Part shown: piece by piece, positions 1 to 64,000 of the stretch
Numbering within the stretch: the stretch's first letter is position 1
How the letters are laid out: every line of letters starts with the position of its first letter
Assembly: GCA_016208915.1 (NCBI GenBank)
Contig: JACQXE010000052.1
Location: forward strand, 23,268-87,267
DNA length: 64,000 nt
DNA from: Nitrospirota bacterium
Lineage (GTDB): Bacteria; Nitrospirota; Thermodesulfovibrionia; Thermodesulfovibrionales; UBA1546
Direction: 5' to 3'
Notes under the pieces: generated by a model
Database searches by the model: none
What the model was told of the DNA's origin: nothing
Seen by the model: only the letters and a program-made list of their open reading frames with translations
Program-made: the position numbers and the translations under genes

Positions 1-2
1 CT

Positions 3-137
3 CCATTTGTAATACAGGAGGCGCTAAAAGGCATCCCCTTAATAGACCCTGATCTTGAGATGCTTTATAGCGTTGCTCACAATGCGCTGCATGAGGCAGA
101 AAACATAAGATATAAAAGAGCTATCGCTTCTGTATAG
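3..137 (+). CDS. C-terminal end of a protein, probably MNT-type nucleotidyltransferase (partial, runs off window)
   Basis: Open frame PFVIQEALKGIPLIDPDLEMLYSVAHNALHEAENIRYKRAIASV* ends just before a HEPN gene; MNT call is by context. Confidence 0.45.
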   Translation, partial: PFVIQEALKGIPLIDPDLEMLYSVAHNALHEAENIRYKRAIASV

Positions 138-138
138 C

Positions 139-546
139 ATGGACAGCAGAACTACCCAAATTTTTTCTTTTCTTGACGAAACCATAAACTATTTTCTACT
201 TAAGATTAAAGATATTGACAGGGATAAGTATTTTGCAGACAGGGATATAAGAAACATTCTTGATAAGACTGTAAACGATATAATCCTATGTCTTGTTGAT
301 ATCTCTGAGGAGGTATTGAAGGGGCATAAGAGAAACATTCCTGAGACATACAAGGACACAATACTGGCGTGTCACGAGTTTCTTGGAGGTATAGCATTGA
401 AAATTGCACCCCTTACAAAACACAGAAATGAGACTATACACCAATATCTGAAGATAAACTGGCATAACATCTTAACTGTAAGAGAGAGGCTTACAGCTAT
501 TGGGGAGTTTGCAGAGAAGGCACGAAATTGTCTCAGCAGCAAGTAA
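139..546 (+). CDS. HEPN-domain protein (DUF86/HepT-like toxin)
   Basis: Four-helix-like protein with HEPN RX4HXY motif RNETIHQY; adjacent upstream partner. Confidence 0.65.
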   Translation: MDSRTTQIFSFLDETINYFLLKIKDIDRDKYFADRDIRNILDKTVNDIILCLVDISEEVLKGHKRNIPETYKDTILACHEFLGGIALKIAPLTKHRNETIHQYLKINWHNILTVRERLTAIGEFAEKARNCLSSK

Positions 547-578
547 AAAAAGAGCGATTATGATTTTTACGTTATTCT

Positions 579-1487
579 TTATGCAAAATAAAATCTCTGC
601 CTTACAGCCTCATAAAGGCACACAGCGGCGGAGGCAGAGACATTTAGGCTTTCAGCCTTACCCAGAATTGGAATCTTTAAGACAATTTCTGCATTTTCTG
701 TCATAAGACTGCTTACACCCTGAGACTCATTTCCAAATACGAATGCAAGGGAATTTTTAAGATCTGCATCAAACAGATTGTTTCCTCCATAAACAGAGGT
801 AATAGCTATTTTTATCCTTTTTCCTTTCAGCCATCTGAGCAATAAATCTGTCTCTGCCTGTAGGACTGGAATGTTAAATATGCTTCCGGCAGTTGCCCTC
901 AGCGCCTTAGGCATGAACGGGTCACATGTGTCTTTAAGGATTATGACTGCATCGGCCCCGGCAGCGTCAGACGTTCTGATTATTGTTCCGAGATTTCCAG
1001 GCTCCTGAATACCATCGATTATCGCTATGAGTGGTACGGATTTGAATTTTATATCTTCAAGATTTTTTTGTGAATATGACGCTACTGCAATAATTCCCTG
1101 AGGGGTTTCAGTATCAGCAAATTTACTGAGTATATGCTCTGAAACTTCAAATAACTCCAATCCGTCATTCCCACGCAGGTGGGAATCCAGTTCAGAAGTA
1201 GTTTTCAGTTCCTGAAAGGACGGCTTCTGGATTCCTGCTTTCGCAGGAATGACATCAGCCCTCTTTGAAATTTGCCGTAATAGTTTTTGCCCTTCTTTTT
1301 TTGATGAGAATGCGCTTGTAAAGAAAACTTGTTTTATCTGGTGGCCTGACGCCAGTGCTATCTCAATTAAATGCGGTCCTTCGATGATAAAGGCAGCATG
1401 TCTGTGTTTGCTGCTCCTCTTGTTTTTTATCTCGATGGCTTCTTTGATATGAGGGTTTGAGGGGCTTGTGATGGCGGTATATTGCAT
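579..1487 (-). CDS. TrmH/SpoU-family RNA methyltransferase
   Basis: IDGIQEPGNLGTIIRTSDAAGADAVI, FVFGNESQGVS, IPILGKAESLNVSASAAVCLYE SPOUT motifs; contains in-frame repeat insertion. Confidence 0.88.
   Translation of the reverse strand: MQYTAITSPSNPHIKEAIEIKNKRSSKHRHAAFIIEGPHLIEIALASGHQIKQVFFTSAFSSKKEGQKLLRQISKRADVIPAKAGIQKPSFQELKTTSELDSHLRGNDGLELFEVSEHILSKFADTETPQGIIAVASYSQKNLEDIKFKSVPLIAIIDGIQEPGNLGTIIRTSDAAGADAVIILKDTCDPFMPKALRATAGSIFNIPVLQAETDLLLRWLKGKRIKIAITSVYGGNNLFDADLKNSLAFVFGNESQGVSSLMTENAEIVLKIPILGKAESLNVSASAAVCLYEAVRQRFYFA
1164..1253. repeat. Palindromic repeat pair with GTCATTCC...GGAATGAC ends, inserted in frame in the methyltransferase gene
   Basis: gtcattcccacgcaggtgggaatccag ... 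ctggattcctgctttcgcaggaatgac; 90 nt; encodes VIPAKAGIQ...DSHLRGNDG. Confidence 0.8.
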
Positions 1488-1633
1488 GATGCCAAATACT
1501 ATCAGACAGTTTTTCTCGTGTCAACGCCAAAAAATATACGGATGTGGTATTTTAAATTTAGCTATGAGCTAACAGCTGTCAGCTTTCAGCTTTTCAGAGG
1601 TAGCATTTAACTGTCAACCGATGGCTTTTAAGT

Positions 1634-1707
1634 GTCATTCCCGCTTGTCGGGAATCCTTCCTGCTCGTCAGGGAACGTAAGAAAGATTCTGGACAAGCCA
1701 GAATGAC
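1634..1707. repeat. Second copy of the GTCATTCCCGC...GAATGAC palindromic repeat, intergenic
   Basis: gtcattcccgcttgtcgggaatcc...attctggacaagccagaatgac. Confidence 0.7.
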
Positions 1708-1721
1708 AGAGAGATGAATTT

Positions 1722-1901
1722 ATGCAAGAAGAACACGAAAAACTCATAAAGACATCCATCTGTCTCGAAGAAGAAGTTCTTGAGGCGCTCGAAGAGACTG
1801 TCAGAGAATTTAAAAAAAAGACTGGCAGGAAATGGTCCAAGGGCGCTGTGATTAGAGTGGCATTAAGCGATTCTTTCACAAGAAGGGGAAAGATACTTTG
1901 A
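1722..1901 (+). CDS. Small (59 aa) ribbon-helix-helix-like protein
   Basis: MQEEHEKLIKTSICLEEEVLEALEETVREFKKKTGRKWSKGAVIRVALSDSFTRRGKIL; stop overlaps TTG start of nagA. Confidence 0.5.
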   Translation: MQEEHEKLIKTSICLEEEVLEALEETVREFKKKTGRKWSKGAVIRVALSDSFTRRGKIL

Positions 1902-2878
1902 AAACTAAAGGTTTCATTGACCTCCATACTCATGGAATTGGAAGGTGTGATACAAGGACAGGAGATCATGAAGACATTTTAAAGATGGCTGAACTTTATG
2001 GAAGAAAGGGAACATCAGCAATCCTTCCGACGATATATCCTGCCTCAATAAATGTAATGCGCAAAAATATGGAAGCGGTTAGAAGAGCAAGAGAGATGCA
2101 AGATTCAGAATACAGGATGCACCCCCCTCAGTCCCCCCTTAATAAAGGGGGAATTAAAGGGGGGTATTGCGCATCATGCATCATGCGTCATGCATCTTGT
2201 ATCTTGGGCGTTCATCTTGAAGGTCCATTTCTGAATCCTCTGAGATGCGGAGCGCTGAACAAGAATTCGTTTATAATGCCATCTGTATCTTCTTTAAGGA
2301 GATTAGTTGACGGATATGAAGACTTCGTAAAGATAATAACTATTGCACCTGAGATGAAAGGAGCGTTAAAGGTTATCGAAAGGTGCGCAGCGATTGGCAT
2401 TAAGGTGAATATGGGACATTCTGACGCCACCTGCAATGAGGCAATAGATGGCAAAAAAGCAGGCGCAACAGGAATCACCCATATATTCAATGCCATGAGG
2501 CCTTTTCATCACAGAGAACCGGGGCTTGCAGGTTTTGGGCTGATAGATGAGAATTTGTATGTGGAGGTGATTGCAGATGGCATTCATCTCCATCCAAAGA
2601 CCATAGAACTCGTCTTTGCTACAAAACGTCTTGACAGGATAATTATTGTCTCTGATTCTGTAAAAAGTAATCCCCCCATCCCCCCTTTAGCAAAGGGGGG
2701 CAAGGGGGGGTTTTCAGGCAAAAAGGGAATGCCAATCTATAATGAAAAAGGCATTCTAGCAGGAAACGGTATGACGATTTCTGATACTGTTAAGGCGCTT
2801 AAAGGCATAGGGATACCTGAGGCAGAGATAATTGAGGCAGCGGTTGATAATCCGAGAAGATATATAGGAATAGTCTAA
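1898..2878 (+). CDS. nagA: N-acetylglucosamine-6-phosphate deacetylase
   Basis: DLHTHGIG, GVHLEGPFLNP, MGHSDAT, THIFNAMRPFHHREPG, ADGIHLHP motifs; two in-frame repeat insertions. Confidence 0.88.
   Translation: MKTKGFIDLHTHGIGRCDTRTGDHEDILKMAELYGRKGTSAILPTIYPASINVMRKNMEAVRRAREMQDSEYRMHPPQSPLNKGGIKGGYCASCIMRHASCILGVHLEGPFLNPLRCGALNKNSFIMPSVSSLRRLVDGYEDFVKIITIAPEMKGALKVIERCAAIGIKVNMGHSDATCNEAIDGKKAGATGITHIFNAMRPFHHREPGLAGFGLIDENLYVEVIADGIHLHPKTIELVFATKRLDRIIIVSDSVKSNPPIPPLAKGGKGGFSGKKGMPIYNEKGILAGNGMTISDTVKALKGIGIPEAEIIEAAVDNPRRYIGIV
2121..2165. repeat. C/G-run palindromic repeat inside nagA (copy 1)
   Basis: accccccTcagtccccccttaataaagggggaattaaaggggggt, in-frame HPPQSPLNKGGIKGG. Confidence 0.8.
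2669..2712. repeat. C/G-run palindromic repeat inside nagA (copy 2)
   Basis: aatccccccatccccccttTagcaaaggggggcaagggggggtt, in-frame NPPIPPLAKGGKGGF. Confidence 0.85.
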
Positions 2879-3032
2879 AGCTAAGCAGATATATCGAGAC
2901 AAACAGGCAGATACCATATCCTGCTTGTTTATAGTTTTAATTCGAGGCAGAAAGAATGAAAAAGGAAAGGGATGTGATATAATTTTTAAAAATGGGTTTA
3001 GTGTTATTTTGTACACAAAAGGAGGAATCACG

Positions 3033-3728
3033 ATGCAGAGAATTGCTTTATTTGTCTTTGTGCTGGCATTAATTCCTTTCACTATGAATCTATATGCGAA
3101 GGAGGTGAATGATATGGTAAAAGATATACACTGGCTTGGACATGACACATTCAAGATAGCAGGCGAAAAGGTTATCTATACAGATCCCTTCAAGATAAAG
3201 AAGAAAGATACAGCAGATATTATATTAATTACACATGAGCATCATGACCATTGCTCGCCTGAGGATGTTAAAAAAGTTCAGGGCGCTGATACAGTAATTG
3301 TTGCAACAGCAGACTGCGCAGGCAAATTATCAGGCAACATAAAGATTGTTAAGCCCGGAGATAAGATTAATGCCGGAGGCATAGAGTTTGAGGCAGTGCC
3401 TTCCTATAACACGAATAAGAAGTTTCATCCAAAGGCAAATGATTGGGTCGGCTATATCTTTACTGTTAAAGGGCAGAGGATTTATCTTGCCGGTGATACT
3501 GATTACATCCCTGAGATGAAAAACTTCAAGTGTGATATTGCGCTTCTGCCTGTCTCAGGTACCTATGTTATGACAGCAGATGAGGCTGTTAAAGCAGCGC
3601 TTGATATCAAGCCGAAGATTGCAATTCCCATGCATTATGGCTCTATTGTTGGCTCAAAGGATGATGCAAAGAAATTTGCAGAAGGGCTGAAGGGGAAGGT
3701 TGAGGTTGTGATTTTAGATGAGGAGTGA
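3033..3728 (+). CDS. Metallo-beta-lactamase-fold metal-dependent hydrolase (UlaG/UPF0173-like) with N-terminal signal
   Basis: ITHEHHDHCSPED, AGDTDYIPEM, PMHYGSIVG; ggagga RBS upstream of 3033 ATG. Confidence 0.85.
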   Translation: MQRIALFVFVLALIPFTMNLYAKEVNDMVKDIHWLGHDTFKIAGEKVIYTDPFKIKKKDTADIILITHEHHDHCSPEDVKKVQGADTVIVATADCAGKLSGNIKIVKPGDKINAGGIEFEAVPSYNTNKKFHPKANDWVGYIFTVKGQRIYLAGDTDYIPEMKNFKCDIALLPVSGTYVMTADEAVKAALDIKPKIAIPMHYGSIVGSKDDAKKFAEGLKGKVEVVILDEE

Positions 3729-3772
3729 GAAACTGTTCTCTTAAGTATAAGGAGGCTTTTCGGAAGGTGCTC

Positions 3773-3797
3773 ATGTAGCCACAGGCTTTAGCCTGCG
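3773..3797 (+). repeat. REP-like 25-nt repeat, left of RAYT
   Basis: ATGTAGCCACAGGCTTTAGCCTGCG. Confidence 0.85.
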
Positions 3798-3805
3798 AGG
3801 ATAAT

Positions 3806-4300
3806 GTGAGGATAAAAGAAAAAAGGCATAGATTATCCAAAGAATTTTATAAAGGAGAAGTATCTGTCGCTTTCACATTATGTGTGAAACGGGATGTAAT
3901 CGCAGGCTTTAGCCTGCGTGAACCTGAAATTGTAAGCACGTTCACTAATATTCTTTCGTCGGTTGTTGTTGAAGCAAAGTGTATTGTTCCAGTTTATTGT
4001 TTCATGTCTGATCATCAACATATAATAATCGCAGGAACATGTAGTGATTCTGACATATGGGAAGCAATAACAAAATACAAACAAAAGACTGGTTTCTGGT
4101 TGTCTTCAAATAAATCTGGTGGTAAGTGGCAGAAGGATTTTTATGATCATGTAATAAGAAAGCATGAAGATATGACAGCCCAGATAATGTACATACTTGA
4201 TAACCCGGTAAGAAAAGGATTGGTGTTATCATGGCAGGAATATCCATACAAAGGTGCTATCGGATGCAAAATAGAAGATGTTTTAAATGGGATCATCTGA
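3806..4300 (+). mobile_element. REP-associated tyrosine transposase (RAYT, Y1/IS200-like family)
   Basis: HxH motif in CFMSDHQHIII, catalytic-type Tyr in KDFYDHVIR, flanking inverted REPs. Confidence 0.85.
3894..3918 (+). repeat. REP-like 25-nt repeat inside the RAYT coding sequence
   Basis: ATGTAATCGCAGGCTTTAGCCTGCG, encodes DVIAGFSLR. Confidence 0.85.
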
Positions 4301-4305
4301 ACAAT

Positions 4306-4330
4306 CGCAGGCTAAAGCCTGCGGCTACAT
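4306..4330 (-). repeat. REP-like 25-nt repeat, right of RAYT, inverted
   Basis: reverse complement ATGTAGCCGCAGGCTTTAGCCTGCG. Confidence 0.85.
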
Positions 4331-4346
4331 CTATGGAGATATTGAA

Positions 4347-5393
4347 ATGCTCACAGAAATAATCAGAATGTTCAAAGAGGAAGATGGTTTTGTATCCGGT
4401 GAGGAGATGAGCAGGAGGCTCGGCATCACAAGGGCTGCGATATGGAAAAAGATAGAGGCATTGAGGAATAAAGGATTCAGGATCGAAGGCTCTCCTGCAA
4501 AGGGGTACAGGCTGGTGAGGTCTCCGGAATTTTCAGTTGATGAACTCAGGACATTAATCCCCCCTCGCCCCCCTTTGGGAAAGGGGGGATGGGGGGATTT
4601 CATAGGCAGGGAGATTATCTTTCATGAGAGGACTGATTCTACAAATGTAATGGCTATGAAGCTTGCGGAAAATGGCGCAGGTAACGGAACGGTTGTTATC
4701 GCTGACAGCCAGTCAAAAGGAAAAGGACGGCTCGGCAGAACATGGACCTCGCCTTCAGGCATGAATGTATATATGAGCATTATTCTTAGGCCTGAGATAG
4801 AACCTAAGGATGCAACCCTGCTTACTATCATGTCTGCCGTTGCCTGTGCGAGAGCCATCAGAAATATCTCAGGGCTCCATGTTGGAATAAAATGGCCTAA
4901 TGACCTGATGGCGTCTGACAAAAAGATCGGCGGGATACTGACAGAGATGAAATCAGACCCTGACAGAATAATCTTTGCTGTTATAGGCATAGGCATTAAT
5001 GTGAATATGAACCAGAAGGATTTTCCGTCTGAGATAAAGCCTATCGCTACATCAATCAGAGAAGAACTCAATAATCCCCCCTCACCCCCCTTTGGTAAAG
5101 GGGGGATGGGGGGATTTGGAAAAGGTGAAATCTCACGCACACATATAATTGCCGGGATATTGAATGAGATGGACAGATGGTACGGGATTCTGAGAAAAAA
5201 GGGAAAGACGCCTCTGCTTGATGAATGGAGAGAATTCTCGTCAACTCTCGGAAGGAAGGTAAGGGTTTCAGCAGGCAGCCAGACATTCACAGGCATTGCA
5301 GAGGACATAGATGATGAGGGTATGCTTTTAGTGAGGCTTTCTTCAGGAGGATTAAAAAAAATCAGTGCAGGAGATGTGATGTTATTAAGGTGA
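4347..5393 (+). CDS. birA: Biotin operon repressor / biotin-[acetyl-CoA-carboxylase] ligase
   Basis: N-terminal HTH (MSRRLGITRAAIWKKIEAL), DSTNVMAMKLAENGA, SKGKGRLGRTWTSPSGMNVYMSIILRP, KWPNDLM, GIGINVN; the longer ORF from 4287 reads through the REP so 4347 preferred. Confidence 0.92.
   Translation: MLTEIIRMFKEEDGFVSGEEMSRRLGITRAAIWKKIEALRNKGFRIEGSPAKGYRLVRSPEFSVDELRTLIPPRPPLGKGGWGDFIGREIIFHERTDSTNVMAMKLAENGAGNGTVVIADSQSKGKGRLGRTWTSPSGMNVYMSIILRPEIEPKDATLLTIMSAVACARAIRNISGLHVGIKWPNDLMASDKKIGGILTEMKSDPDRIIFAVIGIGINVNMNQKDFPSEIKPIATSIREELNNPPSPPFGKGGMGGFGKGEISRTHIIAGILNEMDRWYGILRKKGKTPLLDEWREFSSTLGRKVRVSAGSQTFTGIAEDIDDEGMLLVRLSSGGLKKISAGDVMLLR
4556..4600. repeat. C/G-run palindromic repeat inside birA (copy 1)
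   Basis: aatcccccctcgcccccctttgggaaaggggggatggggggattt, reads IPPRPPLGKGGWGDF. Confidence 0.9.
5073..5117. repeat. C/G-run palindromic repeat inside birA (copy 2)
   Basis: aatcccccctcacccccctttggtaaaggggggatggggggattt, reads NPPSPPFGKGGMGGF. Confidence 0.9.
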
Positions 5394-5419
5394 ATGAGTG
5401 CGATGATAATAAGGGCGAT

Positions 5420-5555
5420 AATAAGAACAGGGTATTGTACTCTCGCTCATTCTCGGCCTTACGGCCTCCGAGGTTTTTGCCTCTTGATTATTTATATTCC
5501 TACTGTCGGAATATCAGCAAAAAAAGCCGCTCAAATACAATACCCTGTTCTTATT
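5420..5555 (+). repeat. Repeat element with conserved core and private perfect inverted arms, copy A
   Basis: 20-bp perfect arms aataagaacagggtattgta (5420-5439)/tacaataccctgttcttatt (5536-5555); core 5444-5532 shared with copy B. Confidence 0.85.
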
Positions 5556-5564
5556 TACAGATAT

Positions 5565-6635
5565 TTATCCTTCGTGGGTTTTGAAAATATCTTCAAATGC
5601 AGAAGCAAGCTCGGTAAATGCCCTGAGCACATTCGGGTCGAAATGCTCAGGCATTGTCCTTCCGTCTCCCACTGTGATTATCTTTACGACTTCATGATGC
5701 GAAAGCGCCGGCTTGTAAGGCCTCTTGCTCATCAGAGCGTCATACTGGTCAACGAGCATGACTATCCTTCCTTCCATTGGAATTTCATCACCCCTAAGCC
5801 CTTTTGGATATCCTGTGCCGTCCCATCTTTCATGATGATTCAGGGCTATTGATGCTGCCATCTGTATGCTCGGGAATATCGATCTCCCGAGGATCTTTTC
5901 ACCTATAGTGGTATGCTTTTTCATAATATCAAATTCCTCGCGTGTCAAAGGCCCGGGCTTAAGAAGTATGCTGTCAGGTATCCCTATTTTCCCTATGTCG
6001 TGCATTGAGCTTGAAAACATTACTGTTTCGATAAAATCTGGCGGCATTTTAAGACCTTCGGCGAGCTTGCTCGAATAAAGACCTATCCTTGATATATGAG
6101 CGCCTGTGTCTGTATCCCTGAATTCCGCAGCTGCTGTAAGCCTCAGTATTATTTCCTTATTCACATTCTTGATAGTTACGAGGGCGTCTGCAAGTTCCTG
6201 AGTCTTTTTTCTCACAGTCTCTTCAAGGTCCACTTTATACTGCTTTTCCATATTAAGAAGCCTGTTGTATTTCAGCGCCTTGTCTACTGTAAAAATTAAA
6301 TGCTGGGGATTATACGGCTTGCTTATAAAGTCAAATGCATTCCTTTTTATCGCGTCAATTGCTATGTCCAACTCTGCAAATGCTGTCATAAGTATTACAG
6401 GCATATCAGGATAGATATCGTGGATTTTTTCGAGAAGCTCTGTGCCTGTGACTTTTGGCATCTTTACGTCTGAAAGGACAATGTTTATATTGTCCTTCTC
6501 CAATTTATTAAGGGCATTCTCAGAATCATTGCAGGTAACAACAGTGTATCCCTCGCTCCCGAGCAGCATGGAGACTGCATCAAGCACAAATGGGTCATCA
6601 TCAACAACAAGAATAGTTTTTTCGTCGAGCGTCAA
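5565..6635 (-). CDS. Response regulator with HD-GYP domain (putative c-di-GMP phosphodiesterase)
   Basis: Receiver [35 protein letters not shown]. Confidence 0.9.
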
Positions 6636-8737
6636 TGTTTCAGAGCCATCCTTATTTTTTGCAGCATGTCCTGCGGTGAAACAGGCTTTGCTATGAAATT
6701 CAGCTTGTCCTGATTGATCCCTTTTTCATAAAGCGCCTCAGCTGAATAGCCGCTTATAAAAAGGGCCTTTACGTCAGGGGCTGTTTTTTGAATCTCCTCA
6801 GACACTTCATTGCCTTTTTTCTTTGGCATTATAACGTCAAGTATGAGAAGGTTAATATTTTCCTTATTCTCTTCGAATTTTTCTATTGCCTCTTCACCGT
6901 CTGATGCCTCTATGACATTATACCCGAAACTCTCAAGCATTGTCTTGGCGCTTTTCCTGATCTTTTCATCATCCTCTGCGAGCAGTATAGTCTCTGTGCC
7001 TCCGACCATAGAAACAGAGGAATAAGCCTCGTCTTTTTCTATTGGCATCGGCAGATATATCCTGAAAGTTGTTCCTTTGCCGGGCTCGCTGTAACATTTT
7101 AAATATCCGTGATGCTGTTGCACTATCCCGTAAACGACTGCAAGCCCGATGCCTGTTCCTTTGCCAACCTCCTTGGTTGTGAAGAAGGGGTCAAATATCC
7201 TCTCTATTGTATTCTTATCCATGCCAATGCCTGTATCTGTTACTGCTATGACTGCGTATTTGCCGGTCTTGCCGTAACCATGCACCTTTATGAATTCTTC
7301 ATCCATCTCCACAATGGACGTTTCTATGAACAGGGTTCCTCTATCCGGCATTGCATCCCTTGCATTGGAGTAAAGGGATATCAGTACCTGTTCAATCTGC
7401 CCCTTGTCTGCCATTATGTCTAATTTTTCTTTGCTGAGGATTCTCCTGATTTCTATTCCTGCGCCTGAAAAATTATCAACAAGACCGTTTATTATCTCAT
7501 TAAGGTCTGCAATCTTCAGGTTGGATATATGCTGCCTGCTGAATGTGAGGAGCCCGCGCGTCAGGTTCGCAGCCTTTTCAGCAGAGATAATAATCTTCTG
7601 TACAGGCTGTCTTAAAGGATCATTTTCAGCCATCTTCATCTGAATCACTGAGGCATAGCTTAATATTGCGGTGAGGATATTGTTAAAGTCATGCGCAATG
7701 CCTCCTGTCAGGGTGCCGATAGACTCCAGCTTTTGGGCTTGCCTCAGCTGATCCTCAAGATCTTTCTTTTGTGTGATGTCGTTTGCAGTCTCAATAACGG
7801 CAACTATCCTGCCTGAACTGTCTTTCATGGGATATGAATGAAGTTCTACAAAGGATTTTTTGTTATTTTTGTCAATATGGGTATGTATAGTGGTATAAGC
7901 TTCGCCTGTTTCAAAGGTATGTTTTACCGCACAGTCTTCTCCGGCTTCGAAACACGGAATGTCTGAATGATGCGAGACTTTGTAGCAGTGTTCGCCGATT
8001 ATATTTTCAACAGGCATTCCTGCGTATTTGCCGCTTGTGCTGTTTGCAGAACTTATCCTGTATTCCGGGTTTATGACAACAAGACTATGAGTAAGGCTTT
8101 CGAGTATGTCTTTAGAGAATTGTTCAGCCTTTTTGCGCTCAGCAATATCAATGAAACTCTCTAAGAGATGTTTGCGTCCACCCAGATTTATAGGGACCAC
8201 TGTCTTGATAATCGGGACAGGCCTACCATCAGCCATTAATAGCTGGCGCTCTGCGTTATCTACTTCCAGTCCTAAGTCTGTGATTGGGCACATGCCTTTC
8301 TCAGCAGGACAGATAAACTTATGACATATTTGTCCAACAATCTTTTCCCTCGGAGTCCCAATCATCTTAGAAGCCATAGGATTAACATCAACAATCTCAT
8401 GGGTCTTTGCATCTATAATTATGATTCCTGTCTGTATAGTGCTTAATATGGTCTTTAACCGATCTTCGCCCTCATTCATTGATTTTTCTGTCGCTGTCTG
8501 TTTATCGAATATAAGTTGAACAAATGCCCCTGAGACGATGGTGATAGACCAAACAAGTAACCGCATCCATAGACACATTGCATCTGGGATAAACATTTCC
8601 TCAAAAAAACTACCCTTATGAAATATAAAGGTATCCATTATAGAATCGAGAGTCCAGTATAAAGCTCCAACAGCGATACCTATATAGAAGATTTTCCCTC
8701 TAAGAATTGATATTATTGTTGACTCCTTCCGTCTCAT
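6632..8737 (-). CDS. PAS hybrid sensor histidine kinase with C-terminal receiver
   Basis: [36 protein letters not shown], receiver [13 protein letters not shown]; Cys-containing PAS domains. Confidence 0.9.
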
Positions 8738-11715
8738 TTATCCAGAACCTCTCGTATCTTTCTTAAAAGCATATTAGGAGAAAATGGCTTTGATATAAGC
8801 TCTAAGTCAGATTCGAGTATGCCTTTGGTATGGATTATATTTGCCGTATAACCGCTCATGAAGATTGCCTTTATGTCATGTTTAAATGTTTTGATCTCAT
8901 TATAGACTTCCTTGCCGTTCTTTTTAGGCATCAATGCATCTATAAGCAGGATATCTATTGTGTCCTGATATGCCTTGAACTGTTCGACTGCTTCTTCTCC
9001 GTCCTGCGCTAAAATAACCTTATAGCCGTATTCCTCAAGCACATTCTTTGAAAGCCCTCTTATTGAAGACTCGTCTTCTGCAATGAGGATTGTCTCATTG
9101 CCTCCTCTGACCGGAAGCTGAGCAGAGACATGTAAGCTTTCTGCCTCTATGTCTGAAACAGGCAGATATATCCTGAATGTGGTGCCTTTTCCTATCTCGC
9201 TGTAAACATTAATATAACCGTCATGCTGTTTCACAATGCCGTAAACCATTGCAAGCCCGAGCCCTGTGCCTTTGCCGGTCTCTTTTGTCGTGAAGAACGG
9301 CTCAAATATCCTCTCCTTTGTTTTTTCATCAAGACCTGTTCCTGTGTCAGTGACTGAAATTGCCATATACTTTCCGGGTTTTGCAAAGGCATGCCGTTTT
9401 ACGTAATCCTTATCAAATTCAACAATCTCTGTCTCTATCAGAAGGACGCCGCCTTCTGGCATCGCGTCCCGCGCATTTGTGCAGAGATTCATCAAGCCCT
9501 GCTCTATCTGGGAAAAATCTGCTATGACTGTAGCCTCATGCGGTGAAAGGAAGACCTTCAGCTCTATATTTTCGCCAATAACCCTTTTTAGAAGGTTATC
9601 CACATGAGTTATGACCTCGCTCAGTTTAATGGGTTTTGGATTGATAATCTGTTTTCTGCTGAATGCGAGCAGATTCTGCGCGAGGCTTGCAGCTTGCTCT
9701 GCCGCTGCCATTATCTCGTCAACATAAGTTTTGCCCTCATTGTCTTTTCCGAGCTTTGTCTGGAGCAGATTTCCATAGCCCATTATTGCTGTAAGCATAT
9801 TATTAAAGTCATGCGCGATTCCTCCTGCAAGCTGTCCTATGGCCTCCATCTTCTGCGCCTGAAGGAGCTGGGCCTCAAGGAGTTTTTTCTCAGTGATGTC
9901 CCTCAGTATTGCATCAGACATCAGGAACTCGCCCTTGTTGTCATATATCGCATTTGAGATAACAAAGACAGGGATGCGTTTCCCGTTTTTTGCAATAAGC
10001 GTGATCTCTCCGGAAAAAAAGCCTGTATGTTTTAGCGTCTCTATTTTTTTGGCACATGCGCTTCTTGTTTCCGGCGCTATGATATTCAGGAAGGGCTTTC
10101 CCATTATCTCATCAAAATCGTATCCGAGCGCATCTGCCTCAGTCTTATTGCAGATTACTATATTGCCGTCTTTGTCTATTGAATGCATCATGTCAGGCGC
10201 CTCGTCATACAAATCTTTGTACTGCTTCTTGGTTTCCTCAAGCCGTTTTTCTAATTTAACCCGGTCTGTGACATCCATAAGAGTCTCTATCACTGCAAGA
10301 ATATTCCCTGCCGCATCCTTGAGCGAATATGCATTTGTTTCAATGTAAAGCGGGTTGTCGTTTATATCATAATGAGTATGTATTGCCCTGTGATGCCCTC
10401 CGGTTTCAAAACATTTTTTAACTGTGCATTCGCATCCCTTTTCCTTTTCATAACAGGGCTTTTCAAGATGGTGTGAAACCTCAAAGCAGTATTTCCCTAT
10501 AATCTCGTCGCATTTTATCCCCACCTGATTGCAGTAGCCGTTATTTGCAGAGACTATTTTAAAATCCTTGTCTATGACGACAACTCCTTCGCCTATTCCT
10601 TCGAGGATGGATGTGCGGAATGATTCAGATTCTTTTAATTTATCTTCAGCCTTTTTTCTTTCATAGGTCATCTGGTTGAACGACTCTGCAATGTCTGTCA
10701 GCTCATCGTGTCCTGCAAGATGGAGCTTGAAATCGAGATTCCCTTTTTCAATCTCCTTAAGCCCTGCTGAAAGAGATGATATATTCCTTGTAATTCTTCT
10801 CAAGAAAAATATTGAGAATGCAACTGCTGAGATGATAACAGCAAACAGGACTACAGCGTAGTTCCTGCTGAAGTGGTATGCAGAGCGGTAGGCCTCTTGT
10901 GATGGGACTGCAACGATCACCTTCCATTGCACGTTTGAGAGTGAGAAGATGCTGTGGACGCGTTCTGTCCCATCCGAGTCAACCTCTTCGAAACTTCCTT
11001 CTTTCTTTTCAAGGATGTCTGCTGCGCCGTGAACATTTTTAATATTTTTTTTGACGAATTCCCGGTTCAGCGTATTAATGAGTATTATTCCCTTTGAGTC
11101 GATGACACTAATAATGGACTTGTCAGGCAGCTTCCATGATTGTTCGATTGCATCCTGAACCCTTGATAGGTTAAGTGGCGCGCCAATGACGCCGACCTGT
11201 TTCTGTTTTCGGTCAAAAACAGGTATGGCAATCATGACTGCAGGAATCTTGAAAAGCTTGGAGATATGAAGGTCTCCCACAAGCATTTTTTCCCTGAGCG
11301 CCCTCTGAAACCATTCTTTGTCATTGTAATTCAGGGTTCTGACGTCAGGCGAGGGAACACCGCTCCCGTAATTATATCCGTCCATGCCTGCAGCGAGTAT
11401 GTTGAGATGATGCGGATAGGAAGGAAGGAGTTCTGAAAAAAGCCTGTCGCACTCTTTCGGGTCTTTATTGATGACAGCAGGGTGTTTGGAAAGCGCCTGC
11501 AGGAACGCGAATGATTTTGAGATGACCTCGTCCAGATAATTTGCTATGTCTGATGCAGCCTTGTAGTTTCGGACCTGCATATCCTCTTTTTCATGTTTGA
11601 GCATAGTAAAGTAGTGGTTTATGGAAAAGAAGACCAACGGTATGAAGATGACAAGGATTATTGAGGCAAGCTTAAGCTTAATTGTATATCTCATATATTG
11701 AAGATAGTATACCAA
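8734..11715 (-). CDS. Cache-HAMP-PAS hybrid sensor histidine kinase with C-terminal receiver
   Basis: Extracellular sensor, [21 protein letters not shown], receiver LLIDALMPKKNG. Confidence 0.9.
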   Translation of the reverse strand: MVYYLQYMRYTIKLKLASIILVIFIPLVFFSINHYFTMLKHEKEDMQVRNYKAASDIANYLDEVISKSFAFLQALSKHPAVINKDPKECDRLFSELLPSYPHHLNILAAGMDGYNYGSGVPSPDVRTLNYNDKEWFQRALREKMLVGDLHISKLFKIPAVMIAIPVFDRKQKQVGVIGAPLNLSRVQDAIEQSWKLPDKSIISVIDSKGIILINTLNREFVKKNIKNVHGAADILEKKEGSFEEVDSDGTERVHSIFSLSNVQWKVIVAVPSQEAYRSAYHFSRNYAVVLFAVIISAVAFSIFFLRRITRNISSLSAGLKEIEKGNLDFKLHLAGHDELTDIAESFNQMTYERKKAEDKLKESESFRTSILEGIGEGVVVIDKDFKIVSANNGYCNQVGIKCDEIIGKYCFEVSHHLEKPCYEKEKGCECTVKKCFETGGHHRAIHTHYDINDNPLYIETNAYSLKDAAGNILAVIETLMDVTDRVKLEKRLEETKKQYKDLYDEAPDMMHSIDKDGNIVICNKTEADALGYDFDEIMGKPFLNIIAPETRSACAKKIETLKHTGFFSGEITLIAKNGKRIPVFVISNAIYDNKGEFLMSDAILRDITEKKLLEAQLLQAQKMEAIGQLAGGIAHDFNNMLTAIMGYGNLLQTKLGKDNEGKTYVDEIMAAAEQAASLAQNLLAFSRKQIINPKPIKLSEVITHVDNLLKRVIGENIELKVFLSPHEATVIADFSQIEQGLMNLCTNARDAMPEGGVLLIETEIVEFDKDYVKRHAFAKPGKYMAISVTDTGTGLDEKTKERIFEPFFTTKETGKGTGLGLAMVYGIVKQHDGYINVYSEIGKGTTFRIYLPVSDIEAESLHVSAQLPVRGGNETILIAEDESSIRGLSKNVLEEYGYKVILAQDGEEAVEQFKAYQDTIDILLIDALMPKKNGKEVYNEIKTFKHDIKAIFMSGYTANIIHTKGILESDLELISKPFSPNMLLRKIREVLDK

Positions 11716-11754
11716 TTCAATAGAGCTGAGACAAATGTTTTTTGGATTATGTTT

Positions 11755-13620
11755 TTAACGCTCATTTCTGCTGAGGATCTTCAGAAAGGCCTGTACGACA
11801 TTCTCATCAAACTGGGTGCCGCTGCATCTGTTTAGCTCTGATATGGCGTATTCAAGACCAGGAGAAGGTCTGTAGGGCCTGTCTGCCATGATTGCGTCAA
11901 AGGTATCAGCCACGTGCATTATCTTTGCACTGAGCGATATCTCTTCGCCTTTAATGCCGTCAGGATATCCCTTGCCGTCAATCCTTTCATGGTGATGCCT
12001 TATCATCGGCAGCATATTTTTTAACTGCTTTATGTCTTTGAGTATCTCAGCGCCCTGAGCAGGATGTTTCTTTACTATTGCAAATTCTTCTTCAGTAAGT
12101 TTTGCAGGCTTGTCCAGCAGATAGTCATAAGTGCCTATTTTGCCTATGTCATGCAGAAGCCCTGCGAGGTGTATGTCATTTATATCCTCCTCTTCAAATC
12201 CCAGCTCCTTTGCAATCTGAACAGCATAGGTTGCGACCCTGTCAGAATGACCTTTTGTCCACGGACTCTTTGCGTCGAGCGAGTTTACCATTGCACTGAC
12301 AAGGTTAAGGAAGAGTTCCTGCAGGTCTTTATACGCTTCATTAATGTCCTCGAGCATATTAAAAAAGGCGTCCCTGCTTTTCAGAAGAGTCTGTTCTCTT
12401 TTTTTGACATCTTCCAATGCAGTCCCCAGTACTTCTGTCAGTTCTTTATAGGATTGCTCTGACTTTTTCAGCTCAGCTTCTGTCTGTTTGTGACCTGCGA
12501 TTTCCAGTCGTAACATTTCATTGGATTTTGAAAGTTCCTCAGCCTTTTCCCTAATAGCCTTGCGTGATTCGATAATTTTCTCTGTAAGATACTGGAACTG
12601 TTTCTGGAGGATTTGTAGCTCATCCCCTTTCTGAATCTCCTTTGTCTGTAGACCAAGAACATTTTGTGAAAAACCCATGACATTTTTAGTCAACAGTAGA
12701 ATATTCCTTGTAACCCATAGCATTATTAATGCGAAAGATACTATAAGCAGAAATGTTATTAGAACTCGCTGCTGTCTGTCCCTTGAAAGAACATCTCTGC
12801 TTAAAGCCTCAACGTGAGATTTGGGAATAACTGAGATGTACTGCATGAGAAGCTCTGATGATCCCTGGTCAAAGAAAGATTTTCCTTCAACTATATATCT
12901 GTCTTTAAACATATCGAATGTGCTCCCTATAGGTATGCTCTCTGGTTGGGTTGTTGCCACAACCTTCATGTCTTCTCCTTCCAGCAGCAACATAACATCC
13001 TCATGAAAGGCTGATTCCTGTGAAGCAATAAGAAACTCGCTATCAATGGGTGATGCAAGCATTAAGGTTGCACGTGTCCTTCCCTGTGAATCAGAAACAG
13101 ATTCGGCTGTGATGAGAAATGGGATATTATCAATCTTTGTCATGAGGCTCTGCCCATGACTTAATTTTTTAAGCAGGGCTGACGGGTATAGCAAAGACTG
13201 TGGAGGAGCATCAGGCCAGTTCTGGTACGCCTCTCTCACATTTCCTTCTGAGTCTGAGAGCAGGGCATAACGGACATTAATCAGCGAGCGTAAAACAGAC
13301 GGCTCTGGCAACCATGAGGGAACTTCCTCAAGGGATTTGATCTGTAATGCTTTTCCTGTATAAAAGTACTTCTGTCCGATGTAATCGAGAAAACGCTTCT
13401 GGGATATGATAAGTCGGGCTGCCTTATTGTAGCTATCCACATATCTGTCAAAGCGGCGACGGTCTTCGGATGCATGTTTATCCAGGTTTTCAGATAGTTG
13501 AGCATAAAAGATATTTTTGAGCCTTTTGGATTGAAAGTAATCAAGAATAATGCTTACCCCAATTCCAACTGCAACTGTTACAACGAGCATCTTAATAGTT
13601 AATGGGATGCGCTGGAACAT
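11755..13620 (-). CDS. Membrane HD-GYP domain protein (putative c-di-GMP phosphodiesterase)
   Basis: Two TM segments; LLHDIGKIGTYD, HHHERIDGKGYPDGIKG. Confidence 0.88.
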   Translation of the reverse strand: MFQRIPLTIKMLVVTVAVGIGVSIILDYFQSKRLKNIFYAQLSENLDKHASEDRRRFDRYVDSYNKAARLIISQKRFLDYIGQKYFYTGKALQIKSLEEVPSWLPEPSVLRSLINVRYALLSDSEGNVREAYQNWPDAPPQSLLYPSALLKKLSHGQSLMTKIDNIPFLITAESVSDSQGRTRATLMLASPIDSEFLIASQESAFHEDVMLLLEGEDMKVVATTQPESIPIGSTFDMFKDRYIVEGKSFFDQGSSELLMQYISVIPKSHVEALSRDVLSRDRQQRVLITFLLIVSFALIMLWVTRNILLLTKNVMGFSQNVLGLQTKEIQKGDELQILQKQFQYLTEKIIESRKAIREKAEELSKSNEMLRLEIAGHKQTEAELKKSEQSYKELTEVLGTALEDVKKREQTLLKSRDAFFNMLEDINEAYKDLQELFLNLVSAMVNSLDAKSPWTKGHSDRVATYAVQIAKELGFEEEDINDIHLAGLLHDIGKIGTYDYLLDKPAKLTEEEFAIVKKHPAQGAEILKDIKQLKNMLPMIRHHHERIDGKGYPDGIKGEEISLSAKIMHVADTFDAIMADRPYRPSPGLEYAISELNRCSGTQFDENVVQAFLKILSRNER

Positions 13621-13624
13621 AAAA

Positions 13625-14638
13625 TTATTCTGGCTCTCCTATAAGCTCATTGCCCTTGAATTTCCATCCTGCCTGCCTCAGTCTGGACGCAGGAACAAAC
13701 CCTAACTTAGGATCAAGCTTCTCAACCTCTTTAAGTAAGTAAGCAACAAGCTTCTGAGCGTGTGGATTCGCAACACCATTTCTGTCCCATGTGGTGATAT
13801 TGTATGTGCGATAGAACGGATATTTTTTTGAGGCGATGGCATCAGCATCAGTTGGATAATAGCCATCTATCTTGACTGCCTTGACCTTACCCTTATCTTT
13901 ATAATGCTCTGCCATTCCGAGGACTTCCCAGCCAATAGCTCCTTTTAGGGAAGCAACTTTGGTAATCATATCAGGGATAGAGCTGACTTCATTAAGGCTT
14001 GTGCTAAAGCGGTTCTCATTGTCGAGTATTAACCGCCAGTGGCCCGGCCTTTTCTGACAGTGGAATCTTCCTATTGCCTGTATTGTCCAGTCAGGACCTT
14101 GTTGTCCTTTTTCTGTTTTAAGCTCGGACCAGCGGAATATCTTTCCTGCAAAGATGTCCCTGACCTGTTTGACAGTAAGGTTGTCAATCGGATTGTCAGG
14201 ATGTATAAGTATTGCTTTTGCAGCGATCCCAAGCGTATGAAATTTGAGACCTGGAAGCCTGTCTTCATTACCAGGAGGACAGCAGAACCCTCCAATATCA
14301 ATTGTCTTATTGTGCAGCATTCCTGCTGCAATACCACATGTTCCTTCCTTGACCATAATCTTGAGATTGTTTTTCTTTGCATATTTTTGTATGAGTGGAA
14401 TGATGGCATGATATAAATCCTGTTCCAGTGCAATGGCAATATCAGCCTTATCTGCCCAGTCTTCATATTTAATTGGTTTCTTTATCCAGTCTTCAGGCAT
14501 CTGTACCTGATATGAAGGGTTTGTGAATGACGCACCCTGTAAATCCTTTTTATGGGCAGCATCTGCCAGAAGCAGGGGCAGGAAAACAACACTAAGAATT
14601 AGAACTGCAACAGCACCTTTTCTGTTGTTTATTTTCAT
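13625..14638 (-). CDS. PstS-like periplasmic substrate-binding protein
   Basis: Signal peptide; IDIGGFCCPPG, LTVKQVRDIFAGKIFRWSEL, TRENRF-like region, C-terminal YLLKEVEKLDPKLGFVPA. Confidence 0.75.
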   Translation of the reverse strand: MKINNRKGAVAVLILSVVFLPLLLADAAHKKDLQGASFTNPSYQVQMPEDWIKKPIKYEDWADKADIAIALEQDLYHAIIPLIQKYAKKNNLKIMVKEGTCGIAAGMLHNKTIDIGGFCCPPGNEDRLPGLKFHTLGIAAKAILIHPDNPIDNLTVKQVRDIFAGKIFRWSELKTEKGQQGPDWTIQAIGRFHCQKRPGHWRLILDNENRFSTSLNEVSSIPDMITKVASLKGAIGWEVLGMAEHYKDKGKVKAVKIDGYYPTDADAIASKKYPFYRTYNITTWDRNGVANPHAQKLVAYLLKEVEKLDPKLGFVPASRLRQAGWKFKGNELIGEPE

Positions 14639-14684
14639 ATTCCCTTACCTCCTTTCATAGATCTTAAAGGTTATTACGTTTTCA

Positions 14685-15788
14685 TTACTCTTTCCTATGT
14701 TTTTCAAGCTCCTCGCTCAATCTTCTTATCTCTTTTTTCAGTTCGTTCATCTTCAATTCTCTGTTAACAGCCATATTATAAAAGCTTTCAAGTTCTTTCA
14801 CTCTATTTCTAAGTTCTTCTTCCATTTTTTTGTGCTCGGCAAGTGTGCGAAGCGACTTTATACCATACGCAAGGTCCTCTGCCAAATCTGTCAATAACCT
14901 CACTTCCTCTTCATTAAAGGCGTCAGGTTCTGGCGCATAGATATTTAATGTGCCGATGACTTCTTCATCTATGATGAGCGGAATAGCAATGGATGAAGCA
15001 TAGCCCCGTTTGAGGGCTTCAGCACGCCAAGGTTCAAATTTTGGGTCGGTGAGAATATCTTTACAGATAACCGGCCTGCCTGTCTGGATAGCTGTGCCTG
15101 TAGGTCCACGCCCTCTTTCAGTGTCGGCCCATGTGATATTTACTGTCTCCAGATACCCTTCTTCATAACCATACTGTGCTACCGGACGCACAGTCTTCTT
15201 TTCGTCATGCTCAGCAAAACCGACCCAGGCCAAAAGGTACACACCTGAGTCAACGATAATGCGGCATATCTCTTTGAGGAGTTCTGATTCAGATTTGGCA
15301 CGCACCAGCGCTTGATTGCATTTAGTGATTATCCTGAGCATCCAATCAAATCTGCATAACCTTTCTTCTGCCTTCTTTCGTTCCGTAATATCTTCACAGA
15401 TAACGATAATAATCGGATTGCCATCAGGGCCTATTAATGGGCGGGCGAACTCTCTTACCGGCATAATGCTCCCGTCCTTACAAACCTTGCGGAGTTCATA
15501 ATGGGTGACTTCAGAGGGATTTTGTAAACACTTGGCAAGTTGCTGAAGGACAGTTTCTCTGTCGTCAGGATGTAAGATATTTAAAACTGAGCGCCCGACC
15601 AGCTCCTCAACTGTATAACCAAGTTGTTCTGTCCCAAGTTTATTGGCTGAAAGGATTATCCCTTTCGAGTCTAAACTGAAAATCATTAGCGGGTTATTTT
15701 CGTAAAGATTCCTATACCAATCCGCCAGCCTACGCATCTCTGTCAATTCATTTATTCGCTGCTCTTTTGTCTTCTCTTCATCCTTCAT
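14685..15788 (-). CDS. PAS-GAF domain protein without kinase core
   Basis: PAS/PAC and GAF signatures, C-terminal coiled coil, no H-box kinase motif. Confidence 0.8.
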   Translation of the reverse strand: MKDEEKTKEQRINELTEMRRLADWYRNLYENNPLMIFSLDSKGIILSANKLGTEQLGYTVEELVGRSVLNILHPDDRETVLQQLAKCLQNPSEVTHYELRKVCKDGSIMPVREFARPLIGPDGNPIIIVICEDITERKKAEERLCRFDWMLRIITKCNQALVRAKSESELLKEICRIIVDSGVYLLAWVGFAEHDEKKTVRPVAQYGYEEGYLETVNITWADTERGRGPTGTAIQTGRPVICKDILTDPKFEPWRAEALKRGYASSIAIPLIIDEEVIGTLNIYAPEPDAFNEEEVRLLTDLAEDLAYGIKSLRTLAEHKKMEEELRNRVKELESFYNMAVNRELKMNELKKEIRRLSEELEKHRKE

Positions 15789-17236
15789 AACATAAAACCT
15801 TCAGTTGTCTCACTTTCTTTATTATATTTTAAAAGCTCCTCGTGCAATCGTTTAATTTCTTTTTTCATCTCCTGCATCTTAAGCTCCCTGCCAACAGCCA
15901 TCTCGTAAAACTTTTCAAGGTCTTCTATCTTCTTTCTGAGTTCTTTATCAGATTCTGTAATCTGTTGTTGTGCATTATGCAGTCGTGTAATATCAGTTGC
16001 TACAACAATGGAATGAAGCAGGTCGCCATTATCTTCATCAAAAACAGGGCAGTGGCTCAGATATAACCAATGCCCTGTCTCTGTCTTCACCTCAACCCAC
16101 TCTGATGACGAACCTGATTTAAGTTTTTCAAGGAGTTCGGGTTCAGGAGGAAAATATTCGTAGTACTTATGTCCGATCACCTCATTAATCGGTATCCCGG
16201 CAAAGTCAGCTAAAGACTTATTAGCCCTTATGATCGTGAGTTCTTTGTCAAGGAGCATTATTATCTCTGAGACACTGTCAAAGGTTATCTCCCATTCCTT
16301 TTTTGCCTTTGTCACATCATATAGGAGTTTATTAACCCTTTCTTCTGTATTCTTGCGCTCTGTGATATCCCTTACAACATGGATTAATCCTATAAGGTTA
16401 TTGTTATTGTCAAATCTCGGGATGGCCCTTATTTCGATGAACATATTCAGATGAGGTTCAAAGATTTCAAATGTAGCAGGTGCTCCTGTCTTAAGGCAGC
16501 CGCAGCTCGGGCATCCTTCAGGAGGGGCTTCTTTGCCATGATAATACCTGAAGCACTTTGTCCCTTCATTCTTTTCGAGGAAGGGGAGTTTAAGTATCTT
16601 TTCTGCGGCCTTATTGGTGCGGATGATATTAAAATCTTTGTCATGGACAGTTATCATATCTGTTATGGTATTAAAGGTGTCTTCCCAGTCATATCTGGCC
16701 TGCTGGACCTCCTCTTCTATCCGCTTATGTTCTGTGATATCTGTAAGTATCCCCATTACACCAATAATAGCGCCCTCAGCATTACGCATAGCTGCAGTCG
16801 AAAGGCTGATATCTATGACTGAACCATCCTTTTTCTGGCGGCGCAACTCCAGACCTCTGAACTCCTGACCTTCGTGTGTCTTTTTTCTGATTTCAAGATA
16901 CTCATTCTGTTTTTCTTTAGGGACGATAGGGTTTGGATGGCCGAGCACCTCATCCTTTTTCCAGCCGAAGATGCGTTCAGCAGAAGGACTCCAGATTGTA
17001 ACGTTGCCATTTATTTTAACCGCAATTATAGCCTCGGGTGAGGCCTGAATTAGTGACTGAAGATTATAGGTGGTTTCTCTAAGGGCCTGGCCTGTCTTTT
17101 TTTGCTCATGAATTGCAAATCTCGAATGAATTACGAATATGAGGAAGCCCATTGTTAAAAAACGCATATAGATTTCATGTGGGGTTGGGGTAAATATTAG
17201 CGATAACAGGTTGCCTTTTATGGAATATAATGCCAT
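15785..17236 (-). CDS. Multi-PAS domain protein without kinase core
   Basis: Three PAS/PAC repeats, C-terminal coiled coil similar to 14685..15788; overlaps it by 4 nt. Confidence 0.8.
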   Translation of the reverse strand: MALYSIKGNLLSLIFTPTPHEIYMRFLTMGFLIFVIHSRFAIHEQKKTGQALRETTYNLQSLIQASPEAIIAVKINGNVTIWSPSAERIFGWKKDEVLGHPNPIVPKEKQNEYLEIRKKTHEGQEFRGLELRRQKKDGSVIDISLSTAAMRNAEGAIIGVMGILTDITEHKRIEEEVQQARYDWEDTFNTITDMITVHDKDFNIIRTNKAAEKILKLPFLEKNEGTKCFRYYHGKEAPPEGCPSCGCLKTGAPATFEIFEPHLNMFIEIRAIPRFDNNNNLIGLIHVVRDITERKNTEERVNKLLYDVTKAKKEWEITFDSVSEIIMLLDKELTIIRANKSLADFAGIPINEVIGHKYYEYFPPEPELLEKLKSGSSSEWVEVKTETGHWLYLSHCPVFDEDNGDLLHSIVVATDITRLHNAQQQITESDKELRKKIEDLEKFYEMAVGRELKMQEMKKEIKRLHEELLKYNKESETTEGFML

Positions 17237-17319
17237 TTATGATGGAGTCAGCAATCCATATCCCGGCTCCGATTACGAGCCATAATACAGGATTATGTCT
17301 GTTCAGATGCATGAATGTC

Positions 17320-19869
17320 CTATCTTTCTAATATCTTTCTGATCTTGTTTATGAGTTCATTAGGCGATATGGGTTTCTGGATGAAATTAAGCTTTTCTTC
17401 CATCAGGTATTTTTTGTTAACAAGTTCGGATGAGTACCCGCTTACAAAGATTGCCCTGATTCCGGGTTTTATTTTTGCTATCTCTTCGTATGCCTTTTCC
17501 CCGCTTTTTTGGGGCATTATTACGTCTAATAAGAGAAGGTCAATGCTGTCTTTGTTCTCTGTGAATTTGTCTACCGCATCCTTGCCGTTTGCCGCTTCTA
17601 TGACAGAATATCCTGCGCTTTCAATAACTGCCTTCATTATCTTTCTGACGTCAGCATCATCCTCAGCAATAAGGATTGTCCCAGTGCCTTTAGATATAAC
17701 TGGGTGGATTACGGTTTGCGCATCTGCCGGCTTTGTCCCTTGCAGAGGGAGATATATCCTGAAGGTTGTGCCTTTGCCCTGTTTGCTGTAGCAGTCAATA
17801 TATCCATTATGCTGTTTTATTATCCCGTAAACTATTGCAAGCCCGAGGCCTGTGCCTTTGCCTACCTCTTTGGTTGTGAAGAACGGCTCGAATATCTTCT
17901 CCCTCGTTTTTTTATCCATGCCAATGCCTGTGTCTGTTACTGATATAAGAGCATACCTGCCTTTTTTTCCGTAGCCGTGTGACCTTATGTATTCTTCATC
18001 CATTATCACAAGGTGTGTTGCAATGGCGAGCGTTCCTCCGTCAGGCATTGCATCCCTTGAATTTGTGCACAGGTTTATCAAAACCTGCTCTATGGATGTT
18101 GTGTCAATGACTGCTGTCAAATCTTCTTTTGAGACTATGAGTTTGAATTCAATGTTCTCTGTCAGGAGACTTGAAAGCAGTTGTTCAACCTTCTTTATTG
18201 TCTCATTTATATTTACAGGCGCTGGTTTGCTAATCTTTTTCCTGCTGAATGAAAGGAGCCCCTGAGTAAGGGCCGCTGCCCTTTCCGCTGAATTCAATAT
18301 CTGTTCTGCATAATGTTTCATGGGGTCGTCTGTTTTTACCTTTGTGAGCATAAGATGCCCGTAGCCGATTATGGCGCTCAGTATATTGTTGAAATCATGG
18401 GCAATCCCCCCTGCAAGAATTCCTACTGCCTCTATTTTTTGAGAATGACGCAACTGTGTCTCGAGTATGGTTCTCTCTGTTATATTGTTGAATATCTCAA
18501 TAACCGAGGTGATCTTTCCTGATTCATCTTTCATTGGAAAGGCCCTTATCTCCAAATAGATAGGGTTCCCTTCTTTATCAAAGTGCATATGCGTGGCTGT
18601 GGAAGGCAGCCCTGTCTCGAAGGTCTGCTTTACAGGACATTCTTCGCCAATCTCATAACAGGGCCGGTGGCTGTGGTGCGATATCTCATAGCAGGTTTTG
18701 TCCTGCATGTTTTCCAGCGGTATCTCTGTCTGAATGCAGTAGGCAGGGTTTGCAGTCAGTATCCTGTAATTGGGAGATATGACTACAAGTCCTTCATTAA
18801 TGCTTCCGAATATATGTTTTATAAACTCTTTGGACTGTTTGCGTGCAGTGATATCTCTGAATATGCCGCGTGTGGATATAAATTTTCCGTCTATTATCTT
18901 TGGGCTGATATTGCCCTCAACATGGATTTTCCGCCTGTTTTTTGCTACAAATATTGTCTCGAGGTTTTCGAGAGGTTTCCCTTTCTTTACCTGCTCGAAC
19001 AATTCCACGCAGTGAGGTATTGTGTCCTTATCCAGTATATCCATTAAGGTGAGATTTTTTATTTCTTCATCTGAATATCCGAGGATATCTTTCCACTTTT
19101 TGTTTACATATATGAATCTTGCATTTTCATCAATTGTCTGAATCAGGTCATTCGCATTTTCTAAGATGTCTCTGTATTTTCCCTCTGATTCCCTTAATGC
19201 TGCTTCCATCTTTTTCTTTTCTGTTATATCCCTTGCGATTTCTATGCCTGCTGTGATATTCCCTGCCGCATCTTTTAAAGAAGAGGCGGTAATTTCAACG
19301 TAACGTATGCCTTTTTCTGTTGTGGTATGCCTTTCTGCTGTATGAATCCTGCCGTCTTTGAATGTTTCAGCCATAGGACAGCCATTGCATATATTTTGAT
19401 TGTTTTCGTATGCCTTGTAACAGTATTCGCCGATGTGTTCGCCTAAAAGTTCTTTGTGCCGCTGATTCTGATAGAGGACTTTGAAACTGGTATCCTGAAT
19501 GCTTATGCCGTCTCCGGCTGCTTCAATAATTGCATTTGATTTATACTTCTCTTCTGCAAGTGCAGCCTCAGTTGAGTATATGGAGAGAAAATATCCCCTT
19601 ATCCGCAGGACGCCAAAAAGCATCAGCGCTGATATGGCAAGCGCGATTAATTCAGGGGTGTCAACCCTTATCTCTTTGCCTGAGGTCAGGGCAGATATAA
19701 AGGATACTGCACGGCGGCCTGCCATAAGGCCCATTGCTAATGAGATAAGTATCCATGCTGATTTTCTTCGGGTAATGCGTATTAAAAGGAGCGCTGCTAT
19801 TGCGGCTGTAAGCTGTATGCCTATAGAGAACAGAAACAAGACAATGGAGATAAGATTTTCTCCTGTCAT
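17320..19869 (-). CDS. PAS hybrid sensor histidine kinase with C-terminal receiver
   Basis: [44 protein letters not shown]. Confidence 0.9.
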
Positions 19870-19962
19870 TTTATCTTAGAGTTTTCTCATAGAAATTATC
19901 ATAAATATAATTTTATGTTTCTCTTCTTGCCATATTATAGCACATGAAAAAGACCCGTCAAG

Positions 19963-20892
19963 TTAATTGCGCAATTGCATTATCTTCTCTTCCATGTCTG
20001 CAGGCAGAGGGCTGTGGAATTCGAGATATCCGCCTGTAACAGGGTGCACGAATCCAAGAAGTTCTGCATGAAGCATCTGTCTCGGAAATGTTATTTTCTC
20101 CCCTGACTTCATAGCTATTTCCACTTTTTTCCCATAAGTCCTGTCGCCAAGCAGGGGATGGCCTATTGAAGAGAAATGTACCCGTATCTGATGTGTCCGG
20201 CCTGTTTTTATCTGCGCCTCTATGAGTGCGGCATTATGAAATCTTTCTATCACGCTCCACAGGGTAGATGCCTTCTTGCCTTTTTTAACCCTTGTTGACA
20301 TTTTTTTCCTGTCAGATGCAGATCTTCCTATGGATGATGATATCTCTCCCTGGTCTTCTTTGGGATGGCCGTATATTAGGGCAAGGTATCTTTTTTTTAT
20401 TGTGCGCTGCCTGAACTGTTCAGCAAGACCGTAGTATGCCTTGTCATCAAGAGCCACAACCATGATTCCTGAGGTGTCTTTATCAAGCCTGTGCACAACC
20501 CCGGGCCTTAAGGGCCCGCCTGTTTTTGCAAGCTTCTTGCAGTGATATGAAAGGGCATTCATCAGCGTGCCTCTTCTGTGCCCTGCAGCAGGATATACAA
20601 CCATGCCAGGAGGCTTGTTCACCACAATGAGATGCGCATCTTTATAGAGTATTTCAACAGGGATGTTCTCGGGGGTGAGACTATGCTGCTTTTCTTCGGG
20701 CCTTGTGACGGCAATTGTGTCGCCTGTCTTTGCCCTGTAGTTCCGGATAACCGCTTTTGAATTGACAAGCAGCAAGCCTTTTTCTATAAGCCTCTGTATC
20801 TGGGAACGGCTGACGCCTGTCTTTTCAGCAGCCAATATATCTATACGTTTCCCTGAATCCTCTGCAAAAACATTTATCTTCTGGGATTGCAT
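19963..20892 (-). CDS. rluD: 23S rRNA pseudouridine synthase, RluD family
   Basis: N-terminal S4 domain, PGVVHRLDKDTSGIMVVA catalytic motif, KTGRTHQIRVH. Confidence 0.92.
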   Translation of the reverse strand: MQSQKINVFAEDSGKRIDILAAEKTGVSRSQIQRLIEKGLLLVNSKAVIRNYRAKTGDTIAVTRPEEKQHSLTPENIPVEILYKDAHLIVVNKPPGMVVYPAAGHRRGTLMNALSYHCKKLAKTGGPLRPGVVHRLDKDTSGIMVVALDDKAYYGLAEQFRQRTIKKRYLALIYGHPKEDQGEISSSIGRSASDRKKMSTRVKKGKKASTLWSVIERFHNAALIEAQIKTGRTHQIRVHFSSIGHPLLGDRTYGKKVEIAMKSGEKITFPRQMLHAELLGFVHPVTGGYLEFHSPLPADMEEKIMQLRN

Positions 20893-21014
20893 CTCAGGTT
20901 AATTTTAACCTAAATTGCATATATTAATTGCATACATTTTTTTGTTTACACATCTGGTTTTATGGAGCTATACTAACACGCTAATTCTGTTTTAGAAGGT
21001 CAGGGGGAGTAATT

Positions 21015-23270
21015 ATGAAAAAGAAAGAAGCCTTGTTTTTTTATTTCATTCTCACAATTATTTTTGCAGCATACGGGTTCAATGCGTCTGCAGAGGAGCT
21101 TCCATTAGTAAAATTTATCGAGGTCCAAGGGCTTAAAAGGATAGATGAAGGCGCTGTAAAATCAAGGATAACGCAGAAGACAGGAGAAAACCTCGCGAGT
21201 GAAAAGACTGCAAACGATATAAAAAATATATACAAGATGGGCTACTTTGATAACGTGCGGGTTGAGATAGAGCCTTTTGAAGGCGGGATAAAACTCATCT
21301 ACATTATAAGGGAAAAGCCGACCATTATAAAAATAGACTTTCAGGGGAATGAGAAACTTGAGGATTCAAAACTAAAGGAAAAGATAACGATAACCCCCAA
21401 TTCCATCGCTGATACTGTGCTGATACAGGACAATGCTGCAAGACTCCACGCTTTTTACGAGGAAGAAGGCTACTATCTTTCGAATGTTGTGCCTGTCGTG
21501 AAAAGGATAAGCGACGATGAGATAGCTCTTACCTATCAGATAAAAGAGGGCCCGAAGGTAAAGATACGAAAGATAAATATCGAAGGGAATAAGGCATTTT
21601 CTCAGAGAGAGCTTAAAAAAATTATGAAGACCGGAGAGTGGTGGATATTTTCCTTTGTGACATCTTCCGGATACTATACGAAGGGGGAGATGAATACAGA
21701 CATAGAGAGGATAAGAGACCATTACTTTAATAACGGATACGTCAAAGTTGTTGTGGCAGACCCCAGTATCCAGCTTGCAGAGGACAAGGAAGGGATGGCA
21801 ATTAACATCAGGATATCTGAAGGAGAACAGTACAGGATATCATCCATAGAGATGTCGGGGAACAAGGCGTTTTCTGAGGATGAACTCAGGGGAAAGATAA
21901 AGTCTTCCATAAATCAGGTCTTCAGCAGGGCCTCTCTCAGAAAAGATATTGCGGCAATGACAGAGATATATGCAGAAAAGGGCTATGCGCTTGTGAGCAT
22001 ATATCCTGACATATCACCTGATGACGCCAAAAAAGAGGTTAAGGTAACCTTCAGGATAGATGAGGGTGCTATCTTCAGGCTAGGCAGGATAGAGATATCA
22101 GGGAATGTAAAGACAAGGGATAAGGTTATACGAAGAGAGGTGAGGCTTGATGAGGGAGAGATATTCAACGGCGCCCTTTTCAAGAGGAGTTATGAGAGGA
22201 TTACTAACCTGAATTTTTTTGAATCCGTAGATATGCAGCCACGTCCGAGACCTGAAGAAAAAATTGTTGATGTTGATATAAAGGTGAAGGAAAGGCCGAC
22301 AGGTTTTCTCAGTGTCGGCGGGGGGTATAGTTCTGTTGATAAGTTTGTTGCAATGGTCGATCTGACGCAAGGCAACCTTTTCGGCAAAGGCCAGTATATA
22401 AAGCTCAAGGGAGAGCTTGGCGGAAGAAGCACGTTTTATGAGCTTGCATTCAGGGATCCGTGGTTTATGGATAAACCTGTCTCATTCGGGACGAGCATAT
22501 ACAAAACCATGAGAGATTTTCTGCAATATCACAGAAAAGCGATAGGGTTTGATGTTTCTTTCGGAAAGAGCTTTTCTGAGTACTGGAAGGGCGATATTAC
22601 ATACAACTATGAAAATGCGACAATATATGATGTGGATTCAGCCGCATCATCAACTGTAAAAGAACAGGAAGGCAAAAAGGTAACAAGCAGCATTACCCCT
22701 GCAATAGTAAGGGATTCAAGGGATAATTTTCTCGACACACATAAAGGCTCGAAGAATTCTCTGTATGTAACTTATGCAGGACTTGGCGGAGACAATAATT
22801 TTGTAAAAAGTGTGGTCGAATCTGCATGGTTCTTTCCTGTAAGCGAAAACACTACTGTCTCCCTCAGAGGCCGCTACGGCTATGCAACAGGTATTTCAGG
22901 AAAGCCTTTACCATTGTATGAAAGATTTTATGTGGGTGGTATATACACTGTCCGCGGGCTCGGTTTCGGCGAGGCAGGGCCGAGAGATTCCGGCGACAAT
23001 GTTATAGGCGGGACAAAGGAGTTAATCTTCAATGCAGAGTACATATTCCCTCTCATAAGCGACATCAGGCTTAAAGGAGTCGCTTTTTTTGATGCAGGCA
23101 AGGCATACGATTCTTCAGAGGACTTTGGAAACCTGAGGCATACAGCAGGCGCTGGGTTCCGTTGGATTTCGCCGATAGGTCCTCTGAGGCTGGAGTGGGG
23201 ATACAATATAGATCCCAAACCGGGTGAGAGCAAGGGAAGATGGGAATTCACATTCGGGACGTTTTTCTGA
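21015..23270 (+). CDS. bamA: Outer membrane protein assembly factor BamA
   Basis: Signal peptide, POTRA repeats, barrel with YVGGIYTVRGLGFGEAGPRD. Confidence 0.93.
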   Translation: MKKKEALFFYFILTIIFAAYGFNASAEELPLVKFIEVQGLKRIDEGAVKSRITQKTGENLASEKTANDIKNIYKMGYFDNVRVEIEPFEGGIKLIYIIREKPTIIKIDFQGNEKLEDSKLKEKITITPNSIADTVLIQDNAARLHAFYEEEGYYLSNVVPVVKRISDDEIALTYQIKEGPKVKIRKINIEGNKAFSQRELKKIMKTGEWWIFSFVTSSGYYTKGEMNTDIERIRDHYFNNGYVKVVVADPSIQLAEDKEGMAINIRISEGEQYRISSIEMSGNKAFSEDELRGKIKSSINQVFSRASLRKDIAAMTEIYAEKGYALVSIYPDISPDDAKKEVKVTFRIDEGAIFRLGRIEISGNVKTRDKVIRREVRLDEGEIFNGALFKRSYERITNLNFFESVDMQPRPRPEEKIVDVDIKVKERPTGFLSVGGGYSSVDKFVAMVDLTQGNLFGKGQYIKLKGELGGRSTFYELAFRDPWFMDKPVSFGTSIYKTMRDFLQYHRKAIGFDVSFGKSFSEYWKGDITYNYENATIYDVDSAASSTVKEQEGKKVTSSITPAIVRDSRDNFLDTHKGSKNSLYVTYAGLGGDNNFVKSVVESAWFFPVSENTTVSLRGRYGYATGISGKPLPLYERFYVGGIYTVRGLGFGEAGPRDSGDNVIGGTKELIFNAEYIFPLISDIRLKGVAFFDAGKAYDSSEDFGNLRHTAGAGFRWISPIGPLRLEWGYNIDPKPGESKGRWEFTFGTFF

Positions 23271-23293
23271 GATAAGCTATCTGAAAACGGATT

Positions 23294-23314
23294 AAAGGCT
23301 GAGAGCTGACAGCT
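23294..23314 (+). repeat. Short repeat aaaggctgagagctgacagct
   Basis: Near-identical to the reverse complement of 1574-1594 (aaaagctgaaagctgacagct). Confidence 0.5.
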
Positions 23315-23342
23315 TGATGCGCATAAAATAAAGGAGGAAAGA

Positions 23343-23906
23343 ATGAAAAGGACAGTGTTGATGTTTATTATGGTCTTGCTCGTTGCTGCAACTGCAGCAG
23401 CATCAGAACAGTTCAAGGTAGGTGTTATTGATCTTCAGCGCGCGGTGATTGAGTCAGAGGGAGGCAAGAAGGCAAGAAGCGATTTTGAATCACTGATCAA
23501 AACAAAACAGGCAGTAGCTGATGAAAAGGCGAATGCCATAGATAAACTCAAGGCAGATTTGGACAAACAGGCATCAGTCCTTTCTGCAGACGCAAAGAAA
23601 GCAAAGGAAGAGGAACTGGATAAGCTGATGAGGGATTACCAGAGACTTGTTAATGATGCACAGGCAGATATAAAGAAGAAAGAAGGCGAATTGACAGAGG
23701 CGATACTCAAGGATATCCATGAGATCATTGGCGCCTTTGCACAGGAAGAGGGCTATGACATTGTATTGCCGAAAGATTTATCGGTCTATTCGAAGAAGGA
23801 GATTGACATTACTGACATCATTGTGAAGAAATTCAATGAGTCAAAAGAGAAATCAAAGGAAGAACCAAAGGAAAAATCAAAGGAAAAACCCAAAGGGAAG
23901 AAATAG
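23343..23906 (+). CDS. OmpH/Skp family periplasmic chaperone
   Basis: Signal peptide, VGVIDLQRAVIESEGGKKARSDFE, coiled coil, Lys-rich tail; directly after bamA. Confidence 0.88.
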   Translation: MKRTVLMFIMVLLVAATAAASEQFKVGVIDLQRAVIESEGGKKARSDFESLIKTKQAVADEKANAIDKLKADLDKQASVLSADAKKAKEEELDKLMRDYQRLVNDAQADIKKKEGELTEAILKDIHEIIGAFAQEEGYDIVLPKDLSVYSKKEIDITDIIVKKFNESKEKSKEEPKEKSKEKPKGKK

Positions 23907-24053
23907 GATTAAATCTGATTGCATCTTGGCTCCTGAAGAGTGATATTTCCATAATGAGTTTTAGTTTAATATAACACCGGACAAAGGTGTTGACCTTTTT
24001 GATTATTTTATGATTCAATATAATTGAAGTTTCGGAAGTTTTTGTAGTGGCAA

Positions 24054-24086
24054 GCCGCAGAGACTTTGGACTTTGCGGTTTTTTTA
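24054..24086 (+). terminator. Rho-independent terminator
   Basis: CCGCA...TGCGG followed by TTTTTTT. Confidence 0.7.
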
Positions 24087-24141
24087 TTGCAAAAGTTCCG
24101 TAATCTTAAATCTTTATCTTTTTTGAAGGAGGTACAGCACA

Positions 24142-24342
24142 GTGGCAAAGGGTACAGTCAAATGGTTCAATGAGTCCAAGGGTTTCGGATTCATCACCAA
24201 GGAAGACGGAGGAGATGTGTTTGTCCATTATTCTGATATCCAGATTAATGGTTTCAAGTCTCTGTCTGAAGGCCAGAGCGTGAGCTTTGAGGTTGTTGAC
24301 GGGCCAAAGGGTCCTAAGGCAACGAACGTAACAAAAGCGTAG
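24142..24342 (+). CDS. Cold-shock domain protein
   Basis: [33 protein letters not shown] aaggagg. Confidence 0.95.
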
Positions 24343-24379
24343 AACAAACATAGGCAGGCGCTGGTCTTCCGGCGCCTGC

Positions 24380-25225
24380 TCACATATTTTCTTTTCCTCT
24401 CTGATTTGCAAATTCTTCCAGAAGAAGATGCATCCTTTTTATGTTTTCTGTGTGCGGCAGATATTCAACAATCTTTCTTATATAAGCATGTTCAAGCAAT
24501 AGCCTGAAAGAAATGCTGAAGTTCAGGTCATAGACCCATGAAAGTTGCAGCAGCCTGAAATCATTCAGTGTCTTCAGATATGCAAGCGGTACGATCTCCT
24601 TTTTGTAGATGCAGGAAAGGGCTTTTTCCGAATATTCAGGTGTGTCAGGCAACCCAAGGTTGACTGCCGATGTCATGCCTTCCTCAGTTTTATAGTAGGG
24701 TTCTACAAAAACACGCCATATATCCAGCTTGTCTGCGTCTCTTATAAGTCTGAGGAATAGTACCGTCTCTCTGCTGTGAAGGTCAGGTATGGAAAATGCA
24801 TTGTGAAATCTCACTGAATCTAGAATTATTCCCTGTTCGTTTACAGGAAGATTTTTGAGCACACCCTTTTCATTTAATATGTCTGAGCCGAGTTTTCCGT
24901 GGTTGACAGAGGCGCTGTCACTGAATGTCCCGTATTTTGCATATTGGGGGAATCGGCCCAGATCGTGAAAAAGAGCTATTGTCACAGAAAGCATAATCTC
25001 ATTTCTGTCCAGAGACAAATCCTCTGTTATCCGATTGATATTGCTGCAGACATTGTGTGTATGCCCTTCTTTCAAAGATATGTTTCTCTGATCATCCGCA
25101 TTCTCTGAATAAAATGAGCGGCAGAAATCAGCAAACCATTTTTTAAAGAAAAAGAGATCCTTCTCTGTCATTTTTTTTGAGTTATCGGCACATTGGTTTT
25201 GAATTATAGCATGGGATATATTCAA
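24380..25225 (-). CDS. HD-domain phosphohydrolase
   Basis: LFHDLGRFPQYAKYGTF, SVNHGKLGSDIL, RDADKLDIWRVF. Confidence 0.85.
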   Translation of the reverse strand: MNISHAIIQNQCADNSKKMTEKDLFFFKKWFADFCRSFYSENADDQRNISLKEGHTHNVCSNINRITEDLSLDRNEIMLSVTIALFHDLGRFPQYAKYGTFSDSASVNHGKLGSDILNEKGVLKNLPVNEQGIILDSVRFHNAFSIPDLHSRETVLFLRLIRDADKLDIWRVFVEPYYKTEEGMTSAVNLGLPDTPEYSEKALSCIYKKEIVPLAYLKTLNDFRLLQLSWVYDLNFSISFRLLLEHAYIRKIVEYLPHTENIKRMHLLLEEFANQRGKENM

Positions 25226-25226
25226 A

Positions 25227-26479
25227 ATGATAAATTATTTCTTGATTTGTTATACTTTCATAAAAGCCATGGGCTATGAGAGCATGATGAAAAACAGCGC
25301 TTTACCGGGGCGGATAAAACTTTTTTTCTCCCGTCTCACTATAGCAAAGAAGATGCTCCTCGGCTATCTGTTACTTTCCGCCTTAACAGTAATAATCTCT
25401 GCCTTTTCGCTCTCCGGCCTCGAAAGGATAAACAGGATCAATAATAGCGTGCTGAAGACAGAGGTCCCGCTCATTGAGGCTACAGATAAAATGGTGGACA
25501 GTCTGTTTGCGCAGGAGCTTTACGGCCGCCGTTATTCAATCCTCAGAAGTCCTGATATGCTGGAATTGTTCTGGAAAAGGAGCGAAGAGTTCAACCGCCA
25601 CCTCGGACAGATTGACAAACTTGAAGGTCTGGGTGAAGTCTCTTTAAAACAGATAGAATCTATGCATAGTGAGTATAACGAACTCTTTATTAAAGGTGTA
25701 GCCGGTCTCTCAGCAATTTCATCGCAGCCAGGCGGCAGATACGATGTGAAGATTGTGAAGAAGCAGGAGGAACTTATAAAGGCTATAAAAGACTTGTCTT
25801 TGAGAGCACGGAGCAGTCAGAAGGAGAAGACGCTTCTGACTTCAAAAATCGGGACAAGAGCATTTCATGTTGCTGTAGTGCTATGCATCTTTGGCATGCT
25901 CTTTGGCATAGGCGCTGCAGTGCTTATTACAAGGAACATTTCAGGTTCGATCCATCAGTTAAAGATTGCTGCAGAACAGATATCTCACGGAAAATTTGAC
26001 AACATACCGGCTATAGATAATCAGGACGAACTCGGAGAGCTCTCAAACTCTTTTGGCGAGATGGCGATGAGACTTAAGCGGCTTGAAGAGATGCACCTTG
26101 ATACCAGCCCGCTGACAAGACTGCCCGATGGTGTGGCCATCGAGAAGGTCCTGAAAAAAAGACTGGATACACAATCCAGGCATTTGACAGGATGATTCTC
26201 GATTTCTATGATAATGAGGACAAGACTAAAGGTTATATAACAGGGAAGACACGTCAGGGTGAGGAACTAAACTTCCCTATAATGTCATTATCGATAGCAG
26301 TTGTTACGAATCAGCGCCGCAAGCTCACAGGCGCAATTGAGGTAGGAGAGATAGCTGCTGAACTCAAAGGGTATGCAAAGTCAATTGCAGGCAGCCTTTA
26401 TGTTGTAGATAAGAGAAGGAAAGAGTCCACTGGGGTTTCTGATGATAACGACATTCAGTTTTCAAAAGGATTGGGATAG
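25227..26479 (+). pseudogene. HAMP-GGDEF protein with internal deletion of the GGDEF core plus frameshift
   Basis: ORF 25227..26195 (TM, HAMP, start of GGDEF TSPLTRLPDGVAIEKVLKKRL) followed by ORF 26192..26479 (FDRMILDFYDNEDKTKGYI...PIMSLSIAVVTNQRRK...YVVDKRRK). Confidence 0.65.
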
Positions 26480-26557
26480 ATGAAGACAAGATTACATGCG
26501 GCATATAAACTTTTTATTAAGGCCTTTGAGCTGTGCATATGCGTTAAATTCATCTTT

Positions 26558-26586
26558 GTGGGGTTATTTCACCCAGCTTTTTTTTG
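26558..26586 (+). terminator. Rho-independent terminator
   Basis: tggggttatttcaccca followed by gctttttttt. Confidence 0.6.
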
Positions 26587-26709
26587 CTTTACCTGATATA
26601 ATAAGCACCATATAATAAATAATCTGCAGTGCCTAAAATTCAGAAAATCATTATTTAATAATAAGTTAAACTGCTTTCTTCCGTTAGAATCTCACAAATT
26701 TAGCGTAAG

Positions 26710-26723
26710 GGCATGAAAATTGC
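26710..26723 (+). promoter_or_regulatory. Candidate sigma-54 promoter
   Basis: GGCATGAAAATTGC: GG-N10-GC matching the -24/-12 pattern. Confidence 0.4.
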
Positions 26724-26864
26724 TTGTTTTTATATAGGAATTTGACTTTTTTTGTAGGGGGAAGGGGCTTCCGGTTTCAGGTTAGCTTTCTTTCAGCACG
26801 GAATGAAAAGTTTGCAGGCTATGGGCTGGAGACATAACTGTTTGCAAGATGGAGGGAATACGTC

Positions 26865-27176
26865 ATGAAACTGCTAATGATTTTGTTAATTTTCATTACA
26901 GTCGTTAGTTTTTTTAAATTGTTTGGTGAAAAGACCGAGCCTATGATATTGGCGCGCCTGAAGGCAGGCAAGACGGTTACCGTAGGAGACATCATAATCA
27001 CGCCGCATAAGGATTGGAAAGAAGGTAATCCTATCTTTTATATATGGAACAGGCAGGAGACATCTGCAATGTCTGGTCTTAAAGACCAACAGGATGAAAG
27101 ACAGGATATCAAAACAGAAAAGACAGCAATGGTGATGAGAGACAGATTCAGATATAGAGTTCTGAATGAAGAGTAA
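26865..27176 (+). CDS. Small protein with N-terminal membrane segment, unknown function
   Basis: MKLLMILLIFITVVSFFKLF...; plausible start, no antisense alternative. Confidence 0.5.
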   Translation: MKLLMILLIFITVVSFFKLFGEKTEPMILARLKAGKTVTVGDIIITPHKDWKEGNPIFYIWNRQETSAMSGLKDQQDERQDIKTEKTAMVMRDRFRYRVLNEE

Positions 27177-27190
27177 ACGGTTTTCCTTTA

Positions 27191-27277
27191 TTGGATAAAG
27201 AAGCAAGACGGTTGGGTGTGCCTCGACAATCCATAATCAAGGTTTGGGTTGCAGAACGTCTTGAAAAAGCAAGTTGA
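27191..27277 (+). pseudogene. C-terminal fragment of a ribbon-helix-helix antitoxin
   Basis: LDKEARRLGVPRQSIIKVWVAERLEKAS*. Confidence 0.5.
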
Positions 27278-27329
27278 TAAAATCTGATCTTATTGCAAAG
27301 CTGCAAAAGATATTTATGAGGAGAAAACT

Positions 27330-27551
27330 ATGAGAAGACATTTTATGATATGCGTGGATAATCTAGGTTATGAATCGTCATTGGAGGCAAGAAAACTGTA
27401 TGAAGTTTTGATTGACAGGGAGGCGGAAAAACATCATCAGATACGAGTCATTGATGAGTCAGGCGAAGATTATTTATATCCTGAAAAGTTTTTTGCTCCT
27501 GTGCGATTGCCTCTTATCACAAAAGAAAAATTAGAATTAGCGGCGGCATAA
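27330..27551 (+). CDS. Small conserved-looking protein, unknown function
   Basis: MRRHFMICVDNLGYESSLEARKLYEVLIDREAEKHHQIRVIDESGEDYLYPEKFFAPVRLP. Confidence 0.5.
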   Translation: MRRHFMICVDNLGYESSLEARKLYEVLIDREAEKHHQIRVIDESGEDYLYPEKFFAPVRLPLITKEKLELAAA

Positions 27552-27559
27552 CGAATCAC

Positions 27560-27618
27560 TTCTTGACAGGATAGCAAAGGTGTTTAACAGAAGGCTTGTG
27601 ATTTCTTTGCAGAGGTAA
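27560..27618 (+). pseudogene. 3' fragment of an XRE (HigA-like) antitoxin gene
   Basis: LLDRIAKVFNRRLVISLQR*, near-identical at DNA level to the end of 62065..62349. Confidence 0.65.
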
Positions 27619-27664
27619 GGTAAAAGTGTTAAACTCAGGCATCTGAATAAATGAGGGGGATAAA

Positions 27665-28207
27665 ATGAGCAATCTGCCCTTAAAACAAAGGCATTTCTTT
27701 TTAAATCTGAACAGCCTCAAGCTGATAATCCTGATTTTTCTGATAACCTTCCCATGTATTTCACTTGCCAATGCTGATAAGGTTTTTAAAGAAAACTCCA
27801 AGGCAGTGGTGGTTGTCATAACTTATAAAGAGAAAGGCGAGCCGATAAGTCAGGGAAGCGGATTTATTGTAAGAACAGACGGAGCAATAATTACAAATTA
27901 TCATGTTATCAGCAATGCAAAAAGCATTAAGGTAAAGGCAGGCGATAAGGTTTTAGATGTTGAGGGCTTGATACATGCAGATAAAGAAAACTTTGATGGA
28001 ACATTGAGATTAATACTTAATGGGAGCTTTCAATTCAATGATAGAACCAACTTATCAAAGGCTGGAGCCGATCTTGCTGTGACATATGGAATACGTAATC
28101 ATGGCGCACATAAGGTAACATCAGTATCAACAATTTACCTTCAGTTTAAAGAGATACGGCAAAGATTATTCAATACCTTATTCTTTGCAGTAGAATTACT
28201 TTATTAG
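27665..28207 (+). pseudogene. Truncated trypsin-like (HtrA/DegP-type) protease, joined to unrelated sequence
   Basis: QGSGFIVRTDGAIITNYHVISNAKSIKVK...GLIHADKEN then non-protease sequence; no Asp/Ser catalytic parts. Confidence 0.6.
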
Positions 28208-28406
28208 TATAAGGTGCAAAACAATTCAATCCACGGGACTCCGTTTCACTTCGCCCGTGATTTCAAGGTTACCAAAATCTCTGCCAGTAAGCAAAAGAAC
28301 TAAATCATAGTTTCCATTTAACATCACATTTAGTTATGGCAGGAATAGATAGAACCACAGTCTATGAAGTGTTAGGGAATAAAAACATTACATTGCAAAT
28401 AAACAG

Positions 28407-28478
28407 AGCCGGGGAGGAGAGTCGAACTCCCGACCAGCTGATTACGAATCAGCTGCTCTACCACTGAGCTACCCCGGC
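28407..28478 (-). tRNA. tRNA-Thr(CGT)
   Basis: Cloverleaf GCCGGGGTAGCTCAGTGGTAGAGCAGCTGATTCGTAATCAGCTGGTCGGGAGTTCGACTCTCCTCCCCGGC, anticodon CGT. Confidence 0.93.
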
Positions 28479-28500
28479 GGTTTTCTATATTACACTTTTT

Positions 28501-28634
28501 AAAGATGGAAGATATAGTGTTAGAGCGGCTTATTTTGCCGATATTCAGACAGTAAGACATAAAAATATCAAGAGGTAAAATCCTCGGAGGCCGCAAGGCC
28601 GAGAATGAGCGAAAATACTATATCTTCCATCTTT
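28501..28634 (-). repeat. Repeat element with conserved core and private perfect inverted arms, copy B
   Basis: 18-bp perfect arms aaagatggaagatatagt (28501-28518)/actatatcttccatcttt (28617-28634); core 28523-28611 on minus strand, 76/89 match to copy A by hand. Confidence 0.85.
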
Positions 28635-28636
28635 TT

Positions 28637-29608
28637 CTATCTTTTATTATATTCCATCATTGCCTCTTTTTCAGGCGCATCAGGACATCCCCTGTATTTC
28701 GGAGAGAAGTGCATGACAACAAGATTTTTCACGCTCGCCTCCTTTGCAATCATTCCTGCTGTTTTTGCAGTGAGATGATGCCTGTCCAATGCCCTTTCCT
28801 TGTCTTCTTCAAGAAAATATGCCTCACAGTAAAGCGTGTCAGAATCCCTGATGAGTGCAATGATTTTTTCAATGTTGTCTTTATCCATTGAGGAGTCAGC
28901 AATATACGATATCTTCTGCCCCTCTGTTATATTTGCAATGCCTCTGAGTTCTTTCATTGTATATGTCTTATCCATGATTTTGAAAATTCTGCTTTCATCA
29001 TGTGATTCTCTTATTGCCTTTTTAAATTCTGAAAGCCATGGGCCTACCGGAAGCCCCATCCTGTTGAGAGCTGCCTTATCAATATTTATATGAAAGTTTT
29101 CTTTGAGAGAAAAACCGAGGCATGGTATCTGATGGATAAGAGAGACTGACCTGACCTCAAAATATGATTCCTTAAGTACAGCGCCGTCAAATGGCATGTC
29201 TTCATGATCTATCCTGTTAAAGCAATTTTCAGCATAAAAACCTGAATGCCTGATAAGATTCCCATCTGTTTCAAATGCCTCAATCCTGAGGGGATACTCT
29301 TTTATAAGATTCCATGTGTATCCTGCGAGCTTTCCCTCAATGCCTTTTATTATATTCACAGGCCCGAATATCCTTAATGGGATATCTCTTCTCAAAAGCG
29401 CCCTTAGTAATACATCAAATCCTATGAAGTGGTCTATGTGTGTATGGGTCACAAAGACATCTGTTATCTTCTGGAGACCGCTTGGATCGAGCCTATTTAT
29501 ATCACCGAGATCAAAAAGTAGCGCCCTTTTTTCTCTCAGTATTCTGATGTAAAGACATGGGTCTTCAAAAGGACTGTTTATAAGCCTGTGGTGAAAAATT
29601 GGTTTCAT
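28637..29608 (-). CDS. Ribonuclease Z-like metallo-beta-lactamase family protein
   Basis: FVTHTHIDHFIGFDVLLRALLRRD, YIADSSMDKDN, CEAYFLEEDKERALDRHHLTAKTAG, VVMHFSPKY. Confidence 0.88.
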   Translation of the reverse strand: MKPIFHHRLINSPFEDPCLYIRILREKRALLFDLGDINRLDPSGLQKITDVFVTHTHIDHFIGFDVLLRALLRRDIPLRIFGPVNIIKGIEGKLAGYTWNLIKEYPLRIEAFETDGNLIRHSGFYAENCFNRIDHEDMPFDGAVLKESYFEVRSVSLIHQIPCLGFSLKENFHINIDKAALNRMGLPVGPWLSEFKKAIRESHDESRIFKIMDKTYTMKELRGIANITEGQKISYIADSSMDKDNIEKIIALIRDSDTLYCEAYFLEEDKERALDRHHLTAKTAGMIAKEASVKNLVVMHFSPKYRGCPDAPEKEAMMEYNKR

Positions 29609-29725
29609 AGGGGATTATATCCCATTGTGATATAATAAATCCAAAATATGCAGGTATGATGTAATTAGAGTCAAATGCTATAATTTACAAGTGTTGTTCT
29701 ATAAGATATCAAAACCGGAGGGCAT

Positions 29726-30721
29726 ATGTCTGAACTTAGAAAAGATCCTATTGTTGGGCGCTGGGTCATAATATCTGTTGAAAGGGGGAAAAGACCTGCT
29801 GACTTTATATCACTCTCACAGAAGAAAAAGGGCGGATTCTGTCCTTTTTGCCAGGGCAATGAGCATACAGCGCCGCCTGAGATAATGGCGTTCAGAGATG
29901 CTGACTCAAAGCCAAATGCTACAGGGTGGACACTTCGAGTGGTGCCGAATAAATTTCCCGCCCTTCAGATACACGGTGAGCTGAATAAGACAGGCGAGGG
30001 CATATTCGACAGGATTAATGGAATAGGCGCCCATGAGGTAGTTATAGAGACATCCGAGCATAATCTGTCACTTTCCACAATGCCTCTAAGGGCGGTTGAG
30101 GATGTTCTATGGGCATACTATCTAAGGCTCAATGATTTAAAGAAGGACCAACGATTCAAATATGTTCTGATATTCAAAAATGAGGGGGTGGATGCCGGCG
30201 CGTCACTGGAGCATACGCATAGCCAGCTTATAGCTCTTCCAATCGTTCCAAAGCTTGTCAGGGAAGAGATAGATTCAGCAGAGCAGTATTACAAGATTAA
30301 GGAACGATGTATTTTCTGTGATGTAATTAATCAGGAGCTTGAAGACGGCAAGCGTATTATCTATGAAAACAGGAATTACTTAGCGCTTGCGCCTTTTGCG
30401 CCAAGGGCGCCGTTTGAGACATGGATTCTACCCAAGAAGCACGAGTCGTTTTTCCATCCGCCTGACAAAAACTTCTCGATGCTTGCAGATATACTGCAGA
30501 AGATACTGAAGCAAATGGACAGGATTCTTGATATACCGCCATATAATTTCATAATCCATACCTCACCATTCGATAGAGAGACGAATGATTACTACCACTG
30601 GCATATAGAGCTGACGCCGAAACTTACTAAGATAGCTGGGTTCGAATGGGGATCAGGGTTTTATATAAATCCAACGCCGCCTGAGGAAGCGGCAAAGTTT
30701 TTAAGAGAAGCAAAGATATGA
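29726..30721 (+). CDS. galT: Galactose-1-phosphate uridylyltransferase
   Basis: RKDPIVGRWVIIS, CPFCQGNE, EHTHSQLIALP, YHWHIELTP. Confidence 0.92.
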   Translation: MSELRKDPIVGRWVIISVERGKRPADFISLSQKKKGGFCPFCQGNEHTAPPEIMAFRDADSKPNATGWTLRVVPNKFPALQIHGELNKTGEGIFDRINGIGAHEVVIETSEHNLSLSTMPLRAVEDVLWAYYLRLNDLKKDQRFKYVLIFKNEGVDAGASLEHTHSQLIALPIVPKLVREEIDSAEQYYKIKERCIFCDVINQELEDGKRIIYENRNYLALAPFAPRAPFETWILPKKHESFFHPPDKNFSMLADILQKILKQMDRILDIPPYNFIIHTSPFDRETNDYYHWHIELTPKLTKIAGFEWGSGFYINPTPPEEAAKFLREAKI

Positions 30722-30790
30722 GAAGGACCAATTACCAAACCACAATAACCAAGTTTGGAAATTGGAATCTGGTGTTTGGGATTTAAAGTC

Positions 30791-32245
30791 ATGAAGATCC
30801 TTATTGCAACACCCGAGGCTGTACCTTTTGCAAAGACAGGCGGACTTGCAGATGTAACAGGTGCGTTGCAAAAGGAATACAGAAAGATGGGGCATGACGC
30901 CTATCTTATCCTGCCCCTTTACAGAAGGATCAAGGAAAACTTTAAACTCGAAAATACAGGCATAAAGATATCCGGCACTTTCGGGGACAGGAGATTGAGA
31001 GGCAGGATATTAAGCGATGGCTTTTCAGCCTATTTTATTGAGTGCAATGAACTTTTTGACAGGGAAGAGCTTTATGGCACGTCTCAGGGCGATTATTCTG
31101 ACAATGCACTGCGGTTTATATTTTTTTCAAAAGGGGTTATTGGAGCCTGCAGGGGGCTCAAGTTCAGACCCGATATTATTCATTGCAACGACTGGCAGAC
31201 AGCGATGGTGCCTTTGTATCTTAAGACGCTGTATAAGTCAGATAAATCTTTCAGCCGGACAGCTTCTGTAATCACCATCCATAATCTGGGATATCAGGGC
31301 TTATTCAACGCATCAGAGATGAGACTGACAGGACTTGACTGGGGCCTGTTTAACCCTGAGGGTATAGAATTCTACGGAAAGATGAATTTTCTGAAGGCAG
31401 GACTGCTGTCAGCAGATATGATAACTACTGTGAGCGATAGCTATGCAAAGGAGATACTCAGCAGGGAATACGGGTTTGGCCTTGATGGCGTTCTGAGTAA
31501 AAGGGCTTCTGATATCTTCGGCATTATTAATAGTATAGATTACAAGGAATGGAATCCTTTATCTGACGCCTTTATCCCTAAAAATTACAGTAGTAAAAAA
31601 TTAAACGGCAAGAAGATGTGCAAACTCCAGCTCATGAAGGAATGCTCCATAACACTTGGTGAAAATACGCCTATTGTGAGCATGGTGGGCAGGCTGTCCA
31701 GTCAGAAAGGGCTGGACCTCGTATTAGAATCCCTCGAAAAAATTCTTTCGACAGGCGCTGCAATGATAATACTCGGAAAGGGAGATGAGAACTTCCAGAT
31801 AAGACTATCCAAGGCTGCAAAGAAATACAGGGGAAGACTATATGTAAATATAGGATTTGAAGATTCGCTTGCACACAGGATATATGCGGGCTCCGACATA
31901 TTCCTTATGCCTTCGAGATATGAGCCCTGTGGTCTCGGACAGCTTATTGCAATGAGATACGGCACAATACCTGTAGTCAAAAGGATAGGAGGGCTGGCTG
32001 ACACTGTTTCAGATTATGAGCCTCTGACAGGTGAGGGCACAGGCTTTCTGTTTTCAGATTATACCCAGTCTGCACTCCTCTGCGCGCTTAAGTCAGCGCT
32101 TTGTGTATATGTAAATAAGACAAGATGGCAGAGACTGGCACTGAATGCAATGAATTTGAGATTCTCATGGAGGGCATCAGCAAAAAAGTACATAGAGCTT
32201 TACAGATATGCAATCAAGAAAAAGACAGAGAATACAAGGAGGTAG
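30791..32245 (+). CDS. glgA: Glycogen synthase
   Basis: ATPEAVPFAKTGGLADVTGAL, HCNDWQTAMVPLYLKT, VGRLSSQKGLDLV, PSRYEPCGLGQLIAMRYGTIPVVKRIGGLADTV. Confidence 0.93.
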   Translation: MKILIATPEAVPFAKTGGLADVTGALQKEYRKMGHDAYLILPLYRRIKENFKLENTGIKISGTFGDRRLRGRILSDGFSAYFIECNELFDREELYGTSQGDYSDNALRFIFFSKGVIGACRGLKFRPDIIHCNDWQTAMVPLYLKTLYKSDKSFSRTASVITIHNLGYQGLFNASEMRLTGLDWGLFNPEGIEFYGKMNFLKAGLLSADMITTVSDSYAKEILSREYGFGLDGVLSKRASDIFGIINSIDYKEWNPLSDAFIPKNYSSKKLNGKKMCKLQLMKECSITLGENTPIVSMVGRLSSQKGLDLVLESLEKILSTGAAMIILGKGDENFQIRLSKAAKKYRGRLYVNIGFEDSLAHRIYAGSDIFLMPSRYEPCGLGQLIAMRYGTIPVVKRIGGLADTVSDYEPLTGEGTGFLFSDYTQSALLCALKSALCVYVNKTRWQRLALNAMNLRFSWRASAKKYIELYRYAIKKKTENTRR

Positions 32246-32261
32246 AAATGTTTATTGAGGT

Positions 32262-35200
32262 TTGTCAGTGAGTCTGAGACTGAAACTTATATTATTCCTG
32301 CTTTCATTCATTTTTTTAACATTACTTCTCGGCTTTGGCACATTTTATATATTCGATATCTTTGACAAAAATATTGATGTGCTCGAGACATCAATAAAGG
32401 ATCATACCGTTCACGAAGAGTTTCACGACTCTATTGTCGCATTCCTTAAAGTTCCAAAAGATTGGGCGCTGACAGGAGATCCAAGATTCAAAAGACAATT
32501 CAGGGAGCAGATGGAAGTTCTATCAAGGAACCTTGCAAATTTCAAGAAGGGTTTAAAGGATAAGGAGATATCAGACAGTATTGAGAATGACATAGAGGAA
32601 TTGAAAAAAATGTCAAAAAGTGTGATCTCCTCAGCTTCTCCTGTGGGCAATGTGATTGTTCTTGCTGATGTCAGCAGGCTCGAGCTTAAGGAGGCGGATG
32701 TACTTTCGAGCCTGGAGATAGTTCACAGAAAAAGCCTTGATACAATCCTTGATATCAGCAAGACAGGCGAGGATATAAAAAAGAACGTGAAATTTTACCT
32801 TAGCCTGCTGATTTCATTTGGAACAGGCGGAACAATATTTGTTGTGTTGCTGATGAGAAGGACATTCGGAAGTCTTTTCAATGAGCTGCTCGTAGCCACA
32901 GAGAAAGTGAGCAGAGGCGATCTTACCCACAGGATAGGCTCTCGCAGGGAAGATGAATTCGGGACGATTTCAAAGAGGTTCGATGAAATGGTCGAAAGGT
33001 TCAATGATACCATGAAGAGGAATGTCGAACTTTATACATCAACAAAAGACCAGTTGCAGAAACTCACTGTTCTATACGAGCTTGGAAAGACTGTTGCATC
33101 AGTCATGGACCTTGATGAACTGTTAAGGATAGTGGCGCTGGAGATTTCAAAGCTCCTGAATGCAAAGGGCTGCATTATAAGACTGCTTGAAGATAATATT
33201 CTGAGGATAAAATCTTCCTACGGATTTCCTGGTGATTTGAAAAAGCAGATTGATATAACCTCTGAAGATGGTGTGCCGAGCTGGGTTGTAAAAGAGGCAA
33301 AGCCCCTGCTTGTTAAAGACATATCAAGAATGCCCCCTGATATAGGCTCATCGGTCATTGCTGAGAAGTCATTAATATGCTTGCCCCTTCAGGTCGGCGG
33401 CAAGGTTATAGGCACGCTCGGTCTTTATGACAAGATTGGATCTGACGGCAATATAATATCTTTTTCTGACGAGGATATGGATACGGTGACTGCTTTTGCC
33501 TTGATATCAGCAGTAGCAATCGAAAAGGCCCGGATTTATGAGAGCGAGCGCCTTAGCGAAAAAAAGGCTGTTACAGCAAAGAACAGGATGGAGATCCTTT
33601 TTGACAGCGTGCAGGGCGGAATAGTTACTCTCGGGAAGAACTACGAGATAATATCAGTAAACACGTTTATTGAAAACTGGATAAACAAACCCGTATCAGA
33701 GATGATAGGGAAGAGCTCGCTGGAGGTCTTCCACGAAAAAGAGGGTATATGCCCGCACTGTGTGGCAAAAGCCACCTATGAGACAGGGCAGATAAATACC
33801 ATAACCCAGTCCCGCGGTGTAAACCACGCCGAACTGACGTCCTATCCCATAAAGGATAAAAGCGGAAATGTTATCGAGTGTGTTGTATTTATACAGGATA
33901 TCACTGAGAGGGTGTTGTATCATGAGGAAATACTCGGTCTGTATAAAGAGGTTGCCCAGACAAAGGATTATCTCGAGAGTCTCATAGATAATTCGGCAGA
34001 TGCGATAGTCACGTCTGATTTGAGCGGGGTTATAACCTCATGGAATCAGGGCGCTGAAAGGATATTCGCTTACACAGAGGTTGAGGCTGTAGGGAAATTT
34101 CTTCCTTTTGTCCCGCAGTTTCTTATAGAGGCTGAAATGGAGCATATGGAAAGAATAAAGAAAGGGGAGACTCTTAAGGATATAGAGACATTGAGACAGA
34201 AAAAAGATGGAATGATAATCGAGGTGAGCCTTACCCTTTCACCTATAAAAGACACTGCAGGCGAGGTCATAGGCATAAGCGGGATATCGAGGGACATATC
34301 AGAGAGAAAACGCGTGGAAAAAGAGCTTATGAGAAGGAATCAGGAGCTGTCAAGACTGTTCTTCATAAGCTCGGCCATGAGAGGGACCTTTGAACTTGAC
34401 AAGCTGCTCAGGATGGTGCTGACAGCAGTGACGATGAGCGATGGTCTCGGCTTTAACAGGTCGATACTCTTTCTTGTGGACGAGAAGAGGAATATCCTTA
34501 AGGGTGCGATGGGTGTGGGCCCTGCAAACCCTGAAGAGGCATGGCAGACATGGGAAAAGCTTTCCATAGAAAAAAGGACGCTTCCTGATATCATGCTCGA
34601 CATAGAGACAAGCCTTCTCAGAAAGGATTCTTTCCTTGACAGACTGAGCATAGGGATAGAGATACCGCTTGAAGATGAGACGGTGCTGTCACATGCGGTG
34701 AAAGGGAAAAAAGCAACAAATGTGCTCGATGTAAAAGAGGAACCACTTGCCGATGTTGTGCTTATACAGCAGATAGGGACGCAGGCATATGCCGCGGTGC
34801 CTCTGATCTCGAGGGACAAGGTGATAGGAGCATTATGGGTGGACAATTTTTTTACAAGGCGGCTGATTACTGAAGAGGATATGAAATTCCTTGCAGGTTT
34901 TGCCAATCAGGTTGCAAGCGCCATAGAAAGCGTAAGGCTGTTTGAACAGGTATCCCGCGCAGAGGCTGAGCTTGAAAATATCTTTAGGTCTATCTCTGAC
35001 ATGATCTATATTACAGATAAGGACTACACAATAAAAAACATAAACAAGGCAGTAGCGGACAGGGTTGGAAAACCTGCCGAGGAGATTATAGGCAGGAAAT
35101 GCTACAAGATACTCCACGGCATGAATGAGCCGTTCCCTGAATGTCCGCATCACAAGACCGTCAACACAATGAAGGCTTATATCGAAGAAGTTGAAGACAA

Positions 35201-35990
35201 ATATCTCGGGGGCACATTCCTGACATCGAGTTCACCTGTTTTTGATTCATCAGGAGAGTTTTCCGGGACTGTTCATGTTGTCAGGGATATTACTGAACTG
35301 AATACCCTCAGAGAGAAGCTGGTTGCCTCAGAACGAATGGCAGCGCTTGGCGAGGTTGCTGCAAAGGTTGCGCATGAGATCAGAAATCCTCTAGTTTCTG
35401 TCGGAGGGTTTGCAAGAATACTCGAAAGAAAACTCGAAGGTAACCTTAAAGATTATGCAGGTATTATTGCAAAGGAGGTGAACAGGCTAGAGACTACGCT
35501 TAAGGAGATTCTCGGCTTTGTCAAAGAGGCAAGATTGGCAAAGGAAAAGAGCGATATTAATAAGTTGGTTAAGGATATAATATCCCTTATAGAGACAGAG
35601 GTTAAGGATAAGGGCATTATGCTTGTAAAAGAACTGGGTTTTACGCCGCTCATAATGGTTGATCCTTACAGGATAAGAGAGGCATTGCTTAATATATTAA
35701 ATAATGCCCTTCAGGCAGTTGTTTCATCAGGCGCAATAACAGTCAAGACTTATACCTTTAAATATTCTGTGGTCATAGAGATAAGCGACACAGGTCCGGG
35801 AATAGATGAAAAAGATCTGCCATTTATATTCAATCCTTTTTATACTACAAAGGCAGCAGGCACGGGTCTCGGGCTTTCAATAACCAACAGGATTATAGAG
35901 GAACACAAGGGAAAGATAGAGGTCGAAAGCAAGATAGGCAAGGGAACAACATTTAAGGTTTTTTTACCTTTAAAGGAGGAAGGGACATGA
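32262..35990 (+). CDS. Membrane sensor histidine kinase with HAMP, GAF and several PAS domains
   Basis: HAMP, two GAF, three PAS, KVAHEIRNPLVSVGGFARIL, FNPFYTTKAAGTGLGLSI. Confidence 0.9.
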   Translation: MSVSLRLKLILFLLSFIFLTLLLGFGTFYIFDIFDKNIDVLETSIKDHTVHEEFHDSIVAFLKVPKDWALTGDPRFKRQFREQMEVLSRNLANFKKGLKDKEISDSIENDIEELKKMSKSVISSASPVGNVIVLADVSRLELKEADVLSSLEIVHRKSLDTILDISKTGEDIKKNVKFYLSLLISFGTGGTIFVVLLMRRTFGSLFNELLVATEKVSRGDLTHRIGSRREDEFGTISKRFDEMVERFNDTMKRNVELYTSTKDQLQKLTVLYELGKTVASVMDLDELLRIVALEISKLLNAKGCIIRLLEDNILRIKSSYGFPGDLKKQIDITSEDGVPSWVVKEAKPLLVKDISRMPPDIGSSVIAEKSLICLPLQVGGKVIGTLGLYDKIGSDGNIISFSDEDMDTVTAFALISAVAIEKARIYESERLSEKKAVTAKNRMEILFDSVQGGIVTLGKNYEIISVNTFIENWINKPVSEMIGKSSLEVFHEKEGICPHCVAKATYETGQINTITQSRGVNHAELTSYPIKDKSGNVIECVVFIQDITERVLYHEEILGLYKEVAQTKDYLESLIDNSADAIVTSDLSGVITSWNQGAERIFAYTEVEAVGKFLPFVPQFLIEAEMEHMERIKKGETLKDIETLRQKKDGMIIEVSLTLSPIKDTAGEVIGISGISRDISERKRVEKELMRRNQELSRLFFISSAMRGTFELDKLLRMVLTAVTMSDGLGFNRSILFLVDEKRNILKGAMGVGPANPEEAWQTWEKLSIEKRTLPDIMLDIETSLLRKDSFLDRLSIGIEIPLEDETVLSHAVKGKKATNVLDVKEEPLADVVLIQQIGTQAYAAVPLISRDKVIGALWVDNFFTRRLITEEDMKFLAGFANQVASAIESVRLFEQVSRAEAELENIFRSISDMIYITDKDYTIKNINKAVADRVGKPAEEIIGRKCYKILHGMNEPFPECPHHKTVNTMKAYIEEVEDKYLGGTFLTSSSPVFDSSGEFSGTVHVVRDITELNTLREKLVASERMAALGEVAAKVAHEIRNPLVSVGGFARILERKLEGNLKDYAGIIAKEVNRLETTLKEILGFVKEARLAKEKSDINKLVKDIISLIETEVKDKGIMLVKELGFTPLIMVDPYRIREALLNILNNALQAVVSSGAITVKTYTFKYSVVIEISDTGPGIDEKDLPFIFNPFYTTKAAGTGLGLSITNRIIEEHKGKIEVESKIGKGTTFKVFLPLKEEGT

Positions 35991-36334
35991 AAATATTAGT
36001 GGTTGACGACGATATCGATATCCAGAAATTGTATAAGGAAGAACTTGAGGAAGAAGGCTATGCAGTTGTTGTCGCAGGCACAGGCGAGGAGGCGCTGAAA
36101 TTATTCATCCAGGAAGACCCTGATCTTGTAACTCTTGATATACTTATGCCTGACATTGACGGCATAAATCTCTTAAGACAGATGAAGGAAAAGAAACCGA
36201 GACTTCCGATTATTATGTCAACGGCATACGATTACAGAGATGACTTTGCTGTCTGGGCATCAGAGGCGTATGTCGTCAAATCATCAGATCTCAGCGAACT
36301 CAAAAACATCATCAAAAAGCTCATGGTCAAGTAG
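35987..36334 (+). CDS. Single-domain response regulator
   Basis: KILVVDDDIDIQKLY, VTLDILMPDIDG; overlaps the kinase gene. Confidence 0.9.
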   Translation: MKILVVDDDIDIQKLYKEELEEEGYAVVVAGTGEEALKLFIQEDPDLVTLDILMPDIDGINLLRQMKEKKPRLPIIMSTAYDYRDDFAVWASEAYVVKSSDLSELKNIIKKLMVK

Positions 36335-36343
36335 CAATCCTCT

Positions 36344-37420
36344 ATGGTTATAAAGGCGCTTTCTCCTGTTTATGGCGGATATGTTATTTCGCGAGCAGAC
36401 GGAATTATCTTTATCAGGGGAGCGCTGCCTGAAGAGATTGTAGAGATTTCTATCACTGAGAAAAAAAAAGATTATTCTGTTGCCACAGTAAAAAATGTCA
36501 TTGAACCCTCTCCTCACAGGATTGAACCGCTGTGCCCTGTATTCGGGACATGCGGCGGTTGCCACTTTCAGTTTATATCGTATGAAAAACAGGTCTCGAT
36601 GAAAGAGGAGGTGCTTATTGCTTCACTTCAAAGGATTGGCAATATAGAGACGCCGCTAGAATGTCCGCTCATGATAGATAAGATAAATATCCTTCTGAAA
36701 AGGATAAGGGAGAAAAATTTATCAGGCCTGAAAGAAATGCATATATCTTACGGAGGTACTGCCACTGCACTGATCAAGCCAGAGGCTCTCAGAGATGACA
36801 TCGAACTCTCCCTTATTGATATGGGATTCTCAGGTGTTTCATTCGAAAATGGCGAATCAGTAGGCAGGGATTATATAACACTCGACCTCAATGGACTGAG
36901 CTATACGATTACGCCATGGACTTTTTTTCAGGCGCACTGGGACCTTAACAGGAAGGTTGTGGAACTTGTTGTTAATAGCCTTTATCCGCTCGAGGGAATG
37001 CATGTCCTTGACCTCTATGCAGGAGCAGGCAACTTCTCTTTATCTGTTGCAAGACATGCCGCACAGGTTGTGGCTGTAGAGGAAAATCCTTATGCAGTAG
37101 AAGATGGGCAGAGGAATGCAAAATTAAATAATATAGAAAATTGCAAATTTGTTAAGACATCTGCAGAGAAATACAAGGCGCACGAAAAAGTTGACATCTT
37201 GCTGCTTGATCCTCCGCGTCCCGGGCTTACTGACGAGGTGTCTAAAAAAATCCTTAAGTTTTTACCGCAGAGGATTGTTTATGTCTCATGCAACCCTTCA
37301 ACATTCGCAAGAGACCTGAAGAAGTTAAAGGATAACTACAACATAGATTCTATCCGCATGATTGATTTTTTCCCCAATACCTATCATGTCGAAGCGCTCG
37401 CATTCTTGAGCCTCAAATAA
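36344..37420 (+). CDS. 23S rRNA/tRNA (uracil-C5)-methyltransferase, TrmA/RumA family
   Basis: TRAM-like N-terminus, CPVFGTCGGCHFQF, LDLYAGAGNFSL, LLDPPRPGL, YVSCNPSTFARDL. Confidence 0.9.
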   Translation: MVIKALSPVYGGYVISRADGIIFIRGALPEEIVEISITEKKKDYSVATVKNVIEPSPHRIEPLCPVFGTCGGCHFQFISYEKQVSMKEEVLIASLQRIGNIETPLECPLMIDKINILLKRIREKNLSGLKEMHISYGGTATALIKPEALRDDIELSLIDMGFSGVSFENGESVGRDYITLDLNGLSYTITPWTFFQAHWDLNRKVVELVVNSLYPLEGMHVLDLYAGAGNFSLSVARHAAQVVAVEENPYAVEDGQRNAKLNNIENCKFVKTSAEKYKAHEKVDILLLDPPRPGLTDEVSKKILKFLPQRIVYVSCNPSTFARDLKKLKDNYNIDSIRMIDFFPNTYHVEALAFLSLK

Positions 37421-37498
37421 CCTGGGGAATTGATTCGTTGGTTGTTTATCCCTATCAAAAGGTGATCAAATAAGGCATGGTATAATAGAGTACGTACG

Positions 37499-37753
37499 TT
37501 GGAAAAGCACATCCAGGAAGAAGAAAAGAAAATGAGACGATTGAAGTTCATCGTTGACCTGACAGAGGCGGTCCTCATGCAGTCTGATCTTGGTCTTCAG
37601 GAGTCCATCGACATGATAGAAAACACAAAGAGGGCTGCGCTCAGTCTTTTCCCTGAAAAGGAATTTGTCTACGACCTTATCTACACCCCGAGGTTCCGCA
37701 GAATCATCAATGATCGTTTTACCATTCCCGGAACACTTTCGGGGCGTAACTGA
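37499..37753 (+). CDS. Small protein of unknown function
   Basis: 84 aa ORF with sensible composition. Confidence 0.45.
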   Translation: MEKHIQEEEKKMRRLKFIVDLTEAVLMQSDLGLQESIDMIENTKRAALSLFPEKEFVYDLIYTPRFRRIINDRFTIPGTLSGRN

Positions 37754-37755
37754 CT

Positions 37756-37947
37756 TTATTTATCCGCAAGAATTTCTTCAGGACTAAGCCAGACAATTTT
37801 GCCGTCACGCCAAATAACAATAGGATTACCAGCCTGCTTGTGTTTCAATAAAGCATCACGAACACCCTGAGCCAGTGCAAGTGTTACCTTTTCAGGATTC
37901 GAAAAGGTTTCAGCAATTTTATCTCTATGTTTTTCTCTGGCTGCCAT
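37756..37947 (-). CDS. Small protein, likely partner of the zeta-like toxin fragment
   Basis: MAAREKHRDKIAETFSNPEKVTLALAQGVRDALLKHKQAGNPIVIWRDGKIVWLSPEEILADK. Confidence 0.5.
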   Translation of the reverse strand: MAAREKHRDKIAETFSNPEKVTLALAQGVRDALLKHKQAGNPIVIWRDGKIVWLSPEEILADK

Positions 37948-38100
37948 AGTTCTCTTTTATATTATGCCAAACAACTAAATCATTGACAAGTAATTCTTGC
38001 TCCCTCTCACCATAAGCTATCAAACGCGGCTCAGAACCGGAGTTGTTATAAAGAAACCACGTATCTGCAATGGGGCGATAGAGCTTGAAAAAATTGCAGA
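37925..38100 (-). pseudogene. C-terminal remnant of a zeta-toxin-like P-loop kinase
   Basis: NFFKLYRPIADTWFLYNNSGSEPRLIAYGEREQELLVNDLVVWHNIKENYGSQRKT*; no 5' part. Confidence 0.55.
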
Positions 38101-38526
38101 TGGAGTCGAGCTATTATAGCAGAGAAGAAGATATTGAAAATAGTGAAGGGAAAGGATTAGTATTTATGCGGGTTTTGGGAAGGTGGGGAAGAAGGAGAAG
38201 AGGGATTGAAATCTTTTGCACGCTCAATTAATAGTGTGTCCCTAATAATTCCTAATAAAAGCTCCTATGAGTATACAGAGGAAGAGGTTAATAAGATTTT
38301 CTCTGAAATAGATAAGCAGTTAAAACTCATAAAAGCAAAGTTTCTGGCAGGGAAGAGGGAGAGGTTTAGGCTGTGAAAAAGACCAATATGTCATTCCTTT
38401 ATTCTTTAAAAAATGACAAACACTCACAGTTATTTTTCTTGACTCCTCAACAAAATTTACCCTAAAATTATTTCAAAAGTGCATACAAATATGAAGAGAC
38501 GAGCAAAATATTTGGAATATTAAAAA

Positions 38527-38772
38527 ATGCAGGCAAAAGAAACTAAACTGCAAGACATAATTGAGGGGACAAAACAGTACGTCATTCCTCTTTTTCAGCG
38601 GACTTATAGTTGGACAAACAAAGAATGGAAAATTTTATGGAAAGACCTACTTGAACTATGTGAAGCTGAAAACCCACGGACTCATTTTATTGGTTCAATC
38701 GTCAATATGCAAAGTAAACTTATCAGCCCAAAGCATTCAAAAGTTTTGCTATCAAGCCATGGAAACGATTGA
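38527..38772 (+). pseudogene. N-terminal fragment of a DUF262/GmrS-like protein
   Basis: KLQDIIEGTKQYVIPLFQRTYSWTNKEWKILWKDLLEL, truncated. Confidence 0.6.
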
Positions 38773-38857
38773 ACTTACATCCGAGGACTGGGGTGTAACA
38801 GTAAATTGAGAAGAAACCTACCTTCTGATTTTGGGTGCGACTATGATTAAAGACAAT

Positions 38858-38900
38858 AACGACATCCTTAAAAATCTCCTCCCTCAAATCCACCCTCGAC
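38858..38900 (+). pseudogene. Remnant of a fic gene 5' end (copy 1)
   Basis: aacgacatccttaaaaatctcctccctcaaatccaccctcgac, matches fic start at 40427. Confidence 0.65.
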
Positions 38901-38968
38901 TGATTGGGACTTGTCTGTCGACGGGCATATTGGTAATATATAAGCAACGAACTAAGTGAGGGTATAGT

Positions 38969-39313
38969 ATGAAAAAAGAAACAAAGAATCCCCATGTGAT
39001 TTCACAGGAAAAGGTTATTTCAATTCTCAGAAAAGAAATGCCTTATCTTAAGGATAAATACGGCGTTGAACGGATAATTTTGTATGGCTCTTTTGCTAAG
39101 GGCAAACAGACGAAAAAAAGCGATATAGATGTCCTTGTTGATCTCCGAAAGACTTTGGGTTTTGAGTTTATCGAGCTCGCAGACAGGCTTGAGGCAAAAC
39201 TTGGGCGAAAAGTCGACATTGCAACTTTTGAGCATTTCAAACGAAGCTTCAATAGTCCGAGGTACCGGCATATAGCAGAGGATATTAAAAGGAGTCTGAT
39301 TTATGTCAAGTAG
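38969..39313 (+). CDS. MNT-type nucleotidyltransferase (MntA-like antitoxin)
   Basis: ILYGSFAKGKQTKKSDIDVLVD. Confidence 0.85.
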   Translation: MKKETKNPHVISQEKVISILRKEMPYLKDKYGVERIILYGSFAKGKQTKKSDIDVLVDLRKTLGFEFIELADRLEAKLGRKVDIATFEHFKRSFNSPRYRHIAEDIKRSLIYVK

Positions 39314-39641
39314 GAGGCGAGATAAGGATTCCCTCAGCGATATAAAGGAGGCAGTTGAGCGCATCGTCTCATACACGAAAGGGTTGACGTATAAGCAGTT
39401 TCTTCTCGACGGGAAAACACAGGATGCTGTTGTCCGGAATTTTGAGATTATAGGAGAGGCTGCAAAAAACATCTCAAGAGATTTGAGAGCAAAGCATCCT
39501 GAAATTCAATGGCAGAAGATATCCGGCTTACGAGACAAATTTATACATTTTTATTTTGGTATTGATTATAAAATTGTATGGAATATTGCCAAGAAGGAAC
39601 TGCCTAAACTGTCCAAACATATTGAAAACACTCTTAAATAA
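39303..39641 (+). CDS. HEPN-domain toxin (HepT-like, DUF86)
   Basis: RDKFIHFYF RX4HXY motif; overlaps MNT gene. Confidence 0.85.
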   Translation: MSSRRRDKDSLSDIKEAVERIVSYTKGLTYKQFLLDGKTQDAVVRNFEIIGEAAKNISRDLRAKHPEIQWQKISGLRDKFIHFYFGIDYKIVWNIAKKELPKLSKHIENTLK

Positions 39642-39700
39642 AAACATCCCCTTAAAATTCGCCTCCCTCAAATCCGCGCTTGACGGCTATCGTCCTTTTC
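39642..39700 (+). pseudogene. Remnant of a fic gene 5' end (copy 2)
   Basis: cctccctcaaatccgcgcttgacggctatcgtcctttt, matches fic start region. Confidence 0.65.
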
Positions 39701-39775
39701 CTTATTGCCTTTGCTTTTGTCATTTGGGATTGAGTAAAATTAGAGATATATTAGCTTTCAAAACAGGAGTTTGAA

Positions 39776-40060
39776 ATGAATGCAATTGAGATTTTGAAAA
39801 AACATGAAAGTACAATCAAGGCAAAGTTTCATGTCAGAAAGATAGGCGTTTTCGGCTCTTTTGCGAGAGGTGAAGAAAAGGAAGGCAGCGATATTGATGT
39901 TCTTATCGAACTGGAAGACAAATATGAGACCTTCGACAATTTTATGGACCTCAAATTTTTTCTTGAGGATTTATTTAACAGGAAAATAGACCTTGTAACT
40001 GTCGAGGCGCTAAGGCCACAGTTAAAGGATGATATTTTACGGGAAGTAGTCTATGCGTAG
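39776..40060 (+). CDS. MNT-type nucleotidyltransferase (MntA-like antitoxin)
   Basis: GVFGSFARGEEKEGSDIDVLIE. Confidence 0.85.
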   Translation: MNAIEILKKHESTIKAKFHVRKIGVFGSFARGEEKEGSDIDVLIELEDKYETFDNFMDLKFFLEDLFNRKIDLVTVEALRPQLKDDILREVVYA

Positions 40061-40406
40061 GAATTACATGCTTTATCTTGAGGATATTCTGGAATCTGCA
40101 AACAAGATTCAAAGTTATGTTGACGCTTTGTCTTTTGACAATCTTATAAAAGACAGAATGAGAGTTGATGCCATTGTCAGAAATTTTGAGATTATCGGCG
40201 AGGCATCAGGCAAAATTCCTAAGGAGATAAGAGACAAATACCCTTCTGTTGAATGGAAAAGAATATCCGATTTCAGAAATGTCCTAGCTCATGAATATTT
40301 TGGGATTAAATATAAGATTATGTGGGACATAATCAAAAACAAACTGCCTGAACTTGAAAAACAGCTAAAAGCAATAGTTGATCAGGAAAAAAATAAGCCA
40401 CAGTAA
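40053..40406 (+). CDS. HEPN-domain toxin (HepT-like, DUF86)
   Basis: RNVLAHEYFGIKY RX4HXY motif; overlaps MNT gene. Confidence 0.87.
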   Translation: MRRNYMLYLEDILESANKIQSYVDALSFDNLIKDRMRVDAIVRNFEIIGEASGKIPKEIRDKYPSVEWKRISDFRNVLAHEYFGIKYKIMWDIIKNKLPELEKQLKAIVDQEKNKPQ

Positions 40407-40408
40407 AA

Positions 40409-41166
40409 ATGCCAGATTTAACAAGGAACGACATTCTCAATAAAATCTCCTCCCTCAAATCCACCCTCGACAGCTATCGTCCTTTTTCTGACCATGTTGT
40501 CAAACAACTTAGAGATTACTATCGTATTGGACTGACCTATACATCCAATGCGATTGAAGGGAATACGCTTACCGAATCTGAAACAAAGGTTGTTTTGAAG
40601 ACGGTTTAACCATCGGCGGCAAGTCTCTAAGGGAACATTATGAGGCTATTGGACATGCAAAGGCTTATGACCATATTTATTCTCTCCTTGACAGACCTAT
40701 ATCCGAGGAAGATGTCTTATTCCTGCATAAACTTTTTTTTCAACAGATAGATTTTGAAAATGCAGGGAAATACAGACAGAGGAATGTTATCATTACTGGA
40801 ACTGATTATCTTCCTACAGACCATAAGGAAATTGCTGGGTTAATGAAAAAATATATAGCAAACTTAATCTCTCCTGCTAAAGACAGACATGTGCTTGAAT
40901 GGTCAAGTGATCTGCATGCTGAGTTTGAGGCGATTCATCCATTCATAGATGGCAACGGGAGAATTGGAAGGCTCCTGTTAAGTATACCGACTATGAAGAA
41001 TGGCTATTGTCCTGTAAAAATTCCTTCAATAAGACGGGCTGAATATATAACAGCAATGCAGAAATCAGATAAGGGTGATTTGAATACCCTGAGGGCTTTG
41101 ACCCTGAGTGTTGTCTATGAAGAGATGAAATCGCTGAAGAGGCTTGTTGAAAGCCTTGTTAAGTAA
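40409..41166 (+). pseudogene. Fic-family protein broken by a single frameshift
   Basis: SNAIEGN inhibitory-type motif in first frame, then EDGLTIGGKSL... and HPFIDGNGRIGR Fic motif in next frame. Confidence 0.8.
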
Positions 41167-41182
41167 CGCTTTAAATTTACTT

Positions 41183-41350
41183 CTATGACTTCTTTGAAGT
41201 CTTTGCTGTGAATGCGCTAAACTTTTTTCCAACTTTATCGCTGTTGCAGTGAGGGCATCTTACCGTAGGTTTCATCTCAACCTCATGAAGCGTTAGCGAG
41301 ACCATGAATTCGTGGTTGCACTCCTTGCAGACATATTCATAAATTGGCAT
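41183..41350 (-). CDS. FmdB-like small zinc-ribbon protein (55 aa)
   Basis: MPIYEYVCKECNHEFMVSLTLHEVEMKPTVRCPHCNSDKVGKKFSAFTAKTSKKS with CxxC...CxxC. Confidence 0.8.
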   Translation of the reverse strand: MPIYEYVCKECNHEFMVSLTLHEVEMKPTVRCPHCNSDKVGKKFSAFTAKTSKKS

Positions 41351-41454
41351 AGCACGACCTCCTTATGAGTTTCAGATTTGAGCAGATGAAGAAAGTATAT
41401 CACAAAACAAAGAAATTATTGACCAATACAGGTTAATTGTGTTAGAAAAAGAGC

Positions 41455-42846
41455 ATGAACGAAAAACAGAGACTTCTCAAAGAACTTCCGTCAGTTGATG
41501 AGATTCTGAAGATCCCTGATGGTGTTAGGTGGTGCGAGTCGTATCCGAGGAGATATGTTCTTAAGGCAATCAGGGAAGTAATCGACAACAGAAGAAAAGA
41601 GATAATTGAACTTTCTTCCACAGATATTACGATTGAAGGAATGACGAATAATATTGAGACACGGATTCAGAAGCTTTCTTCTTACAGCCTTCAGCCCCTC
41701 ATAAATGCAACAGGCGTCGTAATCCATACGAATCTCGGCAGGTCAATACTTTCTGAAAGGGTGCTCGATAATGTAAGAAAGGTCTCTGAGAACTACTCCA
41801 ATCTTGAGTACGACCTTGAAAAAGGCGCCCGCGGAAAACGCTATGTCCATATCACAGAGCTCCTCAGAGAGATAACAGGAGCTGAGGATTCGCTTATTGT
41901 GAATAATAATGCAGCAGCAGTGCTGCTCTGCCTGAACACTGTGGCAAAAGGCAGGGAAGTCATTGTCTCACGGGGGGAGCTCGTTGAAATCGGCGGTTCA
42001 TTCAGGGTCCCGGATGTGATGGCAGCAAGCGGGGCAATTCTCAAGGAGATAGGCACAACCAATAAGACACATCTCTATGATTATGAGAGGGCTATAAATG
42101 AAAATACTGCCTTAATCCTTAAGGTGCACAAAGCGAATTACAGGATTACAGGTTTCACAGAGGATGTCCCTGTCACTGACCTCAAAAAGCTCTCAGAAAA
42201 ACATCGGATTCCTTTGATGTATGACCTTGGCAGCGGATGTATGATAGACCTGAAGCCTTACGGTATTCATTCTGAACCCGCAGTGCAGGAGATCGTGAAG
42301 GCAGGTGTGGATATCATAACCTTCAGCGGTGATAAACTCCTCGGCGGCCCTCAGGGAGGAATCATTATAGGGGAAAAGGAATACATCAATAAGATACAGA
42401 AAAATCCTATGACGCGGGCAGTGCGGATCGATAAGCTCACGCTCGCAGCATTCGAGGCAACACTGATGGAATATCTCGATGAAGAAAAGGCAATCGAAAA
42501 TATCCCGACTCTGAAGATGCTTCTGCAAAGTCCCAAGCAGATAAAAGAGAGGGCAAAAAAGATAGCATCGCAGATGAAAAGACAGATCAAAAATGCAAAG
42601 ATAGAGGTGGCGCCTGATGAATCAAAGGCAGGAGGAGGTTCTCTTCCTGAAGTCGCTTTTCCAACATATGTTGTATCAATTAAACCAGAGGGCGTCTCAG
42701 TCAATGATCTTGAAGAGAGGCTGAGAAAGGGCATACCTCCAATCATTGCACGGATAAAAGACAACGCTTTTTTTATTGACGCGCGAACAGTGCGAAACCA
42801 CGAGATAACATCCCTTGTGAAAGGGATCCGCACAGCGCTTTATTGA
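41455..42846 (+). CDS. selA: L-seryl-tRNA(Sec) selenium transferase
   Basis: INATGVVIHTNLGRS, VNNNAAAVLL, FSGDKLLGGPQGGIIIG. Confidence 0.93.
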   Translation: MNEKQRLLKELPSVDEILKIPDGVRWCESYPRRYVLKAIREVIDNRRKEIIELSSTDITIEGMTNNIETRIQKLSSYSLQPLINATGVVIHTNLGRSILSERVLDNVRKVSENYSNLEYDLEKGARGKRYVHITELLREITGAEDSLIVNNNAAAVLLCLNTVAKGREVIVSRGELVEIGGSFRVPDVMAASGAILKEIGTTNKTHLYDYERAINENTALILKVHKANYRITGFTEDVPVTDLKKLSEKHRIPLMYDLGSGCMIDLKPYGIHSEPAVQEIVKAGVDIITFSGDKLLGGPQGGIIIGEKEYINKIQKNPMTRAVRIDKLTLAAFEATLMEYLDEEKAIENIPTLKMLLQSPKQIKERAKKIASQMKRQIKNAKIEVAPDESKAGGGSLPEVAFPTYVVSIKPEGVSVNDLEERLRKGIPPIIARIKDNAFFIDARTVRNHEITSLVKGIRTALY

Positions 42847-42878
42847 TTTTTATATCCTGATAGTTTATTCTTTAAAAC

Positions 42879-43844
42879 ATGACTTTTACTGATATCCTTG
42901 CCACTTTTAAAGAGAAAAAAATACTTGTCATTGGCGACCTTGTCCTTGACCGCTATGTATGGGGAAAGGTAAACAGGATTTCACCTGAAGCGCCAGTCCC
43001 TATAGTCGAAGTTACTCATGAAAATTTTCTTCTGGGCGGTGCTGCCAATGTGGCGCACAACATTGTGAGCCTTGGAGGGCATGTGACTGTTGTCGGGATA
43101 ATCGGCAGCGACAGAGGAGGTGATATCTTAAAAAAAATCCTGGATGAAAAGGGTATCCTCTGCTGCGTATTTGATGATAAGAGACCAACCATAGTCAAGA
43201 CAAGGGTGATAGCCCACAATCAGCAGGTCGTTCGATTTGACAGAGAAGACAACAAAAAAGTTGAAGGAAAGACATTTGATATGCTGGTTGAGTCCATAAA
43301 AAAGGCAATTCAAGAACATGATGCAGTGATAATCTCTGACTATAAAAAAGGCGTCATCTCTTCTGAACTCATATCAGAAGTTATTAAGGCGGCAAGGCCG
43401 AAGAAAAAATTCGTGGCTGTTGATCCAAAGACAGGACACTTTCATTGCTATAAGAATGTCTCATTGATAACGCCGAACCTCATGGAGGCATCTCACGGTT
43501 CAGGGATAGAGATAAAGGATGAAAAATCACTCATTAAGGCCGGCAAGACCCTCCTGAAGAAACTTTCCTGTAAAGCAGTTCTGATAACCCGTGGAGAAGA
43601 GGGAATGAGCCTTTTTGAAAAAAATAATTTTGTTAACATACCGACTGTTGCAAGACATGTGTATGACGTCACAGGCGCCGGCGACACTGTTATAGCTGCC
43701 TTTACCCTTGCCTATGCATCAGGCGCTACGCTGGAGGAAGCAGCGCTCATCGCAAACCATGCCGCAGGCATTGTCGTCGGTGAGGTTGGGACAGCGGTGA
43801 CAACTCCTGCAAAGATCATGCAATCCCTTAAGGATTCTCGATAA
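42879..43844 (+). CDS. rfaE1: D-glycero-beta-D-manno-heptose-7-phosphate kinase (RfaE1)
   Basis: PfkB family: VLDRYVWGKVNRISPEAPVPIVEV, GGAANVAHN, VTGAGDTVIAAF. Confidence 0.9.
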   Translation: MTFTDILATFKEKKILVIGDLVLDRYVWGKVNRISPEAPVPIVEVTHENFLLGGAANVAHNIVSLGGHVTVVGIIGSDRGGDILKKILDEKGILCCVFDDKRPTIVKTRVIAHNQQVVRFDREDNKKVEGKTFDMLVESIKKAIQEHDAVIISDYKKGVISSELISEVIKAARPKKKFVAVDPKTGHFHCYKNVSLITPNLMEASHGSGIEIKDEKSLIKAGKTLLKKLSCKAVLITRGEEGMSLFEKNNFVNIPTVARHVYDVTGAGDTVIAAFTLAYASGATLEEAALIANHAAGIVVGEVGTAVTTPAKIMQSLKDSR

Positions 43845-44200
43845 AAAATTTTCCTTTCAATACGTTCTCTATCGCACTAAAAATAAAGGGTTTGGCCATA
43901 AAAAGATCAGCTCCTGCAGCTAAAAACTCCCTTTCATCTCCCGTGGCGCTCATGCCGATTATTGGCAATGATAAATTCAGATTTCTGACCATTTTTGTAA
44001 GCTCTATACCATTAATTTTAGGCATCATATAGTCAGTTATTAAGGATAGTGTAATGCCCTGTTCTTATTAATGCTATTGCATCCTCTCCATTACTAACAC
44101 ATTCTACATTATACCCGTGAAGGGTTAAAAATTCCTTTAGCAAATTCCTGATAAAAATGTCATCATCGACAACCAAGATTTTTTTGTTATTTCTTTCCAT
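43828..44200 (-). pseudogene. Response regulator receiver with one frameshift
   Basis: MERNNKKILVVDDD...GEDAIALIRTG in one frame, LITDYMMPKINGIELTKM... in another. Confidence 0.7.
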
Positions 44201-44211
44201 GTATTAGTCTA

Positions 44212-44260
44212 TTTTTACTACTTTTAGTTGTATTTGTCAAGTTTTTACAACTTTTAGTTG
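44212..44260 (+). promoter_or_regulatory. Pair of 19-bp direct repeats, candidate operator/UP element
   Basis: TTTTTACTACTTTTAGTTG and TTTTTACAACTTTTAGTTG exactly 30 nt apart. Confidence 0.6.
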
Positions 44261-44299
44261 ATAGACTTTTCTTTTCCCGAATAAGCAGAATTACTTCAT

Positions 44300-44695
44300 A
44301 TGGAAAAAAGGGTGGACATACGGCATATTGGGAACCTGATAAGAATAGCAAGAAAGATGGCAGGCCTGTCTCAGATGGAGTTAGCAGAGAAACTTGGCAT
44401 CTCCTATCAGCAAGTCCAGAAATACGAAAAGGGGTTGAGTGAAATCAGTTTATCAAGACTTTCTCAGATTGCGCATGCATTGAATACGCCTATAAATAGA
44501 TTTATTTCAGATGATGAAAAGATGATGGTATCCGAATCTATGAGCTTGTACGGCATACTGAGCGATGATGAGATTGAACTACTCAGATTCTTCAGAAAGA
44601 TTAAAAACAAGAAATTGAAGGCTGAATTTCTGATGGTGATGAAGAATATATCTGAGTTATCAGAGAAGGGACTTTCAAAGAAGGCTAAATCTTAA
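44300..44695 (+). CDS. XRE-family transcriptional regulator
   Basis: IGNLIRIARKMAGLSQMELAEKLGISYQQVQKYEKGLSEIS HTH_3. Confidence 0.9.
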   Translation: MEKRVDIRHIGNLIRIARKMAGLSQMELAEKLGISYQQVQKYEKGLSEISLSRLSQIAHALNTPINRFISDDEKMMVSESMSLYGILSDDEIELLRFFRKIKNKKLKAEFLMVMKNISELSEKGLSKKAKS

Positions 44696-45149
44696 GCATC
44701 ATTATAACTGCATCCTCTGCCGGCATAACATAGTATTCTTTTCTTGTCCCTATAATTCTGAATCCGAATCCTTCATAAAGTTTTTTTGCAGGATAATTTG
44801 ACTCCCTAACCTCAAGATACAGAAATCTGCATGCACTTTCCTTTAACTCTTCTATTATAAGTGTAACAAGGTTTTTTGCTATGCCCTTCCTTCTGAAATC
44901 AGGATGAACTCCGAGGTTAAGAATATGACCTTCGTCAGACACCTGGTTTGCACATATATAACCTATAACCCGTTCTCCTGCTACTGCAACCTTTGATGTT
45001 GAGCGGGGGTTGTATATCTCATTGAAAAATGATGTCTCTGACCATGGAGCGCTGAATGACATGCGCTCAATTACGGTTACCTCAGGGATGTCATTCTTTG
45101 TCATCTCTCTTATAATGGCGTCGTGCATCGAAATTTTACCTGTAGCCAT
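44685..45149 (-). CDS. rimI: Ribosomal protein S18-alanine N-acetyltransferase, GNAT family
   Basis: MTKNDIPEVTVIERMSFSAPWSE, LGVHPDFRRKGIAKNLV, YLEVRESNYPAKKLYEGFGF. Confidence 0.88.
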   Translation of the reverse strand: MATGKISMHDAIIREMTKNDIPEVTVIERMSFSAPWSETSFFNEIYNPRSTSKVAVAGERVIGYICANQVSDEGHILNLGVHPDFRRKGIAKNLVTLIIEELKESACRFLYLEVRESNYPAKKLYEGFGFRIIGTRKEYYVMPAEDAVIMMLKI

Positions 45150-45202
45150 ATAATTAAGATATCACAGCATTTTCAATATGTGAAGTTCTGATATGAGCCA
45201 TG

Positions 45203-45414
45203 GTTGTCCAAAATAAGATATATTAAAAAGCTGAACGCTTCATAAATACAATGAATCGACAGGATATTAAGATGCGCAAACTCGCTTTGATAAGCAGTTT
45301 TAAATGGAACAATATGAGAGATGTTTTTATGAATATTCAGATGTAGATTAATTTTTTAAGGTGTCGTCATTGTATTTCTTCATCCTTCAGCCTTTTTTAG
45401 TTATTTTGGACAAC
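45203..45414. repeat. MITE-like element with 14-bp terminal inverted repeats and nested inner inverted repeats
   Basis: gttgtccaaaataa (45203-45216) / ttattttggacaac (45401-45414); inner aatacaatga-tcgac / gtcgtcattgtatt. Confidence 0.6.
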
Positions 45415-45461
45415 ACCGTGTATGAATACAATCTCATGAGCGACAATGATATGCTAACTCA

Positions 45462-45491
45462 TTGACACATCTGAATTTTTCCTGATATACT
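45462..45491 (+). promoter_or_regulatory. Candidate sigma-70 promoter of glgC
   Basis: TTGACA-N18-TATACT upstream of glgC. Confidence 0.55.
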
Positions 45492-45514
45492 TTTTTTGAA
45501 AATGCAAATATATT

Positions 45515-46777
45515 TTGGAGTTCTCTGCTATGCATAGGGGCAGGAAAGAGAGACGCACAAGGGAAACGCTCGCCCTTGTTCTTGCCGGCGGCAAAGGGGA
45601 AAGGCTTCATCCCTTAACAATTCACAGGGCAAAACCAGCAGTGCCTTTTGGCGGCAAATACAGGATAATTGATTTCACGTTGAGCAACTGTATAAATTCG
45701 AACATAAGGAAGATAGCTGTTCTTACGCAGTATAAGTCTTTGTCCCTGAATAAACATCTCGCGCTTGGATGGGAGAAACTTTTTAATCCGGAACTAAGGG
45801 AATTTATTATGTCAGTGCCGCCGCAGCAGCGTGTTGACGACAGATGGTATGAAGGCACGGCTGATGCTGTATATCAGAATATCTATTTTATAGAAAAAGA
45901 GGCGTCTCATTTTCTTCTCATACTTTCAGGAGACCATATATATAAGATGGATTATTATGAGATGGTGGAGTGCCATCTTAAGAGTAATGCAATCGGAACT
46001 ATTGCAGCTATAGAGATCGACAGGGATAAGGCGTCAGCATTTGGAGTTATCGAGGTTAACAGAGAATCGAGGATAATAGGGTTTGAGGAAAAACCCCAAG
46101 ACCCGAAGCCAATCCCCTGGAGTCCCAATCAGTCTCTTATTTCAATGGGAGTCTATCTGTTTAACACGAGAGACATAATAGATGAACTAAAAACCGATGC
46201 CCTTTGTTTAACAGCACATGATTTTGGGAGAAACATCATCCCGGCAATGATTGAAACCAGAAGGCTTTTTGCCTACAATTTTCAGGACGAGAATAAGAAA
46301 GAGGCAAAATACTGGCGCGATGTCGGCACAATAGACGGATACTGGGAGGCTAATATGGATCTTGTTTCTGTGGACCCTATGTTCAATTTCTATGATAAAG
46401 ATTGGCCATTAAGGACATACCAGCCTCAGTATCCACCAGCCAAGTTCGTTTTTGCGCAGGAATATAAGGGGGGAAGGCTCGGGATAGCGCTGGATTCTAT
46501 TGTTTGCGACGGGTGTATTATAAGTGGAGGAAGGGTGCAGAATTCTATTCTGTCGCCCAATGTAAGGATTAACAGCTGGACAGAAATACAGGAATCTGTG
46601 CTTATGGAAAATGTTGAGATAGGAAGGCGCTGTAAAATAAAAAAGGCGATAATAGATAAGGATGTCCGTGTGCCTGAAGGCACACGGATAGGTTATTCTA
46701 TCGAAGAAGACAGGAAGAGATTTTATGTCAGTCCTAAGGGGATTGTGGTAATACCCAAGGGTGTGGAGATAAAATGA
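45515..46777 (+). CDS. glgC: Glucose-1-phosphate adenylyltransferase
   Basis: LVLAGGKGERLHPLTIHRAKPAVPFGGKYRIIDFTLSNCINS, GTADAVYQN, SGDHIYKMDY. Confidence 0.94.
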   Translation: MEFSAMHRGRKERRTRETLALVLAGGKGERLHPLTIHRAKPAVPFGGKYRIIDFTLSNCINSNIRKIAVLTQYKSLSLNKHLALGWEKLFNPELREFIMSVPPQQRVDDRWYEGTADAVYQNIYFIEKEASHFLLILSGDHIYKMDYYEMVECHLKSNAIGTIAAIEIDRDKASAFGVIEVNRESRIIGFEEKPQDPKPIPWSPNQSLISMGVYLFNTRDIIDELKTDALCLTAHDFGRNIIPAMIETRRLFAYNFQDENKKEAKYWRDVGTIDGYWEANMDLVSVDPMFNFYDKDWPLRTYQPQYPPAKFVFAQEYKGGRLGIALDSIVCDGCIISGGRVQNSILSPNVRINSWTEIQESVLMENVEIGRRCKIKKAIIDKDVRVPEGTRIGYSIEEDRKRFYVSPKGIVVIPKGVEIK

Positions 46778-47895
46778 GTCTTGTAGGCAGGCTTGAGGAT
46801 CTTGCCCTTTCTGATATATTTCAGATATTAAGTATAGGCAAAAAGACAGGGACACTTATAATAAGCGGGACAGCAGGCGCTGCTGTAATTGTTTTCAAGA
46901 ATGGTCTTGTTGTGAAGGCAGAGACCACAACGATTGAAGGGACCATTGGTCATGACCTTTTTCAAAGCGGCTTGATAAAGGAATCAGTATTGCAGATGGC
47001 TCAGGAAGTAAAAAAGAAGTTGCCCGCAAAATCTGTTGCTGAAATACTTTTTGACCTCGGCGCAGTAAACAAGGATATACTGGAGAAGTTTTCGAAGAAA
47101 AGGATAGAAAGGACCATATACCAGCTTCTGCTATGGCAGGAAGGTAATTTCCAGTTCGAGCTGGAAGACCTGGATATAAAGGATAAGATAAATATAGAGG
47201 ATGCAGGTTGGGAGGTCTCAAAGGGAATAAGCCCCGAGTATCTCCTTATGGAAGGTGCGAGAGTATATGATGAGTCTGCAAAGCAGGAAATTCTTTCCCA
47301 TGAAGAACTCGCAGGTGAGGCAGAAGAGAGCGGCTGGGAGGCAGACTGGGCGGGACAGCCTGTTGCAGAGCGAAAAGATATTTCAGCGCTGAAGTCTCTT
47401 ACACAGGAATTGAGGTTCCCGAATTCTATCTCAGAGATAACGCTTCTTATCCTCAGGTTTGCAAGCGATATTTTTCAGAGGGGTGTTCTGTTTATGGTAA
47501 GTGATGATGAAATTGTAGGCTTGGGCCAGTTTGGACTTGAGATAGAAGGGGCTGATGAGAAGATACGTGAGACTATAATCCCCTTAAAAAATAGCGCATT
47601 TCTTAAAAAGATACTGGACGAAGCACACTCATATAAGGGAAATATAGAGAAAGATGAGGGCACGGAGTTTATGATAAATGAACTCGGTGGAGGCTGGCCC
47701 ATGGAAGGTGCGGTATTCCCTATTGTTGCAGAGGGAAAGGTCGCGGCAATGCTCTACTGTGATAGCCTGCCTGAAGGCGAGGAGACAGGCGAGACAGAAG
47801 GGCTGGAGATATTCATAAGCCAGGCAGGTCTTGCTCTCGAAAAATCCATTCTTCAGAGCAAACTCAAGGACATGCAGAAAAGAATTGATAACTGA
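46774..47895 (+). CDS. DUF4388 (PatA N-terminal-like) domain protein
   Basis: LVGRLEDLALSDIFQILSIGKKTGTLIISG; C-terminal GAF-like region. Confidence 0.75.
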   Translation: MSLVGRLEDLALSDIFQILSIGKKTGTLIISGTAGAAVIVFKNGLVVKAETTTIEGTIGHDLFQSGLIKESVLQMAQEVKKKLPAKSVAEILFDLGAVNKDILEKFSKKRIERTIYQLLLWQEGNFQFELEDLDIKDKINIEDAGWEVSKGISPEYLLMEGARVYDESAKQEILSHEELAGEAEESGWEADWAGQPVAERKDISALKSLTQELRFPNSISEITLLILRFASDIFQRGVLFMVSDDEIVGLGQFGLEIEGADEKIRETIIPLKNSAFLKKILDEAHSYKGNIEKDEGTEFMINELGGGWPMEGAVFPIVAEGKVAAMLYCDSLPEGEETGETEGLEIFISQAGLALEKSILQSKLKDMQKRIDN

Positions 47896-48063
47896 AAAAG
47901 AACAGATGCTTTTTTTATTTGCATTTGGTAGAATTTATTCTAACTATGCATTTTATGATATATAATCTTGGAATGCAAGAAAAGAAAGGCTGGATTCGAA
48001 TTCAATTTTCAGAAACTTTCCGTAATTTTTCATTCTTAATCTCAAAATTTCACAGGAGGGCAT

Positions 48064-48432
48064 GTGAAATCCATCCTTATTGTTGAAGATTCAACAACTA
48101 CAAGATCACTTATAAGGGCAGTCATTGAGGAGGTCGGGGATTTTAATATTATAGAGGCGCCTACAGGTTTTGACGCCTTAAAGATCCTTCCTTCACAGGA
48201 TGTTGACCTGGTAGTTACAGATATCAATATGCCTGATATAAACGGTCTGGAATTAATAAACTTCGTTAAGAGCAATCCTCGTTATAGTCATATCCCGCTG
48301 ATTATCGTTACTACTGAAAGGAGTGAGGAAGACAAGAAGAGAGGCATGGCGTTAGGCGCAGCTGCCTATGTCACAAAGCCATTCAAGGCATCCGAACTTC
48401 AGGAAATAGTGAAAAAGACCCTTAATTTATGA
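48064..48432 (+). CDS. CheY-like response regulator
   Basis: SILIVEDSTTTRSLIRAVIEE, LVVTDINMPDINGLELI, VTKPF. Confidence 0.9.
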   Translation: MKSILIVEDSTTTRSLIRAVIEEVGDFNIIEAPTGFDALKILPSQDVDLVVTDINMPDINGLELINFVKSNPRYSHIPLIIVTTERSEEDKKRGMALGAAAYVTKPFKASELQEIVKKTLNL

Positions 48433-50390
48433 GCTCAGCAAAAAAAGAGTTTATAGCTGAAGCAGAAGACCTGCTCGAAGAGTCAGGCAGGCTGATTCTC
48501 GAGATACAGGATACATATCAGACCGAACTCAATCCTGATACTATAAATGCCCTCTTCAGAGCCATACACACATTAAAAGGGCTGTCAGGACTTTTCGGAC
48601 ATAAGGGGATTGCAGATCTCAGCCACAATCTTGAATCCATGCTTGATGATCTGAGATTAGGCAAGATTGATATGTCTGATGATGTAATACGGTTTCTGTT
48701 TAATAATATGGACCTAATGAGGTCTATCGTTGAAGGAGTTAGCAAAGGGGAGGAACAGGATGTATCAGGCCACATAAAAAACATTGAAGTATTCCGCAAT
48801 TCTTTGACAGGCAAGACAAAAGGGCCTGACCTGAAGGGACTAATAGAGGATTCCCTCCTTATGGTCCTTTCAGAGTATGAGGAACACAGATTAAAGACCA
48901 ATGTGCAAGAAGGCAAGGGAATATATCTTGCCAAGGCTATCTTTTCTCTTGTGGATTTTGATAAATCGCTCGAAGAGCTTACAAAGCTGATTAAATCAAA
49001 GGGCGAACTAATATCAACATTGCCTACCTCATCCAATCTCCCGCCTGATTCAATAGGGTTTAACATGATGTTTGGTAGTGTGCAACATCTGGAGAAACTG
49101 AAAGAAGAAATGAAATTTGATATTGATACGCTGGTGAAGCCAAAGGCGGTAGAGAGCGCTCCTCAACAGCAAAAACCTCAGGATACAACGCTGAAGAGTT
49201 CGACAACCACTGTAAGGGTAGATATAGAAAAGCTGGACAGGATTCTTAACACTATAGGTGATCTTACTCTCGTGAAGGGAGGCGTAAAAAGGATAGGCGA
49301 GGAGCTGCTTGAAAATTATGGCCATTCTCCTCTCGTTGCTGATATATATAAGATTTCCCAGAGCCTTGAAAAAAGGCTTTCAGCGCTTCAGAACCAGGTT
49401 CTCGAGATAAGGATGGTGCCTATAGGGCAGATATTTTCAAGGCTTGCGCAGGTAATAAGAAAATATTCGAGAGAAGTCGGCAAGAAGATAGAACTCCTCA
49501 TGTTCGGAGAAGACACCGAGATCGACAAATATATAGCTGAAGAGGTTATTGACCCTTTGATGCATCTTGTAAGGAATGCGATTGACCATGGGATAGAAAC
49601 TGAAGAAGAAAGAAGGAAAAAAGGCAAGAGGGAGACAGGGATAATAATACTCAAGGCATCGCAGCGCGGCAACCATGTAATTATCGAGGTCAAAGACGAC
49701 GGCGGTGGAATTGATATCCAGAAGGTTAAGGAAAAGGCAGTACAGAAGGGGCTTTTAGAAGAGGGAGCAGAGATAGATGAGAAAGAAATCATAAATTTCA
49801 TATTTGCCCCTGGGTTTAGTACAAAAGAGGTGGTGAGCGAGGTATCAGGAAGAGGCGTAGGCATGGATGTTGTGAAAAAGAAGCTTGCAGCAATAGGAGG
49901 TTTTGCTGAAATCGACACAGAAAGAGACAAGGGTACTACAACGGCCCTTACCATACCTATAACCCTTGCTATCGTGAAAGCCCTGATTATAAGAATAGGT
50001 GCCATGAGGTTTGCTATTCCTCTGACGTCAATCTCTGAGACAGTGGTCATAATGCGGAATGAATTTCAGACAGTGGAGGGGAAGGAAGTTTATAATTTAA
50101 GAGGCGAGCTTCTTCCCATGACAGACCTCAGGAAGGTCTTTGACCTGGAAGGCGAAGCATCAGAAAAGTCTTTTGCTGTTGTGGTTGGCGTTGGGAACAG
50201 AAAACACGGGTTGATAGTTGATGAACTCTTCGGACAGCACGAGATCGTTATAAAACCTCTCGGAGAATATTTTGCAGGGCGTCGAGGTTTTGGAGGCGCT
50301 GCTGAAATAGGCAAATACGAGGTAATTCTTGTCATAGATGTCGATGCCCTTGTAGAAGAGGCAGTAATCAAGCAGAAGGTGAAACTGTAG
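48429..50390 (+). CDS. cheA: Chemotaxis histidine kinase CheA
   Basis: Hpt IHTLKGLSGLFG, LVRNAIDHGIE, GRGVGMDVVKKKL, CheW-like C-terminus. Confidence 0.93.
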   Translation: MSSAKKEFIAEAEDLLEESGRLILEIQDTYQTELNPDTINALFRAIHTLKGLSGLFGHKGIADLSHNLESMLDDLRLGKIDMSDDVIRFLFNNMDLMRSIVEGVSKGEEQDVSGHIKNIEVFRNSLTGKTKGPDLKGLIEDSLLMVLSEYEEHRLKTNVQEGKGIYLAKAIFSLVDFDKSLEELTKLIKSKGELISTLPTSSNLPPDSIGFNMMFGSVQHLEKLKEEMKFDIDTLVKPKAVESAPQQQKPQDTTLKSSTTTVRVDIEKLDRILNTIGDLTLVKGGVKRIGEELLENYGHSPLVADIYKISQSLEKRLSALQNQVLEIRMVPIGQIFSRLAQVIRKYSREVGKKIELLMFGEDTEIDKYIAEEVIDPLMHLVRNAIDHGIETEEERRKKGKRETGIIILKASQRGNHVIIEVKDDGGGIDIQKVKEKAVQKGLLEEGAEIDEKEIINFIFAPGFSTKEVVSEVSGRGVGMDVVKKKLAAIGGFAEIDTERDKGTTTALTIPITLAIVKALIIRIGAMRFAIPLTSISETVVIMRNEFQTVEGKEVYNLRGELLPMTDLRKVFDLEGEASEKSFAVVVGVGNRKHGLIVDELFGQHEIVIKPLGEYFAGRRGFGGAAEIGKYEVILVIDVDALVEEAVIKQKVKL

Positions 50391-50431
50391 GAGACGAAAC
50401 GTGGTTGATTGTTTCATAGGGAGTCTTTTAT

Positions 50432-51250
50432 ATGTATGAAGAGTTTTACGGATTGCAACTGAGACCGTTCACCAAGACGCCCAATCCAAAGTTCCTCTTC
50501 ATGAGCAGGATACATGAAGAGGCGCTCGCAAGGCTTCAGTATGCAGTAGAGGAAAAAGAGATTATTCTGCTTACCGGAGAAATTGGTTGCGGCAAGACCA
50601 CGCTTACAAGAGCGCTTATTGATTCTCTCGATGAAAAATATAGAGTCGTGCTTATCATCAATCCGCGTCTCACGCCTGCGCAGTTTCTGAGGACTCTCGC
50701 CAAAAGGTTTGATATGGATGTCCCATCCAATTTCAAGGATGACCTGATCGAAGCCGTATATTCAAAGGTATACGAGGACTATGAGGCTGGCATCACACCT
50801 GTAATCATCATAGATGAGGCGCAGCTTATCCCTGACAAGGACACGTTTGAAGAGATAAGGCTTCTCACAAATTTCCAGCTTGATGACACAAATCTTCTGA
50901 GCCTTATACTTGTTGGACAACCAGACCTGAGGCGAAGGCTGAATCATAAGGTATATCTTCCCCTGAAACAGAGGATCGGGCTTTTTTACCATCTCGGACC
51001 TATAAGCGAGGACGAAGTTAAAGGGTACATTGAGTACCGTCTTAAGGTGGGAGGGCGGGAAGATATGCTTTTTACAGATGAGGCATTAAAGTCGCTTCAT
51101 ATATATTCTAAGGGCATTCCAAGGCTGATTAACAGCATGGCAACGGCTGCACTTTTGAGCGGATTCAGCCACGAATACAGAATAATTGATGTAGGATTGA
51201 TTGACGAGGCAGCGCAGGAGCTTGGAGTTAATGGATATAGCGAAAATTAG
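50432..51250 (+). CDS. ExeA/GspA-like AAA ATPase
   Basis: YGLQLRPFTKTPNPKFLFMS, Walker A GEIGCGKTT, Walker B VIIIDEAQ. Confidence 0.88.
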   Translation: MYEEFYGLQLRPFTKTPNPKFLFMSRIHEEALARLQYAVEEKEIILLTGEIGCGKTTLTRALIDSLDEKYRVVLIINPRLTPAQFLRTLAKRFDMDVPSNFKDDLIEAVYSKVYEDYEAGITPVIIIDEAQLIPDKDTFEEIRLLTNFQLDDTNLLSLILVGQPDLRRRLNHKVYLPLKQRIGLFYHLGPISEDEVKGYIEYRLKVGGREDMLFTDEALKSLHIYSKGIPRLINSMATAALLSGFSHEYRIIDVGLIDEAAQELGVNGYSEN

Positions 51251-51878
51251 AAAAAAGGCAAAAGAGGTAAAAGAGGCAAAAGAACCAAAGAGTTCATCTG
51301 GGCCTCAAAATGCAGTTGAACATGCTACTGTGAAAGATGTCCAGGGTGCTGTTATGACTGTAGTGTCTGAAGAGCCTGTGAAGAAAGAGGAACAGACTAA
51401 ACCTCCTGAAAAAACTGCAAGTGTTATAGAACCAGCAGCAGAAAAGATTGAATTTCTTACGTTCCAGTTAGCTACCGAAGAGTTTGCCTTCAGAGTTTCT
51501 GATATTGAGGAAATCCTCAGATTTCAGAGAATTACAAATGTTCCAAGAGTGCCTGATTATATACTTGGCATAACCTCATTAAGAGGTAAGATAATACCAG
51601 TTATTGATCTTAGAAAAAGGTTTTCGATTTTCGATGCAGGCGACACATTTTCAGATGTCTCGCTAAGGAAAATCCTGATTCTTAAGGGTTCAAAAGGACT
51701 TTTTGGCGCGCAGATCGACAGAGTAAGAGGCGTTATCCGCATCCTTCAGTCAGAGATATCAGAACCGCCAGCTCACCTGACAGAAGCCCAGATAATTTTT
51801 GTCGAGGGAGTAGTCCTTCATAAGAACAGGTTTGTATCTATTATAAACATGGAAGAACTTATCGAAATGAAAGGTTAG
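51231..51878 (+). CDS. cheW: CheW-like coupling protein with N-terminal extension
   Basis: LTFQLATEEFAFRVSDIEEILRFQRITNVPRVPDYILGITSLRGKIIPVIDLRKRF; start inside end of ATPase gene. Confidence 0.88.
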   Translation: MDIAKIRKKAKEVKEAKEPKSSSGPQNAVEHATVKDVQGAVMTVVSEEPVKKEEQTKPPEKTASVIEPAAEKIEFLTFQLATEEFAFRVSDIEEILRFQRITNVPRVPDYILGITSLRGKIIPVIDLRKRFSIFDAGDTFSDVSLRKILILKGSKGLFGAQIDRVRGVIRILQSEISEPPAHLTEAQIIFVEGVVLHKNRFVSIINMEELIEMKG

Positions 51879-51889
51879 GTGTAGACAGC

Positions 51890-53590
51890 TTGAGCAAAAG
51901 ACTCGGATTTAAGATAGGTTTTATAATTTTCGCCCTGCTTCTTGGCGGTTTTATACTGTCAGGACTCTTTACAATTTATATAGCAGGAAAAAATCTCGTT
52001 CAATCTTATGAGACGCTCATGAGGGTTGCAATAATAGCTGTATTATTTGCCCTTATAGTGAGTCTGGCACTCTGGCTGTTTATGAGAAAGCTGGTATTAA
52101 TGCCTGTTAAGGCAATGGAGTCAGCAGCTGCAAAACTTGCTGATGGTGACCTTTCATTTGCCGTGGATGTAAGTACAGGAGACGAGATTTCACAGTTGGG
52201 TCAACATATTCATGAATCAGTCAATTCCTTGAGCAGGATAATAAAGATGGTCAGGGATATCTCTCTTCGAGCCGCACAGGTCTCTAAAGGTATTGAAGGA
52301 TATTCAAGAGAAATGATTGATGGGACGCAATTGGAGGCAGATGCAGTATCGGACATCTCGAGTTCTGTGGAGGAATTGAATGCAGCCATATCAGAGATAA
52401 CCGATGGGACAGAAGGCTTTGCTGCCTCTGCAGATGCAACAGCAGCTGCGATGGATGAGATAGCTACGACTACAGTACAAATATCCAGCAGTACGTATGA
52501 CCTTTCTTCATCCATTGAGGCCACATCCTCTTCAATAGAAGAGCTGTCTGCCACTATAAAAGAGGTTGCAAAGAATGCCGATAATCTCTCTGCTGTAAGT
52601 GAAGATACTCTTGCGGCGGTGGAAGAGATAACAGCATCTGTAAAGGATGTTGAATCCAGCGCAAAAGAGTCGGCGCATCTGACGGAGAAGGTCATGAAAG
52701 AGACGTCAACACTTGGTATTGCTTCCATAGAAAAGACAATGGCAGGCATGAATAACATAAAATCTTCTGTTGAGAAGACCAATGAGTTGGTGCAGAGACT
52801 CGGAAACAGATCTGTCGAGATAGGAAAGATTCTTAACGTAATAAATGACATTACTGATCAAACAACCCTGCTTGCCCTGAATGTAGCCATACTTGCTGCA
52901 CAGGCAGGAGAACACGGCAGGGGTTTCTCTGTTGTTGCTGATGAGATTAAGGACCTTGCCGAGAGAACAACGTTCTCAACACAGGAAATCAATGCCCTTA
53001 TACAGTCTATACAGCAAGAGGTTAAAAGCACTGTCCAGGCAATGGGGGAGGGTCTGATCTCTGTCCATGAAGGATTGAAACTATCCAAGGAGGCGTCTGA
53101 CGCATTGCAGAAGATATTAGGCAGCGCCCAAAAATCTTCTGAGATGGCATTTGCAATCGAGCGGTATACGGTAGAGCAGTCAAGGGCGGTCAAATTTGTG
53201 TCGAATACTATGGAACAGATAAAGGATATGACGGGGTTGATTGCCAAGACAACTTCTGAGCAGTCAAAGGGCATAATACTGATTATGAATGCAACAGAGA
53301 AAATTAAGGATGCATCAAATCAGGTCAAGAAGGCAATGAAAGAACAGGAGGGAAACAGTAAGCATGTATCGCAGGCAGTTGGAGTAATATCTGACAAGAG
53401 CCAGCAGATATCAAGTGCGATTTATGAGCAGAAGATAGGCACAAATCAGATATGCAGCGCAGTAGAAAAGATCAAGGATGTTCCTCGGAGGAATCGTGAT
53501 CTTGCACTCAACATAAATAATTCACTTCAGGACATTCTGAAAGATATTGAGGCGATAGAGGCTGATATAAAGAAGTTCAGATTTTCATGA
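51890..53590 (+). CDS. Methyl-accepting chemotaxis protein (no large periplasmic domain)
   Basis: TM, HAMP, signalling tip ITDQTTLLALNVAILAAQAGEHGRGFSVVADEIKDLAERT. Confidence 0.92.
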   Translation: MSKRLGFKIGFIIFALLLGGFILSGLFTIYIAGKNLVQSYETLMRVAIIAVLFALIVSLALWLFMRKLVLMPVKAMESAAAKLADGDLSFAVDVSTGDEISQLGQHIHESVNSLSRIIKMVRDISLRAAQVSKGIEGYSREMIDGTQLEADAVSDISSSVEELNAAISEITDGTEGFAASADATAAAMDEIATTTVQISSSTYDLSSSIEATSSSIEELSATIKEVAKNADNLSAVSEDTLAAVEEITASVKDVESSAKESAHLTEKVMKETSTLGIASIEKTMAGMNNIKSSVEKTNELVQRLGNRSVEIGKILNVINDITDQTTLLALNVAILAAQAGEHGRGFSVVADEIKDLAERTTFSTQEINALIQSIQQEVKSTVQAMGEGLISVHEGLKLSKEASDALQKILGSAQKSSEMAFAIERYTVEQSRAVKFVSNTMEQIKDMTGLIAKTTSEQSKGIILIMNATEKIKDASNQVKKAMKEQEGNSKHVSQAVGVISDKSQQISSAIYEQKIGTNQICSAVEKIKDVPRRNRDLALNINNSLQDILKDIEAIEADIKKFRFS

Positions 53591-53650
53591 AAAACATATC
53601 AGATATCAAGGAGATGGTGATGAGAATTAAGAATATACGGAGATAGCGCA

Positions 53651-55378
53651 ATGAAAAAAGATTCTATTGTCAGAAAGTATATAATAACTGTTTCACTTGT
53701 ATTTTTTTTGGGTGAAGGCATACTCTGGGTTTTGTTTGTCAGCCAGTTATGGCATAGATCTGAGATAAGACAATCTCTTGCCTTTCTGTCTATTGGACAG
53801 CTTGTGGTTCTTGTCGCCGTTCTGTGGGTAATGTATTTCCTTTTCCAGAAAAGGGTGGGAAGACCCATAGAGATACTCGGTAGGGAGATTAAGAAAGTTA
53901 TGACTGGTCAGATGGACGTGAAGATACAGGGATTTGAGAAAAATGAGTTAGGGGATATTGCGGAGGGACTGGGATTTTTTATTGACAGATTGAATTTTAC
54001 CACAAGAAAACTGAGAGCTATATCAGACAGCGTCTCAATGGCAATGGTCCAGTTGACCCTTACTTTTAAAAGCGTGACACAGGGAATGCAGCAGCAGGTG
54101 GGAGCAATTCATGAGATGATGAACGCTATCAGGCAGGCAAATGAGTCGCATAAAAATATAACAGAAAATACAGACAAACTCATTAGTTCCTCAACTGAGA
54201 ATGTTACGTCGCTTCTTGAGATAAAGGCGTCCGCCGAAGAGATCGCAATGAGCACAGACAGGCTATTCCAGGTTACAGAGAGTGCATATTCTACAGTCGC
54301 TGAAATTTCTCAAACAGCCAAAACGATTATGACCAATACAGATGAGACATTTAGTGCTGTTGAGGATACCTCTGCTGCAATGGATGAGATGAACTCTTCT
54401 GTCAAAGAAGTTGAGAGTGTTGCAAAGGAATCAGCGTCACTCTCTTCGCAGGTAACAAAGGTTGCATCAGAGGTTGGCATGATAACTATTGTAGATGCTG
54501 TCGAGGCTATGGAAAAGATATCCGCAGAAGTACAGCGTTCTTCTGAGATAATAACACAACTTGGCAAAAGGTCGGCAGACATAGAAAATATCCTTTCTGT
54601 AATAAAAGATGTTACAGAGAAAACAAATCTCCTTAGTCTGAATGCTGCGATACTCGCTGCCCAGGCTGGAGAATACGGCAAGAGCTTTTCTGTGGTCGCT
54701 GATGAGATAAGGGCATTAAGTGACAGGACCGCATCATCCACGAAAAATATCTCCAGCATCATCAAGACAATCCAGACGGATATATCAGAGGCGATAAAGA
54801 CAACAGATTCAGGGATGAAAAGGGTTGAAGAAGGCAATGCAATGGTATATAAGGTTGGAGATGCCCTTAGAGAGATGCTTTTAGTTGCAGAAAAGTCTGA
54901 TTCCACGGCTCATACTATTGAAAAGGCAACAGAGGAACAGGCAAAGGGACTAATACAGGTGTCCCTTGCCATGGAAAATATTAAAAAGATGATGCACCAG
55001 AATAAAAAGGCAACTCAGGAGGAGCAGCGCGTGACAACTCTGCTTCTCGATAGTGTAAGTACTATAAAGGAGGCCGCTGATATTGCCAAACGAGGCACAG
55101 AGGAGAGCGCAGTAGGTATCCGTATGATAACTAAAAACATAGAGCTTGCAGATGGACAAATCAAGGAGATAGGTCAGGCAACAGCGAACCAGCAGAAGAT
55201 AAACGAAATTATTATGAAAGCTGTCGAAAGGATAGATACGATTGGGATAACGACTAAAAGAAGCGTGGAAGAACTCTCTATGTCATTATCAACGCTCAAT
55301 GATGAAATTGAATTGCTCAAGAAAGAAATTGACGCGCCGAAAACGATTAACCGGGCATCTGGCGGGTCAAGGACATAG
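53651..55378 (+). CDS. Methyl-accepting chemotaxis protein (no large periplasmic domain)
   Basis: Two close TM segments, HAMP, VTEKTNLLSLNAAILAAQAGEYGKSFSVVADEIRALSDRT. Confidence 0.92.
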   Translation: MKKDSIVRKYIITVSLVFFLGEGILWVLFVSQLWHRSEIRQSLAFLSIGQLVVLVAVLWVMYFLFQKRVGRPIEILGREIKKVMTGQMDVKIQGFEKNELGDIAEGLGFFIDRLNFTTRKLRAISDSVSMAMVQLTLTFKSVTQGMQQQVGAIHEMMNAIRQANESHKNITENTDKLISSSTENVTSLLEIKASAEEIAMSTDRLFQVTESAYSTVAEISQTAKTIMTNTDETFSAVEDTSAAMDEMNSSVKEVESVAKESASLSSQVTKVASEVGMITIVDAVEAMEKISAEVQRSSEIITQLGKRSADIENILSVIKDVTEKTNLLSLNAAILAAQAGEYGKSFSVVADEIRALSDRTASSTKNISSIIKTIQTDISEAIKTTDSGMKRVEEGNAMVYKVGDALREMLLVAEKSDSTAHTIEKATEEQAKGLIQVSLAMENIKKMMHQNKKATQEEQRVTTLLLDSVSTIKEAADIAKRGTEESAVGIRMITKNIELADGQIKEIGQATANQQKINEIIMKAVERIDTIGITTKRSVEELSMSLSTLNDEIELLKKEIDAPKTINRASGGSRT

Positions 55379-55861
55379 ATGGAAAAATTCGCTGTTTTCA
55401 GGATAAGCGATGAGGATTTTGGCGTTAGGATCGACAAGGTTGTCGAGATATTAAAATCACAGAAGATTTATTCTCTTCCGGATCTCCCCGTTTTTTTTTC
55501 CGGCGTGATTAACATAAGAGGTGATGTAATACCACTGCTTGATCTGGGACGCCGGTTTGGGATTCATTCAGGCTCTGGTAAAGACCGTATAATGATAGTT
55601 AATTGCGAAGGAGAGAAGATAGGTCTTCTGGTTGATGAGATTGAAGAGATTGTCTCACTCACAACTGAGGATATAATTGCACCGCCCTCTATTTTTAAGG
55701 GATTGAAGACAGAATATCTTACCGGCCTTGGGAAGAATAAGGACAAGATAATAATACTCCTTAATCTTGACAGGATTCTTACATCAGAAGAAAAGATAAC
55801 CCTTAGAAAGTCCGCGGAACTTATCGAGGAGAATAATGAAAGAACTGGAAAGACTGCTTGA
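55379..55861 (+). CDS. cheW: CheW-like coupling protein
   Basis: FRISDEDFGVRIDKVVEILKSQKIYSLPDLPVFFSGVINIRGDVIPLLDLGRRF. Confidence 0.9.
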   Translation: MEKFAVFRISDEDFGVRIDKVVEILKSQKIYSLPDLPVFFSGVINIRGDVIPLLDLGRRFGIHSGSGKDRIMIVNCEGEKIGLLVDEIEEIVSLTTEDIIAPPSIFKGLKTEYLTGLGKNKDKIIILLNLDRILTSEEKITLRKSAELIEENNERTGKTA

Positions 55862-57818
55862 GCACGAAGATGTAGAAGTCCGGAGAAAAGCCATTGAAAC
55901 GTTGCAGGGCAGTCCTTCGGATGCTGCTGTCAAACTACTTCTCAAAGCAATGAGGGATATCAGCTGGAGAGTCAGAAAGACTGCAGTTGATGTCCTTATC
56001 GAAGAATACCCGATCGAAAAATATATCAAGGGCCTTATAGAGCTTCTTTATCTTGATGACAATGCAGGAGCAAGAAACTCAGCCATAGAGATGCTCATAA
56101 GATTGGACAAAAAGACTACATCTTTTTTAATCGACGCCTTTGATACCGCTAACCGCGACGTAAGAAAGTTTATAATTGATATCCTGGGCGAGTTCAGGGA
56201 CAAAAGGTCATTGCCGCTGATGCTGAATGCCCTGAAGGATGAAGACGATAATGTAAGGGCAACTGTTGTGGAACATCTTGGTAAGATAGGCGAACCAGCG
56301 GTTGTTGATGCTCTAATAGAGATAATCCAGAGCGGCGATCTCTGGACCGCATATCCTGCTGCTGATGCGCTTGGCAGGATCGGGGATAAAAGGGCTATCC
56401 CTTCACTGGTCAGCGCGCTTTCTGTTAAGACACTCAGGGAACCTGTTCTGAAAGCTCTCGGAAGATTTTCTGCGCTCGAGACTCTCAAACATATCGTGCC
56501 ATTGCTCGAGGACTCATCAAAGACAATACAAGAAGAGGCAGTAAAGACAATAAAGGACTTTTATCACAACGGAGTAAAAGAAGAATTCATTGCAGATGAA
56601 ATTAAGCGATTCTTCGGGAATCGTGCAATTGACGTTCTGGTATCTCATGCATGGAGCAGCAAGCCTGAGGTAAGGATTTCCGCTATACTGCTTCTTGGAC
56701 TGATGAAGGACGACAGTGCGCTTTCGCATCTGCTCGAATTGTCGCTCGAAGAGGATCTGGCAGAGGATGTAAAAAGAGCGCTTGTTTTTATAGGTATGGA
56801 CAAACCTCATAGCATACTGAGCCTTTTCAATACAGTAAGTCCTTATCAGAGAAGATTCATATGCGATGCTGCAGGCGAACTTGCATCTCCCATTTTTTAT
56901 GACATATTCGAGAAACTGATGTCGGATGATGACGGGCATGTGAGAAAGCTCGCAGCTCTCGGAATCTCCGGAATAGGAGACGTCAGGGCAATACATTCAA
57001 TCAAAAGACTGCTCTCAGATGAATATGAGGATGTTCAGGGGGCTGCTGTTCATGCGTTGTCTGCACTGAAGTCAGGGCTTAAGATAGATGAATTTATAAT
57101 AATGTTAAGCGACAAAAATCCTGTGCTAAGAAAGAACGCCGTATCTGTGCTTGGGGAAATACGCGCCCTTGAGGCCATAGAGGCAGTCGGCTTTGCCATG
57201 AAAGACGATAACATAAATGTACGGCATGCTGTGGTGGAGGCGCTCTCACAGATAGATACAGATGGATCGTTAAAATATCTTAACGTAGCCCTTACAGATG
57301 AAAATCCTGACATAAGGGCTGCTGCAGCCCTTAGCCTTGGTAGGATCAAGGGCGAAGGAATAGCAGAATCGCTTATACTTCTGCTGGCTGACCCGGATGA
57401 TAATGTCAGGGCGGCAGCTGTCAAAGCGCTTGGCGTATTGGGCGAAAAGAATACTGCAAAAGATCTCATAAAAATGCTTGCAGACCCAAATGGCTTTGTT
57501 GTAATTACTGCGATGGAGTCGCTCAGGATGATAGGAGGAGAATATGCAAGAGATGCCCTATTGATGATGCTTTCATCTCAGGACAGGGAGATTAGAAGAA
57601 CTGCCATAAAATCCCTTGCGCCATTCTGGGGGATAGAGAATCAACTTATTCAATATCTCAACGATGATGATTGGGCTACACGGATGGCAGCAGTTGAGGT
57701 TCTCGGTCCGAGGATAGACGCACTAGAAGGGCGTGTAAAGATTGAACTCGAAAGACTGCTCGATAAAGAGGAAGATTCCACGGTGAAAAAAGCTGTAGAG
57801 GAAAGTCTTCATGTTTGA
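55836..57818 (+). CDS. HEAT-repeat protein
   Basis: Many ~31-residue repeats of the type DxxxxVRxAAxxALGxIGxxxAxxxLxxxL. Confidence 0.93.
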   Translation: MKELERLLEHEDVEVRRKAIETLQGSPSDAAVKLLLKAMRDISWRVRKTAVDVLIEEYPIEKYIKGLIELLYLDDNAGARNSAIEMLIRLDKKTTSFLIDAFDTANRDVRKFIIDILGEFRDKRSLPLMLNALKDEDDNVRATVVEHLGKIGEPAVVDALIEIIQSGDLWTAYPAADALGRIGDKRAIPSLVSALSVKTLREPVLKALGRFSALETLKHIVPLLEDSSKTIQEEAVKTIKDFYHNGVKEEFIADEIKRFFGNRAIDVLVSHAWSSKPEVRISAILLLGLMKDDSALSHLLELSLEEDLAEDVKRALVFIGMDKPHSILSLFNTVSPYQRRFICDAAGELASPIFYDIFEKLMSDDDGHVRKLAALGISGIGDVRAIHSIKRLLSDEYEDVQGAAVHALSALKSGLKIDEFIIMLSDKNPVLRKNAVSVLGEIRALEAIEAVGFAMKDDNINVRHAVVEALSQIDTDGSLKYLNVALTDENPDIRAAAALSLGRIKGEGIAESLILLLADPDDNVRAAAVKALGVLGEKNTAKDLIKMLADPNGFVVITAMESLRMIGGEYARDALLMMLSSQDREIRRTAIKSLAPFWGIENQLIQYLNDDDWATRMAAVEVLGPRIDALEGRVKIELERLLDKEEDSTVKKAVEESLHV

Positions 57819-58716
57819 GACAGAAAAAATAATTCCATTAACAGATGATGTATTCAGGCTTCTGAGAGACAGCATTAAGGATTACTGCGGAATTTATTTT
57901 GATGACAATTCGAAATATCTTCTGGAGAAAAGGCTTTCCAAAAGGGTAAGGAGCCATAGCCTTGAGGATTTCAGGGATTATTACAGGCTTTTATTATACG
58001 ACAAGAAAAAAGGTGAGGAGTTTGCATTCATAGTTGATGTCCTTACTGTGAATGAAACCTACTTTTTCAGGGAGATGAACCAGCTCAGGACGTTGAGCGA
58101 AGAGATACTCCCGGAGCTCAAGGACAAAAACAGGGGAGCAAGGAAGATAAGGATATGGTCTGCGGGCTGTTCTACGGGAGAGGAGCCGTATACCATTGCA
58201 ATGCTCATACTCGAACACGGTTATTTTTTGGGCTGGGATATAGAAATACTTGGCAGTGATATAAACCAGAGGGTGCTTCAGTATGCGCGGCGCGGGGTCT
58301 ACAGGAAAAATTCTTTCAGGACGACAGACGAATATTTCATGAAGAAATATTTTACAAAGGAAGACAATTTATATATAATAAACGACAATGCTAAGAGATT
58401 TGTAAATTTCAGCTGTTTGAATCTTCTTGACCCGTTCAAGATAAAGTTTGTCGGGAATATGGATGTGATTTTATGCAGGAATGTATTAATATATTTTGAT
58501 CTTGATTCAAGAAAAAAGGTGATCCACAGTTTCCATGAAAGACTTGTCGACGGCGGATATCTGCTTATGGGGCACGCGGAATCAATAATGAACATCTCTA
58601 CCGCCTTTACCCTTAAACATTTTAAAAACGACATGGTTTATCAGAAACCTCAGGGCACTGCTGCAATTTCATTGTCTGAAAACTCTGCTAAGTTTGTTGG
58701 AGGCAACAAGGTATAG
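57811..58716 (+). CDS. cheR: Chemotaxis protein methyltransferase CheR
   Basis: VNETYFFRE, RIWSAGCSTGEEPYTIAML, LGSDINQRVLQYARRGVY, CRNVLIYFD. Confidence 0.93.
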   Translation: MFETEKIIPLTDDVFRLLRDSIKDYCGIYFDDNSKYLLEKRLSKRVRSHSLEDFRDYYRLLLYDKKKGEEFAFIVDVLTVNETYFFREMNQLRTLSEEILPELKDKNRGARKIRIWSAGCSTGEEPYTIAMLILEHGYFLGWDIEILGSDINQRVLQYARRGVYRKNSFRTTDEYFMKKYFTKEDNLYIINDNAKRFVNFSCLNLLDPFKIKFVGNMDVILCRNVLIYFDLDSRKKVIHSFHERLVDGGYLLMGHAESIMNISTAFTLKHFKNDMVYQKPQGTAAISLSENSAKFVGGNKV

Positions 58717-58720
58717 CGCT

Positions 58721-59806
58721 ATGATGAGTGAACCACAGATAAAAGTTCTTGTTGTTGACGACTCAGCCTACAGCAGGCAGACGATAAAGAAGATGCTTGA
58801 GACAGATCCGAATATTGATGTTATAGGTGTAGCTGTCGATGGCATAGATGCAATGGCGAAAACCTTAAGGCTCCGTCCTGACCTGATAACACTTGATTTC
58901 GAAATGCCCGGAATGGACGGGTTCAGTTTTCTCAGGTGGCTTATGAAGGAAAGACCAACCCCTGTTATAATGGTAAGCTCTTACTCTGATACAAAAACTG
59001 TGTTTAAGGCTCTCGATCTTGGCGCTGTAGACTTTATTGCAAAACCGACAAAAAGGGCGTCTGCAGAGTTGCGTGGCATAGAGAAGGACCTTCTTAGTAA
59101 GGTAAATGGAGTGAAAGGCTTGAGGCTTGACAGGCTAAGCAGGAACCTCCAGCTCCTGAATACTAGTGAAGAAATCACAACTGAGGTAGAACCATCAATA
59201 GGTGATATAGATGTAGTAGCAATAGGGGCATCAACAGGCGGTCCTGCTGCGCTCCAGATAATCCTTACGCGACTACCGCATGATTTTGCTGCTGCAGTGC
59301 TGATAAGCCAGCATATGCCAAAGGGTTTTACAGGACCATTAGCCGAGAGGCTGGACAAACTTTCAGAGGTGAGCATAAAAGAGGCTGAAAACGGAGATAT
59401 TATCGAACCCGGGAAGGTGTTTATATGCCCCGGAGGCTATCACATAAATCTCAAGAAAAAGGGGCAGAAATGCTATGTGTTTTTGAAGGAATCTACGGAT
59501 GAAGACAAATATGTCCCTTCAGTAAATATAATGATGGTATCTGTGGCGGAACATTATGGAAATAGGGCTGTAGGTGTTATACTTACCGGTATGGGTAATG
59601 ACGGCAAAAAGGGAATAGTGGAAATTAAATTGCGTGGTGGATATACTATTGCCGAGTCAGAGGAGACAGCTGTGGTATTCGGGATGCCTGCTGAGGTTAT
59701 AAATACAGGAGCAATAGATAAAGTGATTCCGCTTACAGAGATACCGATTGATTTGATAAATGTAGTTAAAAGCAGTTATGAATCAAGGCCGAGAGGAAAG
59801 AACTAA
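58721..59806 (+). CDS. cheB: Chemotaxis methylesterase CheB
   Basis: Receiver TLDFEMPGMDGFSFL; IGASTGGPAALQIIL, SQHMPKGFTGPLAERLD, LTGMGNDG. Confidence 0.93.
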   Translation: MMSEPQIKVLVVDDSAYSRQTIKKMLETDPNIDVIGVAVDGIDAMAKTLRLRPDLITLDFEMPGMDGFSFLRWLMKERPTPVIMVSSYSDTKTVFKALDLGAVDFIAKPTKRASAELRGIEKDLLSKVNGVKGLRLDRLSRNLQLLNTSEEITTEVEPSIGDIDVVAIGASTGGPAALQIILTRLPHDFAAAVLISQHMPKGFTGPLAERLDKLSEVSIKEAENGDIIEPGKVFICPGGYHINLKKKGQKCYVFLKESTDEDKYVPSVNIMMVSVAEHYGNRAVGVILTGMGNDGKKGIVEIKLRGGYTIAESEETAVVFGMPAEVINTGAIDKVIPLTEIPIDLINVVKSSYESRPRGKN

Positions 59807-60627
59807 TGGAAAGAGAGAGCAATATCACAAGAAAGGCCGATGAATTTCTCCAGATATTCCGGAAGGGAGAGGAGTTCACACACGAACTACTTAAGGAGAA
59901 CGAAAAGCTGCGGTTCCGTGTTGCACAGCTTGAGGAGACCATTGCACAAGCTGGTGATGAGGCAAGGGTTAAACTTTATGATGAGAGGATAAAGTTGCTG
60001 GACGACGAACTGAACTCCTTAAAAGAGCGATACCAGCGTGTTGAAGAGGAGAATAAGGATTTCGCAAATAAATATATTGAGGTTGAGGAAGAAAATAATA
60101 ACCTCGCCAATCTTTACGTCGCAAGCTACCAGCTTCATTCAACTCTGGATTTCAACGAGGTTCTGAAGATAGTTCTCGAAATTGTTATAAATCTCATAGG
60201 CGCTGAGAAGTTTGCAGTGCTCCTTCTGGAAGATAAAACAAATGAACTCGTGCCTGTTGGAGCAGAAGGGATATCATTGGCGGATATACCGAAGGTCAGA
60301 TTCGGCGAAGGCATCATAGGCAATGCCGCAAAAGAAGGTGAGAGTTATTTTTCAGGTGATGTTCACAGCAAAGGCAGCATAGCTGACAACAAGCCTATAG
60401 TCTGTATCCCTCTGAAGATAAAGGAACATGTAATAGGTGTTATTGCAATATATTCTCTTCTTATCCAGAAGGAAAAATTTTCGAATATTGATTACGAACT
60501 GTTCAATCTGCTTGCAGGACATGCTGCCACTGCAATCTTCTCATCAAGGCTGTACACACAATCGGAGAGGAAATTGACAACAATACAGAGTTTCATGGAC
60601 CTTTTAAAGGAAAAACAGAGGAGGTAG
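59806..60627 (+). CDS. Coiled-coil GAF-domain protein
   Basis: N-terminal coiled coil, GAF domain from ~residue 115. Confidence 0.8.
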   Translation: MERESNITRKADEFLQIFRKGEEFTHELLKENEKLRFRVAQLEETIAQAGDEARVKLYDERIKLLDDELNSLKERYQRVEEENKDFANKYIEVEEENNNLANLYVASYQLHSTLDFNEVLKIVLEIVINLIGAEKFAVLLLEDKTNELVPVGAEGISLADIPKVRFGEGIIGNAAKEGESYFSGDVHSKGSIADNKPIVCIPLKIKEHVIGVIAIYSLLIQKEKFSNIDYELFNLLAGHAATAIFSSRLYTQSERKLTTIQSFMDLLKEKQRR

Positions 60628-60628
60628 G

Positions 60629-60997
60629 ATGCCAAATATCCTTATAGTAGAAGATTCTCCAACAATGAGACAGCTGATAAGTTTTGCGATGAGGAGAATA
60701 CAAGGCTCGAAGGTTATCGAGGCAACTGACGGCGTTGATGCCCTGAAGAAACTGTCTTCCGAAAAGGTGGACCTCATACTGGCAGATATCAATATGCCTG
60801 TTATGGACGGACTCAAATTGGTCAGCCTTGTGAGAGGGAATCCTATATATAAAGACATACCGATAATAATAATAACCACAGAGGGCGCTGAAGAAGATAA
60901 AAAAAAGGCGCTTGCCATAGGCGCCAATGCTTACCTGCCAAAACCCATCCAGACTCAGGAACTCATAAAGCTCGTCAACAGTATTCTCGGAGGGTAA
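60629..60997 (+). CDS. CheY-like response regulator
   Basis: ILIVEDSPTMRQLISFAM, LILADINMPVMDGLKLV, YLPKPI. Confidence 0.92.
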   Translation: MPNILIVEDSPTMRQLISFAMRRIQGSKVIEATDGVDALKKLSSEKVDLILADINMPVMDGLKLVSLVRGNPIYKDIPIIIITTEGAEEDKKKALAIGANAYLPKPIQTQELIKLVNSILGG

Positions 60998-61000
60998 TTC

Positions 61001-61041
61001 TTAAAATGCCGAAGGCCGGACGCGAACCGGCACGCCCTTTG
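61001..61041 (-). repeat. Direct repeat of tRNA-Leu 3' end (candidate att site)
   Basis: 40/41 match to 63779-63819, same orientation. Confidence 0.8.
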
Positions 61042-61066
61042 CCTACCTTATGAAAATATAGGGCGG

Positions 61067-61087
61067 TTTCTTTTACGGTGTTATCCC
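61067..61087 (+). repeat. Cassette terminator repeat R1 (degenerate)
   Basis: tttcttttacggtgttatccc. Confidence 0.6.
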
Positions 61088-61154
61088 TTGTTCTATCCTA
61101 GCAAGTATACAAAGATTATACAGTGCTTTGTAAAGACACAGGACAGGGTTTTTA

Positions 61155-61191
61155 TTGACAAGCATTTTGATATTGGTTTAAAATACCAATA
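61155..61191 (+). promoter_or_regulatory. Promoter with overlapping palindromic operator
   Basis: TTGACA-N18-TAAAAT and palindrome TATTGGTttaaaatACCAATA (61171-61191). Confidence 0.6.
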
Positions 61192-61238
61192 GGTGAAGGC
61201 CGTATTAATTAAGCATAGAAGAGCTGTAGAGGTGAGCT

Positions 61239-61610
61239 ATGAGAGTTAAGAAAATCAAAGTAGGCATAAAGGATTTAAAGACCATTCTTGACGATTTTGT
61301 TAAAACAGGTGAAGCTGTCAAGCGAGGAGAAAAATTCAAGCCTGTTAAAGAGCCTGAAATCTACTTTACAAGTTTTGAGGCTTTGAGGAAGGCATTAACA
61401 CCAAAAAGGCTTGAACTCTTGCATATCATCAAGACAAAAAAACCTTTTTCTATCAACGAGCTTGCAAGAGTAGCAAAAAGGGATGTTAAGAATATAGCTG
61501 AAGATGTCAAATACTTAGAGCAAATCGGCTTGATTGAAAAGAAAGAGACTGATAACAGGATAACTCCGATCATAAATTATGACAGAATAGCATTGGAGAT
61601 AGCAGTGTAA
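61239..61610 (+). CDS. MarR-like HTH regulator/antitoxin without visible toxin partner
   Basis: LTPKRLELLHIIKTKKPFSINELARVAKRDVKNIAEDVKYLEQIGLIEKKE wHTH. Confidence 0.75.
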   Translation: MRVKKIKVGIKDLKTILDDFVKTGEAVKRGEKFKPVKEPEIYFTSFEALRKALTPKRLELLHIIKTKKPFSINELARVAKRDVKNIAEDVKYLEQIGLIEKKETDNRITPIINYDRIALEIAV

Positions 61611-61620
61611 CAGTTTTCAC

Positions 61621-61656
61621 GGGGATAGCATCTTTTACGGTGTTATCCTTTTTTTT
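61621..61656 (+). terminator. Cassette terminator repeat R2
   Basis: gggatagcatcttttacggtgttatcctttttttt: stem-loop plus T run. Confidence 0.7.
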
Positions 61657-61717
61657 CTTTATTGATTACCTTTGACTATTTTATTGACTTTACATCAAAT
61701 TGGTTGTATCATAAATC

Positions 61718-62068
61718 ATGACATTTTACGTTAACTACTGGCGTAATCCATCGGGAAAAGCACCTGTTGAAAAATACATTGATGAGATAGCAAACAAGGA
61801 AGAAAGAGCAGAACTGCTCTCTGCCTTGAAAGGAATACAAGAATATGGCACAGATGCCATAGGTGTTGAGTTCAGACAGATAGAAGGCAAACTATGGGAA
61901 TTAAAGATAAGAGCGCATGGCAAACATCACAGGATATTTTATGTTGTGTTTAAAGGCAATGAGATGATTCTTCTTCATGCCTATTTGAAAAAGACGCCTA
62001 AAGCACCTGTAAGAGAGATTGAGACAACTAAACAAAGAATGAAACAATTAATGGAGGTTAAACAATGA
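61718..62068 (+). CDS. higB: HigB/RelE-type toxin (phage-derived Gp49-like)
   Basis: YVNYWRNPSGKAPVEKYIDEI...LWELKIRAHGKHHRIFYVVFKGNEMILLHAYLKKTPKAP. Confidence 0.88.
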   Translation: MTFYVNYWRNPSGKAPVEKYIDEIANKEERAELLSALKGIQEYGTDAIGVEFRQIEGKLWELKIRAHGKHHRIFYVVFKGNEMILLHAYLKKTPKAPVREIETTKQRMKQLMEVKQ

Positions 62069-62349
62069 AAAGCGACCTTGATAAGCACATTGAGAAACAC
62101 TTGAAAGACAAGGAGTTCAGGATTTACTTTGACAAGGCAGAGGCCAAAAGGAAAATAGCTCAGGAGATTGCGCTTTTAAGAAAAGCGCATAATATCACGC
62201 AGGCACAGTTGGCTAAAGAGATTAAGACAAGCCAGCAGGCAATCTCAAGGCTTGAAAGCCCTATTGACAAGCGTATGCCCTCTCTTGAATTTCTTGACAG
62301 GATTGCAAAGGTGTTCAATCGGAGGCTTGTAATCTCTTTGCAGAGGTAA
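62065..62349 (+). CDS. higA: HigA-type XRE antitoxin
   Basis: IAQEIALLRKAHNITQAQLAKEIKTSQQAISRLES; overlaps toxin gene by 4 nt. Confidence 0.9.
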   Translation: MKSDLDKHIEKHLKDKEFRIYFDKAEAKRKIAQEIALLRKAHNITQAQLAKEIKTSQQAISRLESPIDKRMPSLEFLDRIAKVFNRRLVISLQR

Positions 62350-62372
62350 ATAACCGGTTTCATGGATAGGGC

Positions 62373-62407
62373 GGGATAGCATCTTTTACGGTGTTATCCC
62401 TTTTTTT
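62373..62407 (+). terminator. Cassette terminator repeat R3
   Basis: gggatagcatcttttacggtgttatccctttttttc. Confidence 0.75.
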
Positions 62408-62546
62408 CGTATCTACCTCTCAAATTACGATTGATTGACAATTTTTAAAGAAGAATGTATAAAGGGGTGGAGGGATAAGGCAGTTTCTTACAAGAGTTCC
62501 TAATTCATGCTTATAACGTAATGCACAAATAAAAGGGGAGACTTCT

Positions 62547-62675
62547 ATGGAGACTTTTCGGGATTATATGTGGATAGGTATTTTTGGCGTCATCATTGGC
62601 TTACTATGGGATATACGGACTATACTGAAGGCTATACTGAACGAAATTAAAGACTGGACGAAATTAAAAAAGTGA
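62547..62675 (+). CDS. 42-aa single-pass membrane peptide
   Basis: METFRDYMWIGIFGVIIGLLWDIRTILKAILNEIKDWTKLKK; ggggag RBS. Confidence 0.5.
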   Translation: METFRDYMWIGIFGVIIGLLWDIRTILKAILNEIKDWTKLKK

Positions 62676-62838
62676 ACATGGATTGACCCCTTGATATGTC
62701 CATCGGAATAACAGCTTCATGAAATAGGCACTATAGGTCGATAAGGTGTAACTCCTAAAATATTTTCTCTTGCGTTTTAAATTACCTTTCAGTATTATAA
62801 TTACATATATGTATTTATAATCCATTGGAGGGACAAAA

Positions 62839-63471
62839 ATGAACTTTAACAGCAAGGCTGTGTCTAAGATTACAGGCTTAAGTTTCAGGCAGATTGACTA
62901 CTGGGATACTACACATTTCATAAAACCTACTGTGAGTGAAGCATCCGGCTATGGCTCTGTGAGACTCTATTCTTTTAATGACCTCATTCAATTAAAGGTT
63001 GCAAAGACATTGATGGATAAGGGTATCAGCTTGCAGAAGATAAGAAAGGCTATAAATTATCTCAAAAAGAACATGCCTGGAATAAAAAAGCCTTTAGTTG
63101 AATTGAGGTTTTTAACAGATGGTGAGACAATCTTTGTGCTTACTAAGGATAAGAAGGAGATTATTGATACCTTAAAAAGCGGTCAGCTTGTCTTCTCTAT
63201 TGCATTAGGTGAGATTATAGAAAATCTCAAGGGCGAGGTTATAGCCTTGCAGAAGGAAAAGAAATATACTGTTACTGTTAAAAACAAAAAGTATGCTGTC
63301 ATTCTTCATGCAGATACAGAGGATGGGGGATACTGGATTGAATGTCCATCCCTTCCCGGATGCTCCTCTCAAGGCGATACTGTAGAAGAAGCCCTTGAGA
63401 TGATAAAAGATGCAATCGATGGTTATCTTCAGGTAGCAGAGCAGAAGAAGGTATTTAAGAAGGCTTCATGA
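62839..63471 (+). CDS. hicB: MerR-type regulator fused to HicB antitoxin domain
   Basis: N-terminal MerR HTH (ITGLSFRQIDYWDTTHFIKPTVSEASGYGSVRLYSFNDLIQLKVAKTL), C-terminal HicB (YAVILHADTEDGGYWIECPSLPGCSSQGDTVEEALEMIKDAIDGYL). Confidence 0.85.
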   Translation: MNFNSKAVSKITGLSFRQIDYWDTTHFIKPTVSEASGYGSVRLYSFNDLIQLKVAKTLMDKGISLQKIRKAINYLKKNMPGIKKPLVELRFLTDGETIFVLTKDKKEIIDTLKSGQLVFSIALGEIIENLKGEVIALQKEKKYTVTVKNKKYAVILHADTEDGGYWIECPSLPGCSSQGDTVEEALEMIKDAIDGYLQVAEQKKVFKKAS

Positions 63472-63698
63472 GCAGCATACATAACCTTAAGCCTGACAGA
63501 GTTATTAAGGCTTTTAGAAGAGCTGGATGGTCAGAGAGAAAACAAACAGGAAGCCATGTAATACTCACAAAAGAAGGAAATCCGTTTATTCTTTCAATCC
63601 CTGTGCATAAGGGCAAGCCAATAAAGCAGGGCTTGTTGAGAGACCAGATAGCAAAGGCTGGAATGACGATAGAGGAGTTTTTAGAGTTGTATAGATAG
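63468..63698 (+). CDS. hicA: HicA mRNA-interferase-type toxin
   Basis: VIKAFRRAGWSERKQTGSHVILTKEGNPFILSIPVHKGKPIKQGLLRDQIAKAGMTIEEFLEL. Confidence 0.92.
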   Translation: MSSIHNLKPDRVIKAFRRAGWSERKQTGSHVILTKEGNPFILSIPVHKGKPIKQGLLRDQIAKAGMTIEEFLELYR

Positions 63699-63784
63699 CT
63701 CATAAGTTACAAAAAGGTTACAATTAGCCATTTTAAGGAGAAAGAGAAGAGTGCGTGGAGCATCGCAACCCCTTGATTTTAAAA

Positions 63785-63870
63785 TGCCGAAGGCCGGACT
63801 CGAACCGGCACGCCCTTTGGGGACGAGGGATTTTAAGTCCCTTGCGTCTACCAATTCCGCCACTCCGGCA
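63785..63870 (-). tRNA. tRNA-Leu(TAA)
   Basis: GCCGGAGTGGCGGAATTGGTAGACGC...GACTTAAAATC...GGTTCGAGTCCGGCCTTCGGCA, long variable arm, anticodon TAA. Confidence 0.95.
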
Positions 63871-63923
63871 TGCATGAATTGTAAATGATTTAATCCTGTT
63901 TGGTCAAACACTGGTGTGTAATT

Positions 63924-63964
63924 CAGAAATAGAAATGTCCGGTTTTGCAGAAATAGAAATGTCC
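63924..63964. mobile_element. Probable insertion-sequence end with two 17-bp direct repeats
   Basis: cagaaatagaaatgtcc at 63924-63940 and 63948-63964; runs toward window end. Confidence 0.45.
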
Positions 63965-64000
63965 TAATTCCAAGTGATGCTATACTGCCTTTTTTTAAAA

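Follow-up and report, generated by a model that had tools for sequence, protein, structure and literature searches.

A REP palindrome in frame within a RAYT transposase gene of Nitrospirota

The window (the whole 64,000-nucleotide stretch of DNA analysed here, whose genome is called G000 below) contains, between a metallo-beta-lactamase-superfamily gene (2925-3728, + strand) and birA (4347-5393, + strand), a short gene of the RAYT or TnpAREP family (3806-4300, + strand; GTG start, 164 amino acids) that is accompanied by three copies of one palindromic repeat, or REP. The first-pass annotation of this DNA described 25-nt copies to the left of the gene, inside it in frame and, in inverted orientation, to its right, and all three are present: with a shared outer AT included they read ATGTAGCCACAGGCTTTAGCCTGCG at 3773-3797, ATGTAATCGCAGGCTTTAGCCTGCG at 3894-3918 and, inverted, ATGTAGCCGCAGGCTTTAGCCTGCG at 4306-4330. 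The REP itself is made up of a GTAG foot, CC, and a hairpin whose arms GCAGGC and GCCTGC enclose a TTTA loop. The left REP (3775-3797, + strand) has the foot and the hairpin, its outer stem pair being broken by a G to A change; the co-oriented inner REP (3896-3918, + strand) occupies codons 31-38 of the RAYT and has a perfect hairpin and a foot mutated to GTAA; and the inverted right REP (4306-4328, − strand) is perfect in both foot and hairpin. Folded as DNA, the inner and right hairpins give −8.7 and −8.5 kcal/mol, and the left one, without its outer pairs, −4.4 kcal/mol. The RAYT start is as close to the left REP as had been annotated, although the gap measures 8 nt and not ~9. The right REP lies, as annotated, between the RAYT stop, 5 nt past which it begins, and birA, ending 18 nt before the start at 4347; homologues of birA start there, and a longer birA ORF from 4287 runs through the REP.

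The 16-mer core of the REP has 6 matches in the window against a mean of 0.42 in dinucleotide shuffles, and none of 100 shuffles reached 6. Counted over the genome the REP is not abundant, however; G000 holds four copies in total, and a multi-copy family in this genome was rejected as their source. Other genomes hold 2 (G007), 96 (G107) and 46 (G305) REPs, the last two having close RAYTs.

The protein was assigned to its family as follows: its score with the NCBIfam model REP_Tyr_transpos (NF047646) is 69 bits, under the cut-off of 80, and that with Pfam Y1_Tnp is a weak 20.6 bits, under the cut-off of 23, but its closest solved relative by sequence is the E. coli TnpAREP (4er8), which is also the top match in the PDB (TM 0.72), ahead of IS200/IS605 transposases, for an AF2 model built from a 13-row alignment (pLDDT 88.4, confident; an earlier model from 8 rows was poor, pLDDT 53). 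It shares with the E. coli protein the Y1-transposase fold, a HuH motif (D69-H70-Q71-H72) and a predicted catalytic tyrosine (Y129, in YILDNP), and W108, Q109, D114, H115 and R118 align in sequence with E. coli W94, Q95, E100, H101 and R104, which have been discussed for GTAG recognition (PMC6006769, PMC8266576). The two proteins are, however, only ~19% identical in the fold alignment, the REP of the window lacks the stem bulge of the E. coli one, and the loop between strand 1 and helix A is longer. A Y1 fold with HuH and predicted tyrosine, encoded between two inverted GTAG-footed REPs (the left with an imperfect stem), bears out the annotation of the outer copies as a REPtron; the window genome thus has both the protein family and the REP-flanked unit, but not the abundant REP population. 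Six other Y1 genes of this genome match weakly (23–31% identity over part of the query), one of them, L005, being of a longer type with the motif NHVH/YVENNP, and a scan of viral contigs returned no relatives.

The inner REP is read in the RAYT ORF as V-I-A-G-F-S-L-R, residues 31-38, which the AF2 model places in a surface loop of the TnpAREP fold between strand 1 (residues 20-27) and helix A (40-56). The annotation had offered two explanations for it, a REP insertion that kept the gene open and a REP co-opted as protein sequence, and had raised the possibility that the residues are private to this gene. They are not private, since five other Nitrospirota lineages have an inner REP at the identical codon and in the identical frame. 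Four of these have intact genes with 70–95% protein identity, namely G007 (L009; a Thermodesulfovibrionales MAG of the same family as the window genome), G107 (L010), G135 (L015) and G369 (L011), and in the fifth, G305 (L016), the gene is broken. Nor are the residues common to all related RAYTs: eight relatives in the 13-row alignment have a loop that is 3 residues shorter and no REP (L012 and L013 from Planctomycetota/Scalindua, L014 from Desulfobaccales, L017 from Chloroflexi, and L026, L027, L029 and L030), and the inner REP is likewise missing from G441, whose host family is that of G369. With the segment absent from the non-carriers and the ORF of the window intact, an insertion that left the gene open is supported. 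That the codons merely resemble a REP by chance or by homology can be regarded as refuted, since about 7e-8 exact matches of the 16-mer stem-loop are expected in a gene of such length and the non-carriers are without it.

Two local variants were seen in these genes. In the G107 RAYT (L010:2600-2650) about three in-frame tandem repeats of a 12-nt stretch with the REP foot (GCAGTAGCCTCA) add 8 residues, and in the Scalindua RAYT (L013:2980-3010) the stem of the right REP differs (CGTCCGCCTAGGCGGACG) while its GTAGCC foot is unchanged.

Once its REP columns are masked, the short RAYT alignment does not settle if the carriers form a single clade, and their firm monophyly had to be given up. The identical position favours a single gain, but because of this unsettled grouping one gain followed by loss, or two gains, are also possible. 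Several independent insertions at one codon in different RAYT lineages would agree with a masked tree that does not firmly group the carriers; codon, orientation and frame are nonetheless the same in all of them, and they are ~70% or more identical to the window protein, so we regard repeated insertion as quite improbable. Since the insert is common to a Nitrospirota group, it must be old. The net gain is 9 nt (three codons), shorter than a REP, and part of the target was therefore replaced. L014 has at the insert site the sequence TTCAGC, the same as in the REP core, which would allow insertion at microhomology. Among the RAYTs compared, no pair with filled and empty loops is close enough to give exact boundaries or a target duplication.

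We therefore favour, with a probability of roughly three in four, the explanation that a REP landed in an ancestral Nitrospirota RAYT gene where the loop tolerated it, and that the decorated RAYT was inherited and passed between lineages. A REP, probably spread by this kind of RAYT, would have entered the ancestral gene at the codons of the strand 1–helix A loop; both its insertion by TnpAREP and the activity of the RAYT protein are presumed here. The outcome would be a net gain of three codons in a gene that could stay open because the sense strand of the REP has a single stop-free frame, VAAGFSLR. As the loop tolerates the insert, the decorated gene could since have been inherited and passed between lineages.

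Three of the six reading frames of the REP are open, VAAGFSLR on one strand and RRLKPAAT and QAKACGY on the other, and the RAYT is not the only gene that is decorated in this way. REP places were taken from G107, G305 and G135, and long ORFs running through them were sought. In G107, 31 of 96 places fall in frame within ORFs that Pfam or NCBIfam matches support; the decorated genes are proS, metG, carB, nrdJ (B12-dependent ribonucleotide reductase), recX, and those for a NuoG-like protein, two heptosyltransferase proteins, an MMPL transporter (three copies), radical-SAM, FG-GAP and TPR proteins and the RAYT itself, with TPR genes accounting for 15 of the 31. In G369 a REP is in frame in thyX. 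In CarB the REP fills a loop whose sequence differs in each relative. The habit differs among genomes, since none of the 19 REP places in G305 qualified as in frame in a supported ORF; in the window genome, with only four copies, this REP was not seen in frame in genes other than the RAYT. The same palindrome is thus found in frame in several unrelated genes, as is characteristic of Rickettsia palindromic elements, and the inner REP is an example of a wider in-frame decoration of proteins by palindromes and not special to the RAYT. Separately, a TPR-protein gene array in G107 (L103, on C102) carries numerous in-frame REPs, with both strands represented and more than one or two in a gene.

These findings argue against the other explanation in the annotation, that the REP peptide was co-opted and now serves the protein, in DNA binding for example. 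The residues A-G-F-x-L are still present in G369 in spite of the loss of the hairpin there, as co-option would predict; but the surface loop is tolerant and varies, G107 having 8 residues more; the corresponding insertion of subclass 2.3 lies, by the published description, far from the DNA surface (PMC6006769); and the identical peptide occurs in the unrelated proteins ProS, MetG, CarB, ThyX and RecX. We consider co-option very improbable.

The inner hairpin is kept at the DNA level in most carriers, although the protein would need no more than an open loop; in one genome it has decayed. Over the eight REP codons the five carriers have a third-position identity of 0.833 (gene mean 0.582; rank 3 of 157 sliding windows), and without the decayed G369 it is 0.925 (gene mean 0.596; rank 1 of 157), ranks that are descriptive because the windows overlap and the sequences are few; one further stretch, codons ~105-114, is comparable. 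In the inner copy of G107 both sides of the outer pair have changed, from GCAGGC..GCCTGC to TCAGGC..GCCTGA, with two amino-acid changes and pairing kept. This stem variant is unique among the ~96 REPs of G107, and it was therefore not copied from another REP of that genome, a source that we had considered. The inner REP of G135 has a single difference, in the loop (TTTA to TTCA). In G369 the 3′ arm of the hairpin is gone and in the window the foot is lost, and both genes are still open.

Such excess conservation suggests that the inner REP may be more than a purely passive passenger. The inner REP could be a working cis-acting site, bound by TnpAREP in single-stranded DNA or in its own mRNA, that limits expression of the RAYT or serves as a third recombination end, selection keeping the hairpin. 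The first-ranked third-position conservation without G369, the pair-keeping change in G107 and the position of the sole loop change, one at which REPMb tolerates change (PMC8266576), would all agree with this. However, G369 has lost the hairpin and the window copy has a GTAA foot, both genes being open nonetheless; the same REP is present in many genes that are not linked to a RAYT, and one compensatory event can stem from templated correction of a quasi-palindrome without selection. Selection for the hairpin and templated correction are both possible explanations of the conservation, and we hold a cis-acting role, in either of its forms, to be unlikely.

As a side effect of the insertion, the left and inner REPs are direct repeats 121 bp apart, and the start of the gene would therefore be lost on recombination between them or on excision by TnpAREP. 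G305 has a broken copy that looks like such a loss: its RAYT starts at the inner REP, as would be expected after deletion between the left REP and the co-oriented inner one, and TnpAREP might use these two repeats as well. Upstream of the G305 gene the first 29 codons have left no trace, with no similarity above that of shuffles, and an N-terminal remnant there was rejected. Further on, the same RAYT (L016:2494-2689) is interrupted by a 184-bp MITE-like element with perfect inverted ends (GAGGCTCTTGCAAAAGTC). A more far-reaching picture, which we put forward as a speculation rather more likely wrong than right by a wide measure, would make the REP family, in a group of Nitrospirota, a protein-decorating mobile palindrome with a decorated transposase, in which selection maintains the inner hairpin as a control or recombination site, so that the unit has a built-in off-switch (loss of the gene start by recombination between two co-oriented REPs), and in which the unit spreads between genera from REP to REP.

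Evidence on movement of the unit comes from G000 and G007, which belong to two genera and have the RAYT at the same place, flanked by the metallo-beta-lactamase-family gene and birA. The two flanking genes are adjacent, with no RAYT, in G004, G005 and G009. Between G000 and G007 dS is 0.07 for the RAYT, 2.07 for the upstream gene and 1.22 for birA (Fisher tests on synonymous changes, p about 1e-21 to 1e-25), and in 40-bp steps the RAYT is 93–100% identical and the flanking genes mostly 62–90%, with breaks at the REPs. The low dS and the position of the breaks show that the REP-to-REP unit (3775-4328) underwent a recent insertion or conversion; its presence at one position in both genomes speaks for conversion of a copy already resident there, or for insertion at a preferred site. 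L012 and L013 were rejected as a second case of unit mobility, their flanks being syntenic. RAYTs have been reported as vertically inherited (PMC8049555), and horizontal transfer has been allowed for (PMC3686654); the G000/G007 pair, in which RAYT-REP sequence bounded by the REPs moved or was converted between genera, is relevant to the question of whether RAYTs are domesticated genes with strictly vertical descent.

A 2018 study (PMC6006769) described in-frame REPs inside tnpAREP genes of subclass 2.4 (RAYT group 4), where they generally lie between HuH and Y, and inside some subclass 2.8 genes; a 2013 study (PMC3733652) listed many genes with in-frame GTAG/CGTC REPs and likened these to Rickettsia palindromic elements. 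In-frame REPs in RAYTs and other genes are thus already published, and what is new here is the site, the subgroup and the phylum. As in subclass 2.4, REPs flank the gene and sit inside it with the frame unbroken, and the REP is of the canonical GTAG-footed type with three G-C pairs at the base of its stem; in contrast, the insert of the window, at residues 31-38, precedes HuH (69-72), the motifs are DHQH/WQK/YILDNP and not NH[IFV]H/WQ/YIxNNP, and the HuH-Y spacing is 57 as against about 88. As in the 2013 cases and in Rickettsia, palindromes are in frame in housekeeping genes, including those of DNA metabolism and tRNA synthetases, but here the host is a Nitrospirota, the REP family is another one, and the decorated genes include the transposase of the REP itself. 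The Marinomonas REPtron Mb (PMC8266576) also has a perfect short hairpin with a TTTA loop, but its protein belongs to a different group. In the present locus a REP has long been retained by the gene of its own presumed mobiliser, and its site is unlike that of subclass 2.4 inserts; the case adds Nitrospirota to the lineages with palindrome-decorated essential proteins, and it offers carriers and non-carriers for testing the role of the hairpin.

Other palindromes were also found in frame in the window. In the downstream birA another palindrome has been inserted twice in frame, with cores at 4569-4587 and 5086-5104, and both insertions are absent from three relatives. This second palindrome, with the core CCCCTTTGNNAAAGGGGG, is read roughly as PPxPPLxKGGxGGF and is also present twice, in frame, in the gene at 1898-2878 (2133-2151 and 2681-2699); its core pattern has 42 strand-wise matches in the window genome. 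A third repeat type (1164-1253) is in frame in a minus-strand ORF at 579-1487, presumably an rRNA-methyltransferase gene, where it reads VIPAKAGIQ...LDSHLRGNDG.

Follow-up and report, generated by a model that had tools for sequence, protein, structure and literature searches.

How can a repeat keep its centre constant when each copy carries its own pair of complementary ends? The question is raised by positions 5420-5555 of the window (the whole analysed stretch of 64,000 nucleotides, from a Nitrospirota bacterium), which a first-pass annotation had described as an element with a conserved core and private, perfectly complementary arms (copy A). Direct checking of the sequence bore out the complementarity: the arms, 20 nt each, are perfect reverse complements and flank a core of 96 nt (Table 1). 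The chance expectation for such a perfect arm pair in 64 kb is about 3e-5. Copy B, on the minus strand at 28501-28634, is the sole further copy found within the window. The core that it shares with copy A is a genuine repeat, as the annotation had it, with at least 40 matches in the genome of origin down to E = 5e-16.

Table 1. Parts of copies A and B, with positions in the window (P1, outer stem formed by the arms; P2 and P3, inner helices; A1, alignment of 51 copies).
Feature	Position	Strand	Basis or remark
Copy A left arm (P1, 5′ side on the plus strand)	5420-5439	+	perfect complement of 5536-5555
Copy A core, three-way junction with P2 and P3	5440-5535	+	at least 40 homologous copies; alignment A1; A.C versus G.T asymmetry
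Junction motif CGCTCATTCTCGG, present across phyla	5444-5456	+	alignment and motif searches
P2 hairpin: CTC (5452-5454)/GAG (5470-5472), GGCC (5455-5458)/GGCC (5463-5466), TCC bulge	5452-5472	+	covariation, tip swapping
P3 5′ strand TTTTTGCC	5474-5481	+	pairs with 5516-5523; covariation
P3 3′ strand AGCAAAAA	5516-5523	+	alignment A1 and covariation
Right junction motif CCGCTCAAA	5527-5535	+	alignment A1
Copy A right arm (P1, 3′ side)	5536-5555	+	perfect complement of the left arm
Copy B right arm AACACTATATCTTCCATCTTT	28501-28521	-	one A.C mismatch in the extended pairing
Copy B core	28522-28613	-	88% identical to the copy A core
Copy B left arm AAAGATGGAAGATATAGTATT	28614-28634	-	pairs with the right arm

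Matches to the core were present in 25 of the 61 genomes searched, the genome of origin included. One relative (G004) has 105 occurrences of the motif CTCATTCTCG, compared with 2 of the reversed control, and 92 of the 107 elements read there have paired arms, with a median length of 20 bp. In the GTDB collection, at least 103 contig stretches carry the exact motif CGCTCATTCTCGG...CCTCCGAGG. Most of them are from Thermodesulfovibrionales (Nitrospirota), and the motif is also present in records labelled Desulfobulbaceae, Desulfobacterales, Desulfurivibrio, Parcubacteria, Giovannonibacteria, Latescibacterota, Halorhodospira and Lachnospiraceae. Most copies read in this collection show the same architecture, with their own arms of about 17-56 bp; the single Lachnospiraceae match lacks it and may be due to chance. 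Motif matches numbered 29 in one Desulfobacterales genome, 12 in Desulfurivibrio sp. AMeS2 and 6 in a Parcubacteria genome of 0.5 Mb. Most of these records are metagenome assemblies, so a phylum with a lone occurrence may owe it to a mis-binned contig; the record of Desulfurivibrio sp. AMeS2 comes from RefSeq and bears no MAG label. The arm consensus varies by group, with GTTCCC... in several Desulfobacterota. Inverted or head-to-head duplicate elements lying about 100-120 bp apart were also seen in Desulfobacterales (L278/L372) and Desulfurivibrio (L357/L362).

In the loci read, the copies sit between ordinary chromosomal genes. Most left ends of the element are no more than about 15 nt away from a stop codon, and the next start commonly follows 10-25 nt after the right end. 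In co-directional gene pairs, defined by gene calls that were simple open reading frames, the strand shown for copy A is the sense strand 61 times versus 25 (p = 1e-4). At two loci of G007 (L144 and L131) another hairpin, CAGTGTCAG...CTGACACTG, occupies the place of the G004 element; it is apparently another repeat found after stop codons.

A known RNA was rejected as an identity, there being no Rfam match above the gathering score, and a phage or plasmid origin was rejected in view of the lack of any match in viral contigs, plasmids and phages. The literature searched for the motif and for similar repeats held no description of it. Copies A and B belong to a widespread and apparently undescribed family of non-coding hairpin elements of about 130-135 bp.

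In alignment A1 the arms pair over 20 positions, more weakly at the outer end. When P1, P2 and P3 are paired, 90.9% of the cells hold standard pairs, versus 76.8% after shuffling and 36-49% with slid partners. Changes on both sides were found for 26 of the 35 pairs and for 19 of the 20 pairs of P1. Judged from these changes, the outer stem is conserved as a structure and not as a sequence, and the pattern first noticed in two copies, with complementarity kept within copies and sequences diverging between them, holds family-wide. The arms had also been called private to each copy. This is correct insofar as they differ between copies, but a loose consensus (AAGGCAGGATATAGTATTT / AAATACTATATCCTGCCTT) is common to them, and a second arm type carries ...GGGAACAATCTTT; the arms of different copies are therefore not wholly unrelated.

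The core is structured, as had been proposed, and forms a three-way junction with covarying P2 and P3. P2 consists of CTC/GAG and a variable hairpin, while P3 is formed by (N)TTTTGCC and GGCAAAA(N). Of the three small hairpins named earlier, GGCC-TTAC-GGCC is real and corresponds to the covarying P2, ATATTCC...GGAATAT is not conserved, and GAGG...CCTC competes with the better-supported P3. The gaps of 3-5 nt given between core and arms are usually smaller, most copies extending the pairing into TTT/AAA. Several copies (L016, L026, L031, L040 and others) have a second palindrome, CCTGCCTGCCGGCAGGCAGG, nested at their P2 hairpin.

The arms and the core differ in their inheritance. Sister species carry identical arms, or arms with compensated changes, at orthologous loci (L072/L117, L069/L159, L089/L104), whereas different loci with near-identical cores have arms about as different as those of random pairs. 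At core distances of 0.04-0.10 the arm distance reaches 86-98% of saturation, compared with 30-42% for free core positions, and among copies at core distances below 0.1 the paralogs have near-saturated arms while the orthologs keep theirs. Over 700 site pairs the association between arm and core has a mean z of 0.03, versus 38 for paired arm sites. The saturated arm distance between paralogs, together with the looseness of the arm consensus, upholds the annotation's view that this is not an ordinary MITE with fixed terminal inverted repeats (TIRs).

Such independence could also arise if gene conversion homogenised the cores of old insertions whose ordinary arms drift with compensation, an account that we consider unlikely but that draws on specific loci. 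Arms persist at orthologous positions where P2/P3, or the core as a whole, is different (L415/L161, L451/L149, L442/L469, L439/L471). The core of L442 is 97% identical to that of L444, 7 kb away, yet its arm is common with G007, and in the chimeric copy L097 the two arms do not match each other. Part of the arm-core independence, for example at L442 and L439, could be put down to gene conversion exchanging cores between copies. Such exchange does not easily explain L194 and L412, which lie 1.4 kb apart in G004. Their cores are 100% identical, with exact boundaries at TTCGCTC and CCGCTCA, while their arms differ at 44% of positions. Both sites are empty and without arms in the sister genome G011, so these copies look young. 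Moreover, most close vertical orthologs show no core conversion.

Mismatches within the arms are not symmetrical between the strands. At fixed alignment positions, counted without the A.C-tolerant arm finder, A.C outnumbers G.T by 69 to 19 on the copy-A strand; in G004 the ratio was 173 to 17, obtained with an arm finder more lenient towards A.C than towards G.T. An A.C mismatch on this strand is a G.U or G.T wobble on the other, so the opposite strand folds better. This suggests that the folded molecule is the minus strand of copy A, either as DNA or as an RNA of the element's own. The bias, measured here with the A.C-tolerant finder, is equal for neighbouring genes of either direction relative to the element, and is thus not due to the element being read within an mRNA.

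For turnover, the joined flanks of 20 G004 loci were searched in G011, G009 and G007. Several loci were empty in sisters (L081, L074, L071, L086, L078, L091) and others were filled; presence or absence differs between sister species for a large share of the tested copies. One site (L083/L133) is compatible with a TA target-site duplication, the boundaries being blurred by the arms. Elsewhere a different, oppositely oriented element occupies the same junction (L093/L158, L167/L197). In-place inversion of the core with retention of the arms is clear at L444/L464 and likely at L087/L115, and hairpin tips have been swapped, with the arms retained, at four pairs of loci (L122/L123, L069/L159, L451/L149, L415/L161). 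Decay products comprise the core-less L132, two half elements (L473, L474) and short hairpins that retain just a CGCTC loop, the last at about one per genome versus about 100 full copies.

A C-rich palindromic repeat, AATCCCCCCTC..CCCCCCTTTGG..GGGGGGATT, lies at 2665-2713, 4552-4600 and 5069-5117 of the window, two of the copies being within the biotin ligase reading frame. In several relatives (L415, L421, L122) the element has related C-rich hairpins in place of its P3 tip.

The strand bias and the turnover both bear on the possibility that the copies are a functional host RNA, located in 3′ or intercistronic DNA and retained there through selection for its structure. Such a role would fit the strong covariation, with compensated changes between orthologs among its signs (L089/L104, L069/L159), and the position just behind stop codons. 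However, the wobble bias, which does not vary with transcription context, marks a strand that for most copies is antisense to the upstream gene, and a large share of the tested copies come and go between sister species; we regard a host RNA as improbable.

The empty sites also speak to the two origins suggested by the first-pass annotation, neither of which found support as the general rule. Under one of them, insertion would copy the flank in inverted form, making the arms target-derived. The arms are indeed locus-specific and differ between host groups, and one Halorhodospira copy has perfect arms of 56 bp reaching into the end of gspH. Nevertheless, no arm-like sequence was present in ten empty-site comparisons at seven loci, the empty sites matching the arms no better than did the arms of other loci, and target copying would not produce the clade-specific consensus of the arms. 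The Halorhodospira arms were rejected as an inverted flank copy: relatives of the locus lack most of the arm, and their gspH-gspI junctions suggest that most of it is foreign to both neighbour genes. Flank copying is accordingly rated very unlikely. Least probable of all is insertion of the core into the loop of pre-existing palindromes: the arms of L132 (G009) are almost identical to those of L088 (G004) with the core absent, core orientation flips within related arms (L145, L464) and short arm hairpins with a CGCTC loop occur, but most of the tested orthologous empty sites carry no palindrome, perfect core-less palindromes hardly occur (528 kb gave a single family-like case), the pool of empty targets is missing (about one core-less palindrome per genome against about 100 filled), and the CGCTC-loop forms are equally explained by deletion between CGCTC direct repeats.

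We lean towards explaining the family as a mobile element of the REPIN/MITE type, non-autonomous and recognised through its structure, with helices kept paired by selection, by template switching or by both. Copy A would then be one insertion of this non-coding element, and its folded minus strand the working form, in which an outer stem of about 20 bp (P1) closes a three-way junction of conserved nucleotides with P2 and P3. A putative trans-acting enzyme would recognise the junction and the presence of the stem, but not the sequence of the stem. The arms would thus be free to change or to be replaced while paired, and the freedom of sequence combined with the requirement for pairing would yield compensated change. 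Selection for the fold may maintain the pairing, as may a polymerase that switches template from one inverted-repeat arm to the other, or both may act. Template switching is known to homogenise inverted-repeat arms and to invert the spacer (PMC8604942); such switching after insertion could explain the perfect arms and the in-place inversions without selection. The analysis linked no transposase or other protein to the element. The loci read contained no larger autonomous or coding copy, and no arm pair spanning more than 170 bp save one likely chance match.

A more radical form overlaps with this general model. The element might be a mobile nucleic acid recognised only as a folded single-stranded three-way junction, its closing stem being remade or replaced at each transposition, so that the junction and the fold would be transmitted and the ends would not; it would depend on an undiscovered enzyme acting in several phyla. 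We hold this as a tentative and rather doubtful proposal.

Mobile elements are normally identified by their conserved ends. The present family has conserved insides and free ends, and end-based tools are therefore expected to miss it. Its hosts include Thermodesulfovibrionales, Desulfobacterota and Parcubacteria among other groups, and a genome can carry up to about 105 copies. The arm pairs, in-place inversions and tip swaps at orthologous loci constitute a natural data set for inverted-repeat evolution, and the enzyme that moves the element could be a new structure-specific recombinase or transposase.

Among known systems, REP/REPIN sequences associated with RAYT (Y1) transposases resemble the family in being short, extragenic, non-coding hairpins in about 100 copies. 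Compensatory changes across the hairpin have been reported for REPINs (PMC3116915), and alternative complementary stem residues for REPs (PMC3733652). REPINs, however, have conserved ends and a variable middle, the reverse of the present arrangement, with its conserved centre and variable outer arms. The REP/REPIN end tags GTAG/GTGG or CGTC each occur at no more than 6 of 350 element ends, and RAYT genes do not lie near the copies, nor does their number follow that of the element: Y1_Tnp counts were, for example, 3 in G004 (about 105 copies) and 7 in G051 (none). The window itself carries, at 3773-4330, a divergent Y1/RAYT-like transposase gene (3806-4300) with inverted REP-like flanks (ATGTAGCCACAGGCTTTAGCCTGCGA / TCGCAGGCTAAAGCCTGCGGCTACAT). 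A phmmer search with this protein recovered only itself among the loci read, a result by which a divergent RAYT could be missed. Mobilisation by RAYT was rejected, given that the Y1 protein of the window is flanked by its own REP-like repeats and that Y1 presence does not track the element.

MITE- or ERIC-like elements share the length of about 130 bp, the long hairpin, the intergenic position and the presence or absence between relatives; the family differs from them in having no fixed TIR common to the copies and, in the loci read, no parent transposon. Integron attC sites, some of whose properties are described in PMC2727003, have a folded bottom strand that is recognised by structure, arms that vary but stay complementary, and a position just after a gene. 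The varying complementary arms and the position just after a gene are likewise found here, and the folded strand recognised by structure would be a further parallel. The end-box pair RYYYAAC/GTTRRRY was present in 0 of 175 copies, against 0.65 expected in shuffles, which shows only a lack of enrichment; attC identity was rejected, the end boxes being absent. Template switching, or quasipalindrome mutagenesis, is a mutational process rather than an element and leaves the spread to new sites unexplained, but it resembles the family in the homogenising of arms and the inversion of the spacer, as at L444/L464 and probably L087/L115.

Follow-up and report, generated by a model that had tools for sequence, protein, structure and literature searches.

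A family of intergenic hairpin repeats in Thermodesulfovibrionales with a conserved core and paired arms of nearly free sequence, best read as a miniature mobile element

Introduction

Correia/NEMIS and ERIC elements are 100 to 160 nt long. In integron attC sites and in the a1/a2 arms of retrons, the structure of one strand outweighs its sequence and the ends are complementary, in an anatomy unlike that of the element described here. Correia/NEMIS and ERIC are presented in PMC2229807 as imperfect palindromes between genes, with fixed terminal repeats (24 bp and 7 bp, respectively), terminal TA, target duplications, and a possible stem-loop RNA, and the present element shares their palindromic form, intergenic position, and capacity for such an RNA. 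REPINs, which are doublets of REP sequences, resemble it further as they are portrayed in PMC3116915: they are short, noncoding, high-copy-number intergenic hairpins with compensatory changes, mobility through a single strand has been proposed for them, and part of their hairpin is set by length and pairing rather than by sequence. The recognition of REP sequences by TnpA-REP depends on GTAG-like tags, according to the account in PMC8266576.

The window analyzed here is a 64,000-nt stretch of a Nitrospirota contig. A sequence-only reading of it had drawn attention to a repeat, copy B, next to the stop codon of an rnz-like gene, and to a related copy A. Our analysis favors, with somewhat more confidence than doubt, a noncoding, nonautonomous mobile element about 130 nt in length, amplified via a folded single strand, the one that reads GAGCGG.

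The element and its copies in the window

Rederiving the coordinates and arms of copy B and the position of the rnz-like stop bore out the reported placement: the minus-strand gene stops at 28637, and 2 nt separate its stop codon from the outermost base of the arm (Table 1). The neighboring protein matches the NCBIfam ribonuclease Z model (E value of 3.8e-105). The ends of copy B, AAAGATGGAAGATATAGT...ACTATATCTTCCATCTTT, form a stem of 21 bp if one G.U pair is counted, enclosing a core of about 90 nt, and its folding energy has a z score of −7.8 on the plus strand and −6.6 on the minus strand, with none of 200 shuffles folding as well on either strand. Copies A and B are exactly the two covariance model matches in the window. 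They share the core on opposite strands, as had been reported, with 83% identity over 110 nt without gaps and 86% by BLAST.

Table 1. Features of copies A and B and the neighboring genes, in window coordinates
Feature	Position	Strand	Remarks
Copy B, whole element	28501..28634	+ (GAGCGG strand)	Covariance model, 135.5 bits; BLAST
Copy B left arm, 21 nt	28501..28521	+	Pairs with 28614-28634; one G.U at 28519/28616
Copy B conserved core, GAGCGG...GAGCGA	28523..28612	+	
Copy B core helix 2	28533..28580	+	TTTTGCC 28533-28539 with GGTAAAA 28574-28580; variable loop between
Copy B core hairpin 3	28583..28603	+	CTCG...CGAG, variable palindromic tip
Copy B right arm, 21 nt	28614..28634	+	
Copy A	5420..5555	- (GAGCGG strand)	Covariance model, 143.7 bits
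Copy A arms, 20 bp, perfect	5420-5439 and 5536-5555		
RNase Z gene	28637..29608	-	Stop 2 nt from copy B
tRNA-Thr(CGT) gene	28407..28478	-	Other side of copy B

Read from its ends inward, the element begins with the stem, which is about 20 bp long, followed by GAGCGG and GAGCGA, a direct repeat that bounds the core. Within the core lie helix 2, in which TTTTGCC and GGCAAAA enclose a variable loop, and hairpin 3, whose CTCG/CGAG stem carries a palindromic tip that varies; GGAG is seen before hairpin 3. The arms were surveyed in 154 copies from three genomes (13 of the 167 copies tried were dropped). The mean stem length is 19.9 bp (5 to 95% range, 17 to 23; 146 copies with a scored stem), and an arm pairs with its own partner at a score of 16.7, versus 7.5 when partners are swapped between copies, which is far above the level that a common consensus would give and upholds the arm model of the earlier reading. 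The arms had also been described as private to each copy, and 147 of the 154 18-nt left arms are indeed distinct; there is nevertheless a weak common consensus, AAGGCAGGATATAGTATTT, of about 16 bits over 20 nt. At the outer arm positions, each of the four Watson-Crick pairs is found, and position 14, for example, holds C-G in 87 copies, G-C in 29, A-T in 13, and T-A in 5 (145 copies counted; 9 of the 154 were out of register and dropped). At locus L256 (6053-6095, around 6077), an arm palindrome is found from which the core is gone save for one GAGCG, the loss lying between GAGCG direct repeats.

Other repeats were seen in the window. The birA open reading frame (ORF) (4287-5393) carries in-frame CCCCC...GGGGG palindromic repeats at 4552-4600 and 5069-5117, encoding PPRPPLGKGG and PPSPPFGKGG, and repeats of the same kind are found in the loops of certain element copies. 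A 36-nt repeat occurs three times at 61060-62408, with TTTTACGGTGTTATCC common to the copies.

Distribution among genomes

In the genome of the window, 113 matches (E value of ≤0.01) were obtained from 150 scored candidates out of 1,972 first-look candidates with a covariance model built from 38 copies of the same genome (2 of 40 were left out of the alignment for long insertions), and at least 40 matches were obtained by BLAST with copy B. The loci of 100 of the 113 matches were retrieved. One element match, at L146:505, is absent from the later tables. A BLAST search with copy B was positive in 24 of 41 Nitrospirota (Thermodesulfovibrionales) genomes, comprising all 16 genomes of the family and 8 of the 25 others in the order. 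In a related genus (g5), four species contain 111, 90, 52, and 19 model matches (E value of ≤1e-6). A pattern scan of GTDB genomes yielded at least 92 stretches, and among the 80 listed, 75 carry Nitrospirota-type titles (Nitrospirae, Nitrospira, Nitrospiraceae, or Thermodesulfovibrionales). The remaining five (one Winogradskyella, one Bacteroidetes, two Nitrospinota, and one Methylophilaceae) may be chance matches or misbinned contigs. Two contigs with Nitrospinota titles that carry the element pattern (L107 and L140) align over part of their length with Nitrospirota loci at 84 to 87%, and it is possible that they are misbinned. Searches of phages, plasmids, and viral contigs gave no match, and neither did the Rfam 15 covariance models for five loci, even at an E value of 5. 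A description of the family was not recognized in open-license PMC papers. A tRNA gene lies within about 200 nt of 6 of the 100 loci of the own genome, which is an uncontrolled count.

Pairing of the folded strand

In one alignment (A1), the two sides of a pair have both changed, with pairing retained, in 149 cells, compared with 40 in shuffles and at most 27 in slides. Such doubly changed pairs make up 19 of 32, every one of them in the arm stem, and change in the core helices is one-sided or absent; covariation thus proves the outer stem, and for the core helices the evidence is conservation and energy. For helix 2, the counts of mismatches disagree: loose pattern matching gave 29 G.U and 24 A.C, versus 21 G.U and 2 unpaired cells at the C-G pair in the alignment, and it is the alignment count that was relied on.

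Selection on one single strand should tolerate G.U and not A.C, and the two were therefore counted on the GAGCGG strand in 195 copies, with 12 orthologous ones left out and the gene context given for 133 of the 195. G.U exceeds A.C by 192 to 23 cells at positions 0 to 5 and by 148 to 28 cells at positions 6 to 17, where 100 copies have G.U and 17 have A.C, and the background beyond the arms (positions 22 to 29) is reversed (G.U, 100; A.C, 187). The excess is found irrespective of the transcription of the neighbors. Where both neighboring genes transcribe the other strand, it amounts to 49 versus 0 copies (positions 0 to 17) and to 45 versus 6 cells at positions 6 to 17; it is 20 versus 1 in the opposite tandem arrangement, 20 versus 0 in divergent copies, and weaker in convergent copies (18 versus 3, with 9 versus 4 at positions 6 to 17). 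The copies of the element share ancestry, and the P values of these counts overstate their independence. An mRNA read through from neighbors on the other strand would show A.C, and the fold is therefore selected on something other than read-through mRNA: the folded GAGCGG strand is selected either as a mobility intermediate or as the element's own transcript.

The latter possibility corresponds to structured RNAs that form a family, have a promoter of their own on the GAGCGG strand, act in trans or as antisense RNAs, and are kept by host selection. Strand-specific pairing and covariation are what structured RNA shows, the GAGCGG strand is mostly antisense to its neighbors, and many sites persist between genera. 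This reading is nonetheless unlikely in view of the roughly 110 copies per genome, the presence, absence, and replacement of copies between close species, the slight constraint on resident copies, and the failure of five loci to match Rfam even at an E value of 5.

In the favored mobile-element reading, the folded GAGCGG strand would be the intermediate of mobility, with single-stranded DNA likelier than RNA. An enzyme acting in trans would recognize the conserved two-hairpin core closed by the terminal stem, which would have to be about 20 bp long and paired and whose sequence would be nearly free. Copies with a paired stem would seed new copies, and resident copies would drift after insertion.

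Inheritance of cores and arms

In the own genome, core identity and arm identity are uncorrelated (r = −0.04 for pairs of similar core length among 92 copies, 8 of 100 having been dropped). Some pairs are similar in both, such as L307 and L311 (arms equal at 36 of 40 positions; core, 0.945), and the arms have a subfamily structure (pair variance of 29.6 versus 12.9). In genome G004, two copies that lie 1.3 kb apart in inverted orientation have identical or nearly identical cores, and their arms agree no better than those of unrelated copies do, at 22 of 40 positions (10 of 167 rows were dropped from this comparison). One member of this pair is at L163:3950, and no other copy in G004 has a core closer than 91%. 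The histories of cores and arms are thus largely, though not wholly, unlinked, and gene conversion of cores or remaking of the arms at transposition would each have this effect. A stricter version, in which the core alone is heritable and each jump makes fresh self-complementary arms of 20 bp, free in sequence and fixed in length, was considered because the G004 twins combine near-identical cores with arms equal at 22 of 40 positions and because the arms of one twin are missing from the empty site of two relatives; we regard it as doubtful, if somewhat conceivable.

The lack of correlation between cores and arms in the own genome and the inverted G004 twins also favor hairpin-templated copying (quasi-palindrome correction by template switching) that keeps the arms complementary, combined with ectopic gene conversion that homogenizes the cores and with no selection of a folded strand, as do loops swapped under constant arms at some shared sites and two compensated double changes that arose in a short time (see below). 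The strong excess of G.U on one strand is, however, unexpected from copying of double strands, and between close species, far more pairs have been broken than compensated, so that this explanation appears rather improbable.

Occupied and empty sites

The genomes G004 and G011 are congeneric and syntenic, and the flanks of their elements are 77 to 99%, mostly 90 to 98%, identical. Among 43 anchored comparisons, there were 18 distinct common sites and 8 elements that have no counterpart or face a remnant. At 4 of the 18 common sites, the two genomes hold different elements in opposite orientations and with different arms, which simple insertion leaves unexplained. At three others, the arms are equal at 35 to 40 of 40 positions and the loop has been replaced; in two cases, the G004 copy now has a palindromic, C/G-rich repeat there. 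At one flipped site (L192:3919-4079 versus L181:16264-16396), an old arm directly adjoins the arm of the new element, and its inner bases are nearer those of the opposite orientation, which hints at flipping followed by replacement.

The fate of resident copies was followed at 12 sites with the same orientation (of the 18, 4 flips and 2 sites with unlike arms were left out). Between G004 and G011, 210 of 252 stem pairs are unchanged. Changes on one side of a Watson-Crick pair led to G.U 7 times, to A.C 7 times, and to another mismatch 13 times, and in 2 pairs both sides changed with pairing kept. Changes in either direction amount to 13 G.U versus 8 A.C in this small sample. Of the 42 changed pairs, a single hybrid element accounts for 10 and a one-base register shift for 6. 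Resident copies thus lack the strong pairing filter seen across the family, which fits selection acting when the element propagates.

Among the sites without an element, E1, E3, and E5 have no arm, E2 has an arm-like remnant, and E4 resembles a deletion within a palindrome. The clearest case is site 2, which is occupied at L163:3950 in G004, where some 47 extra nt are present in addition; G011 and G005 have the same short empty site there, with neither arm nor palindrome. The other site of the 1.3-kb pair (site 1) is empty in G011 and G002 and holds an element of the opposite orientation in G005. At several absent sites, sequence beyond the arms is missing as well, so deletion is possible there.

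Across genera, 14 of 40 own-genome sites have syntenic flanks in the available part of G004, and 7 of them have an element nearby. Occupation at the same place was found at 6 of the 14, with 2 flipped, compared with 2 of 13 and 0 of 2 in controls. The cores at these common sites are no more similar than random pairs. Such recurrent occupancy may reflect hot spots, the nesting of elements within older ones, or persistence over long times; site reoccupation seemingly above the level of random insertion, in small numbers, counts against the mobile-element reading, as do the 4 differently occupied common sites.

These sites also bear on the proposal that the core enters preexisting palindromes or duplicates its target in inverted form, the arms being derived from the target. 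Near-identical cores with differing arms, the one coreless arm palindrome (L256:6077), and the arm-like remnants at E2 and E4 agree with it. The arms have a subfamily structure, though, E1, E3, and E5 are armless, a single coreless palindrome with arms of this type was found in about 3.0 Mb scanned (overlapping loci), and the empty site 2 in G011 and G005 shows neither arm nor palindrome. The proposal is quite improbable, and with the polarized empty site 2 armless and coreless palindromes nearly absent, it was rejected as the main reading.

Neighboring genes

The element is spread between genes. Of the 154 copies (orthologous sites counted twice), 74 have both neighbors read against the GAGCGG strand, 25 have both read with it, 23 are convergent, 23 are divergent, 9 are undetermined, and none is inside a gene. 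Among the 92 parsed copies of the own genome, 18 are convergent, 14 are divergent, 11 are undetermined, and a crude ORF caller placed one inside an open frame. Between codirected genes, the GAGCGG strand is antisense in 62 cases versus 16 in G004 and G011 together (some sites counted twice) and, more weakly, in 31 versus 18 in the own genome (P = 0.085). The equal orientation of the cores in the sense of birA and RNase Z, noted earlier, is correct and is part of this general bias. As causes of the bias, the directions of replication and of genes are inseparable here, with a skew-coding correlation of 0.84, and 20 convergent or divergent copies gave 0.6. Right-hand 3' gene ends are near the element (median, 9.5 nt) and 5' ends are farther (24 to 34 nt), as avoidance of ribosome-binding sites would give. 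The expectation that all copies lie downstream of stop codons in one orientation failed, as copies occur in every gene arrangement and in both orientations. The suggested role as a 3' untranslated region, terminator, or mRNA stability element of the upstream gene, in keeping with the near 3' ends and the biased orientation, is very improbable, given the 23 of 154 divergent copies with no 3' end beside them, the 25 in the opposite tandem orientation, pairing selected on a strand that is missing from the neighbors' mRNA in the commonest arrangement, and the lack of a consistent T run after the stem in 30 copies inspected by eye.

Search for a mobility enzyme

Matches to Y1 transposases number 10 in G000, 3 in G004, 2 in G011, and 2 in G005, and these genes, examined at 17 loci with about 1.5 kb on either side, are not flanked by the element. 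Among the 16 loci beyond the window, an element is present only at L277, some 1.1 kb away from the transposase gene, and copy A is about 1.3 kb from the weak match in the window (L278). This last match is a 164-amino-acid ORF at 3806-4300 on the plus strand (E value of 5e-4, below the Pfam cutoff), flanked by GCAGGCTTTAGCCTGC palindromes at 3773 and 3894 and, inverted, at 4305; it has the look of a degraded RAYT/REP locus that belongs to a different repeat.

No element-encoded enzyme or autonomous parent was found, nor was a split element containing a gene, in about 2.6 Mb. Sixteen distant half-pairs with matching arms were considered as autonomous parents. Six of them were inspected and turned out to be independent elements or remnants, five consisting of two complete elements and one (L090) of a left half and a complete element. 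No transposase was noticed between these six when their ORFs were read by eye. Direct repeats flanking the 154 copies are in no excess over swapped partners, and one site has TTATTT on both sides. The mobility proposed in the earlier reading is favored, even though neither an enzyme nor an excess of target duplications was found to accompany it.

If the mobile-element reading is true, this is a large bacterial repeat family selected for the pairing and length of its terminal stem and not for its sequence, with that selection acting on one defined strand independently of transcription. It offers a testable case of structure-guided single-strand mobility in a poorly studied phylum. It is also a warning that strong covariation in intergenic repeats is not proof of a functional host RNA.

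Relation to described repeat families

The element is short, noncoding, dispersed, and present in high copy numbers, as miniature inverted-repeat transposable elements (MITEs) are. A classical MITE was rejected on the grounds that the arms are variable, that no parent transposon with matching fixed terminal repeats was found, and that target duplications are in no excess. Compared with Correia/NEMIS and ERIC as presented in PMC2229807, its arms vary, and an excess of duplications is lacking. REPINs have invariant ends and a free spacer in the account of PMC3116915, whereas the present element has a conserved core and free ends; REPINs are linked with RAYT genes, whereas no linked RAYT gene was found here. 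Membership in the REPIN/RAYT system was rejected, with no Y1 gene flanked by the element and with variable ends in place of conserved ones that have a GTAG-like tetranucleotide beside a short palindrome. The element is set apart from REPINs and classical MITEs because the tested features that define them are not all present. A dispersed hairpin repeat is ordinary in itself; what is unusual is a stem whose length is nearly fixed, whose sequence is free, and whose pairing is maintained on one strand whatever the direction of transcription. The best reading is of a hairpin miniature mobile element with a REPIN-like logic whose conservation is turned inside out, and which is neither a REPIN nor a classical MITE.
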